Assembly (NCBI GenBank): GCA_025062195.1
Contig: JANXAS010000029.1
Span: 1-39,689, forward strand
DNA from: Armatimonadota bacterium
GTDB lineage: Bacteria > Armatimonadota > Fervidibacteria > Fervidibacterales > Thermosaccharophagaceae
DNA length: 39,689 nt
Direction: 5' to 3'
The notes under the pieces are model-generated. The model saw nothing but the letters and a program-made list of their open reading frames with translations, had not been told where the DNA came from and made no database searches. Positions 1 through 39,689 of the stretch are shown piece after piece (positions within the stretch are counted from its first letter, which is position 1; the number at the start of each line of letters is the position of its first letter). A program made the translations under genes and the position numbers.

Positions 1-1
1 A

Positions 2-1195
2 CGCTGGGATAGGGCTTGGAATGCGTGGGAGTGGAATGATTTTGGCACGGATGAGTTCATCCGCTTTTGCAGGGTTGTGGGGTGCGAACCATACATATGT
101 GTCAATGCTGGTGAGGGTTATGCTGACGAGGCTGCTGAGTGGGTTGAGTATTGCAATGGCTCACCTGATACGCGCTGGGGGAGTTTGAGGGCACGCTATG
201 GCAACAGGGAACCATACAAGGTGCGCTACTTCGGCATCGGAAACGAGATGTATGGCAATTGGCAGCTTGGGCACCTTGATGCCATCAAGTATGCGCTCAA
301 GTCAATTGAGTTCGCCCTCTTTATGAAGCGTGTTGACAAGTCAATCAGGCTGATAGAGGTTGGAGTTGATGGTGCAGGGTGGGGTGGTTGGAATGAGAAG
401 GTGGTCAAGATTGCAGGGGCACACTTTGATATGCTCTCTGTGCACTACTACCAGGGCTATAACGCAAATGACGATGTCTCACTAATTTACACTATTGTTG
501 CTTCCGCGCCTGTGCGCATTGAAAGGATGCTCAAGGAGACGGCTAAAATAATTGAGCGCAATAAGCCGGCGGGGAAACGCATAACCATTGCGTTTGACGA
601 ATGGAATGTCTGGATGCCGCATCAAACTGCGCAAGTCGGTTTGGAAGGCTACTATACGCTTCGCGATGCCATATTCGCAGCCGGTGTTTTTCACGCTCTT
701 CACAGGCTTGGCGATATAGTTGAGATGGCTAACTTGGCGCAACTCGTCAATGTCCTTGGGGCAATACGAACAACGCAGACAAAAGTGTTGCTCACACCCA
801 TCTATCACGCCTTTTCAATGTATGTTCACAACACGGGCAATTGGCGCCTTTATTGCGAATATAACTCGCCGAAGCTTTCAGCACCAACAGCTGCAGATGT
901 TGATGCAGTTGACATTAGCGCAACTTTGAGTGCGGACGGAAGGAAACTGTTCGTGGCAGCTATTAACCGTCACCCGGAGATGAATGCAAGGTTGCATATT
1001 GCAATTGAGGGCTTTAAGCCGAGGGAGGGCGTATGGCTTGAGTTGATGACGAGCGCTTCTTTTAACGACGCAAACAAATTTGAATCGCCAGATGTGGTTA
1101 AACCGCGCAAAGAGCGCCTATCGCTGAGCGATGCTTGCAAATTCACCCTGCCAAAGCATTCAATTGCCATACTCCAATTTGAGGCAAGCTCATAA
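2..1195 (+). CDS. alpha-L-arabinofuranosidase, GH51 family (5' end missing)
   Basis: Retaining glycosidase that releases terminal L-arabinofuranose from arabinoxylan, arabinan or arabino-oligosaccharides. The frame is open to the left edge (it reads RWDRAWNAWEWNDFGTDEF before the first GTG at 77), so about 100 N-terminal residues of a usual 500-residue enzyme lie outside the window. Visible GH51 landmarks are the GTDEF segment, EPYICVNAG, the acid/base motif GIGNEMYGNW (Glu codon 245-247) and the nucleophile motif AFDEWNVW (Glu codon 599-601). The C-terminal third is the expected beta-sandwich, ending with a typical short 'HSIAILQF' strand. No signal peptide can be judged because the start is missing. 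GH51 enzymes are often cytoplasmic and act on imported oligosaccharides. Both catalytic residues are intact. The family call is firm; the exact substrate is inferred. Confidence 0.93.
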   Translation, partial: RWDRAWNAWEWNDFGTDEFIRFCRVVGCEPYICVNAGEGYADEAAEWVEYCNGSPDTRWGSLRARYGNREPYKVRYFGIGNEMYGNWQLGHLDAIKYALKSIEFALFMKRVDKSIRLIEVGVDGAGWGGWNEKVVKIAGAHFDMLSVHYYQGYNANDDVSLIYTIVASAPVRIERMLKETAKIIERNKPAGKRITIAFDEWNVWMPHQTAQVGLEGYYTLRDAIFAAGVFHALHRLGDIVEMANLAQLVNVLGAIRTTQTKVLLTPIYHAFSMYVHNTGNWRLYCEYNSPKLSAPTAADVDAVDISATLSADGRKLFVAAINRHPEMNARLHIAIEGFKPREGVWLELMTSASFNDANKFESPDVVKPRKERLSLSDACKFTLPKHSIAILQFEASS

Positions 1196-1502
1196 ATTTG
1201 TCTGTCTCTCACTCGCGCTGCGAGCGCGGCTTTAAAGTCCGATTGTTAAGATGATGTGCAAGCTGCAAGTGATGATAGAGGCGTATGAATGCGCCAAAAA
1301 GGTTCGTGCGGACTTCTTTCGCCACCGCTTTCGCATTGCTTTGCAATATTCGCATTACTACCAAAACAATTCGTGCAGCCAACTGCAGCCTGTAATTGAT
1401 GGCGGAAGTTTTTGGGCTGAATCTGTTCCGATAATATCCGATCATAAAGGTGGGTGAAAAGCCATACGGGTTATGCACACCACAAATGAGAGGTGAGCAT
1501 GA
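1196..1502. other. intergenic region with a small hairpin
   Basis: Non-coding gap between the arabinofuranosidase and cstA genes. A perfect 6-bp stem with a 3-nt loop (CGCGCT-GCG-AGCGCG, 1214-1228) lies 19 bases after the GH51 stop and is followed by GCTTTAAAG. It could be a weak terminator, but there is no real T tract. I see no further convincing element in the rest of the gap. Confidence 0.4.
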
Positions 1503-3212
1503 GTGAATGCAGGCACTGTGAGCTTGCTTTGTGCGGTGGCATTCTTAGCTGCATACATAATCTACGGGCGTTTTCTCGGAAGGAAAGTCTTTTCACTCCG
1601 TGAGGATACAGCAACACCGGCGCATGAATTGAACGATGGCGTTGACTATGTTCCGACTCCACCAGCAATTCTTTTTGGGCATCACTTCGCATCAATTGCT
1701 GGTCTTGGTCCCATCATCGGACCTGCAATCGCAGCAATCTGGGGATGGCTCCCAGCACTGCTGTGGATAATCTTTGGGACGATCTTTGTCGGAGCCGTCC
1801 ATGACATGAGCGTCCTTTCCACATCAATTCGGCATGGCGCCCGTTCAATTGGTGATATAGCTGTTCAAGTCATAGGGAAAAGAGCGCGCCTTCTCTTCTT
1901 GGCTTTCATCTTCTTTGCCCTGTCGCTTGCTATGGGTGTCTTTGTGCTTCAGATCTCAAAACTGTTTGCGCCACCGCTACCTAACGAATGGTCAGTCCCC
2001 GAGGCGGTCTTTCCGAGCATCGCATTGATTGCTCTCGCTGTCGCGTTCGGCACACTGCGCAACATCTATGGCATCAACCTGACAATGCTTACATGCATCG
2101 GCTTTCTCCTCATGATGCTTTGCGTTATCGTTGGGACTCAAATGCCAATAACTGAAATCCTTGGTTTTAAGATGACACCGGAGCTTTGGAGTTATGCGCT
2201 GCTTGCATATGCATATGTGGCATCGCTTCTCCCAGTTTGGCTGCTCCTTCAGCCAAGGGACTATCTCAATTCGTATCTGCTTTATTTGGGAATGACACTG
2301 CTATTTGTTGGGATCGTTCTTTGGAGACCGCAAATTGCAGCCCCAGCGATAAATCAAAATGTGCCAGACCCAAAGCCGCTCTTCCCGTTGCTATTTATCA
2401 CTGTGGCTTGTGGTGCTGTCTCAGGATTTCATTCCCTTGTCTCATCGGGGACAACCGCAAAGCAGCTTGATAAGGAGACACATGCCATCCCTGTTGCCTA
2501 TGGAGGTATGCTCACCGAAGGTATGTTGGCTGTGCTTGTCCTGATGGCTTGCGTAGCCGGCTTCGGCGCATATGAGGAATGGGTCAAGCATTACACATCG
2601 CACAAACAAGCTGGCAACTCGGGCTTGCTCAATTTCATCTCCGGCGCTTCAAATGTGCTCTTGCATGTTGGCATACCTGTGGGCGCTGGCAAAGTTTTGA
2701 TCGCAACTGTAGCAGTCAGCTTCGCGCTGACGACGCTTGACACTGCAACAAGACTGCTTCGATACAATATTGAGGAGATCGCTCAAAGCCTTCACATCAC
2801 GCCGCTAACAAATCGCTACATTTCAAGCCTCGTTGCAGTTGCGGCTATAGGCTTCTTTGCGCTGCTTCGCGTTGGTGGCAAGCCAGTGGGTCTTGTGCTA
2901 TGGCAACTATTCGGCGCCTCAAATCAACTGCTTGCTGCCCTTGCGCTTCTCACCGTCACACTTTACCTTCGCCGGCTTGGCAGACAGACTGTTTTTACGC
3001 TTTTGCCGATGGTGTTCATGTGCGCCGTCACAATAAGCGCTCTTGTGACAAGCCTGTTTACCTTCATAAGTGAAAGAAACATACCGCTGCTTATCGTTGA
3101 TGCATGTCTTCTCGTCCTTGCTGGATGGCTAATTGTGGAGGCTATCATTTCAGCAGTTGTAACAAGCACGACTTTAAAGCCAACTTGCGGGGGCAAAAAT
3201 TCGTCCCAATAA
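1503..3212 (+). CDS. cstA: CstA/BtsT-family carbon starvation transporter
   Basis: Polytopic inner-membrane carrier of the CstA family, whose members import pyruvate or peptides during carbon limitation. The 569-residue product shows the family's N-terminal signature: YGRFLGRKVF, then PTPPAILFGHHFASIAGLGP (about residues 50-70), then GPAIAAIWGW and VHDMSVLSTSIRHG. About fifteen hydrophobic segments follow, with SGFHSLVSSGTTAKQL around residue 310. GTG 1503 is preceded by GAGGTG at 1489-1494 with 8-nt spacing. The usual E. coli CstA is about 700 residues; this is a shorter version of the kind common in other phyla. No small YbdD-like partner gene is adjacent. Substrate specificity (pyruvate or peptides) cannot be read from the sequence. 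Confidence 0.92.
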   Translation: MNAGTVSLLCAVAFLAAYIIYGRFLGRKVFSLREDTATPAHELNDGVDYVPTPPAILFGHHFASIAGLGPIIGPAIAAIWGWLPALLWIIFGTIFVGAVHDMSVLSTSIRHGARSIGDIAVQVIGKRARLLFLAFIFFALSLAMGVFVLQISKLFAPPLPNEWSVPEAVFPSIALIALAVAFGTLRNIYGINLTMLTCIGFLLMMLCVIVGTQMPITEILGFKMTPELWSYALLAYAYVASLLPVWLLLQPRDYLNSYLLYLGMTLLFVGIVLWRPQIAAPAINQNVPDPKPLFPLLFITVACGAVSGFHSLVSSGTTAKQLDKETHAIPVAYGGMLTEGMLAVLVLMACVAGFGAYEEWVKHYTSHKQAGNSGLLNFISGASNVLLHVGIPVGAGKVLIATVAVSFALTTLDTATRLLRYNIEEIAQSLHITPLTNRYISSLVAVAAIGFFALLRVGGKPVGLVLWQLFGASNQLLAALALLTVTLYLRRLGRQTVFTLLPMVFMCAVTISALVTSLFTFISERNIPLLIVDACLLVLAGWLIVEAIISAVVTSTTLKPTCGGKNSSQ

Positions 3213-3319
3213 TTTGACGGGCTTACTCTGCACCCTTGGAGGGCATAAACACATTTCGAAGCACAATCCAACACAATCTAATTGGCATGAACGGGTTGGC
3301 GGTGGACTGTCGCTAAATG

Positions 3320-3355
3320 ACGATGGATTTTCGATGAACGATGGATTTTCGGTGA
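3320..3355. repeat. 18-bp tandem duplication
   Basis: Two adjacent copies of ACGATGGATTTTCGATGA and ACGATGGATTTTCGGTGA, differing at one base, in the gap between cstA and the CBM9/DUF5916 gene. Probably replication slippage; no function is evident. Confidence 0.75.
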
Positions 3356-3462
3356 TTCAAAAATGGTGGTCAGCAGGCTGTATCACCGTTATGCTCTCAC
3401 CTTGTGGCTATTTATGCTTTGAACGAACTTTGCAACTCCTAAACAGATGATGGTGAGCAAAC

Positions 3463-5580
3463 ATGTGCGAGGATGATGAACGGCATTGCTACCGGGAGCG
3501 TGAATTATCTCGCTCAAAATTAATAGCTCTACACATTGCTGCTGCTATTGTGGGTCTGATCCAAATTAGTATGTGTATCCCTCATGAGCGCCCACCATTT
3601 GAAGTTGTTGGTGTGAATGAACGATATGAGCTTGTCGTCCCAACAGTTAACGAGCATCCAAAAGTTGATGGGGATCTTGTGGAATCTGTGTGGGGAATTT
3701 CTGCGCGCGCAAGCGGTTTCAAGCAGGTCTTTCCATATCGCGGCATGCCTGCATCAAGGGAGACAACAGTCTTTGTAATTGCCACAAAAGATGCTTTGCA
3801 TTTTGCCTTTAGGTGCGCCATCGGAAAGAAAGAAAACATGCGCGCTTACGAAACGAGATACGATGCAGACATGCACGGTGATGAGCGAGTGACAATCTCC
3901 CTGGATACTATGCACACGCATGAGCGCACATTTGAATTCACAGTCAACGCTCGTGGCACAAAGTCAGACAGCAGATTTGGCAACAGGCAGTGGAATGGGA
4001 ACTGGGATGCTGCAGTTGTTGTCTTGGAGAACGAATGGGTTGCCGAAATCTCAATTCCCTATTCCATACTCACATATGACCCTAAGGTCAAAAGTTGGGG
4101 GATTAATTTTTGGCGCTACATAAGCGAAACGCAGGAGTTAAGCGGATGGGCGTTTCATCCCGATAGGTCGTTTGATGAGCGATATATGCCGCATATAGTC
4201 GGGATGCCGATAAGGAGCGCAGGTGGCAGCGCTAACGAGTTAAAACTTCAGAACAAATTTTTCACGGTCGCCAAATACGATGCCGATGAGGGTGGAATAG
4301 GGAACATGTATGGCTTGGATGGCGAATGGGTGATACGCACGAATGCTTCGCTCAGGTTTGTAATGAAGCCTGATTTCAGCGAGGCTGAGGAGGCTTTTGA
4401 GAGCATTGATGTGACATATGTTGAGCAATTCCTTCCGGAGAAGAGGGAGTTCTTTGTTCAAGGGGGCGAATTCTTTGGCGATGTTTCACCCACTCTGTTT
4501 TACTCGCGCCGTATAAGAAGATTTGATGCGGGCATAAAGCTCACCGGCACATTGAGGGCAACGCGATTTGGTGTGCTGACGACACACGACTTCAAAGATG
4601 GTAAGCATAGCGTTGCCTTGAACATCAACCACACCCCAAACACGACCACAAGACTGTCAGTCGGCTATGTTGATGCGCTGTTTGGTGACGGACAAAATCG
4701 CGGTTTTTGTGCCGAGGGAAGAATACGCTTTGGCAAGCAGGGTCGTTTTTCACTCTCGGGCGAATATGCGCGCCATTTCTCATCGGAAGAAAAGAGGGAT
4801 GGCGACTCGCTTGGAGCGAGGCTGCGTTACTATGACGGGCGTTGGTCAGCGTTCGTTGGCTACTCTCAAGTTTCGCCGAATTTTAATCCCCTGCTCGGTT
4901 ATGCTCCAAGAAGGGATTTCAAGCAATGGTCATTCAGCTTGAGCAGGGATTTTCAACCGAGGCAGCAATCCAAATATCGCGGTGCCAACATATGGATGCG
5001 CTACGGATTTGGTGAAACATTTTCTGGGGCGTTCTTCAACCGCTCCTATGGCTGTGGGTTTAATATCACGCTCCTTAATCACTTGAACTTTGGCATGAGC
5101 TTCAACAGGAACAAGCATGCTGAGTATCACATCCGAAGAGAGCCATTTGATGATCACTCCTTAACCATGTGGGCATCACTTGGTGGCAATAGACCTTTCC
5201 GTTGGAGCGGCAACTATACGATGGGGAGAGCATTTGACGGACATTACCGGCAGCATTCACTTTCGTTCAGTTGGACAAAGCCAGATGGCAGTTGGCGCAT
5301 ACTGTGCGAATGGTCTCAGAGGAGACATCAACTTCACGGCGGACAAAGACAAAAGGTGCGGTCAATTGAATTGAACTTGACTCGCATCTTGAGCAGGGAT
5401 AAATGGTTTACCTTGCGTTACTTCCACAGGGGTGGCGATTACAGGGTGGACAACTTTGCGATGGCATTCAGAATAAAGCGAGAGAGCGGCGAGGAGCTTT
5501 ATCTCATTCTTGGAGACCCAAGAGCAAGCAAATTCCGAAAAGCTTTCATTGTTAAATGGATCTTCCCGTTCGCGTTTTGA
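3463..5580 (+). CDS. CBM9-like/DUF5916 outer-membrane protein
   Basis: Predicted exported protein of 705 residues. A hydrophobic segment at about residues 20-37 acts as a late signal peptide. A CBM9-like carbohydrate-binding sandwich follows at about residues 60-230; visible family features are PKVDGDLVESVW, LHFAFRC, DERVTISLDT, FEFTVNARG and WVAEISIPYS. The rest (about 250-705) has the alternating aromatic/polar strands and EFFVQGGEFF segment of DUF5916, which is thought to form an outer-membrane barrel. The protein probably binds polysaccharide, or its breakdown products, at the cell surface, fitting the GH51 and esterase-like neighbours. ATG 3463 is preceded by GGTGAGC. A protein of this type implies a second membrane. 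The domain call is strong; the molecular role is unknown in the family. Confidence 0.85.
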   Translation: MCEDDERHCYRERELSRSKLIALHIAAAIVGLIQISMCIPHERPPFEVVGVNERYELVVPTVNEHPKVDGDLVESVWGISARASGFKQVFPYRGMPASRETTVFVIATKDALHFAFRCAIGKKENMRAYETRYDADMHGDERVTISLDTMHTHERTFEFTVNARGTKSDSRFGNRQWNGNWDAAVVVLENEWVAEISIPYSILTYDPKVKSWGINFWRYISETQELSGWAFHPDRSFDERYMPHIVGMPIRSAGGSANELKLQNKFFTVAKYDADEGGIGNMYGLDGEWVIRTNASLRFVMKPDFSEAEEAFESIDVTYVEQFLPEKREFFVQGGEFFGDVSPTLFYSRRIRRFDAGIKLTGTLRATRFGVLTTHDFKDGKHSVALNINHTPNTTTRLSVGYVDALFGDGQNRGFCAEGRIRFGKQGRFSLSGEYARHFSSEEKRDGDSLGARLRYYDGRWSAFVGYSQVSPNFNPLLGYAPRRDFKQWSFSLSRDFQPRQQSKYRGANIWMRYGFGETFSGAFFNRSYGCGFNITLLNHLNFGMSFNRNKHAEYHIRREPFDDHSLTMWASLGGNRPFRWSGNYTMGRAFDGHYRQHSLSFSWTKPDGSWRILCEWSQRRHQLHGGQRQKVRSIELNLTRILSRDKWFTLRYFHRGGDYRVDNFAMAFRIKRESGEELYLILGDPRASKFRKAFIVKWIFPFAF

Positions 5581-5630
5581 AGCCGAGAATGGGTGATCAG
5601 AAAAAGCAACATTTGCATCTCTCATAACTG

Positions 5631-5661
5631 TTTCAAGCCCGTTTAATGCAAACTGTATAAT
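5631..5661 (+). promoter_or_regulatory. candidate sigma70-type promoter of the esterase-like gene
   Basis: A perfect TATAAT at 5656-5661 lies 68 bases upstream of the ATG at 5730. The best -35 is weak (TTTCAA at 5631-5636, 19-bp spacer). It suggests the hydrolase is transcribed separately from the DUF5916 gene. Confidence 0.4.
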
Positions 5662-5729
5662 GATTCACTCTTCTTTGGCTCACAAGCGGTGGTGGCTAAA
5701 TGTAATCAAAAAGTGTGGGTGATGGCGAG

Positions 5730-7682
5730 ATGACGATAAGAGAGTATCTCTCCCATGAGGCAATTAAGATAACAGAAAATGCACTGAAGGATTTCACGAG
5801 CAAAGAAGCCTTCCACAAATTGCTTCCAATGAAAAGGATGCAATTTCTTGAGATGATGGGTCTTTCGGATTTACCACCACATCATGAGCGTCCTCCAGTT
5901 AAGGCTGTCACTACTGGCGTTTTGGACAAGGGACTCTATCGCATACATAAGCTCTACTACGAGAGCATACCAAATCTTTTCGTCACAGCTAACCTGTATA
6001 TGCCAAAGAGGGATGGCAGAGCTCCATTCCCAGCAGTGCTGTATTTTTGCGGGCACTCCCAAAATCAGAAATGGCATTATCAAGCTCACCCAAGACACTT
6101 TGCGCAACTCGGCTTTGTCTGCCTAATCGTTGAGACTATTCAACTTGGCGAAGTGCAAGGTTATCATCACGGTTGCTATAGAGAGGGTTGGTTTCATTGG
6201 TATAGTCGTGGCTATACGCCTGCGGGTGTTGAACTGCTGAATGCAATTCGTGCCATTGATTTTCTGACACAGCTTGACGAAGTTGACAGGGACAAGATTG
6301 GAGCAACCGGGATATCAGGTGGCGGTGCAACAACTTGGTGGGTTGCAGCTGCCGATGAACGAGTCAAGGTGGCTGCACCTGTGTGTGCAACTGCGACCTT
6401 GGCATCACACATTTACGATAAGACGATTGATGGGCACTGCGATTGCATGTGGTGGATTAACACATACCTTTGGGACTTAGCCGATGTAGGCGCTTTGATT
6501 GCACCAAGGGCGTTAATGATAGCCTCTTCGGATAGAGATGCCATCTTCACAATCCAGTCAATCCGAAAGGTGTATTCACAACTTAAACGCCTATACGAGA
6601 TGCTTGGAGTTGCTGATAATTTAAGGCTTGTTGAGACTCCGGGTGCACATTCATATCACAGAATTTCGCGCACCTCCATATTCTCTTGGTTCATGAAGCA
6701 CCTTCAAGGTCGGGAGATACCGCCAGAGCAAGTGGAAGACATTGATGAATCAAATGAACGCATTGAGCCAATTGAGGCACTGCGAGTGTATGTTGATGGT
6801 GAGCCGAAGGGCAATCGTGTTAGGACAATACAGGACGACTTCATCAAGCTGGCAGAGCCGCCGAAGATTGATTCGGAAGCCGACCTAAGGCGCGTTCGCG
6901 AGAAGGTGGTGAGCGAACTCAAGCGAAAGACATTCAATGCCTTCCCTAAGGAACCACCGCCGTTGGACTTGAAAGTGGAGTTTGAATTCGCCCATGATGG
7001 TGCCACCGGGTGTAGATTCGCATTCACATCGGAAGAGGGTTGGCGCTTACATGGCACATTGGTCATTTCCAGAGGCGCTAAACAGCCTGCACCGGCGATA
7101 ATAGCGCCGCGCAACCCGCTTGAAGGGCGAAACGAAACGGAGAGTTTCTTGGGGCGCATTAATGTGCCTTATGCTAAAGTCGTTGTGGAATTGCGCGGCA
7201 CCGGTGACACTGCATGGGGAGAGGAATTGCAGTGGCACATAAGAAGGGCTGCTGCGTGGACTGGTCGCACCATCGCGAGCATGCGTGTATATGATTTGCT
7301 TCGTGCGCTTGAGGCTGCAAGATCACTGCCACAGGTTGATGCAAACTCAATAGCTATCGCTGCTCGCGGTGAAATGGCTGCAGTGGCTTTGTATGCAGCC
7401 CTGCTTGATGGGCGGGTGAGGACACTTATATTGCAATCTCCGCCAGCAACACAAAACGCGCCGAGCAGCCGAGATGGTCGCGGACAGGCAATTGAAATGC
7501 TCAATTGCTTGCAAATAACCGATCTGCCACAAGTCGCCGGATTGCTATACCCAACTGAAATCGTCTTCGTTGGTGACATGCCGAATAGCTACTTGTGGGC
7601 AAAGGAGTTATACGGTAAGCTCGGCTCACCACATAAGTTCATTTTTGTGCACGAAGTTTCCGGGTGGAAGCCATCGCTGTAA
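5730..7682 (+). CDS. alpha/beta hydrolase, acetylxylan-esterase-like
   Basis: Serine hydrolase of the AXE1/dienelactone-hydrolase type, with an intact triad in the first 330 residues. The nucleophile elbow GISGGG gives Ser196, SSDRDAIF gives Asp268 or Asp270, and PGAHSYH gives His307 (numbered from ATG 5730). The YFCGHSQN segment resembles an oxyanion-hole strand. The second half (about 380-650) looks like a further degenerate hydrolase-type domain: it has a beta-rich start (FAFTSEEGWRLHGTLV) and VVVELRGTGDT, but AARGEMAA replaces a GxSxG elbow, so it is probably structural. A GTG at 5715 lies in frame, but the ATG at 5730 has GGTGAT at 5718-5723, 6 nt away, and is preferred. There is no clear signal peptide. 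It may deacetylate xylan-derived oligosaccharides; a peptidase role cannot be excluded. Confidence 0.8.
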   Translation: MTIREYLSHEAIKITENALKDFTSKEAFHKLLPMKRMQFLEMMGLSDLPPHHERPPVKAVTTGVLDKGLYRIHKLYYESIPNLFVTANLYMPKRDGRAPFPAVLYFCGHSQNQKWHYQAHPRHFAQLGFVCLIVETIQLGEVQGYHHGCYREGWFHWYSRGYTPAGVELLNAIRAIDFLTQLDEVDRDKIGATGISGGGATTWWVAAADERVKVAAPVCATATLASHIYDKTIDGHCDCMWWINTYLWDLADVGALIAPRALMIASSDRDAIFTIQSIRKVYSQLKRLYEMLGVADNLRLVETPGAHSYHRISRTSIFSWFMKHLQGREIPPEQVEDIDESNERIEPIEALRVYVDGEPKGNRVRTIQDDFIKLAEPPKIDSEADLRRVREKVVSELKRKTFNAFPKEPPPLDLKVEFEFAHDGATGCRFAFTSEEGWRLHGTLVISRGAKQPAPAIIAPRNPLEGRNETESFLGRINVPYAKVVVELRGTGDTAWGEELQWHIRRAAAWTGRTIASMRVYDLLRALEAARSLPQVDANSIAIAARGEMAAVALYAALLDGRVRTLILQSPPATQNAPSSRDGRGQAIEMLNCLQITDLPQVAGLLYPTEIVFVGDMPNSYLWAKELYGKLGSPHKFIFVHEVSGWKPSL

Positions 7683-7702
7683 TATCATTTGTGGCTTCTT
7701 AG

Positions 7703-7820
7703 CTTATCCATGACGGTCGTTTAAGTTTCGCCACCCAAAAGGAGCATGGCTACATGGGGGTTTTTGTCGTTTCATGATTCAGGCGGCAGCCGTGTTGCTT
7801 TGATTTTCTGAGATGGTGTA
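7703..7820. repeat. ~120-bp dispersed repeat, copy A
   Basis: Shares CTTATCC-TGACGGT at its left end and, 49 bases on, GTTTTTGTCGTTTC, then T-ATTCA-GCGGC and TT-CTTTGATTT, in the same order and spacing as copy B at 9176-9300. The middle is more divergent. It lies just upstream of the M20 peptidase gene, in direct orientation relative to copy B. Confidence 0.7.
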
Positions 7821-7880
7821 AGTTGTGCTCTACCTCATCAATAATTTATCACCCCCTGGACTGTGGGAAGGTGGCTTAAT

Positions 7881-9113
7881 ATGCATTTGAGTTGGCGAAA
7901 ACCATTTTCTGCGCTTTTAGCAACCGCTTATGCACTCTCTTTGGTGCTCATCATATGCAAGCTGGGAGCGCAAAATCAACAAAGCCAGCCCTTAGTTGAC
8001 AAGAGCAAACTTAGGGAGACATTCCTTGCGCTTGTGCAAATTGACTCCGGTTCGGAAAATGAGGATGTGATTGGAGAGTGGGTGGCGAAGCGCTTGAGGC
8101 AATGGACTGATGATGTTGAGATTGACGAAGCATGGCGAAAGATTGGCGGGCGTGGCGGAAATGTAATTGCGAGGTTTAAAGGTGACGCACGATTTCCAAC
8201 AGTGCTCTTGAACGCGCATCTTGATACGGTTCTTCCTACGGTCGGAATCAAAGTGATTGAAGATGGAGACATCATTCGCACAGATGGTCGGACAATACTT
8301 GGCGCAGATGATAAAGCTGGTGTGGCAATCATACTTGAAGTCCTTAGCGTGCTTCATAAGTTCAACTTTAGGCATCCTCCAATTGAAGTCGTCTTCACTG
8401 TGCGTGAGGAAAAGGGCTTGCTTGGAGCAAAGGCGCTTGACATGAGCAAGCTAAGGGCAAAGTATGGTCTCGTAATTGACGGGCTGAGCGACCCATCCAC
8501 CATAATTACGAGCATGCCATCACATGACACATTTGAGGTATCGGTAAGCGGAAAGGCTGCACATGCCGGCTTATCACCGGAGCAAGGTGTTAACGCAATA
8601 GTAGTCGCAGCAAGGGCTATTTCAAGGTTGCAGTGGGGCAGGCTTGATAAAGATACGACTTGCAATGTCGGAATCATAAGTGGCGGCAGGGCAACAAATG
8701 TTGTTGCTGACAGTTGCACAGTGTGCGGCGAAATGAGGAGCCACAGCACAAAGCGCCTTGACGAATTGCGCAAACAAATAAGCTGGGCATTTGAAGAAGA
8801 GGCAAAAGCTATGGGCGCATCCGTTAATGTGAAGTTCAAGCGCCTCTACAGCGGCTTCTCAACAAGACACGATTCTCCGGTAGTGCTTGCAGCAATTAAT
8901 GCGCTCAGGCAAATGGGCATAGAGGCGCAATTGAGGAGTATTGAAGCTGGCTCAGACGCAAGCGTATTTTCCGAGAGCGGAATTGAGTGCATCGTCCTTC
9001 CAACTGGTGCTTCAAACATTCACACAGTAAATGAATTCGTTAACCTGAGCAATATGCAACTTTGCGCCGAGTTGCTCCTCCGCACACTTATAAACCTTGC
9101 CCCACCTAAATGA
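7881..9113 (+). CDS. M20 family metallopeptidase, PepT-like, exported
   Basis: Zinc aminopeptidase of the M20 family, closest in motifs to the tripeptidase PepT group. The start chosen is ATG 7881 (410 residues) because AAGGTGG lies just upstream; the in-frame GTG 7863 has no such site. A signal peptide or membrane anchor covers about residues 10-30. Zinc and catalytic motifs are NAHLDTV (His113, Asp115), LGADDKAG (Asp143/144), REEKG (Glu176/177) and the C-terminal SNIHTVNEF. The dimerisation (lid) domain begins near VSVSGKAAHAGLSP. Its role is probably hydrolysis of short peptides outside the cytoplasm. The N-terminal signal is unusual, since PepT proteins are normally cytosolic. The gene is bracketed by two direct copies of a ~120-bp repeat. 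Confidence 0.9.
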   Translation: MHLSWRKPFSALLATAYALSLVLIICKLGAQNQQSQPLVDKSKLRETFLALVQIDSGSENEDVIGEWVAKRLRQWTDDVEIDEAWRKIGGRGGNVIARFKGDARFPTVLLNAHLDTVLPTVGIKVIEDGDIIRTDGRTILGADDKAGVAIILEVLSVLHKFNFRHPPIEVVFTVREEKGLLGAKALDMSKLRAKYGLVIDGLSDPSTIITSMPSHDTFEVSVSGKAAHAGLSPEQGVNAIVVAARAISRLQWGRLDKDTTCNVGIISGGRATNVVADSCTVCGEMRSHSTKRLDELRKQISWAFEEEAKAMGASVNVKFKRLYSGFSTRHDSPVVLAAINALRQMGIEAQLRSIEAGSDASVFSESGIECIVLPTGASNIHTVNEFVNLSNMQLCAELLLRTLINLAPPK

Positions 9114-9175
9114 GGGTGAGATAATTGCTCCACTCCCAAAAATTGGGATAACATCCAACCCGTGCAGTGTTGTGG

Positions 9176-9300
9176 CTTATCCGTGACGGTTGCTCAAACT
9201 CCATCACACACAAGTGATAACGCCCCACGGTGAGAGTTTTTGTCGTTTCGTAATTCAAGCGGCGCCCATGTTACTTTGATTTCTTGCAACGGTATTACAC
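9176..9300. repeat. ~120-bp dispersed repeat, copy B
   Basis: Second copy of the repeat at 7703-7820, with the same conserved blocks: CTTATCCGTGACGGT, then GTTTTTGTCGTTTCG 52 bases on, then TTCAAGCGGCGCCC and TTACTTTGATTT. It lies between the M20 gene and the convergent lysine-rich protein gene. A small hairpin (TCCCAA-AAA-TTGGGA, 9134-9148) sits just before it and may end M20 transcription. Confidence 0.7.
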
Positions 9301-9456
9301 CATTCCGAGGATTGGTATAGCATTGCTATCCTCTCAAGACATACTTCGCAGTGAGACACAAATCAGCGGCACCATCTTTAACAGCACACCGCTAAATTCA
9401 TACGCGCTTTCGTCCATTCATACTATGCCATTTGCGGGTCTGCACGCCGATTATCT

Positions 9457-10275
9457 TCATCTGGTAATGTCTGCACATGCTGTGAAGCTACTTCTGCTTT
9501 TCCTCTGCTTTTCCTCTGCCTTCCCCTCTTTTTTCTGCGGCTTGCTTTCTACCCCCTCCTTTTTCTGCGCCTTGCTCTCCACTCTCTCTTTTTTCTGCCC
9601 CTTGCTTTCTACCCCCTCTTTTTTCTGCGCCTTCTTCTCAGCCCTCTTCAATTCAACTTGCGCATATGGTTTCCAACTGGCTTCATCAAAAACAGCATAA
9701 GCCATCCCTGTAACACTATAACCGACATAAACTTTATCGCCAGGCTTCAACTGGACATCAGCACCTTTGAGTTGCTTGCCGCCAAGGAAGTATCGTGTGA
9801 CCTTGGTAAGTGCTATTGTCTCCTCACCCTTCTCCGTCTTCAACTTCAACTCACCCTTCTCCCTGTCAAAGGAGATAACCTCACCCTTAACCGTCTCACG
9901 CCGGATAAAGGCGATAAAGCTCAACTCATCGGCGAGGAACCTAAGGTCGGTCTTTGAGCGTGGCTTGAATCCAAACATAACGGCATCGCCGGCTTTGAAA
10001 TCTTTCAAAGACGCCTTCTTTCCGTCCTTCATCACGATTGTATCGGCTACTACATTAGCGGTCACCTTAACGCCCTCAGATTCTATCACAACTTGAGCCT
10101 TCGCCTCAACCACTTCGGCAATATTCCCTTTGCGCCCTTCAATAAGGGGTTTCTTAACTGCCTTCACAGCTTCCGCCGCCGGTGTTTTTGTCGGCTTAGC
10201 CCCCTCAGCAGCAATTGCAATCGCTGCAAGCAATATCGCCATCCCTAATCCAAGTGCTGCCTTCACTGCTTTCAT
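9457..10275 (-). CDS. secreted protein, DUF5666-like fold, with Lys-rich repeat tail
   Basis: A 272-residue protein of unknown function. A clear signal peptide (MKAVKAALGLGMAILLAA) is followed by two small beta-rich modules. The first, at about 50-125, contains VVADTIVMKDGKKASLKDF and KAGDAVMFGF. The second, at about 130-200, contains VKGEVISFDREKGELKLKT and KPGDKVYVGY. They resemble the OB-like repeats of DUF5666 proteins. The tail (about 205-260) holds four 10-residue units of the type QKKEGVESKx, so it is extremely basic and probably disordered. Such a tail could bind nucleic acid, anionic polysaccharide or the cell surface. ATG 10275 has a strong GGGAGGTGAGC site. No enzymatic motif is visible. 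The gene stands alone between convergent M20 and a long non-coding stretch. Confidence 0.75.
   Translation of the reverse strand: MKAVKAALGLGMAILLAAIAIAAEGAKPTKTPAAEAVKAVKKPLIEGRKGNIAEVVEAKAQVVIESEGVKVTANVVADTIVMKDGKKASLKDFKAGDAVMFGFKPRSKTDLRFLADELSFIAFIRRETVKGEVISFDREKGELKLKTEKGEETIALTKVTRYFLGGKQLKGADVQLKPGDKVYVGYSVTGMAYAVFDEASWKPYAQVELKRAEKKAQKKEGVESKGQKKERVESKAQKKEGVESKPQKKEGKAEEKQRKSRSSFTACADITR
9531..9650. repeat. four 30-bp tandem units inside the Lys-rich tail
   Basis: Units start at 9531, 9561, 9591 and 9621. Each begins TTTTCTGC on the plus strand and encodes QKKE-VESK on the minus strand. The last unit is the most diverged. Unit length is a multiple of three, so copy-number change keeps the frame. 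Confidence 0.9.
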
Positions 10276-10670
10276 GCCTGCTCACCTCCCAGTTATAGTT
10301 AACCTTCCCCTTCAAGGGTTAGGTTTAAGCAAATTCATGCTTTATTGAACAACCCACCTTCGTTGCACCATGCGTTTCCTAAATCATTTTAGTCTATCAC
10401 TACAGTCACTGTAAAGCCATAGCCACACCAAGGATATAAGACCTCTCAAGCCAACTATAATTTCCGCCCCATGCCTTCGACCCTATTCCCTTCATCACCC
10501 TTTAAAGCCTCTTTGTGCTCGCCTTCTCTTCAAGCGTATGCTTGAAGGCTTGAAAATATCCCATCCATAGAATAACGGATGTGACCATTTAAACTGCTGC
10601 CCCTCACTCAGGAGTTTGTCGGTTCTTAGCCATCCGCGCAACTGACTTTAGCCATTTGTCGGGGCGAATT
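10276..10670. other. intergenic region with an isolated hairpin
   Basis: No credible gene. A perfect 8-bp stem with a 4-nt loop (CTTCAAGC-GTAT-GCTTGAAG, 10528-10547) is the main structure. It has no T tract on either strand, so it is not an obvious intrinsic terminator. The leader of the lysine-rich protein gene also carries an imperfect hairpin around CCCTTCAAGGG (near 10310-10317). The rest shows nothing I recognise. Confidence 0.4.
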
Positions 10671-10809
10671 TTATCAGCGCCAAATTTATTCGGGAGGGAT
10701 TCTTCCGCCGTCTGAAGATTGCGCTTGTAAGTTTCGCCGGTGACTTATGGGCTGAAGCCCATAGCATGGTTTGGGAAAGTATCCACCAACGATACTCGCA
10801 GTAAGAGCG
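10671..10809. mobile_element. decayed copy of the four-hairpin MITE-like element
   Basis: Collinear with the copy at 25814-26019. It has a degraded second hairpin (CAGCGCCAAATTTATTCGGG), the third hairpin core CCGTCTGAAGATT, the fourth hairpin TATGGGCTGAAGCCCATA, CATAGCATGG, then TCCACCAAC and a worn right end AGTAAGAGC. The first hairpin and left inverted repeat are lost or too diverged to place. It sits just after the 3' end of the propeller/toroid gene. Confidence 0.7.
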
Positions 10810-10868
10810 AAAACTGTATTAGCAGTGTTTGTGACACTACCGCTTATGGGCAAGGAGCACATCGCAAC

Positions 10869-12977
10869 TCAACTTTCACCAATCAAGCCGTGAAAGCGAG
10901 CAAGCCAATAAGGCAGCAAAAAGAAAGTTGCATCCTCTTCAATCATTCCGTTTGCGCCGCCATCAAGGCGATATGGGTTGCCGTTCCACTTATGCATTGG
11001 TCGTTCGGTAAACGGGAGTGGTTCAACCGCTTGCAGTTCGCCGAACCTCCCGAGCGACTCATCAATTTTCACATCTGCTCTGTGGCTGTTTCGGACATCC
11101 CAGTGAACCAAGTCCATAGGAATTTCTTGCAATGTCTTTGCGGCAGCCTCTGCGTCGCAAGGCTTACCAGTCAAGGCACCGTAAATGAAGTTCCAAAGCG
11201 GGCATCTTTCTTTTCGCTCCATCTTCCATGTCCGTTCAAGGCTCATCATCAAAACTCTTCGCAATTCTGCATCTGTCTCATAGCGCAGTAGCGTGTAGTA
11301 GCTCAAAAATGCCAGTTCGTCATCACTGTGGTTTGTGATGCCATTGATGGCAACTTTTTGCCGGACTGTGTTCAAAGCGTAATGATGGTGCTCAATCAAG
11401 GAGCGATAGATTTGCTCATAGCGCTCATCACCCGTCATGTGATAAGTTGCTTTCAGCAGTGCGAGCAACTCCAGCGCGTTTAATCCCTTATCACCCCACC
11501 AAGTTGCGTCGTGGTTGAGTTTATCTGGCGCCCAAACTCCCCAAGTTGTCGGCTTGCCATCAACATCAACCAAAAAGAAGCCGTGCTCAATAATGTGGTC
11601 AGCGATGCGCTTTGCTGTCTCGGCGACTTGGCGCTTCAAATCCTCATCGGGTAGCAGGTCATAGGCGATTGAGTAGGCAAAGAAGTGCCCAACGATTTCA
11701 TCGGATGAAGTATCGCCCTTCCATTCCCACTCACCATCTTCAGTCCTATGCCATTCAGGATGTATAGCTCCAAACTCAGGTTCATTTTTGTGTCTAACGG
11801 CTCTCGCTGGTAAACCTTTGATTCCTGTAACCTGTTCCAAAAACAAAACCGCCTTTAAACTTTCCGTTGCATTCCGCAGCGCCTCGTTGGCTTCGTCCTC
11901 TCGTCCTTCACGCTTTGCAACCGAATAGCGGAAACACTCCGACGCAACATAAAGCGCCGTCCAAAGACCATCGTTGTCGGAAATTTCAACTCGCCCGCTT
12001 ATGACATCACCTTGTCGCTCCAACCGCCGGACTGTAACATAGCCAAAGCGCTTATGTCGCTCGTTCACCTGTTGCTCAAAAATCGCAGCCTTCTCGGCGA
12101 GAGTCATTTTCTGCTGCCAAATCCTTGCAATGCCTTTTGCTGTTGCGATGAAAGCAGAACCGTCGTTGCAAACGGCGATGTCACGAACATCGTCAGAAGG
12201 TAACCACCTTTGCGAAGCGAAGTAGTGCCACTCACCGTCTTTCAAACAAATTGCGCCGTTGCTTGAGGCGAACCAGATACTACCGTCTTTTCCCAACCGA
12301 ACTTTGAGCAAGTTTTCAATGGGCATGCCGTCATTTCCCGTCAAGTGAAGCCAGCCATCGCCGCCACAGAAAACTAAGGCTCCTTTTTCCGTAGCAAGCC
12401 ACCAATGTCCGAAACTGTCAACAGCGACATCACGGACATCGTTGGTGGGCAAAGGAGAGAAATCTTTTAACAGCTCTTTGAAGTGGAAACGCTTGCCTTG
12501 CAAGAACCATAAGCCGAACGAAGTCGCCAATGCAACTTGGTCTCGCCAGCAGGCGATGCTGCGGACTTCCACATTGAATGGGATATGAGTGACCCGTTCC
12601 CAATCGTTTTGGTAGCGCCAAAGTGTTTTTTCGGCAACCAACCAAATTGCGCCGCTTTCATCTTCTGTCCATGCAACCACTGGCAATGACTTGCTCAAAA
12701 TTTGCCATTGCTTATTGCGCCAGAAGAATATTTCCTCGCCCACATTCACTAAAATAGTCCCATCGCGCCTGGCGAGCAGATGATTTGGCGTTTCCTTCCA
12801 ATCAGCAGAAATTGTTCGCCATTCATTTCCGTCAAAGCAAACCATGCCGACGCCCGTTATTGCCCAAATGCAATTGCCAGCAACTGCTACTTGGCGAACA
12901 TCGCTCAATACCATCCCGTCAATTTCCGTGAGCCATTGTCTCGTCCACTGCAAAAACGCTCCCAGCAGGAATTTCAT
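10869..12977 (-). CDS. beta-propeller (Reg_prop-like) plus alpha/alpha-toroid protein
   Basis: A 702-residue two-domain protein. Residues about 15-290 hold repeated units of ~40 residues with patterns such as DVRQVAVAGNCIWAITG, DVRDVAVDSFGHWWLATEKG and DVRDIAVCNDGSAFIATAKG. These are the hallmark of two-component-regulator-type propellers. The unit starts fall after DGMV, PTND and PSDD, giving an estimated six or seven blades. Residues about 300-700 are alpha-helical with DGLWTALYVASECFRYSV, KRIADHIIEHGFFLVD and DATWWGDKGLNALELLALL, resembling a six-hairpin (alpha/alpha)6 toroid such as glycosidase or lyase scaffolds. There is no signal peptide. ATG 12977 follows GGGGGTGAGAAGAT. It lies 88 bp downstream of the OPT-like membrane protein gene on the same strand and is likely co-transcribed. 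Carbohydrate binding or processing is plausible, but the activity is unknown. Confidence 0.7.
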   Translation of the reverse strand: MKFLLGAFLQWTRQWLTEIDGMVLSDVRQVAVAGNCIWAITGVGMVCFDGNEWRTISADWKETPNHLLARRDGTILVNVGEEIFFWRNKQWQILSKSLPVVAWTEDESGAIWLVAEKTLWRYQNDWERVTHIPFNVEVRSIACWRDQVALATSFGLWFLQGKRFHFKELLKDFSPLPTNDVRDVAVDSFGHWWLATEKGALVFCGGDGWLHLTGNDGMPIENLLKVRLGKDGSIWFASSNGAICLKDGEWHYFASQRWLPSDDVRDIAVCNDGSAFIATAKGIARIWQQKMTLAEKAAIFEQQVNERHKRFGYVTVRRLERQGDVISGRVEISDNDGLWTALYVASECFRYSVAKREGREDEANEALRNATESLKAVLFLEQVTGIKGLPARAVRHKNEPEFGAIHPEWHRTEDGEWEWKGDTSSDEIVGHFFAYSIAYDLLPDEDLKRQVAETAKRIADHIIEHGFFLVDVDGKPTTWGVWAPDKLNHDATWWGDKGLNALELLALLKATYHMTGDERYEQIYRSLIEHHHYALNTVRQKVAINGITNHSDDELAFLSYYTLLRYETDAELRRVLMMSLERTWKMERKERCPLWNFIYGALTGKPCDAEAAAKTLQEIPMDLVHWDVRNSHRADVKIDESLGRFGELQAVEPLPFTERPMHKWNGNPYRLDGGANGMIEEDATFFLLPYWLARFHGLIGES

Positions 12978-13065
12978 ATCTTCTCACCCCCGAGAAGCAA
13001 AGCGCCTTAGTTGACAACTGCGATACTGTCCCGAGAGTTTTATTGGATTCATCGTCACCTTTGAT

Positions 13066-14961
13066 TCATCTTAGCATGAAATCGGTAAGCACCAAAACAG
13101 CATTAGCGACCAATCCACCCCAAATGCACCCGATGAAGAAAGGGCGAAATGATTGATAGCCTTCTAAACCCGCAAAACGCAGACTTAGTCCACGCAACAG
13201 CCAACCGAAGAAAAGTGAAAACCAATGGCTTTGCAGCGTTGAAGTGCTGCTCATAACGAATCCCAATGGCGAAATGTTCCACCAAAGGAAGTGCCGGTGA
13301 AAGTAAAGGAGAAATGCCATCACTGTTGCGCCGATGAGCATATTTTGCACGAAAGGCATATCTACACCGAAAGGTGCTGCCATCCAACTTCGCAATTTGT
13401 GGAAAGCCCAAGATGGCTCTTGTTGTGTGAACCATGCATTCAAGTTCAATGCACCCCAACGATGACAAAGCCAAAAGGTGAAAGGCAAGGAAATCGCTAT
13501 CGTGGCAAAGTAGCCAAATGCCAGGTTAAGAACGAACAAACGGATGGGAAATGGCGAAGATATTGCCATCTTAAAGCCATCCATCAAGTATGGCAGTGGT
13601 ATGGTCACTTGGTCAAACATGAACAACTGTTGCGGGAATGCCATGACCGTCAAGTCTCGCCATCCGACACGATGAACTCCAACAGTGCGCGCAATAATGT
13701 CCCAAGGCATGAATGAACATTCCACATTCATAATTCCACCAGCACTGACAGCACGAGTTAATACCAAATGCACTGCTGTCCAAACGGCAAAGAGGGCAAC
13801 AGCTGTTAGGAAACGCATCCCTGACAGGCAAAGAAGCAAGATCAGCACCAATGTGAGGGAGACCCAAAGAATTGGCAAATGAATCTGTGTTCTTGCCCAA
13901 TTTCGTCCTCTGCTCATTGTTTTCCTCAAAGCCGGCATCAAAAGCACCGCTGCTAAGATTAAAAAGCCACCTGCTTCTTGTGCTCGCTGCAAAGTCGTAA
14001 TGCCGCCTGTCCCAACACCGGGTGCGAAACCTCGCCAGCGTAAAATTAGCCGAACAAGCAAATGGACCAAATAAAAGCCCCAAAAACTGAGGGCTACTTC
14101 CGCGGGAATGATGAATCCGATGCCTAAAGAAGCGAAATTAAACACTGTTCGCTCACCCTGCCAGACATCAAAAGGGAAATCAACGAAAGCTTTACCCCAA
14201 GCAAATTGCAATGGCAATGATGGCAGGGAAGGAAAATGCTTGGCGAGACCATTTAAGGAGTGGACAAGGATGGGCAGCATAATGCCACAAAGTAACGGAA
14301 ATAAAGAACGCCTATTGTTGGGCATCACTACCGATTGCACAACTTGCACAGTCGGGAACGACAATTTCTCATCCACAATCCAGTGGCTGTGCAACCATAA
14401 GGCGAGGCAAAGCAAAGAGGCGAAGTAAATTGTGGCAAAAATTAGCCAAAAAGATGCCGGAAAAGCCCATGCCCAAAATTGCAAGGATGAAGAAGCGGGG
14501 ACACCCTCATAAAACGAACGCACTGCTGCTAAATCCGAGACGGCAAACCATGGCGGGATAAATGAGCCAAATAGTTCCTGCCATTGATTGGCAGGCGTAG
14601 AGAAGTAATGAAAAGTCGCCATCATTGGGAACAGAAACCCGCCAAACCCGCTGGATGGCAATGCTGAGCAAAAATGCCAAACACTGTATGCTAACAACAA
14701 ATCGCTACATGGGAAATTGAATCGCCATCGGCTAAGCAGTTTCCGGAAAGCCAAAGCCAACAACAATAAAGTCAGGGCAGAACTGGAAAGATGAGCCGAA
14801 GTTAGCCTTTGCTCCAAAACCAAATCGGCATAGGGCGTAACAATGGCGATAGCGACAATGCCAGCAAAGGTCATCATTAGTGTCGCAAAGGTTAAGCGTT
14901 TCTGTGCACTATCATGGCTATCTCTGAGCATCAAATCTTGCCCCGTTGATGCCGGGCACAT
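13066..14961 (-). CDS. polytopic membrane protein, DUF6785/OPT-like
   Basis: A 631-residue integral membrane protein with an estimated 13-15 hydrophobic helices. Internal features match the OPT-like DUF6785/DUF6784 family found in Armatimonadota and Planctomycetota: a loop with VDEKLSFPTVQVVQSVV (about residues 205-220), then FPFDVWQGERTVFNFASLGIGFIIPAEVALSFW, and a middle loop SAGGIMNVECSFMPWDII before TVGVHRVGWRDLT. The family is related to oligopeptide transporters, but its substrates are unknown. ATG 14961 has GGTGGTGAAGGA upstream; an in-frame ATG at 14931 lacks a visible site. The adjacent propeller/toroid gene suggests that a sugar or peptide product could be the cargo. That link is inference. 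Confidence 0.7.
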   Translation of the reverse strand: MCPASTGQDLMLRDSHDSAQKRLTFATLMMTFAGIVAIAIVTPYADLVLEQRLTSAHLSSSALTLLLLALAFRKLLSRWRFNFPCSDLLLAYSVWHFCSALPSSGFGGFLFPMMATFHYFSTPANQWQELFGSFIPPWFAVSDLAAVRSFYEGVPASSSLQFWAWAFPASFWLIFATIYFASLLCLALWLHSHWIVDEKLSFPTVQVVQSVVMPNNRRSLFPLLCGIMLPILVHSLNGLAKHFPSLPSLPLQFAWGKAFVDFPFDVWQGERTVFNFASLGIGFIIPAEVALSFWGFYLVHLLVRLILRWRGFAPGVGTGGITTLQRAQEAGGFLILAAVLLMPALRKTMSRGRNWARTQIHLPILWVSLTLVLILLLCLSGMRFLTAVALFAVWTAVHLVLTRAVSAGGIMNVECSFMPWDIIARTVGVHRVGWRDLTVMAFPQQLFMFDQVTIPLPYLMDGFKMAISSPFPIRLFVLNLAFGYFATIAISLPFTFWLCHRWGALNLNAWFTQQEPSWAFHKLRSWMAAPFGVDMPFVQNMLIGATVMAFLLYFHRHFLWWNISPLGFVMSSTSTLQSHWFSLFFGWLLRGLSLRFAGLEGYQSFRPFFIGCIWGGLVANAVLVLTDFMLR

Positions 14962-14990
14962 TGTTCCTTCACCACCGCTGATTCAAATCC

Positions 14991-15048
14991 AGCAAAACGA
15001 AATTTGTTTAATAGTGGCGATAGCTCGCCCGAAAAAGAAATTCAGTAA
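14991..15048. repeat. outlying units of the 40-43-bp repeat family
   Basis: Contains CAAAACGAAATTTGTTTA and CTCGCCCGAAAAAGAAATT, the same two blocks that alternate in the tandem array at 15462-15664. It lies directly upstream of the OPT-like membrane protein gene and is separated from the main array by the MITE-like element. Confidence 0.65.
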
Positions 15049-15125
15049 AGTTGGACGAATTTCGCTGAAAATGATAACCCTACAACCCTTTTGTGTAAAG
15101 TGGGCAATAACACATTAACCCGCTT

Positions 15126-15331
15126 GCTCTTTACTACAAATGTTGTTGGTGACTATTTTCCCAGCCATGCTATGGGCTTTAGCTCATAGTAGCTGACGAA
15201 TTTTTGAGCGCCGTTTTCAGACGGCGTAACTTTTTCGCCGAATAAATCCGGCGCTCGTAAATTCCTCATCAACCACTGGCAAAAGCCAGTGGCATGGAGT
15301 AAAGCATCAAAAAACTTTGAAGTAAAGAGCG
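15126..15331. mobile_element. MITE-like element, four consecutive hairpins, 9-bp target duplication
   Basis: Non-autonomous element of about 205 bp. The ends are inverted repeats, GCTCTTTACT (15126-15135) and AGTAAAGAGC (15321-15330), and AACCCGCTT is duplicated at 15117-15125 and 15332-15340, as expected of a target-site duplication. The interior is a series of short hairpins: GCTATGGGCTTTAGCTCATAG (slightly worn), CCGTTTTCAGACGG, CGCCGAATAAATCCGGCG and CCACTGGC-AAAA-GCCAGTGG. It encodes no protein. It is the reverse orientation of the copy at 25814-26019. The transposase family is unknown and no transposase lies in the window. Confidence 0.85.
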
Positions 15332-15461
15332 AACCCGCTTAAATTACTTTGATTAAATCCGTCTCCTAATCGCTTCTTAGAAAATGCAGCATTGGGGCTT
15401 AGCTATGGTGGAAGTTTGCGAGCATTGTCTGCAAGCGGCGGAGCTATAACAAGTTGTTTCA

Positions 15462-15664
15462 TAGGGTCGGGCAAAGTCTGCCAAAAACGAAATTTGTTCT
15501 TTAGGGTCGGGCAAAGTCCACCCGAAAAACGAAATTTGTTTGTAGGGTTAAACCAAGCCCATCCGAAAAATGAAGTTTGCTTGAATAGGTGGACGATAGT
15601 CTTTCCAGAAAGTGAAATTTGTTTTGTGGAGTCAGATGATGGTCTGCCCGAAAGACTAAGTCAT
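15462..15664. repeat. degenerate 40-43-bp tandem array, about five units
   Basis: Units begin near 15462, 15502, 15543, 15586 and 15627. Each runs TAGGGTCGGGCAAAGTCC, then CCCGAAAAACGAAATTTGTT, with decay from left to right. A 92-codon open frame (15392-15670) is only a reading of these units and is not called as a gene. The array ends where the left 96-bp inverted repeat begins. Confidence 0.8.
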
Positions 15665-15760
15665 GTTTGAACAAGTTTTGTGCCCTAAAGTTCTACAAAG
15701 TGTTTCGGTTGTGTTCAAGTTAAGCCCAATAAAGTTGAACAAGGTTTTGCGCAAGAAGCT
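15665..15760. repeat. 96-bp inverted repeat, left arm
   Basis: Reads GTTTGAACAAGTTTTGTGCC ... TGTGTTCAAGTTAAGCCC ... TTGAACAA-GTTTT-GCGCA-GAAG. The reverse complement of 16871-16966 has the same blocks in the same order, at roughly four in five positions by eye. This arm ends at the stop codon of the metallophosphatase gene. Confidence 0.8.
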
Positions 15761-16629
15761 TAATGGCTGCAAACATTGAAGGGATTTTCACCTTTACCTT
15801 CAAGTTTTAGTCTTTCCCCATTCATCCCGATGACAGTCGCCTTGACACTTTGCTCTTCAACTTCTATAGTGATGAAGTGATAGGCTTTCAAAAACGAGTC
15901 ACCTTTTTGGGAACGATTGGGGTCAAAGTCGTAAAGTGGTGCACCACCTCCTCCCGTGGTGATGTAAGTCACGCCTTCGCGTTTAGTCAGATAAAAGTGA
16001 TGGTCGTGACCGGTGAAAGCAGCGCAAATTTTGAGGCGATTGAAAACAGGTTGAAGGCGTCGACGAAATCTCTCAGCACTCGCTGCTCTACGCTCAATTA
16101 AGGTGAAAAGGGGGTGGTGAAAGACAACGAATTTGTGAAGTGATTTGCTTGCTCCCATCTCACGCTCCAACCAACGAATCTGTGCGTCGTCTTCAAGGAT
16201 GGAGTTTGAGTCTAAAATAGCGAAGTGAAGGTTGCCAAACTGAACCGAAAAATAATTTGGGTTGCCAGTGTTCGGCTTCAAATTCAATCGCTCAATCGCT
16301 TTCGCCCACAAGCCAGTTCCACTATCAATATCGTGGTTGCCCTTTGCTGGTATGTAAGGGATTTTCTCATCCATGATGGGCTTGATGATTTCAAAGAATG
16401 TCTTCCATTGCTCAGGGACACTGCCACGAGAAACCAAATCACCAGTGCACAAAATAAAGGCTGGCTTGAATTTGAGGATTTGAGCGACGATGGCTCTATG
16501 AACATCATGGTTGGTTCGGACATCGCCGTAAACTACGAAAGTCAATTTTTCCACGCCACTATGAGCAAACCAATAGACCAAACTTGCAAGGAGGAGTAAA
16601 AGTGTCCACAGCATCTGTCTTCGCTTCAT
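15760..16629 (-). CDS. calcineurin-like metallophosphatase, membrane-anchored or secreted
   Basis: Binuclear metallophosphoesterase with all the usual motifs (290 residues from ATG 16629): YGDVR (Asp36), TGDLVSRG (Asp64), KGNHD (Asn98, His99), FHHP (His171/172) and GHDHH (His208, His210). An N-terminal hydrophobic segment (residues 7-22) serves as a signal anchor, placing the enzyme outside the cytoplasm. ATG 16629 is preceded by GGGGTGAGCAGG; a longer in-frame start at 16737 would put 36 residues without family similarity ahead of the signal peptide. Motif order matches secreted purple-acid-type or Icc-like phosphatases. The substrate (phosphomonoester, phosphodiester or nucleotide) is unknown. 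The gene is bracketed by 96-bp inverted repeats, so it may have moved as a unit. Confidence 0.88.
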   Translation of the reverse strand: MKRRQMLWTLLLLLASLVYWFAHSGVEKLTFVVYGDVRTNHDVHRAIVAQILKFKPAFILCTGDLVSRGSVPEQWKTFFEIIKPIMDEKIPYIPAKGNHDIDSGTGLWAKAIERLNLKPNTGNPNYFSVQFGNLHFAILDSNSILEDDAQIRWLEREMGASKSLHKFVVFHHPLFTLIERRAASAERFRRRLQPVFNRLKICAAFTGHDHHFYLTKREGVTYITTGGGGAPLYDFDPNRSQKGDSFLKAYHFITIEVEEQSVKATVIGMNGERLKLEGKGENPFNVCSH

Positions 16630-16706
16630 CCTGCTCACCCCTGAGAAAATTTGCCCACTTTTTGCCCAATTTGTTCCGGATGTGCCACCATTTTCAAAAT
16701 CAATGT

Positions 16707-16735
16707 CGCTCTTTACTTCAAAGTGTGTTGATGGC
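16707..16735. repeat. solitary MITE-type terminal repeat
   Basis: TCGCTCTTTACTTCAAAGTGTGTTGATGG closely matches the ends of the elements at 15126-15331, 25814-26019 and 29641-29821. No partner end facing it is visible within 1 kb, so it is probably a remnant. It lies about 80 bp upstream of the metallophosphatase start. Confidence 0.55.
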
Positions 16736-16870
16736 ACAACCTACAAGGGCGTTTAAGTTTTTGCCCTCAGAGAAGAGAAGTGAATCTCATGGCTATGCCA
16801 CATCCGCTTAAAATCTTAGCCTCAAAAGAAACCTGTGTCAACATCCTTAGAAAGAGTTGTTGAATGATGA

Positions 16871-16966
16871 ACTTCATGCGCAATAAAACTTTGTTCAATT
16901 TTAAGGGGCTTAACTTGAACACAAAAAACGCACTGTAAAACTTTAGGGCATAAAACTTGTTCAAAC
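16871..16966. repeat. 96-bp inverted repeat, right arm
   Basis: Inverted partner of 15665-15760 (see that entry). Together they enclose the metallophosphatase gene and its leader in a segment of about 1.3 kb. No perfect terminal duplication is evident next to the arms. Confidence 0.8.
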
Positions 16967-16994
16967 ATGCAACAGCTGAGTTATCACGCAGGAA

Positions 16995-17048
16995 GTTTAA
17001 TCCTAACAAAATGTCAAATCCTCATAAGGTGTCAAGTCCTCACAGGGT
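16995..17048. repeat. three 18-bp tandem units after the UroD-like gene
   Basis: GTTTAATCCTAACAAAAT, GTCAAATCCTCATAAGGT and GTCAAGTCCTCACAGGGT follow one another, ending two bases from the stop codon of the UroD-like gene. In another minus-strand frame they encode a six-residue period (TPxEDL), so they may be a lost C-terminal extension or simple slippage. Confidence 0.7.
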
Positions 17049-17049
17049 G

Positions 17050-18219
17050 TTAACATGGTTCTTTGACTTTTTCGCCTCGCTTAAAGCGCTCAAAGGTTTC
17101 TTTGACTTGTTCCCAATGAGGCGGGTCGGGGATTCCGAACATCCGGCGCTTCGTCTCAAGGTAGAACAGATAGTTTTCGTAGGTCACATCCGGTGGACAA
17201 CGATGGTCAACATGAGGTATGTAGCCACCTTCTTCAACGACGGGTGCAATTCGTTTGAGTTCTTCAACGATTGCCTCTTTCCCCGCAATTAGTTTCATTT
17301 TGTCAACTCCACCCATCAGCAAAACATCTTTTCCGAACTTTTGGCGAATCAAAACCGGGTCAGAGCCAGCGCGAACTTCAACAGGGAACATGACATTGAC
17401 GCCGCCATCAAGCCAATGTTGGACGAGTTGAAGGATGTTGCCATCACAGTCAACGATAACGATGTCAACACCGTGCTTTCGCAAAAAGTCGGTAATGCGT
17501 TTGTAGCGTGGAGTCATCCACTGGCGGAAAAGTTTTGGCGAAATCATCGGACCGTTGTTGAAAGCCATATCCTCCCAAAAGTGGGCGAAGTCAAGTTGAA
17601 CTTCCTCAACGGCTTTTTTGATGACGGCGAGGAAGAATTCGGTCAAATACTCCATCATCTCTTCAACCCATGCTGGCTCTTCCATGCAAGCGATGGCAAT
17701 GTTTTCAAATCCCATCCAATCGCGAAGCCATCCGAACAAGCTGCCGCAGAAAATTCCGATGGGGTAATCTCGGCTGGCGACTTTCTGCTTCCACTCTTCC
17801 CAATTAGTGGGGTAGCGAACTGGGTCGGTGGGGTCAAGCCGCTTTTTGAACTCCTCCCAATCAGCGCGAGTTTTAATCGGAAACTCAAGATATTGTGGGA
17901 TTGTGCTCGTCCCGTCCTTGTAGACCTTACACTTCACTCCTTTGCCGTCAATGATGATGCGGTAGCGGTCGGTTTCCTCAAGGACTTTCGCTTCAAACCA
18001 AGGATGGATGTCAAGGTGGACTGGCACCATCCCCCTTGGTGCAAAACCGAAGAAGCTGTTTGCTTCGCCTTCTGTTTGAACCCATTCAGGTAACCCTTGT
18101 TTGTGCCAGACAGCGTAAGTTTCGTTCCAGTAGCCGAATTCCTCGTCGGGCACATGGTCAACTGGTTGGTAATGAAATGTTCGCAACCATCGTTCCCTGT
18201 GCGTCAGGACTTCACTCAT
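17050..18219 (-). CDS. uroporphyrinogen decarboxylase-like (URO-D superfamily) protein
   Basis: A 389-residue member of the URO-D/cobalamin-methyltransferase superfamily. Features in order: LTHRERWLRTFHYQPVDHVP at the N-terminus, DYPIGIFCGSLFGWLRDWMG and FENIAIACMEEPAWVEEMM in the middle, then FAHFWEDMAFNNGPMISP, VDIVIVDCDGNILQLVQHW and GKDVLLMGGVDKMKLI, ending with GGYIPHVDHRCPPDV. True HemE enzymes are about 350 residues and carry an N-terminal RQAGR motif, which is absent here. The protein is therefore more likely a methyltransferase (MtaA/CmuA-type) or an uncharacterised relative of the class common in Armatimonadota and Planctomycetota. ATG 18219 has GAGGGGTGG 8 nt upstream; GTG 18231 lies inside that site. 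No corrinoid-protein gene is adjacent. Confidence 0.8.
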   Translation of the reverse strand: MSEVLTHRERWLRTFHYQPVDHVPDEEFGYWNETYAVWHKQGLPEWVQTEGEANSFFGFAPRGMVPVHLDIHPWFEAKVLEETDRYRIIIDGKGVKCKVYKDGTSTIPQYLEFPIKTRADWEEFKKRLDPTDPVRYPTNWEEWKQKVASRDYPIGIFCGSLFGWLRDWMGFENIAIACMEEPAWVEEMMEYLTEFFLAVIKKAVEEVQLDFAHFWEDMAFNNGPMISPKLFRQWMTPRYKRITDFLRKHGVDIVIVDCDGNILQLVQHWLDGGVNVMFPVEVRAGSDPVLIRQKFGKDVLLMGGVDKMKLIAGKEAIVEELKRIAPVVEEGGYIPHVDHRCPPDVTYENYLFYLETKRRMFGIPDPPHWEQVKETFERFKRGEKVKEPC

Positions 18220-18295
18220 AATGTTTACCACCCCTCATTTACCAAATTGCTTGAAAAACCGGATAGGAGTTTCGCAACTCAACTTGTGGCGGATG

Positions 18296-18328
18296 AAATC
18301 CCCAAGAAAATCTAATTTTTGGGGATTT
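18296..18328 (-). terminator. candidate terminator of the DegT aminotransferase gene
   Basis: Perfect 10-bp stem AAATCCCCAA/TTGGGGATTT (18296-18305 with 18319-18328). It can be extended inward by AAAA/TTTT. It lies about 100 bases after the DegT stop and before the UroD-like start. The T tract beyond the stem is short, so attenuation rather than full termination is possible. Confidence 0.45.
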
Positions 18329-18426
18329 TATTCAAGACCCGTTTGCCCCCACGAAACAACCCTCAAGCACACAAGTTTTGTTAGCGCACTATAAAGCGTG
18401 CCTTACAAGCAGCGGACTGCTCGGTT

Positions 18427-19725
18427 TCAAAGCAACTTCTTGTGATTAGCGGCAACTTTTTCAAATGCCTCTATCACCTGCTCTAAGAAGCCTTCCTTCG
18501 GTTCAATGTAAGCGGGAACAGTTAAAATTCGCCCTGACAAATCTTCCGCCACTGGGAAATCGCCAAGTTTGTAAACTTCAAAATGAGGCAACCCCATAAA
18601 TTCCCCTCCAATAGGACTGCGCCCATATCCCCACAAATCAAAGCCCTTTCGGAAAATAGCGCGAAGGTGCTCCAATGTCCCCCCGTAACCATACTGATGA
18701 CCTATCGGGACACCTTCAGCCCTTAAAGCAGCAACATACTTCTCTATCGGCAAACCTCCCAACTCCTCAGGTTCGTAGATCAACTTCAGCCCACCATAAA
18801 AACCTGCTGGCTTCGCTTTAGGATAGGAGCGAACAGGTCTGACACCGGGAATTTCTTCCAGCGCTTCAAACAACTTACGCCTGAAGGCATCTTTTCGTTC
18901 GTTTCGGTAGTCAAGTGACCTTAAAGCGACTTTTGCAATTGCCAACGCCAATGGATGAGCACGATACTTAAGCCCTAAAACTTCGCTGTCCAATTCGGCA
19001 TATTCAGGTAGTGTCAGTTCTTCCTTCAAACCTTTCCTGTGCAAGTGACAGTAAGCGAGCATCCGTTCATGGTATTCACGGTTGTTAGTTGTCACAACGC
19101 CACCTTCACCGCCACAAACTGGTTTGCCGCCGGGGAGAGCCCCTTGAAGGCTGAAGCCAGTCAGGTCGCTGATGCTCCCAATCTTTTTGCCATCCCACTC
19201 AGCGCCGTGAGCGTGAGATGCATCTTCAATGATTGGGATGCCATACCTTTTGCTGATGTCCGTTAAAGCGTCCAAGTCGCAAACATTGCCCCAAAGGTGA
19301 ATTGCGAAAATTGCTCTCGTTCGCCTCGTAATTCGCTTTTCAACATCGTTGGGGTCAATGAGCAAAGTTTTTGGGTCTATGTCACAAAAGACGGGGCGAG
19401 CACCCATGTGCAAAGCGCCGGCATAAGTTCCGATATAACCGAGTGTGGGGACGATAAATTCGTCACCAGGACCTCCCTTGATAGCATAGAAAGCACTTGC
19501 AAGCGCTAGGTGACCGTGACTTACGGTTAGGCAAAACTGGCTTCCGACATACTGGCGGAATTCTTCTTCAAATTCCTTCGGCAACCCAGAACCTGCACCA
19601 GAGAGCGCTCTCCGTTCAATAAGTTTGCAGACCTCTTCCTTCTCTTCCTCAATTGGTGGCTTCCATTGTTCTGGCTCTTGGATGGTGACGGCAGCCTTAC
19701 CACCCAAAATCGCCAACTCACTCAT
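18427..19725 (-). CDS. DegT/DnrJ/EryC1/StrS-family aminotransferase
   Basis: PLP-dependent fold-type I enzyme (432 residues) of the sugar-aminotransferase family, which makes amino-sugars for glycans or secondary metabolites. Seen are SGAGSGLPKEFEEEFRQYVG, the DEFIVPTLGYIGTYAGAL segment, IIEDASHAHG (Asp168, contacts the PLP ring nitrogen) and the Schiff-base lysine Lys201 in GGKPVCGGEGG. Between FSLQ and Lys201 there are about four more residues than in typical members, near the active site. ATG 19725 is preceded by GAGGGGG. No other nucleotide-sugar genes lie nearby, so it is not in an evident glycan cluster. Members of this subgroup in related phyla are annotated only generally, and some may be dehydratases. 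Confidence 0.87.
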   Translation of the reverse strand: MSELAILGGKAAVTIQEPEQWKPPIEEEKEEVCKLIERRALSGAGSGLPKEFEEEFRQYVGSQFCLTVSHGHLALASAFYAIKGGPGDEFIVPTLGYIGTYAGALHMGARPVFCDIDPKTLLIDPNDVEKRITRRTRAIFAIHLWGNVCDLDALTDISKRYGIPIIEDASHAHGAEWDGKKIGSISDLTGFSLQGALPGGKPVCGGEGGVVTTNNREYHERMLAYCHLHRKGLKEELTLPEYAELDSEVLGLKYRAHPLALAIAKVALRSLDYRNERKDAFRRKLFEALEEIPGVRPVRSYPKAKPAGFYGGLKLIYEPEELGGLPIEKYVAALRAEGVPIGHQYGYGGTLEHLRAIFRKGFDLWGYGRSPIGGEFMGLPHFEVYKLGDFPVAEDLSGRILTVPAYIEPKEGFLEQVIEAFEKVAANHKKLL

Positions 19726-19837
19726 CTAATCCCCCTCTAACCCACTTTTGATGTGACTGCTTTCCTTTCTTACGGGAAATCAGTCTCCTAAGGCGGCGCT
19801 GAACAAACCGCACTTGAATCATCTTACATCGTCCATT

Positions 19838-19927
19838 TGGCGGAGGGGGCCGGATTCGAACCGGCGCACCCTTATCGGGCATACGGGATTTCAAATCCCG
19901 CGAGGTTCCAGGCTCCTCAACCCCTCC
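19838..19927 (-). tRNA. tRNA-Ser (anticodon UGA)
   Basis: On the minus strand the 7-bp acceptor GGAGGGG/CCCCTCC closes a type II tRNA. The D stem is GAGG/CCTC. The anticodon stem CGGGA/TCCCG carries loop TTTGAAA, so the anticodon is TGA. A long variable arm with CCC/GGG pairing follows. The T stem is GCCGG/CCGGC with TTCGAAT. The discriminator is G and CCA is encoded (19838-19840). The 3' end points toward the repeat-rich block at lower coordinates. Confidence 0.95.
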
Positions 19928-20080
19928 GTCACAATTAAATTGTAGCGCATTAACAGCTGAGTGCACTTGGGAGAGCAATGGCACGAGATAGTGATTGGTA
20001 GCGATAACATTCGGTCTATTAAGAGGCTGCCTTTAACGCTTCTTCTTCTCCTGCACCTGCCATGAGCCTGCCCGATACAG

Positions 20081-21388
20081 TCAAATCAATCCCATGCGCT
20101 CAAATATCATGTCCACATGCCTTACGAAGTGTGAATAGTCAAAGCACTCATCAAGCTCATCATCGGAGAGCACCTTTCGCACGCGCTCATCCTCAAGTAG
20201 CACATCCCTCATGTGCCTCTCTTGCTCAAGTGCACTAAATGCAGCAGACTGAACAACAGTGTATGCTTCATCCCTTGACCAACCCTTCTCAACTAACTTG
20301 AGCATGACTCGCTGCGAACATATCATACCATGAGTCAACTCCATATTGCGCTTCATCCTATTCGGATAGACCACCATCCCACTGATTATCTCGGTGAAGC
20401 GTCTAAGCATATAGTCAACGAGAATGCTTGCCTCCGGTATAGTCACGCGCTCAACAGATGAATTTGTTAAGTCCCTCTCGTGCCAAGTGGCGATATTTTC
20501 AAGTGCTGGGATCACATGTGCCCTGACAAGCCTTGCGAGCCCACAAATCTGTTCGCACTTGTGCGGGTTGCGCTTGTGAGGCATTGCCGAAGAGCCACGC
20601 TGCTCCTTTGCAAATGGCTCTTCAACCTCAAGGATTTCAGTGCGCTGCAAATTGCGTATCTCAGTTGCGAACTTCTCAAGCGATGCCGCTATTATGGCGA
20701 GCACGCAAATGTATTCAGCATGTCTGTCACGCTGCAGTATTTGTGTTGACGCAAGCGGGCGCTTCAATCCAAGCCTTTGAAGGACTATCTCCTCAACCCT
20801 TGGATCAATTGTGGCGTAAGTTCCAACTGCGCCCGAGATCTTACCAGCACCTACTATGTCTTTCACCCTTTCAAGTCTTTCCCTGTGGCGCTGCATCTCC
20901 GTAATCCAAACGCAAAGCTTAAGCCCGAATGTGATCGGCTCAGCGTGGACGCCGTGAGTCCGCCCCATCATGATCGTATCCTTGTGCTCAACTGCCCTTA
21001 CCTTTAGCGCATCAATTAGCCTGTCAACATCCTCAATGAGTATTTCGCATGCCCGCTTCATCCTTAAACCGAGAGCTGTATCCTCAACATCGTATGAAGT
21101 GACGCCCATGTGGACATAGCGTCCCTCATCGCCCATGTTCTCCGTCATGGCTTTTACGAACGCAATCAGGTCGTGATGGTAAACTCTCTCAAGCTCAAGA
21201 ACTCTCTCAACCTTAAATGAAGCTCTTTCGCGGATGAGCTTTGCTGCCTCCTTTGGTATGTAGCCGAGTTCGGATAAGGCGTCGCAAATCGCCAGCTCAA
21301 CTTCCATCCAAGAATTGAACTTCGCCTCAAGCGTCCAGAGTTCTCTCATCTGCGGATATGAATATCGTTCCCAGATGGCACACGACAT
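20081..21388 (-). CDS. purB: adenylosuccinate lyase
   Basis: Fumarase/aspartase-superfamily enzyme that acts twice in purine synthesis, splitting fumarate from SAICAR and from adenylosuccinate. The 435-residue length is normal. The N-terminus (RYSYPQMRELWTLEAKFNSW) is typical of PurB. The conserved HDLIAFVKAM and MGVTSYDVEDTALG regions are present, as is GRTHGVHAEPITFG with the catalytic His. The signature loop SSAMPHKRNPHKCEQ lies at about residues 263-277. ATG 21388 has GGTGGTGAGAGAGA upstream. It is a cytosolic tetramer in known cases. The gene stands alone on its strand, about 150 bp beyond tRNA-Ser, and diverges from the acyltransferase gene. Confidence 0.96.
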   Translation of the reverse strand: MSCAIWERYSYPQMRELWTLEAKFNSWMEVELAICDALSELGYIPKEAAKLIRERASFKVERVLELERVYHHDLIAFVKAMTENMGDEGRYVHMGVTSYDVEDTALGLRMKRACEILIEDVDRLIDALKVRAVEHKDTIMMGRTHGVHAEPITFGLKLCVWITEMQRHRERLERVKDIVGAGKISGAVGTYATIDPRVEEIVLQRLGLKRPLASTQILQRDRHAEYICVLAIIAASLEKFATEIRNLQRTEILEVEEPFAKEQRGSSAMPHKRNPHKCEQICGLARLVRAHVIPALENIATWHERDLTNSSVERVTIPEASILVDYMLRRFTEIISGMVVYPNRMKRNMELTHGMICSQRVMLKLVEKGWSRDEAYTVVQSAAFSALEQERHMRDVLLEDERVRKVLSDDELDECFDYSHFVRHVDMIFERMGLI

Positions 21389-21455
21389 TCTCTCTCACCA
21401 CCTTGCACTGGTCTTTGATGAAATGTGGTAGCGCAGCCAGCATCATCTTGCATGT

Positions 21456-21472
21456 TTACATGATAGCCCACC
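21456..21472 (-). promoter_or_regulatory. candidate promoter element upstream of purB
   Basis: The plus strand reads TTACATGATAGCCCACC, giving GGTGGGCTATCATGTAA on the coding strand, with a TATCAT -10-like core, 68 bases before the purB ATG. An almost identical 17-mer (one difference) lies upstream of the M28-FtsX gene at 37148-37164. Confidence 0.4.
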
Positions 21473-21490
21473 TGCCAATCTGAGAAAAGC

Positions 21491-21496
21491 TATACT
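21491..21496 (+). promoter_or_regulatory. candidate -10 box of the acyltransferase gene
   Basis: TATACT preceded by AAAAGC, about 125 bases upstream of the chosen start. No good -35 is seen, so this is weak. Confidence 0.25.
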
Positions 21497-21621
21497 GCAA
21501 ACGGGTGTAATGAAAAAATGCTCATTGCCAGATAGGTTTAACTTCGCTGCTGGCTCTGTTACGATACTTTTAGACCATCAAGCTTTATATCTTTGGCGAT
21601 ACACCGTAGGTGAATGGGATT

Positions 21622-22581
21622 ATGGCGAGAGCACCTTATCGGCTTCGCGGATTTGCTCCTTTTGCGGAAGTGGAACGCAACAAACCAATAAACGATTTGA
21701 TTGGTGAGATGCTTTCGTTGCTAAGCAAGGGCTTGCTCAAGCTGGCGATAAAGCTTATTCAGGCATTGCCATCGCCAATTGCCATATGCGCTGTTGGGAG
21801 GGCGATCGGCATAATCGCATACTACATCGTGCATCGTTGGCGTGTGCGCGCACTCCAGAACCTAAACCTCGTCTTTGGCGATAAACTCAGCATCCAACGC
21901 AAGCTTGAGATAGCTAAGAAAAATTTCAAACACTTGGGATGCCTCGTTTGCGAGATGGGCTGGGATTCCGTCAGACATGGTATACCGCTTCATTCTTGGG
22001 TGCGCTTCCACGGTTTGAAGCATATTGACGAAGCGCTCTCAATTGGTAATGGTGTCATCATTGTAACAGCTCACTTGGGCAATTGGGCACTGCTTTGCAG
22101 AGTGCTAAGGCAAATTGGTTACAAGGTTCACCCAGTTATACGGATGCCCTCAAACGAGGCTGCAAGGGAAGCACTAATCATGCTGATGAGGCAATACGAT
22201 GTGAGTTGGATACCGACACCGCCGAATACTGAGGCAGTGAAGAATTGCTTAAGGCTGCTAAGGCGCGGCGAGATAGTTTGCCTGCTCGTTGACAGGCGCG
22301 CTGGCGGCTTGATGCTCGACTTCTTGGGGTTGCCGGCATTGACAGCTGTTGGTGCTGCAACATTGCACATTCGCACTGGCGCACCACTGCTTCCCGTCTT
22401 CATATTGCGCAGCGGTTATAGGCATGATGTCTTTGTCTTGCCAAAGATGAAATTTGAGTTCGCCGGCGATTATGAAAGCACCGTGCGCCTTATAACACAA
22501 GCCATAAACGACTTGCTTAGCGAGTGGATATTGCGCTACCCGGAACAATGGCTCTGGATTCACAGGCGCTGGAGGCTTTGA
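21622..22581 (+). CDS. lysophospholipid acyltransferase family (LpxL/HtrB-like)
   Basis: Membrane-associated acyltransferase (319 residues) of the lipid A late-acyltransferase type. It has a hydrophobic segment around residues 35-65, then HRWRVRALQNLNLVFGD and KKNFKHLGCLVCEMGWD. The motif I region is VTAHLGNWALL, then RRGEIVCLLVDRRAGG, then TGAPLLPVFILR and PEQWLWIHRRWR. These match LpxL-like proteins in order. The catalytic motif should be HX4(D/E), but here it is His151-LGNW-Ala156, so the acidic partner is missing. The start is ATG 21622, with AGGTGA at 21608-21613. It could acylate a lipid A-like or other glycolipid if the missing Glu is compensated; otherwise it may be inactive. The family call is sound; the activity is uncertain. 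Confidence 0.82.
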   Translation: MARAPYRLRGFAPFAEVERNKPINDLIGEMLSLLSKGLLKLAIKLIQALPSPIAICAVGRAIGIIAYYIVHRWRVRALQNLNLVFGDKLSIQRKLEIAKKNFKHLGCLVCEMGWDSVRHGIPLHSWVRFHGLKHIDEALSIGNGVIIVTAHLGNWALLCRVLRQIGYKVHPVIRMPSNEAAREALIMLMRQYDVSWIPTPPNTEAVKNCLRLLRRGEIVCLLVDRRAGGLMLDFLGLPALTAVGAATLHIRTGAPLLPVFILRSGYRHDVFVLPKMKFEFAGDYESTVRLITQAINDLLSEWILRYPEQWLWIHRRWRL

Positions 22582-22706
22582 ACACGGAAGGATAGTATGA
22601 ACAAGCGCAATGGAGTAGCATGGAGAATGAAACTCCACCGAAATGCAGCAGCTTGAAAATGGACAGGCTTCGTCAAATGGTATCGGCTTTCGTTAAAGTG
22701 GTGTTG

Positions 22707-23804
22707 TTAAGACAGCAGCGTTGTCAGTGATGCGCTAAGCCACTTAGTAACTTCTTTTACCACCGACAATGCTATGCCATATCGCATTCTCTTAGGACCA
22801 AGCACCATTATTGCGCCGGTTGGTGTCTCGCCGACAAAATATGGTGCGCCAACGGCACCGCACTCAGCGAGCATGTTAAAAGGTGGTGGTGCAGTCCCAC
22901 CAAGCAATTCAACCCCTATAGCCGTCCAAGGCATAGCGGAAGTAGTCACCTCAAGCGGCGTTTGAAGGAGCCACTCGGGCGGGTCGTTCAAAACTTCAAT
23001 TAGTGCTTGAGCGCGCTTTGCATCCGCAAACTCGGGTTGTGATAGGAGTGGTGAAATGCTGCTGACAAAGGTAGTGATGCCGTGCAAGCGCAGCGTCTTT
23101 TGAATCATCTCAAAGCCTGTGCAGAGCACCTCCCACAATTTCTTGTCAACTTGCCTGGCTATCCCAAGACGCTGTATGATGGTATTTGTGCGCAAGCGCA
23201 AAATTTGGTCAACCCTAAGCCCGCAGAGAGCCTCCTTGAGAATGGATGAGGCTCTTTCAACATTGTTCCTTTCAATTGGCACTGCTGAGTAAAACAGGCG
23301 ATGCAGTGCCCCACCATCACTCAGCACTGTAACAATTAGCAACCTCTTTGAGTTGACCGGCGAGATGCACAATTCCTTAAGCACCTTGTGCCTATGCACC
23401 ATAAATGAAGCAAGCGCTACATAACCAGTTAGCGATGCAAGCAATTCGCACGCCGCGTTGAGCAAATCCTCAACAACACCATATCTGACTTGGAATGTTG
23501 AACGCACCCTCCACAGTTCCTTAGGGTTGAGCGGCTTAAGTTTGAGTATTCGGTCAACATAAACCCTGTAACCCATGTCTGAGGGCACTCTCCCAGCGGA
23601 TGTGTGCGGCTGCTTTACTAAGCCCATGCTCTCAAGTGCTGCAAACTCAAGTCTTACCGTCGCTGGGCTTATTCCAAGGTTGTATTCTCTTGCGACGGTC
23701 TCAGAACTGACCGGCATAGCCGTTTCTATGTGCTTTTCAACGACGGCTTGCAGTATGCGTTCTCTTCTCGGGTTGAGCTCCAAGTTGGAAACACAAAGGC
23801 GCAT
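22707..23804 (-). CDS. hrcA: heat-inducible transcription repressor HrcA
   Basis: DNA-binding repressor of class I heat-shock operons (groESL, dnaK), which binds the CIRCE operator. The N-terminal winged helix shows LNPRRERILQAVVEKHIETA, PVSSETVAREYNLGISPATVR and the wing SAGRVPSDMGYRVYVD. The dimerisation and inserted domains follow to residue 365. The C-terminal end has GAIMVLGPKRMRYGIALSVV, as in known HrcA proteins. The start chosen is ATG 23804, with GAGGTG 9 nt upstream; ATG 23855 would add 17 unconserved residues. No CIRCE inverted repeat (TTAGCACTC-N9-GAGTGCTAA) is seen near the gene, and no chaperone genes lie in the window, so its targets are elsewhere. Confidence 0.93.
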   Translation of the reverse strand: MRLCVSNLELNPRRERILQAVVEKHIETAMPVSSETVAREYNLGISPATVRLEFAALESMGLVKQPHTSAGRVPSDMGYRVYVDRILKLKPLNPKELWRVRSTFQVRYGVVEDLLNAACELLASLTGYVALASFMVHRHKVLKELCISPVNSKRLLIVTVLSDGGALHRLFYSAVPIERNNVERASSILKEALCGLRVDQILRLRTNTIIQRLGIARQVDKKLWEVLCTGFEMIQKTLRLHGITTFVSSISPLLSQPEFADAKRAQALIEVLNDPPEWLLQTPLEVTTSAMPWTAIGVELLGGTAPPPFNMLAECGAVGAPYFVGETPTGAIMVLGPKRMRYGIALSVVKEVTKWLSASLTTLLS

Positions 23805-23899
23805 AACGAACAACACCTCGCCATAACAGCGATTTGGCGATGGCTGCTTCAACATTTAATGCATCGTCGGTTTAGTGAACAAACTGCAAATGATTTTAG

Positions 23900-23918
23900 G
23901 GGCGCATGAGATGCGCCC
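23900..23918 (-). terminator. candidate hairpin after mnmA
   Basis: Perfect 8-bp stem GGGCGCAT/ATGCGCCC with a 3-nt loop between the mnmA stop and the hrcA start. On the minus strand it is followed by CTAAAATCATTTG, not a proper T tract, so it may be a weak terminator. Confidence 0.4.
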
Positions 23919-23989
23919 AATGAAAGCTGTATGGGCTATTGCAAGTTCAGGTGGAGTATCCTTCACCCCGCTTTCTTACCGTTGAAAAT

Positions 23990-25096
23990 TTAAACGCCGA
24001 ATTTGTGACGGTAACGCACACTTGAGATTGTTCCGCCACCAAGCAATTCGTCACCGCTGTAAAAGACAACAGCCTGTCCCGGCGCAACACCAATTTGCGG
24101 TTCATCCCACATGATGAGCGCTTTCAAGCCGCCCTTGCTGTGGCTGATTGCCACCTTAGCTGTCACTTCCCTTGAGCGATAACGATGCATGACAGTGCAC
24201 GCAAATGGCTCAATTGGCACCTTGCCACTTATGATATTGACATCAACGGCTTCAGCTTCAATCACTTCAAGCCACTCTCTTTCGCCAACTATAATAGCAT
24301 TCTCATCGGCATCAATTGCTACGACATAAAGTGGCTTACCCGATGGACTCCTTACGCTCACCCCACGCCTTTGCCCAACGGTGTAATGAGCGATGCCGCG
24401 ATGCCGCCCAATCAACCTTCCATCGGCATAAATTAGAGAGCCGGGCACGCCAGCTTCGGGGTAGCGCTCAATGACAACATCAGCATATCTGCCATCAGCT
24501 ACAAAGCATATATCCTGGCTCTCCGGCTTTGAGGCAGTTTGCAACTTCAATGTCATTGCAAGCTTTCTCACCTCATCCTTTGTCATCTCACCCAATGGCA
24601 AAAGTAGCTTGCTCAATACATCCTGAGTGAGCATGTAAAGCGCATAGCTTTGATCTTTGCGCCTATCAAGCGCCCTCAAAAGTTTGAAGCATCCTGATGC
24701 GTCATCAAAAACTACTCTGGCATAGTGCCCCGTAGCAATGTAATCTGCACCGAGTGCCATTGCGCGCTTGAAGAACAGGTCAAATTTGATGAAGCGATTG
24801 CAGAGTATGCATGGGTTAGGTGTGCGTCCACTTGCATACTCTCGCGAGAACGGTTCAACGACATGGCGCAGAAACTCGGCTTCAAAGTTCCACACATAGT
24901 GGGGTATGCCAAGTTGATGTGCTACCCTCTTTGCATCCATCGCCGCATCAAGTGAGCAGCATGTCCGCCCGTTGCCTTTGCCCCAAAGCTTAAATGTCAC
25001 GCCGATGACATTAAAGCCACTTTCAACGAGCAACGCTGCCGCCACCGAGCTATCAACGCCACCGCTCATGGCGACAAACACAGTCACCTTGCTCAT
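23990..25096 (-). CDS. mnmA: tRNA-specific 2-thiouridylase
   Basis: ATP-dependent enzyme that forms 2-thiouridine at position 34 of tRNA-Lys, tRNA-Glu and tRNA-Gln. The 368-residue product has the PP-loop VAMSGGVDSSVAA at the N-terminus, CCSLDAAMDAKRVA, the catalytic Cys in NPCILCN (about residue 100), and DYIATGHYARV. The second cysteine is in ESQDICFVADG, and GQRRGVSV and the C-terminal beta-barrel with PGQAVVFYSGDELLGGGTI follow. Both active cysteines are present. ATG 25096 is chosen over GTG 25105, which sits in the GGTGAT site. The DJ-1-family gene ends 15 bp upstream on the same strand, so the two are probably co-transcribed. Confidence 0.96.
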   Translation of the reverse strand: MSKVTVFVAMSGGVDSSVAAALLVESGFNVIGVTFKLWGKGNGRTCCSLDAAMDAKRVAHQLGIPHYVWNFEAEFLRHVVEPFSREYASGRTPNPCILCNRFIKFDLFFKRAMALGADYIATGHYARVVFDDASGCFKLLRALDRRKDQSYALYMLTQDVLSKLLLPLGEMTKDEVRKLAMTLKLQTASKPESQDICFVADGRYADVVIERYPEAGVPGSLIYADGRLIGRHRGIAHYTVGQRRGVSVRSPSGKPLYVVAIDADENAIIVGEREWLEVIEAEAVDVNIISGKVPIEPFACTVMHRYRSREVTAKVAISHSKGGLKALIMWDEPQIGVAPGQAVVFYSGDELLGGGTISSVRYRHKFGV

Positions 25097-25111
25097 GCGT
25101 ATCACCGAGGT

Positions 25112-25720
25112 TCATTTTGTGGGACGCACACCGGAAAGGAGTTTTAATATTGCCTCGCCAAATGCCTTTGATGCATCAGGTCCGCTCGCCGTAACTATGT
25201 TGCCGTCAATCTGCACACTGGCGCCGGTGTATATTGCTCCTTTAGCCTCTATACGATGCTTCTCCGACGCCCAAACTGTTGCCTTTCTACCTTTGAGCAA
25301 ACCCGCATTTGCGAGTGTGACAGGCGATATGCAGATTGCGCCTACAACCTTACCGAGCTTGAAAGCCTTTGTGAGAAGTGAATGCAATTCTTTGTCATCC
25401 CAATATTGTGCTGCGCCAACACCACCAACGAGGATGAAGGCGTCAAACTTCTTTGGGTCAACATCCTTGATTAGTATGTGTGGCTTAACAACAACCCCAA
25501 GCATCCCCTTGACTGGTTTCGTTGTTGTTGAAGCGATTGTAACCTTTACGCCCTGCGCCTCAAGCAACTCCTTTGGTTGGAGCAATTCCTCGTCCCTAAA
25601 GTCCTTTGATGCTATAATCATGAGCACTTGCTTACCCTTTGCTCCCACATGTTGGACACTAAAAGCAGTAGATGCATATGCTGCGCTGATGAGCACTATA
25701 ACCACTACATGCCATATCAT
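25112..25720 (-). CDS. DJ-1/PfpI-family protein with signal peptide
   Basis: A 202-residue DJ-1/PfpI protein. Residues about 3-22 form a signal peptide (VVVIVLISAAYASTAFS), so the protein is probably exported or membrane-tethered. It shows QVLMIIASKDFRDEEL with the acidic residue of the family, FDAFILVGGVGAAQYW, and the nucleophile elbow GAICISPVTLANAG, where Cys is the likely catalytic residue. Relatives include protease/glyoxalase PfpI, YhbO and deglycase-type proteins; the activity here cannot be assigned. ATG 25720 has AGAGGTGG 6 nt upstream. It is the first gene of a likely two-gene unit with mnmA, and faces galK across a MITE-like element. Confidence 0.88.
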   Translation of the reverse strand: MIWHVVVIVLISAAYASTAFSVQHVGAKGKQVLMIIASKDFRDEELLQPKELLEAQGVKVTIASTTTKPVKGMLGVVVKPHILIKDVDPKKFDAFILVGGVGAAQYWDDKELHSLLTKAFKLGKVVGAICISPVTLANAGLLKGRKATVWASEKHRIEAKGAIYTGASVQIDGNIVTASGPDASKAFGEAILKLLSGVRPTK

Positions 25721-25813
25721 TCAATACCACCTCTTGCCGTCCGATTAATCGTGCAATTCCAAGTTTCATCATAATGCCAATGGTGTGATCAGGCAAGCTC
25801 AAAAGCTGCAATC

Positions 25814-26019
25814 GCTCTTTACCTCAAAGTTTGTCGGCGCTTTACTCCATGCCACTGGCTTTAAGCCAGTGGTTGATGACGGATTTACGAGCGCCGAATT
25901 TATTCGGCGAAAAAATTACACCGTCTGAAGACGGCGCTCAAAAATTCGTCAGCTACTATGGGCTAAAGCCCATAGCATGGCTGGGAAAATGGTCACCAAC
26001 AAAATTTATAGTAAAGAGG
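25814..26019. mobile_element. MITE-like four-hairpin element, best-preserved hairpins
   Basis: Ends are GCTCTTTAC (25814-25822) and GTAAAGAG (26011-26018). The interior holds four perfect hairpins: CCACTGGCT-TTA-AGCCAGTGG (25852-25872), CGCCGAAT-TT-ATTCGGCG (25892-25909), CCGTCT-GA-AGACGG (25921-25934) and CTATGGGCT-AA-AGCCCATAG (25956-25975). GAGCGCCG and CGGCGCTC could also pair around the middle two, and CCATGC and GCATGG around the whole set. The flanks GCTGCAAT and CCAGCAAT match at six of eight positions, a possible worn target duplication. It is the reverse orientation of 15126-15331, and lies in the divergent gap between the DJ-1 gene and galK, 83 bp before the galK start. Confidence 0.85.
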
Positions 26020-26102
26020 GCCAGCAATTAAAGCCCACTGACGGCAAATTGCTATATGCCAGAAATTGGAAGCTGACCGAGTTCAACGGCAGGTGACTCA
26101 GA

Positions 26103-27296
26103 ATGGGCTGCAAAGGAGTAAGTGGCAGGGAGAGGGCAGTTGAAGCCTTTAAGAAATTGTTCGGTGAGGCGCCAACGATGATTGCAAGCTCCCCGGGCAG
26201 GATCAATGTCATCGGTGAGCATACTGACTACAACGATGGCTTTGTAATGCCAATAGCGATTGAGGCGAGGCTTTGGATAGCTTTTCGCAGAAGGAGAGAC
26301 GAAGTTGTGCGTGTTTACTCGGCGGACATGAGACAGTGCGACCAATTCATGCTGAGCGATGCTGCGGAGATGAAAAGAAGCGAAAGTGCTCTATGGAGCA
26401 ATTACATTCGCGGCGTTGCGTGGGCGCTAATGAAAGGCGGCGTCAACCTGAGTGGAATGGATGCATGCATAGCAAGTGACATTCCAATTGGAGCCGGCTT
26501 GAGTTCTTCAGCAGCAATTGAAACCGCATCTGCTATAGCGATGCTCAATGAGGACATTGAAAATTTTGACAGGACGCGCCTTGCAAAGCTGTGTCAAATT
26601 GCGGAGAACGAGTTTGTCGGGGTGCGCTGCGGGATAATGGATCAGATGATTTGCCTTCACGGCAAAGAGGGACATGCAATGCTCCTTGACTGCCGTCATC
26701 TCACATTTGAACAGGTGTTCGTTCACCATCCGCAGTATACCTTTCTCATCGCTGACACAGCCAAGGGAAGAGAACTTTCATGCTCAGAATACAACATAAG
26801 ACGACAGCAATGCGAGGAGGGCGTGAAGCTTCTCGGCGAACTGTTGCGCCGCGATCTCAAAGCCCTGAGGGATGTTTCGCTTGGGGAGTTTGAAAGCGTT
26901 GAGGGAATGCTCCCTGAAGTCATACGCAAGCGCTGCAGGCATGTGATAACCGAGAATGAGCGGGTGCACGCATTCAAGGTGTCATTTGAGCGCGGCGATA
27001 TCATTGAAGCCGGGAGTTTGATGAACCAGTCGCATGAATCGCTCCGTAACGATTATGAGGTGAGTTGCTTTGAGCTTGATACCATGGTTGAGCTTTTACG
27101 CTCACATGATGGGATTGTTGGAGCGAGGCTGACTGGCGCTGGCTTTGGCGGTTGTGTCATAGCGCTGATACAGAGGGATAGAGTTGAAGGAGCGATTGAG
27201 GATGTGAGTCAAAAGTATGCCGCTATAACGGGTTTGAAACCTTCTCTATACCAATGCGAGCCATCTTATGGCGCAACAATTGAGCACTTGATGTGA
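26103..27296 (+). CDS. galK: galactokinase
   Basis: GHMP kinase (397 residues) that phosphorylates alpha-D-galactose at C1, the first committed step of the Leloir pathway, in the cytoplasm. The signature GRINVIGEHTDYNDGFVMP starts near residue 33. The ATP-binding motif IPIGAGLSSSAAIE is at about 130, and CGIMDQMICLHG supplies the catalytic Asp. The C-terminal GHMP motif is RLTGAGFGGCVIAL. ATG 26103 follows AGGTGA with 6-nt spacing. galT and galE are not adjacent. It ends only 10 bp from the convergent dehydrogenase gene, with no visible terminator. An arabinokinase role in this family is less likely given the standard galactokinase motif. Confidence 0.95.
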   Translation: MGCKGVSGRERAVEAFKKLFGEAPTMIASSPGRINVIGEHTDYNDGFVMPIAIEARLWIAFRRRRDEVVRVYSADMRQCDQFMLSDAAEMKRSESALWSNYIRGVAWALMKGGVNLSGMDACIASDIPIGAGLSSSAAIETASAIAMLNEDIENFDRTRLAKLCQIAENEFVGVRCGIMDQMICLHGKEGHAMLLDCRHLTFEQVFVHHPQYTFLIADTAKGRELSCSEYNIRRQQCEEGVKLLGELLRRDLKALRDVSLGEFESVEGMLPEVIRKRCRHVITENERVHAFKVSFERGDIIEAGSLMNQSHESLRNDYEVSCFELDTMVELLRSHDGIVGARLTGAGFGGCVIALIQRDRVEGAIEDVSQKYAAITGLKPSLYQCEPSYGATIEHLM

Positions 27297-27306
27297 CGCC
27301 TGTTGG

Positions 27307-28218
27307 TCACCAATTCACTTCAACTCCGGAGAGCCTCTCAAGCGCCAAAATGGTTGCCTGCGTCCCCTTATCGCCGAAGCCGAGCGCTTCAACCGCCCTC
27401 ATCAGTTGACCAACAAGCGCTGTGACCGGAAGAGGTATCATCATTTTTTGAGCCATCTCAAGGGCGAGTCTTATGTCCTTCAATTGGAGCCGTATTGAAA
27501 AGCCGGGTTCAAAATCACGCTCAAGCATTTTTGGCGCGAGGTTTGACAGCATCCAAGAACTTGCCGCACCATCGCTTATAGCATCAAGCAGCTTGTTCAT
27601 ATCAAGCCCAAGCTTCTTTGCGAACATCAACCCCTCGCACACCGCCAATATGTTGATGGCGCAAATTATTTGATTGGCGAGCTTCGCAACTTGCCCCATT
27701 CCATTTCCGCCCATGTGCACGACTTTCTTACCGAGAGCTTTGAAGATGGGCATGCACCGCTCCAGCGTCTTTTCGTCACCTCCGACCATAATGTTAAGCG
27801 TTGCTTCAATTGCCCCCTTCTCACCGCCAGTAACAGGTGCATCAAGGAACTGAACGCCCCTCTCACTCAGCGCGGCTGCAATTTGCTGTGCGGCGCACGG
27901 CGATATCGTGCTCATGTCAATTACAACCATTCCCTCACGGACGCCGTGAATGACACCATTATCACCGAGTATAACCTCCATCACATCCGGCGTGTCGGAG
28001 ACAATCGTTATGACCACATCGGAGTGCTCCGCCAAATCTTTTGGGCTATGTGCTGCAGCTGCACCCATGCTCAAAAGTTCTTCCATCTTGCTCCTTGTGC
28101 GATTCCACACAATGAGTTCAAATCCGGCTTTGAGCAGGTTCATCGCCATCGGCTTGCCCATCCTGCCAAGCCCTATAAAGCCGACGCGCTCACGCTGCAC
28201 ATCCATCACCTCGCTCAT
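27307..28218 (-). CDS. 3-hydroxyisobutyrate dehydrogenase-family (beta-hydroxyacid) dehydrogenase
   Basis: NAD(P)-dependent beta-hydroxyacid dehydrogenase of the HIBADH/tartronate-semialdehyde-reductase family. It has the Rossmann motif GFIGLGRMGKPMAMNLL near residue 13, the substrate-binding DAPVTGGEKGA, the catalytic Lys in GQVAKLANQ, and the C-terminal helical domain with GAASSWMLSN and KDIRLALEMA. The start is uncertain: ATG 28218 is used here, but GAGGTG sits within the codons after it and fits a GTG at 28200 (6-nt spacing), which would drop six residues. The upstream DppA-like gene ends 32 bp away on the same strand. The substrate (3-hydroxyisobutyrate, tartronate semialdehyde or similar) is not decidable from the sequence. 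Confidence 0.9.
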   Translation of the reverse strand: MSEVMDVQRERVGFIGLGRMGKPMAMNLLKAGFELIVWNRTRSKMEELLSMGAAAAHSPKDLAEHSDVVITIVSDTPDVMEVILGDNGVIHGVREGMVVIDMSTISPCAAQQIAAALSERGVQFLDAPVTGGEKGAIEATLNIMVGGDEKTLERCMPIFKALGKKVVHMGGNGMGQVAKLANQIICAINILAVCEGLMFAKKLGLDMNKLLDAISDGAASSWMLSNLAPKMLERDFEPGFSIRLQLKDIRLALEMAQKMMIPLPVTALVGQLMRAVEALGFGDKGTQATILALERLSGVEVNW

Positions 28219-28250
28219 GATGGCGATGAGATTAATAAGGTTCAATCGGG

Positions 28251-29036
28251 TCAGAAATCAAGGATGTCCAAAGCGCTCTCAAAGGTGGCTACGAATGTCA
28301 CATCGTCAACCCTCTTAGCCCTTTTGGGTTTGATCTGGTCTGCTATCTCCTTGCTGCCGACACGCAATACGCCTTCAATTGGCAGCTTCAACTTGAACGG
28401 CTTGCATCGCTCGACTCTTTTCATCGCTTCAGCTGCGCCAGCTCTTATCAGCTCTCTCGCTCTCTTTGGTGGAAGCATCTTTGCGCAGTGCCTTGAATAG
28501 CCCTCCTTTACAGAAACTGTGACAATCTCATCTCCGAGTAGCTTCTTGGCTTCATCGCATGTGGCCTTATCGCCACTCACCATCACAACAGGGACATTAT
28601 AATGACCGCACACGAGTGCCACTTGTCCCAACTCGCCCATCTCAATGCCGTTATACCAATAGCGGCTCTCTGTCCTTGAGCTTTGCGTGTGATGAAGGAC
28701 ACCATCTGAAGTGCCCATCATCGCGTGAAAGCCGATGCACAACACGGCTTTGAAACTTTCATCCAACCCGACAAGCCAAGTTGGGCGATGCGTCCCAGTT
28801 ATGAACTGAGCCCTCGGATGCACCTCTTCAGGGATGAAGTTGAATCCACCACCATGCCCATCAAGCACTACTACCTCAGATGCGCCGCCTTCAAAACATC
28901 CTTCAACTGCAGCATTGACCTCTCCCATTAGAAGCCTTCTCGCCTCCTCATAGAGTTCAGGTTGCTTTTCCCTCGTCTGTTCAAACAGGCATATGCCGCT
29001 TACACCCTCAAGATCCGTAACGATGTAGACCTTCAT
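28251..29036 (-). CDS. M55 D-aminopeptidase, DppA-like
   Basis: Zinc-dependent peptidase of family M55 (261 residues), whose best-known member, Bacillus DppA, removes D-amino acids such as D-Ala from short peptides. Metal-site residues are visible: TDLEG (Asp8, Glu10), DGHG (His61) and GFHAMMG (His104), with HHTQSS (His115/116) near the active site. The start is ATG 29036, preceded by GAGGTGAGATGG; an upstream in-frame start at 29054 is less likely. It probably recycles peptidoglycan-derived or other D-peptides. The product is cytosolic by sequence. It is likely transcribed with the downstream dehydrogenase gene. Confidence 0.93.
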   Translation of the reverse strand: MKVYIVTDLEGVSGICLFEQTREKQPELYEEARRLLMGEVNAAVEGCFEGGASEVVVLDGHGGGFNFIPEEVHPRAQFITGTHRPTWLVGLDESFKAVLCIGFHAMMGTSDGVLHHTQSSRTESRYWYNGIEMGELGQVALVCGHYNVPVVMVSGDKATCDEAKKLLGDEIVTVSVKEGYSRHCAKMLPPKRARELIRAGAAEAMKRVERCKPFKLKLPIEGVLRVGSKEIADQIKPKRAKRVDDVTFVATFESALDILDF

Positions 29037-29137
29037 CCATCTCACCTCTGGCAACTGTTATACTGCTGCGAAGGCGAAATGACTCGCACGCTTTTTCAAG
29101 CAAGTATCATGCATCATGGTGGCACTTTTTACCGATG

Positions 29138-29165
29138 TTGACAAATCTTAATAAGGCATTAAACT
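29138..29165 (+). promoter_or_regulatory. candidate promoter of the cold-shock gene
   Basis: TTGACA (29138-29143), a 16-bp spacer, then TAAACT (29160-29165). This gives a 5' leader of roughly 145 nt before the GTG at 29316, in keeping with the long leaders of many csp genes. Confidence 0.45.
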
Positions 29166-29315
29166 TGATACCGTCACATTCACGCGCAATTACATTGCCG
29201 GCGATGTCTTGCGCTGTTGTTTGCAGCCGAATTTGGCTGTGCATCTTTGCCAAGCTGAGAAGCGAGGTGAAGATGTGATTGCGGGCATCGGTTGGCAGAT
29301 AAGGAGGGCTGTTAA

Positions 29316-29540
29316 GTGCCTATCGGTCGTGTGAAATGGTTCAACAGCAAAAAGGGTTATGGGTTCATAGAACGAGATGACGGTGAGGATGTATTCGTGC
29401 ACTACACTGCCATACGAGGTCAGGGCTACAGGACGCTGAAGGATGGTCAAACGGTTGAGTTTGAGATTGAGGAGACAGAGCGTGGACCGAGGGCAGTGAA
29501 TGTGCGCGTTGTGCGCCAGCGTGATTTGCGGTTTGAATGA
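29316..29540 (+). CDS. cold-shock domain protein (CspA family)
   Basis: Single-domain nucleic-acid-binding protein of 74 residues that binds single-stranded RNA and DNA as a chaperone. Visible are [15 protein letters not shown] (RNP1 region) and [10 protein letters not shown] (RNP2 region). The aromatic residues at the usual stacking positions are kept, and the C-terminal end ([17 protein letters not shown]) is normal for the family. GTG 29316 has a strong AAGGAGG 9 nt upstream. A promoter-like sequence lies about 150 bp upstream and a terminator-like hairpin directly follows, so it is probably monocistronic. CspA-like regulation through the leader is inference. Confidence 0.96.
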
Positions 29541-29552
29541 AGTGCCAAAAGA

Positions 29553-29582
29553 GCGCTGCACATAATGAGCGCACAGTTTTTT
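29553..29582 (+). terminator. candidate intrinsic terminator of the cold-shock gene
   Basis: Stem GCGCT (29553-29557) pairs with AGCGC (29568-29572), followed after ACAG by six T residues (29577-29582), 13 bases after the stop codon. The stem is short, but the T tract is the best seen near any gene here. Confidence 0.55.
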
Positions 29583-29640
29583 CATAGTTACACCTTAAAG
29601 CCAAGCGCCAATCTTGAGGAGCGTAAGAAGCGAGGGTGTC

Positions 29641-29821
29641 TGCTCTTTACTACAAACTTTGTTGGGTATGTTCGCAGTTAGCCGCGATGTGAAAAACAGA
29701 GCAGCGTTAAATTGGTGCAAGTAGCGATGTTATCATTTTACTTCACTTCGCACTCGCTTTGACGGCACTTCGCTTTGCTTGGCGCCTTACTACGAACCAA
29801 CAAACTTTTGAGCAAAGAGCG
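29641..29821. mobile_element. element with MITE-type ends but a different core
   Basis: The left end TGCTCTTTACTACAAACTTT and the inverted right end (ACTTTTGAGCAAAGAGC, ending 29820) match the inverted repeats of the elements at 15126 and 25814, and also extend to GTTGG/CCAAC. The interior lacks the four hairpins and instead carries ACTTCGC-type short repeats (near 29755-29775). No open frame is present. The flanks AGGGTGTC and AATGTGTG give at best a partial target duplication. Confidence 0.6.
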
Positions 29822-29926
29822 AATGTGTGTATCCATCAATGGCATCGTTGTAATATCTTTGCGCCATAATTGATGAAAGAAGTGCAGCAGCTTTATCCCA
29901 AAATGGCGCTTGGGAGGTAAAGCACT

Positions 29927-30652
29927 TTGCTGAGACGGGAGCTTTCATTGTTGATTTTTCTGTTGATATTGCAAGTTGGGTGCGTTGAGGTTAGAACTTA
30001 CGCAAAGGCGAACGGCTATGTGGTGAAGGAGTTAGTCATACGCACAAACCGCTATTATGAGGGCTCGCTTCGCGAGAGGGTTAAAAACACCCTTGATGGG
30101 TGGAGCATCTGGCGCTCAAGGCGCGGCGATGTCGTTGAGATACACATCAGGCGTAAGTTTAACCCAAAACAGTTGGGCACACCACTGCCTGGAATGAAAG
30201 TTGAGTATGAGAGGGAACTAAAATGGTTTCCTCCGATTGGGCATTACCGATACAGCGAGACATTTGACTTCTCAAGGTTTGCTAAGGCAGTGAACCTGCT
30301 TGAGCCTGAATTGGGTGCTCTGAGCAAAGTCACATTGACAGTGGTTATTACCATGCCCTCAAATGTGCTCCCAGAGAAGAGCAACTCAAAGGATGTGCGC
30401 GGCAATGTTGCCAAGTGGGTTATTGATAATCTCGGCGAGCCGTCAGGGCAGCAAAGGTTTGAATTTGAAGTGACAGCGAGGGGCGTAAGAAAAATTTTGC
30501 TCTCACTATACATACTCGTAGCGCTAATACTCCTTATCGGCGGTTATATATTCTATCCGCGCATAGCCGAGCGGTTAAAAGACACTGCCGAAACGATTCG
30601 CATGCGCATGCTTACGATGAGGCTTCGCAGGCAGAGGAGAAAACTTGAATAG
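29927..30652 (+). CDS. putative lipoprotein with C-terminal membrane segment (LppM-like?)
   Basis: A 241-residue envelope protein of unknown function. The N-terminus is a signal sequence ending in LQVGC, with Cys about residue 19; the lipobox is imperfect, but lipidation is plausible. A beta-rich middle follows (KELVIRTNRYYEGSLRERV, GDVVEIHIRRKF, HYRYSETFDF and VTLTVVITMPSNVLP). A single transmembrane helix (ILLSLYILVALILLIGGYIF) then leads to a short, very basic cytoplasmic tail (RMLTMRLRRQRRK). This layout resembles the LppM/DUF3153 family, but I cannot confirm that. The start is TTG 29927, with GGGAGGT 9 nt upstream. It lies before THEP1 on the same strand. Confidence 0.65.
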   Translation: MLRRELSLLIFLLILQVGCVEVRTYAKANGYVVKELVIRTNRYYEGSLRERVKNTLDGWSIWRSRRGDVVEIHIRRKFNPKQLGTPLPGMKVEYERELKWFPPIGHYRYSETFDFSRFAKAVNLLEPELGALSKVTLTVVITMPSNVLPEKSNSKDVRGNVAKWVIDNLGEPSGQQRFEFEVTARGVRKILLSLYILVALILLIGGYIFYPRIAERLKDTAETIRMRMLTMRLRRQRRKLE

Positions 30653-30700
30653 GGCGCTCAGCTTCGTCACAGCATTAATGAAGGGTTGAATACTATCGGT

Positions 30701-31282
30701 ATGAGAGTTATGAGAGCTATAACAAATTTGCTCCTTACAGGTGTCCCGAGGGTGGGGAAGACAACGGTCATAAAACAGGTGATTGATGGTGCGGGATTGC
30801 CATTTGGTGGGTTCTACACCGAAGAGATAAGGGAAGGAGACCAGCGCGTTGGCTTTAGGATAATCACAACTGACGGTAAAGAGGGTATATTAGCGCATGT
30901 GCGCATACGCTCAAGGTATGTTGTGGGGAAGTATGGCGTGAACATTGAAGACGTTAAGAGCGTGGCAATGCCGGCTATTCAAAGGGCGCTTGATGAGGGA
31001 AAAGTCATCGTCATTGATGAGATAGCATCAATGGAACTATACTGTCCTGGCTTCCCCGAACTTGTCATTCAATGTCTTGACAGCCCGCAGCCATTGCTCG
31101 GAGCCATACAGCTTAAGCCGTTGCCTTTCCTTAAGCGCATAAGGGAACGAGAGGATGTTGAGGTGATAAATGTAACGCCGTTTAATAGGAACGAACTTCC
31201 AAGCATAGTATCAAAGCGTCTGTGGGAGATGTGGCTGCAATGGCGCTCAAGTTTGCAGCAGATGCGATGCTCGGGAAGTTAG
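30701..31282 (+). CDS. THEP1-type nucleoside triphosphatase
   Basis: P-loop NTPase of the THEP1 family, most frequent in thermophiles and archaea. The known members are nucleoside-triphosphatases with broad specificity; a biological role is not settled. Walker A is GVPRVGKTT (Lys20 from ATG 30701), slightly unusual in having Arg in place of the usual Gly. GGFYTEEIREG is a THEP1 signature, and Walker B is VIVIDEIASMEL. The start is uncertain: ATG 30701 or 30710, or TTG 30686; none has a well-placed ribosome-binding site. The 3' end overlaps the Mut7-C gene by 43 bases, which suggests translational coupling. Confidence 0.88.
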   Translation: MRVMRAITNLLLTGVPRVGKTTVIKQVIDGAGLPFGGFYTEEIREGDQRVGFRIITTDGKEGILAHVRIRSRYVVGKYGVNIEDVKSVAMPAIQRALDEGKVIVIDEIASMELYCPGFPELVIQCLDSPQPLLGAIQLKPLPFLKRIREREDVEVINVTPFNRNELPSIVSKRLWEMWLQWRSSLQQMRCSGS

Positions 31283-31737
31283 CCCGTTGGCTCAGGTTGC
31301 TTGGCTACGATGTGTTCTATTCCCCAAGCGCCGACGACGACAGCCTCATAAGAGTGGCAAAGCAAGAAGGGCGAATATTGCTCACGAGGGACACAAAGCT
31401 GCTCCGCCGAAGAGACCTACCACCATTCCTGCTCATATTGAGCGATGATTGGCAGGAGCAGATACTTCAAACTGCCATTCGTTTCAACCTTGACTTGGAT
31501 GGACAGCGCATGACACGGTGCGTTGAATGCAATGAGTTGCTTGAGCCTGTTAGCAAGGATGAGGTGCGCTACGAAGTCCCAAGGCATGTCTTTAGGACCC
31601 AGGAGCACTTTTCACGCTGCCCTAAATGCCGAAAAGTCTTTTGGGCAGGCTCGCACTGCGAGCGAGCCAATGGGGTTATTGAACGCATAAAGATACGCAT
31701 CGCTGAATTGAGGTCTAAAACCGTTTCAAGAAATTAA
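31240..31737 (+). CDS. Mut7-C RNAse-domain protein
   Basis: A 165-residue protein of the Mut7-C family, predicted to combine a PIN-like RNase fold with a C-terminal zinc ribbon. Features include FAADAMLGKLARWLRLLGYD at the N-terminus, the LTRDTKLLRRR segment, and two CxxC pairs (Cys94/Cys97 and Cys127/Cys130). The ending FWAGSHCERA matches the usual 'GSH' close of the family. It probably cleaves or binds RNA; that activity is predicted, not demonstrated, for bacterial members. ATG 31240 is chosen over GTG 31222 because the conserved domain begins at residue 4. It overlaps the THEP1 gene and so likely belongs to the same operon. Confidence 0.88.
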   Translation: MALKFAADAMLGKLARWLRLLGYDVFYSPSADDDSLIRVAKQEGRILLTRDTKLLRRRDLPPFLLILSDDWQEQILQTAIRFNLDLDGQRMTRCVECNELLEPVSKDEVRYEVPRHVFRTQEHFSRCPKCRKVFWAGSHCERANGVIERIKIRIAELRSKTVSRN

Positions 31738-32215
31738 AGTAACACTGCCGCCGTTTGAATCTGGAAACGATAAAAACTCTTACCATGTAGCGTTGCTGTC
31801 TGTTGGCGATGAAATTTAAACGGCAGTCATACAAACCCAGATGCTGCACAGGTCAGATGTTACCTTAATTTTTGAAACCGTTTGTGCAGTGTCTAAATTG
31901 CAATGGGGCGTGTTGTTGACTCCATAAACCTGCATTGAGGCAACTGCGGTAAGCTTCTCCACTGTTAAAAACGGCTTTCACAGTTTCCTCTCCTCCTTAG
32001 GAAATCAACCCGTGCAGGCAATTATCCTCAATGAAGCGCGGAGTTGCCAGCGGGTAGGTAGGTTGTCTTTCAATACCTCCAGCCATCTGATAGAAAGGAA
32101 TAGCGTTACGGGCTTAATGAGCTATTTTTATTGCCACCTTTCCCCTGCGAAATCAGCAACATGAATAGAACTTAACACAGAGGACAGCCCAGCCATAATT
32201 AACTTAAACTTGCTC
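31738..32215. other. convergent intergenic region
   Basis: Lies between the 3' ends of the Mut7-C gene and the M28-FtsX gene. The only open frame of note is a 38-codon one on the minus strand (31981 down to about 31865). It begins at a GTG with AAGGAGG upstream and has no recognisable product, so it is not called as a gene. An imperfect inverted pair ACTGCCGCCGTTT/AAACGGCAGT spans about 31744-31830. No terminator with a T tract was found. Confidence 0.35.
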
Positions 32216-35200
32216 TTACTCCCCGCTTCCGGAGCCTTCAACCAATGTCCTTTCAATTGTGCCTTGAGTTTCCATAAGCGCTTCAAAACCCATTTCCCTG
32301 TAGCGTTCCTTTATTTCAACGCGGAATGTGCGCCATATTAGAAATTGCTTGCGTATCAGGTTGAGGAAATTCCTTGTCACGCGCATCCATGAGGCTTCGT
32401 CGCCGCTCTCACGCCTGATCGTGATGTGAATTGTGTTTGCGAATATGTCCTTTGTCGGCTGCGTCTCAAGGATAAAGTATTCGCTTACGCCAAGGTCATA
32501 TGGCGCAAGCCAAACCATAGCTTCAAGCCTGTAGCCCTCGCCGTATTCAGTGCTATATGACGAGAGCGTCACTTTATCGGTTGAGAACTGACCGAGTGAG
32601 TAATCGGCATGTGCCTCAAGATACTCCCTTAGGAAGGCAATAACGCCGAGTGCTTGCACATTCGCAACTGTGAATGGGAGTGTCATCCTCAAGTAATCGC
32701 CCTCCGGCTCCGGCAACTTCCACCTTCTCTCAATGCCTGGCACAGAGACCCTTGAAGCCTGCCACGCTGGATATGCAGTTGAAGCGATCACAACGAGCAT
32801 GACGAACGCCGTCGTGAATACGGCAGCAAGAGAGGAGTAGTTCAAACTTAAGCCAGCAAACAAGTCATATGCCACATGCAGCTTTGCGACTATCTGACCA
32901 AGCAGGTAACCAATGATTGCGCCAAGGACAGCATACACTGATGATTCGGCGAGGAACAAAGCGCCAATGTGACTTGGAGCAAGCCCAAGAGCAGTGTAAA
33001 TCCCTATTTCACGGACACGCTCATAAACTGAACCGAGCATAGTCGTGAGCACAACAAGCGCAGCTATAAGCATTGGAATCCAAATGCTCTCAACGCCCCT
33101 AAGCCCTGTAGCGCCAATGGCGCTGCAAAGGTATGTTGTAAGCTTGCCCCTCTCAGGAATTGACGCAAACAGGTTAAGCTCAACCCTGTCCATCAATTGC
33201 CTTAATTCCTTCATTGCCTCATTCCTATCACTCCAATCAAACCTGATCGCCACAGAGCGAAGGTTACCACCAGCTGACATTAACATGCCATAAGGCATGA
33301 TGATGACTTGGTCTGGGCTTAGGTGGATGTATTCCTCAAGCTCCATAGCCTCCTGACCGGTTGGTTGCTCTTGGACTCGCCTTCTCTCCTGCATCATCAA
33401 GTAGTCAACCGGCGTTAGCATTTCACCATCAAGGTCAACAACACTCTTCATCCTCTCGGAATGTATGATTCCGATCACTGGGACTTTCATACCGAGCACT
33501 TGGATGAATGTGCCTTTGCCCTCAAGTATGTCCTTCTCTCTTATCCCAAACCATCTCGCCATCCGCAGCGGTATAAGGCACTGAGGCTCTGTTTCCGATG
33601 TCAGCCAATTGCCTATCACAGCCCTCCTGATGTTTGTGACCTTCTCCTCTTGAGGCGACATTCCAACTATAGCCGTCACATCGTAATACCTTGCGTTGTG
33701 CCAAACCCTGATGAACGATTGCTCACCAACCATCGCTGAGAAATACCACGCCCTCGGTGCAACTGTATACTTCCGTCCATACTGATCCCTTATGATGCGA
33801 GTTGTTGGCTCACCAAGCGGGTCCCAATTTCGGCTTCTGATTAGGACACCTCTATAAGTTGGCTCGGCGCGCTTAACTTGGATCATATTGATTCTCGTTG
33901 TTGGAACAACGGATGTGAATGAGATGACTGTAAATGTGAGCAGGATTAGCGTAGTGGCAGTTAAGACGGTGCGCGCTTTTCTTCGGCGCATGTTTCCAAC
34001 ACCAAGGGAGAACGCCGATGCAACCGCCGTGAACCTCCCGACATCGGCAGTGTGTATTCCGGTTGTCTCAAATTTTATCTGGCGCATCTGGTCTTCAAAC
34101 TTGCGCATCACGATGACGGAGACAACGATTGAGAGTGCAAGTATGATGAAGCCGAGTATTATGACCATCGGAGTTGTGTTGATTATGGCGAATGCCGGGT
34201 GGAAGTAACGCATGATGAAAGAGATGACGGCGAATATTAGGACTGTGACTGTTATCTGCCACTTCAAATCAGTCATGTAGAAGAAGAGGCGCTCGCAGAA
34301 GTATGCGAAAGGTAAGAGGAGCATGAGGTAGAATATGATGCCCTTAATGACATCCATTGCCGTCTTTCGGACATCAGGATATGCCTTTGATTCGTAGCTC
34401 CATGCAGCCCTCGCATATGTGACGAACGTGTCATAGTTGCGCTTTTCAAGTTCCTTCTTAGCCTCAAACAAGAATTCCCTTGCCCGCTCATGCATCAAGC
34501 GCATGCGTTCATTCTCTATACCGTAGCGGCGCAGCTTGAGCATCCTCTGGTGGTCAATCACCCACATGTCCTGTGCCACTTCGTATGGAGTTATCGGTAT
34601 TGAGGGATGGTCATCAACTTTAAAGCCGACACCAAGATATTGATCATCGCTTGCATGCAAGACAAGTTCTGGGTGCTTTAGCAGCTGCTTATCGGTGTTG
34701 AGCAGGGTGAACAGCAACCCGAGGACTGTTGCGCCCATCGTCACCTTTATCCTTGTTCCCGGAGTTGCATAGACTACAGCGCATGGCTCATAGTGTGATG
34801 TCAAAGGCTGTGGCACAGGTAGTGAGTAGCCGTAGTTGAACGGCTCGGCACCGGTAACGGCATCGTAGATGTAAATCTCACGCAGCAGCCAGAAACGCCT
34901 TTGGTCAATCATGTCAAATATTGCCATTGGCTTGCACGGGAAAAGCACGACAGAAGTTTGCTTGTCCGCAACATCAATTGCAAATTCAATTGGGCATGCC
35001 TGCGCACCATTGAAGCCCATATCCGGAGCATAGTTGATTTCTCCGGTCACGGGATCAAGCTTGTAACCTTCAACACGGATGTTGCCCCACCTGAACTTTG
35101 ACTGAGGGAAGCCAACGAACTCAAAGACAGCGTCCTTTAGTTCCTCCTCAACCTTTGGCTTTCCGGCGAGCAAATAGGCTATCGGGTGGCGGAACCAAAT

Positions 35201-37066
35201 TATAGCCACATCAATCACAAGGGCAGCAAGTATTCCTATGGCTATTGACTTCTTAGTGCGCCTTACCACGCCGGAGAGCACTGATACGCATGTCACAACA
35301 AGGATGATTAACACCAACGGACCGTATGGGATTTGGGTTCGCTTTCCGAGGGGCAAGCGCTCAACCTTATCAAACAAAACTGTCCTCACGCCCATCATCG
35401 TCTTCTTTGGGACAGCTGTGTGGCGCATGCATGCTATTGCGCCCTTCACAGGTTGATCTGGAACACTCGTTGTGCTTTTCTCCGGGTCAAACCAAATTAG
35501 TTGCCCTTTGACGACGGAGAAGTTATTCTCAAGCTGCAACTTCAATAAGTTGGTTGGCGCGTTTATTAGGTCATAAAGCATGCACGATAGCATCCTTGCC
35601 TGCTTTACCACATTCTCAAAGTTCACATAACTTGGAAGGTCATACGGCGTATCAACGAGTGGGCGAGCATCATCAGCGGTAGCAAAACCTATTCCGGTCT
35701 TTCCAGCTACAGTGGCAACCTCGCTGTCAAGAGCGAGCATACCAGGGAGGTATGTCCTCCAGTTCTTTCCCTTTATCGGGTTTATGCCATCAACGAAGTA
35801 GCGCTCTGCATCAAACCAAAAAGTGAAGCCGATCCTCTCGGCTGACTCACGGCAGAATTTGCCTATGTCGGAGAACTGCCATTGGATGTTTTCGGTATAG
35901 TCAAAGAAGTGCGCCTTATAAAAGACACCGAATGTTGGTGAGCGTGATGAGATGTCTATAGCGATGAATGCGAGCAATTGCGGCACCTTTGCATTCGGGT
36001 CTGAAGCTGTGATCTGCCCCCATTCCTTCTCCTTGCTCAGCCAATATCGGATGAAGTGTGCAGCTCCCCTCAAACCGAGGCAGTGCCCTGAGGTGGCAAG
36101 GAATACAACCGTCCTATCAAGTGGCATCCGCCTGAGCAGCCTGGCAAGCTCAAGCAATATTGCGATTGAGTTTGCCTGCTCAGCCCCAGGGGCAAGCGAC
36201 GGAACAACAGACATTGAATCGTAGTAGGCGCTCACAACAATGAACTGGTCTTTGCGAGATGGATCACTACCCCAGACGACACCGACTATGTCTTTCACTT
36301 CAATCTCTTCCCACTCCATGCGGCAACGCAAGCGCGCTGTGATCGGCTTTTCGCCATTGCGGCGGATCATGGAGAGCAACTGCATTGCATCGTCCCGCCT
36401 TATCCAGAAGCGAGGTATGTCAATTGGTGTCGTAAGAAACTTGATCTCGGCTTCCCAACGAGCCATATCCTTCGGTTCTGGCTCAATAAATATCACAGCC
36501 CTCGCACCAAGGAACGGAGCGTTGAACCATTCAGAGCCAGTCACAAAATCAAGGAGCACTATTGAGTCCTTCACATCCTTTCCCCTGAACTCGGATAGTT
36601 TTCCGCTGTGAGCATAAATGATATGCCCTTCAACGCCTTCGGGAGGAAGTTGAGGTGTGCGCACCAAATTCGGCCACATTGGGTAAAGCTTGAATGACCT
36701 TCCCAACTGCGTGAGCTCAACTGATGCGCCTTTATCAATCGGTGTTGTGACCCTGAACTTTAGCTCCCTAAGTCTTTCTGTGGTCACCTTGCCATCCTTT
36801 AATGTTGGCAACTCAAGTTCGTCCAAACCGAGTTCATAAAACTTTTGCTTAACCCATTCGGCTGCTTGCCTCTCACCTGGGTAGCCACAAACCCTTGAGC
36901 CAAGAGAACTTAGATGCTCAACTGCCTCCTTTATACGAGCTTCATCAACGCCTTCATACAGTTCCCTGTAAGCAGCGGTTGATTGCGCAAGCACGCTCAC
37001 AGCAATTGATAGCGTGAGGATGAAGGAAGCAATTGACATCTGACACAGCTTAAACATTGGTATCAC
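32216..37066 (-). CDS. M28 peptidase-like domain fused to FtsX/MacB-type permease
   Basis: A 1616-residue membrane protein. Order: signal peptide (about 10-27); M28-like peptidase fold with an inserted PA-like segment (VEGHIIYAHSGK, about 145-210; core 265-500); two or more helices (about 590-650, YGPLVLIILVVTCVSVLSG); an extracytoplasmic stretch; a helical cluster (about 905-1000); and an FtsX permease part (about 1015-1500, NMRRRKARTVLTATTLILL and then YERVREIGIYTALGLAPSHI). Usual M28 zinc ligands are changed: SAYYDS for HxD (Tyr281), GAEQANS for GADDNAS (296-297), and HC (328-329) for the paired Glu. The peptidase part is thus probably inactive and may act as a binding domain. No ATPase gene adjoins. 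ATG 37066 follows GAGGTGATACCA. Confidence 0.85.
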   Translation of the reverse strand: MIPMFKLCQMSIASFILTLSIAVSVLAQSTAAYRELYEGVDEARIKEAVEHLSSLGSRVCGYPGERQAAEWVKQKFYELGLDELELPTLKDGKVTTERLRELKFRVTTPIDKGASVELTQLGRSFKLYPMWPNLVRTPQLPPEGVEGHIIYAHSGKLSEFRGKDVKDSIVLLDFVTGSEWFNAPFLGARAVIFIEPEPKDMARWEAEIKFLTTPIDIPRFWIRRDDAMQLLSMIRRNGEKPITARLRCRMEWEEIEVKDIVGVVWGSDPSRKDQFIVVSAYYDSMSVVPSLAPGAEQANSIAILLELARLLRRMPLDRTVVFLATSGHCLGLRGAAHFIRYWLSKEKEWGQITASDPNAKVPQLLAFIAIDISSRSPTFGVFYKAHFFDYTENIQWQFSDIGKFCRESAERIGFTFWFDAERYFVDGINPIKGKNWRTYLPGMLALDSEVATVAGKTGIGFATADDARPLVDTPYDLPSYVNFENVVKQARMLSCMLYDLINAPTNLLKLQLENNFSVVKGQLIWFDPEKSTTSVPDQPVKGAIACMRHTAVPKKTMMGVRTVLFDKVERLPLGKRTQIPYGPLVLIILVVTCVSVLSGVVRRTKKSIAIGILAALVIDVAIIWFRHPIAYLLAGKPKVEEELKDAVFEFVGFPQSKFRWGNIRVEGYKLDPVTGEINYAPDMGFNGAQACPIEFAIDVADKQTSVVLFPCKPMAIFDMIDQRRFWLLREIYIYDAVTGAEPFNYGYSLPVPQPLTSHYEPCAVVYATPGTRIKVTMGATVLGLLFTLLNTDKQLLKHPELVLHASDDQYLGVGFKVDDHPSIPITPYEVAQDMWVIDHQRMLKLRRYGIENERMRLMHERAREFLFEAKKELEKRNYDTFVTYARAAWSYESKAYPDVRKTAMDVIKGIIFYLMLLLPFAYFCERLFFYMTDLKWQITVTVLIFAVISFIMRYFHPAFAIINTTPMVIILGFIILALSIVVSVIVMRKFEDQMRQIKFETTGIHTADVGRFTAVASAFSLGVGNMRRRKARTVLTATTLILLTFTVISFTSVVPTTRINMIQVKRAEPTYRGVLIRSRNWDPLGEPTTRIIRDQYGRKYTVAPRAWYFSAMVGEQSFIRVWHNARYYDVTAIVGMSPQEEKVTNIRRAVIGNWLTSETEPQCLIPLRMARWFGIREKDILEGKGTFIQVLGMKVPVIGIIHSERMKSVVDLDGEMLTPVDYLMMQERRRVQEQPTGQEAMELEEYIHLSPDQVIIMPYGMLMSAGGNLRSVAIRFDWSDRNEAMKELRQLMDRVELNLFASIPERGKLTTYLCSAIGATGLRGVESIWIPMLIAALVVLTTMLGSVYERVREIGIYTALGLAPSHIGALFLAESSVYAVLGAIIGYLLGQIVAKLHVAYDLFAGLSLNYSSLAAVFTTAFVMLVVIASTAYPAWQASRVSVPGIERRWKLPEPEGDYLRMTLPFTVANVQALGVIAFLREYLEAHADYSLGQFSTDKVTLSSYSTEYGEGYRLEAMVWLAPYDLGVSEYFILETQPTKDIFANTIHITIRRESGDEASWMRVTRNFLNLIRKQFLIWRTFRVEIKERYREMGFEALMETQGTIERTLVEGSGSGE

Positions 37067-37147
37067 CTCGTTGGCATAATAAGCATGCCATACTAATATT
37101 GCTTACAGTTGGGCATGAGCAATTCCATTAGCGATACGCATTGCCGC

Positions 37148-37164
37148 TTACATTATAGCCCACC
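37148..37164 (-). promoter_or_regulatory. candidate promoter of the M28-FtsX gene
   Basis: The coding strand carries GGTGGGCTATAATGTAA, with a perfect TATAAT -10 (37157 to 37152), 86 bases before the ATG. The best -35 is poor. It matches the purB upstream element at 21456-21472 at 16 of 17 bases. Confidence 0.45.
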
Positions 37165-37462
37165 CAAACTCATTTAAAGCTATCACACAGCTGTAGTGCT
37201 TCTGTCTGCCAAATAGTTTTTACACCGTCTTTATAGTTATCGCAAATTGAAAGCCAAGTCAAGCACAAAATGCTCCCACAAATTAATGGGAGTTGCAAAA
37301 CCGTTGTTGTTTTGCACGGCAACAAATGGAGCTTGACGAAACAACACAAACGCCTTTCCAACTGTTCTTATGGTCAACTGTGCTTGCCATCTTGATTTGA
37401 TTGGCATAGGGCAAGGGTAAACATTGAGCGGCAATGCCAAAACCGAAAGGGGAGCACAGGCA
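37165..37462. other. divergent intergenic region
   Basis: AT-rich gap between the M28-FtsX promoter element and the clostripain-like gene. I see no hairpin, repeat or credible small gene in it. Confidence 0.4.
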
Positions 37463-38854
37463 ATGGAAAATATGAGCACCAATAGGACACTCTATATTTG
37501 CAACTCGCATAGCAGCTCAAATTCGCAACTCAACTGTTCTAATGTAGCTTGCCGGGCATTTTCACTACTTCGTGGCTTGATGCTGCCCATACTCGCAACA
37601 ATTCTATTTCTGCAACTTGGGTGCGATTCAAATTCAAACAACACTATAAAGCCGCCAAGCAACGGCTTGATCCGTGAGTGGACTGTCATGGTTTATATGA
37701 GCGCTGATGATGCAGATCCGAGGTATTCGCTTGAGCCGGACGCAATTAACGATGTGAATGAGATGGAGCTTTCTGGTTCAGCTGACAGAGTTGCAATCGT
37801 CATCCAAATTGATAGGGTGGCGGGGATAGACTCGTCAAACAATGATTGGACAACGACCCGACGATACCTTATAACATACGACCCATCGTATGACCGAGGC
37901 TCAAGAAATCCAGATAGGACGATTCGTTCAATGCTGATTGCTGAATTGGGCGAAATTAACATGGGCACACCAAAGGCGCTGATTGACTTCGTCAAATGGG
38001 CGAAGGCTAATTACCCCGCAAAGCGATACGCGCTCGTCCTTTGGAATCATGGCAGAGGTGTTGATGACACATCGCCATACAGAGTTAAAGGTAGTCCGCA
38101 CATAGCGCAATTTGGTATCCTTCATCCAAGGGGCGTCATATACGATGATACCAACGAGGACTTTTTAACAATACCTGAGCTTGGTTATGCTTTGAGCGAA
38201 GTTAAACCAATTGATGTCGTGGCATTTGATGCTTGTCTCATGGGCATGGTGGAGGTAGCATATGAGATCCGAAATGCAGCCTCGCTTATGTGTGCCTCAC
38301 AGCTCAGTCCACCAGACGAGGGCTATAGGTATGACCTTTGGCTCGGCGAGCTAAAATTCAATCCAACAATGACGCCAAGTGAGCTTGCCAAAGTCATTGT
38401 TGAAAAGTATGTCCAAAGTGTCGGGCAAAATTTTGCGGTGGCTGAGTCAGCGGTTAAGCTTTCCGAAGTAGCTTCACTCGCAAGCGCCATAGACGACTTC
38501 GCCAACGGACTGCGAGATGTAGCTGATAAGTATGAGTTTGAACTTGCCAATGCACGCAGCGAGACGACATACATATCGGATATGCCGCAGTTCAAGGACA
38601 TCTACGATTACGCCATAATGGTCAAAAAGTATGTTGATGATCAAACCATCCATTCACTCGCCGACAAACTCATACAGCGCTTTAGGAGCGCTGTGCTCAT
38701 AAACAAGCTCTCGGGCAACCTGGATAACTTCAACGGACTGAGCATCTACTTGCCGTCGCCTGACGAAGCCAACATCACCGGCAGCGGCTACATTAACTTA
38801 GCATTCGCCAAAGACACAAGTTGGAATGAATGGCTAATTGAACAAAGGCGTTAA
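37463..38854 (+). CDS. clostripain-like (C11) cysteine peptidase, lipoprotein
   Basis: Peptidase family C11 protein of 463 residues. A hydrophobic signal peptide ends in LQLGC, a good lipobox, so it is probably lipidated and cell-surface. Catalytic motifs of the clan are present: the His in YALVLWNHGRG and the Cys in VVAFDACLMGMVEVAYE, as in clostripain and related peptidases that cleave after basic residues. Family context is supported by WTVMVYMSADD at the start of the domain and GLSIYLPSPDE near the C-terminus. The start is ATG 37463, with AGGGGAG upstream; an earlier TTG at 37424 would add residues before the signal peptide. Extracellular protein turnover is a plausible role. Confidence 0.9.
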   Translation: MENMSTNRTLYICNSHSSSNSQLNCSNVACRAFSLLRGLMLPILATILFLQLGCDSNSNNTIKPPSNGLIREWTVMVYMSADDADPRYSLEPDAINDVNEMELSGSADRVAIVIQIDRVAGIDSSNNDWTTTRRYLITYDPSYDRGSRNPDRTIRSMLIAELGEINMGTPKALIDFVKWAKANYPAKRYALVLWNHGRGVDDTSPYRVKGSPHIAQFGILHPRGVIYDDTNEDFLTIPELGYALSEVKPIDVVAFDACLMGMVEVAYEIRNAASLMCASQLSPPDEGYRYDLWLGELKFNPTMTPSELAKVIVEKYVQSVGQNFAVAESAVKLSEVASLASAIDDFANGLRDVADKYEFELANARSETTYISDMPQFKDIYDYAIMVKKYVDDQTIHSLADKLIQRFRSAVLINKLSGNLDNFNGLSIYLPSPDEANITGSGYINLAFAKDTSWNEWLIEQRR

Positions 38855-39158
38855 GTTAGCCTCGTGGCTTGCCTTAGCAATTAGCCTGCGAGAGGTAAGT
38901 GTATTCATTCTCATTTGACTTAGATCCACAACAACTGACATGCTCTCTCAAACTTTCAAAATCGGCACTCAAGAGATAGTAGAGAGGATTTCATCTTAGG
39001 ATTGTGAATTGAGCGAAACACTGCACTCGCAACGACTACACCTTTTCCTTTGAGGGTATTGGAAGGCGCATTGGTGGTAGCAGCTCTCCCTTTTTCCTGG
39101 GCAGGTTTTTAAAGCCCATGCAACTCAAGGTATTTATGAACTTTCTGGTTTGGTGAAC
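38855..39158. other. intergenic region, nothing recognised
   Basis: About 300 bases without a credible gene, repeat or terminator that I can support. Confidence 0.4.
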
Positions 39159-39308
39159 ATGGAGAAGATGAGGAGATTAGGGATGGAAAAGTTAAGAGAA
39201 GCAGTTGAGAGAAGGCAGGGGACGGTTCGTTCACTATTACGCATATACGCACGCAGGAAGTTTTCTGTTGACTGGAATGACATCAAGGCTCAAAAATTGG
39301 GTTGGTAA
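39159..39308 (+). CDS. small basic ORF, 49 residues, uncertain
   Basis: ATG 39159 with GGTGAAC upstream opens a 49-codon frame rich in Lys and Arg (for example MEKMRRLGMEKLREAVERR, ending WNDIKAQKLGW). It ends 21 bases before the next gene on the same strand, as an upstream small gene would. Composition is helical and basic, but I see no known family. It may be real or chance. Confidence 0.35.
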   Translation: MEKMRRLGMEKLREAVERRQGTVRSLLRIYARRKFSVDWNDIKAQKLGW

Positions 39309-39329
39309 GCACTTGTGGGGGTGAAGAAA

Positions 39330-39689
39330 ATGCGTTGGTTCGCCTTTGCTCTTTGCTTCTTGACAACTTCAAAACTTAGCGCGATGCCTTGGATTGTGCC
39401 CGATTGGCAGGGGAGAGAACCGAAATTTGAGCCTGCATCGCTTTTTTGGCTAACTCGTGAGTTTTCAATTTCACCCGTCCTTTACCGCACTGTGCTGACG
39501 CTACCATCAAAGCCTTTAGATTTCGCTGCCGCTCGTATTCAAACTCGCCGCTACGCTTACTTGTTTGCCACCCGTTTTGACCGTTTCTCAGAACTTGACC
39601 CATTGGGCAAATTGATTGCGAAAGCAGAAGCGCCGAAAGAAAAACCTGATGCCGAAGTTAAGTTGCTTGTTGATTTGAAGCCTATTTTG
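39330..39689 (+). CDS. secreted protein, N-terminal fragment (3' end missing)
   Basis: ATG 39330, preceded by GGGGGTGAAG, opens a frame of 120 codons with no stop before the right edge. It starts with a signal peptide (MRWFAFALCFLTTSKLSA), followed by VPDWQGREPKFEPASLFWLTREFSI and a beta-rich stretch. The 'ASLFWLTREF' and 'RRYAYLFATRF' segments are loosely like the N-terminal domain of alpha-L-rhamnosidase-type glycosidases, but that is too weak to call. Its codon choice (more GAA and CGT/CGC) resembles the 10.8-19.7-kb block rather than the neighbouring genes. Confidence 0.6.
   Translation, partial: MRWFAFALCFLTTSKLSAMPWIVPDWQGREPKFEPASLFWLTREFSISPVLYRTVLTLPSKPLDFAAARIQTRRYAYLFATRFDRFSELDPLGKLIAKAEAPKEKPDAEVKLLVDLKPIL

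Follow-up and report, generated by a model that had tools for sequence, protein, structure and literature searches.

A four-hairpin miniature inverted-repeat element family in an Armatimonadota-related clade and its probable IS1595-type partner

Bacterial miniature inverted-repeat elements (MITEs) are about 100-250 bp long, carry no transposase gene, have terminal inverted repeats and target duplications and are mostly intergenic; their transcripts are predicted to form stable stem loops, and insertions into other insertion sequences (ISs) occur (PMC2229807, PMC10969869). Members of the IS1595 family usually make 8-bp duplications, and an N-terminal zinc ribbon is found in most of its groups, the IS1016 group excepted (PMC8101967).

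The stretch of DNA analyzed here (39,689 nucleotides, hereafter the window) belongs to an Armatimonadota-related draft assembly of 3.42 Mb in 170 contigs (G000) and contains an element that has in common with bacterial MITEs (RUP, Correia/NEMIS, ERIC, QMITE, Chunjie) its size, the absence of genes, inverted repeats, duplications, fold and insertion into ISs. The ends of RUP match IS630, whereas those of the window MITE match an IS1595-type IS. Unlike bacterial MITEs as a class, the window MITE has four local hairpins inside a palindrome of its whole length, and in some copies of its family the core is found in tandem. A literature search of partial coverage returned no paper linking Armatimonadetes with miniature inverted-repeat elements.

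Boundaries and parts of the window copy

Direct reading of the window gives AACCCGCTT at 15117-15125 and again at 15332-15340, one element end, GCTCTTTACT, starting at 15126 and the other, AGTAAAGAGC, finishing at 15330. The preliminary description had delimited a 205-bp unit with these ends and a perfect 9-bp target duplication, which leaves over the G at 15331. Family-wide, the ends extend one base further, (C/T)GCTCTTTACT...AGTAAAGAGCG, also written CGCTCTTTACT...AGTAAAGAGCG, and duplications span 8 bp. Hence, the element occupies 15125-15331 on the + strand (207 bp; genome search and end-pair comparison), between two copies of AACCCGCT at 15117-15124 and 15332-15339 (direct reading and family end-pair comparison). 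Nine matching bases are indeed present, because the first base of the window copy is T, and not C as in most family copies, which adds one match by chance.

The left terminal inverted repeat, TGCTCTTTACTACAAATGTTGTTGGTG, lies at 15125-15151 on the + strand and the right one at 15305-15331 (CGCTCTTTACTTCAAAGTTTTTTGATG on the - strand), as located by end alignment; these 27-bp ends match at 21/27 positions, and their 26-nt arms are 81% complementary. Between them, the four consecutive hairpins of the preliminary description were recovered on the + strand, namely H1 (CTATGGGCTTTAGCTCATAG, 15170-15189, by folding), H2 (15209-15226, with a T run after it on the + strand and a terminator-like match at 15208-15227), H3 (CGCCGAATAAATCCGGCG, 15236-15253) and H4 (CCACTGGCAAAAGCCAGTGG, 15273-15292). 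Over its full length, the unit is imperfectly palindromic (142/211 identity to its own reverse complement) and contains no open reading frame (ORF) of at least 80 aa. It is flanked by two minus-strand genes, encoding a DUF6785/DUF6784 protein (13066-14961) and a metallophosphoesterase (15760-16737). A further dispersed repeat, AAAACGAAATTTGTT...TAGGGTCGGGCAAAGTC, with at least three copies, is found around the window MITE (14994-15019, 15451-15600), and similar stretches are present in other loci, e.g., L010.

Dispersal of the family and evidence of movement

The copy census was based on searches and on retrieved stretches. A DNA search of the own genome with the window MITE returned 69 local matches, and about 30 of these cover nearly the entire element. 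With a 16-base end motif and up to three mismatches, 277 + 274 end-like sites were counted, and with the reversed pattern as control 48 + 46. The excess would correspond to about 450 genuine ends and about 230 elements. The genome-wide search proposed in the preliminary description therefore revealed a dispersed, multi-copy family. The MITE was also found in two of the four near genomes (same order), and neither in the other two nor in 56 further genomes of the phylum. Among named public genomes, the pattern matched the Armatimonadetes metagenome assemblies SKYB58 and SKW126 (G004 and G003, respectively). The H4 palindrome has 74 sites in G000, 56 in G004 and 14 in G003, with only scattered unrelated matches elsewhere. 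Judging by these searches, the family is confined to one Armatimonadota-related clade.

Two core types occur between common ends. Among 31 elements with good duplications, 20 have the four-hairpin core, nine a second core (146-312 bp) and two a unique one. Both types are present in the window, since a second four-hairpin copy, 92% identical and in opposite orientation, lies at 25813-26020 on the - strand (duplication 6/8, GCTGCAAT / CCAGCAAT) and a third MITE with the same ends and a different core at 29641-29821 on the + strand (duplication decayed to 5/8). The latter is a second-core MITE, as are those at L031, L033, L034, L045, L048-L050, L054 and L055; this type has an inner end-like motif, GCGCCTTACTACGAA.

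Then, 66 end pairs in the retrieved DNA were compared for 8-bp duplications, the right-hand 8-mer being shifted by 1 to 3 bases as controls. At the true offset, 31/66 pairs matched at six to eight of the eight bases, and 12 of these were perfect, whereas at most 5/66 reached this level at the shifted offsets. The perfect duplications are 74% A+T. Besides, an IS on contig C128 of the own genome (G000:C128) is interrupted by a four-hairpin MITE with an 8/8 duplication, AACACTTT, while two related IS copies in G004, one of them 86% identical over 361 bp, are continuous at this point and hold a single copy of the AACACTTT site. On alignment, the uninterrupted copies are an empty site, in a comparison between related copies and not of the same locus in two strains. 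An empty site is proof of MITE movement, and the preliminary description had named this comparison as a check; the empty form was found here for the MITE inside the IS. The joined flanks of the window's own MITE, sought in four relatives, were found in the own genome only, so the orthologous site of this copy is not comparable. The earlier view that the element moved by transposition is thus borne out by its multiple copies with common ends, many of which independently show 8-bp duplications, by the empty site and by a transposase-bearing relative with the same ends.

The candidate IS1595-type partner

The IS at G000:C128 spans CGTTCTTTACCTCAAAGTGTGTTGGTG to CACCAACAAATTTTTGAGTATAGAGCG, about 960 bp without the inserted MITE, and is broken. 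The single match to DDE_Tnp_IS1595 (PF12762) in the own genome is located in this contig (C128:11318-11680, E = 7e-12), and an uninterrupted G004 relative of the IS encodes Zn_ribbon_IS1595 (PF12760, E = 6e-7), both domain matches coming from degenerate copies. The presence of these two domains is in line with the IS1595 family (ISPna2, ISH4, IS1016, ISSod11, ISNwi and ISNha5 groups), which also has the 8-bp duplications in common with the MITEs. The IS boundaries recur, as several independent G004 remnants start or stop at the same points. Its ends match those of the window MITE at 20-22 of 27 positions. A ranking of the window by similarity to the IS left end puts its seven MITE/IS ends, and nothing else, in the first seven places. 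A degenerate IS1595-type left-end remnant, composed of the end CGCTCTTTACTTCAAAGTGTGTTGATG and the start of the transposase gene, is present at 16707-16862 on the + strand, with 79% identity to the G000:C128 IS and 24/27 matches to the IS end. This remnant overlaps the listed start of the metallophosphoesterase ORF, and the real start of that gene is probably further inside.

Unlike IS1595 family members, the MITE is gene-less. Its tips are CGCTC or TGCTC and not of the GG type seen in Merlin and ISApl4, a type that is not stated as required of every IS1595 group. The full-length, transposase-carrying relative that the preliminary description had suggested looking for was obtained in part: an IS1595-type IS with matching ends exists, but all copies detected are broken, and a search of the five nearest genomes gave no intact one. 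Around the long copy at C128, no duplication is recognizable (AACTCCTT / CATTTTGT). The IS1595-type proteins of other members of the phylum share about 30% identity; a strict script found no 8-bp-flanked matching ends around them. Comparison of the MITE core with the IS interior gave no similarity beyond chance, so the MITE did not arise from this IS simply by loss of interior sequence.

From the match between their ends, an IS1595-type partner is strongly indicated, and the MITE is very probably a non-autonomous DNA transposon moved by the transposase of such an IS. The IS1595-type DDE transposase, supplied by an IS with the same ends of about 27 bp, would bind both element ends and excise or copy the MITE, which would be joined to staggered target cuts whose repair would lead to the 8-bp duplication. 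The hairpin core would travel with it as a stable filler. With every IS copy found broken, we infer the mover from these remnants. If so, this large MITE family, from a phylum that has been little studied, can be assigned a named transposase partner, unlike many bacterial MITEs.

ISL3-family elements also show GGCTCTT-like ends and 8-bp duplications. The MITE could in principle belong to this or another 8-bp-duplicating DDE family whose transposase was lost, the IS1595 end match being coincidental; its ends and duplications fit this origin, as does the broken state of all IS1595 copies here. However, over 27 bp the MITE ends resemble the IS1595 remnant much more closely than the next-best matches of the window do. 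A search of five genomes for the ISL3 transposase domain (PF01610), a candidate suggested by the end sequence, gave no hit. The PF01609 transposases that adjoin MITE copies are not enclosed by MITE ends and were rejected as partner. We regard such an origin as very improbable and retain the IS1595-type partner. Remnants of other DDE-type transposases (PF01609/PF13612) directly adjoin MITE copies at L081 (G004:C111) and L082 (G000:C156), which may reflect insertion of MITEs into insertion sequences.

The hairpin core

As RNA, the window MITE strand folds at -94.9 kcal/mol (z = -9.4), and 0/200 dinucleotide shuffles fold as well. The preliminary description had taken a core made of hairpins to suggest a function of its RNA or single-stranded form. 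The four hairpins could indeed be a functional RNA or DNA module selected where it is inserted, through mRNA processing or stabilization, as a terminator or as protein-binding palindromes, the MITE being its vehicle; ends and spacers would then decay around preserved hairpins, and the core would multiply in tandem. The strong fold fits such a module, and Correia and ERIC elements, which act on mRNA, are a precedent (PMC10969869). Sequence divergence points in the same direction: in 23 older copies, the difference from consensus is 0.085 for H1, 0.092 for H4, 0.096 for H3 and 0.110 for H2, but the outer ends differ by 0.218 and the spacers by 0.212, and nearest-neighbor differences are 0.088 for H1/H3/H4, 0.119 for the outer ends and 0.175 for other positions. 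In addition, H2 with its T run resembles a terminator in 15/24 copies. If true, the element would act on transcripts or chromosome structure at each of its landing sites in the clade.

However, an end is missing from several of the aligned copies, a truncation that inflates end divergence, and all copies were recruited by similarity to the window copy. Rare substitutions, which are probably recent, have about the same frequency in the hairpins (0.009-0.018) as elsewhere (0.011-0.020). For these reasons, the lower hairpin divergence is read as conservation among source elements and not as clear selection after insertion. Covariation in the four local hairpins did not rise above chance across 32 aligned copies, with 91.2% of cells paired vs. 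91.4% after shuffling and 3 double changes vs. 3.6 expected. The long-range helices of the two ends showed a modest excess (20 double changes vs. 12), which relatedness among subfamilies can explain. One subfamily lacks the T run after H2. In an Rfam search of 14900-15600, all matches were to eukaryotic families, below threshold and attributable to chance. Moreover, stable folding is the norm in bacterial MITEs (PMC2229807, PMC10969869). The proposed function found no support in these results, and a selected hairpin module is improbable. A strong predicted fold is here told apart from evidence of selection on the fold, two things that are often conflated.

In some copies, [H1-H2-H3-H4] repeats in tandem with a period of about 157 bp, which makes an origin of the core from duplicated palindromic pieces probable. 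Tandem core arrays were found at L137 (G004:C277), L138, L144, L020, L018, L016 and L129, most with this period and with no end repeats between units. Palindromic repeats and tandem clusters of this kind resemble REPIN clusters (PMC3116915), and the H4 palindrome is amplified only in this clade. Like REPINs, with their repeated palindromes, doublets and tandem clusters, the hairpins might be REP/REPIN-type palindromes spread by RAYT (Y1 tyrosine transposase) and captured by chance between IS ends. Unlike REPINs, the MITE has 8-bp duplications and fixed ends, which RAYT movement is not known to produce. Y1_Tnp (PF01797) was not found in the MITE-carrying genomes G000, G003 and G004, and G001, the sole near genome in which it occurs, lacks the repeats. 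REPIN spacers show compensatory changes (PMC3116915), whereas the MITE hairpins are without covariation. RAYT/REPIN was thus rejected as an origin that is extremely unlikely. At L010 (1001-1667, G000:C124), a four-hairpin MITE is split by a stretch of different repeat DNA, about 450 bp long, and the outer duplication of this MITE still matches at 7/8 bases.
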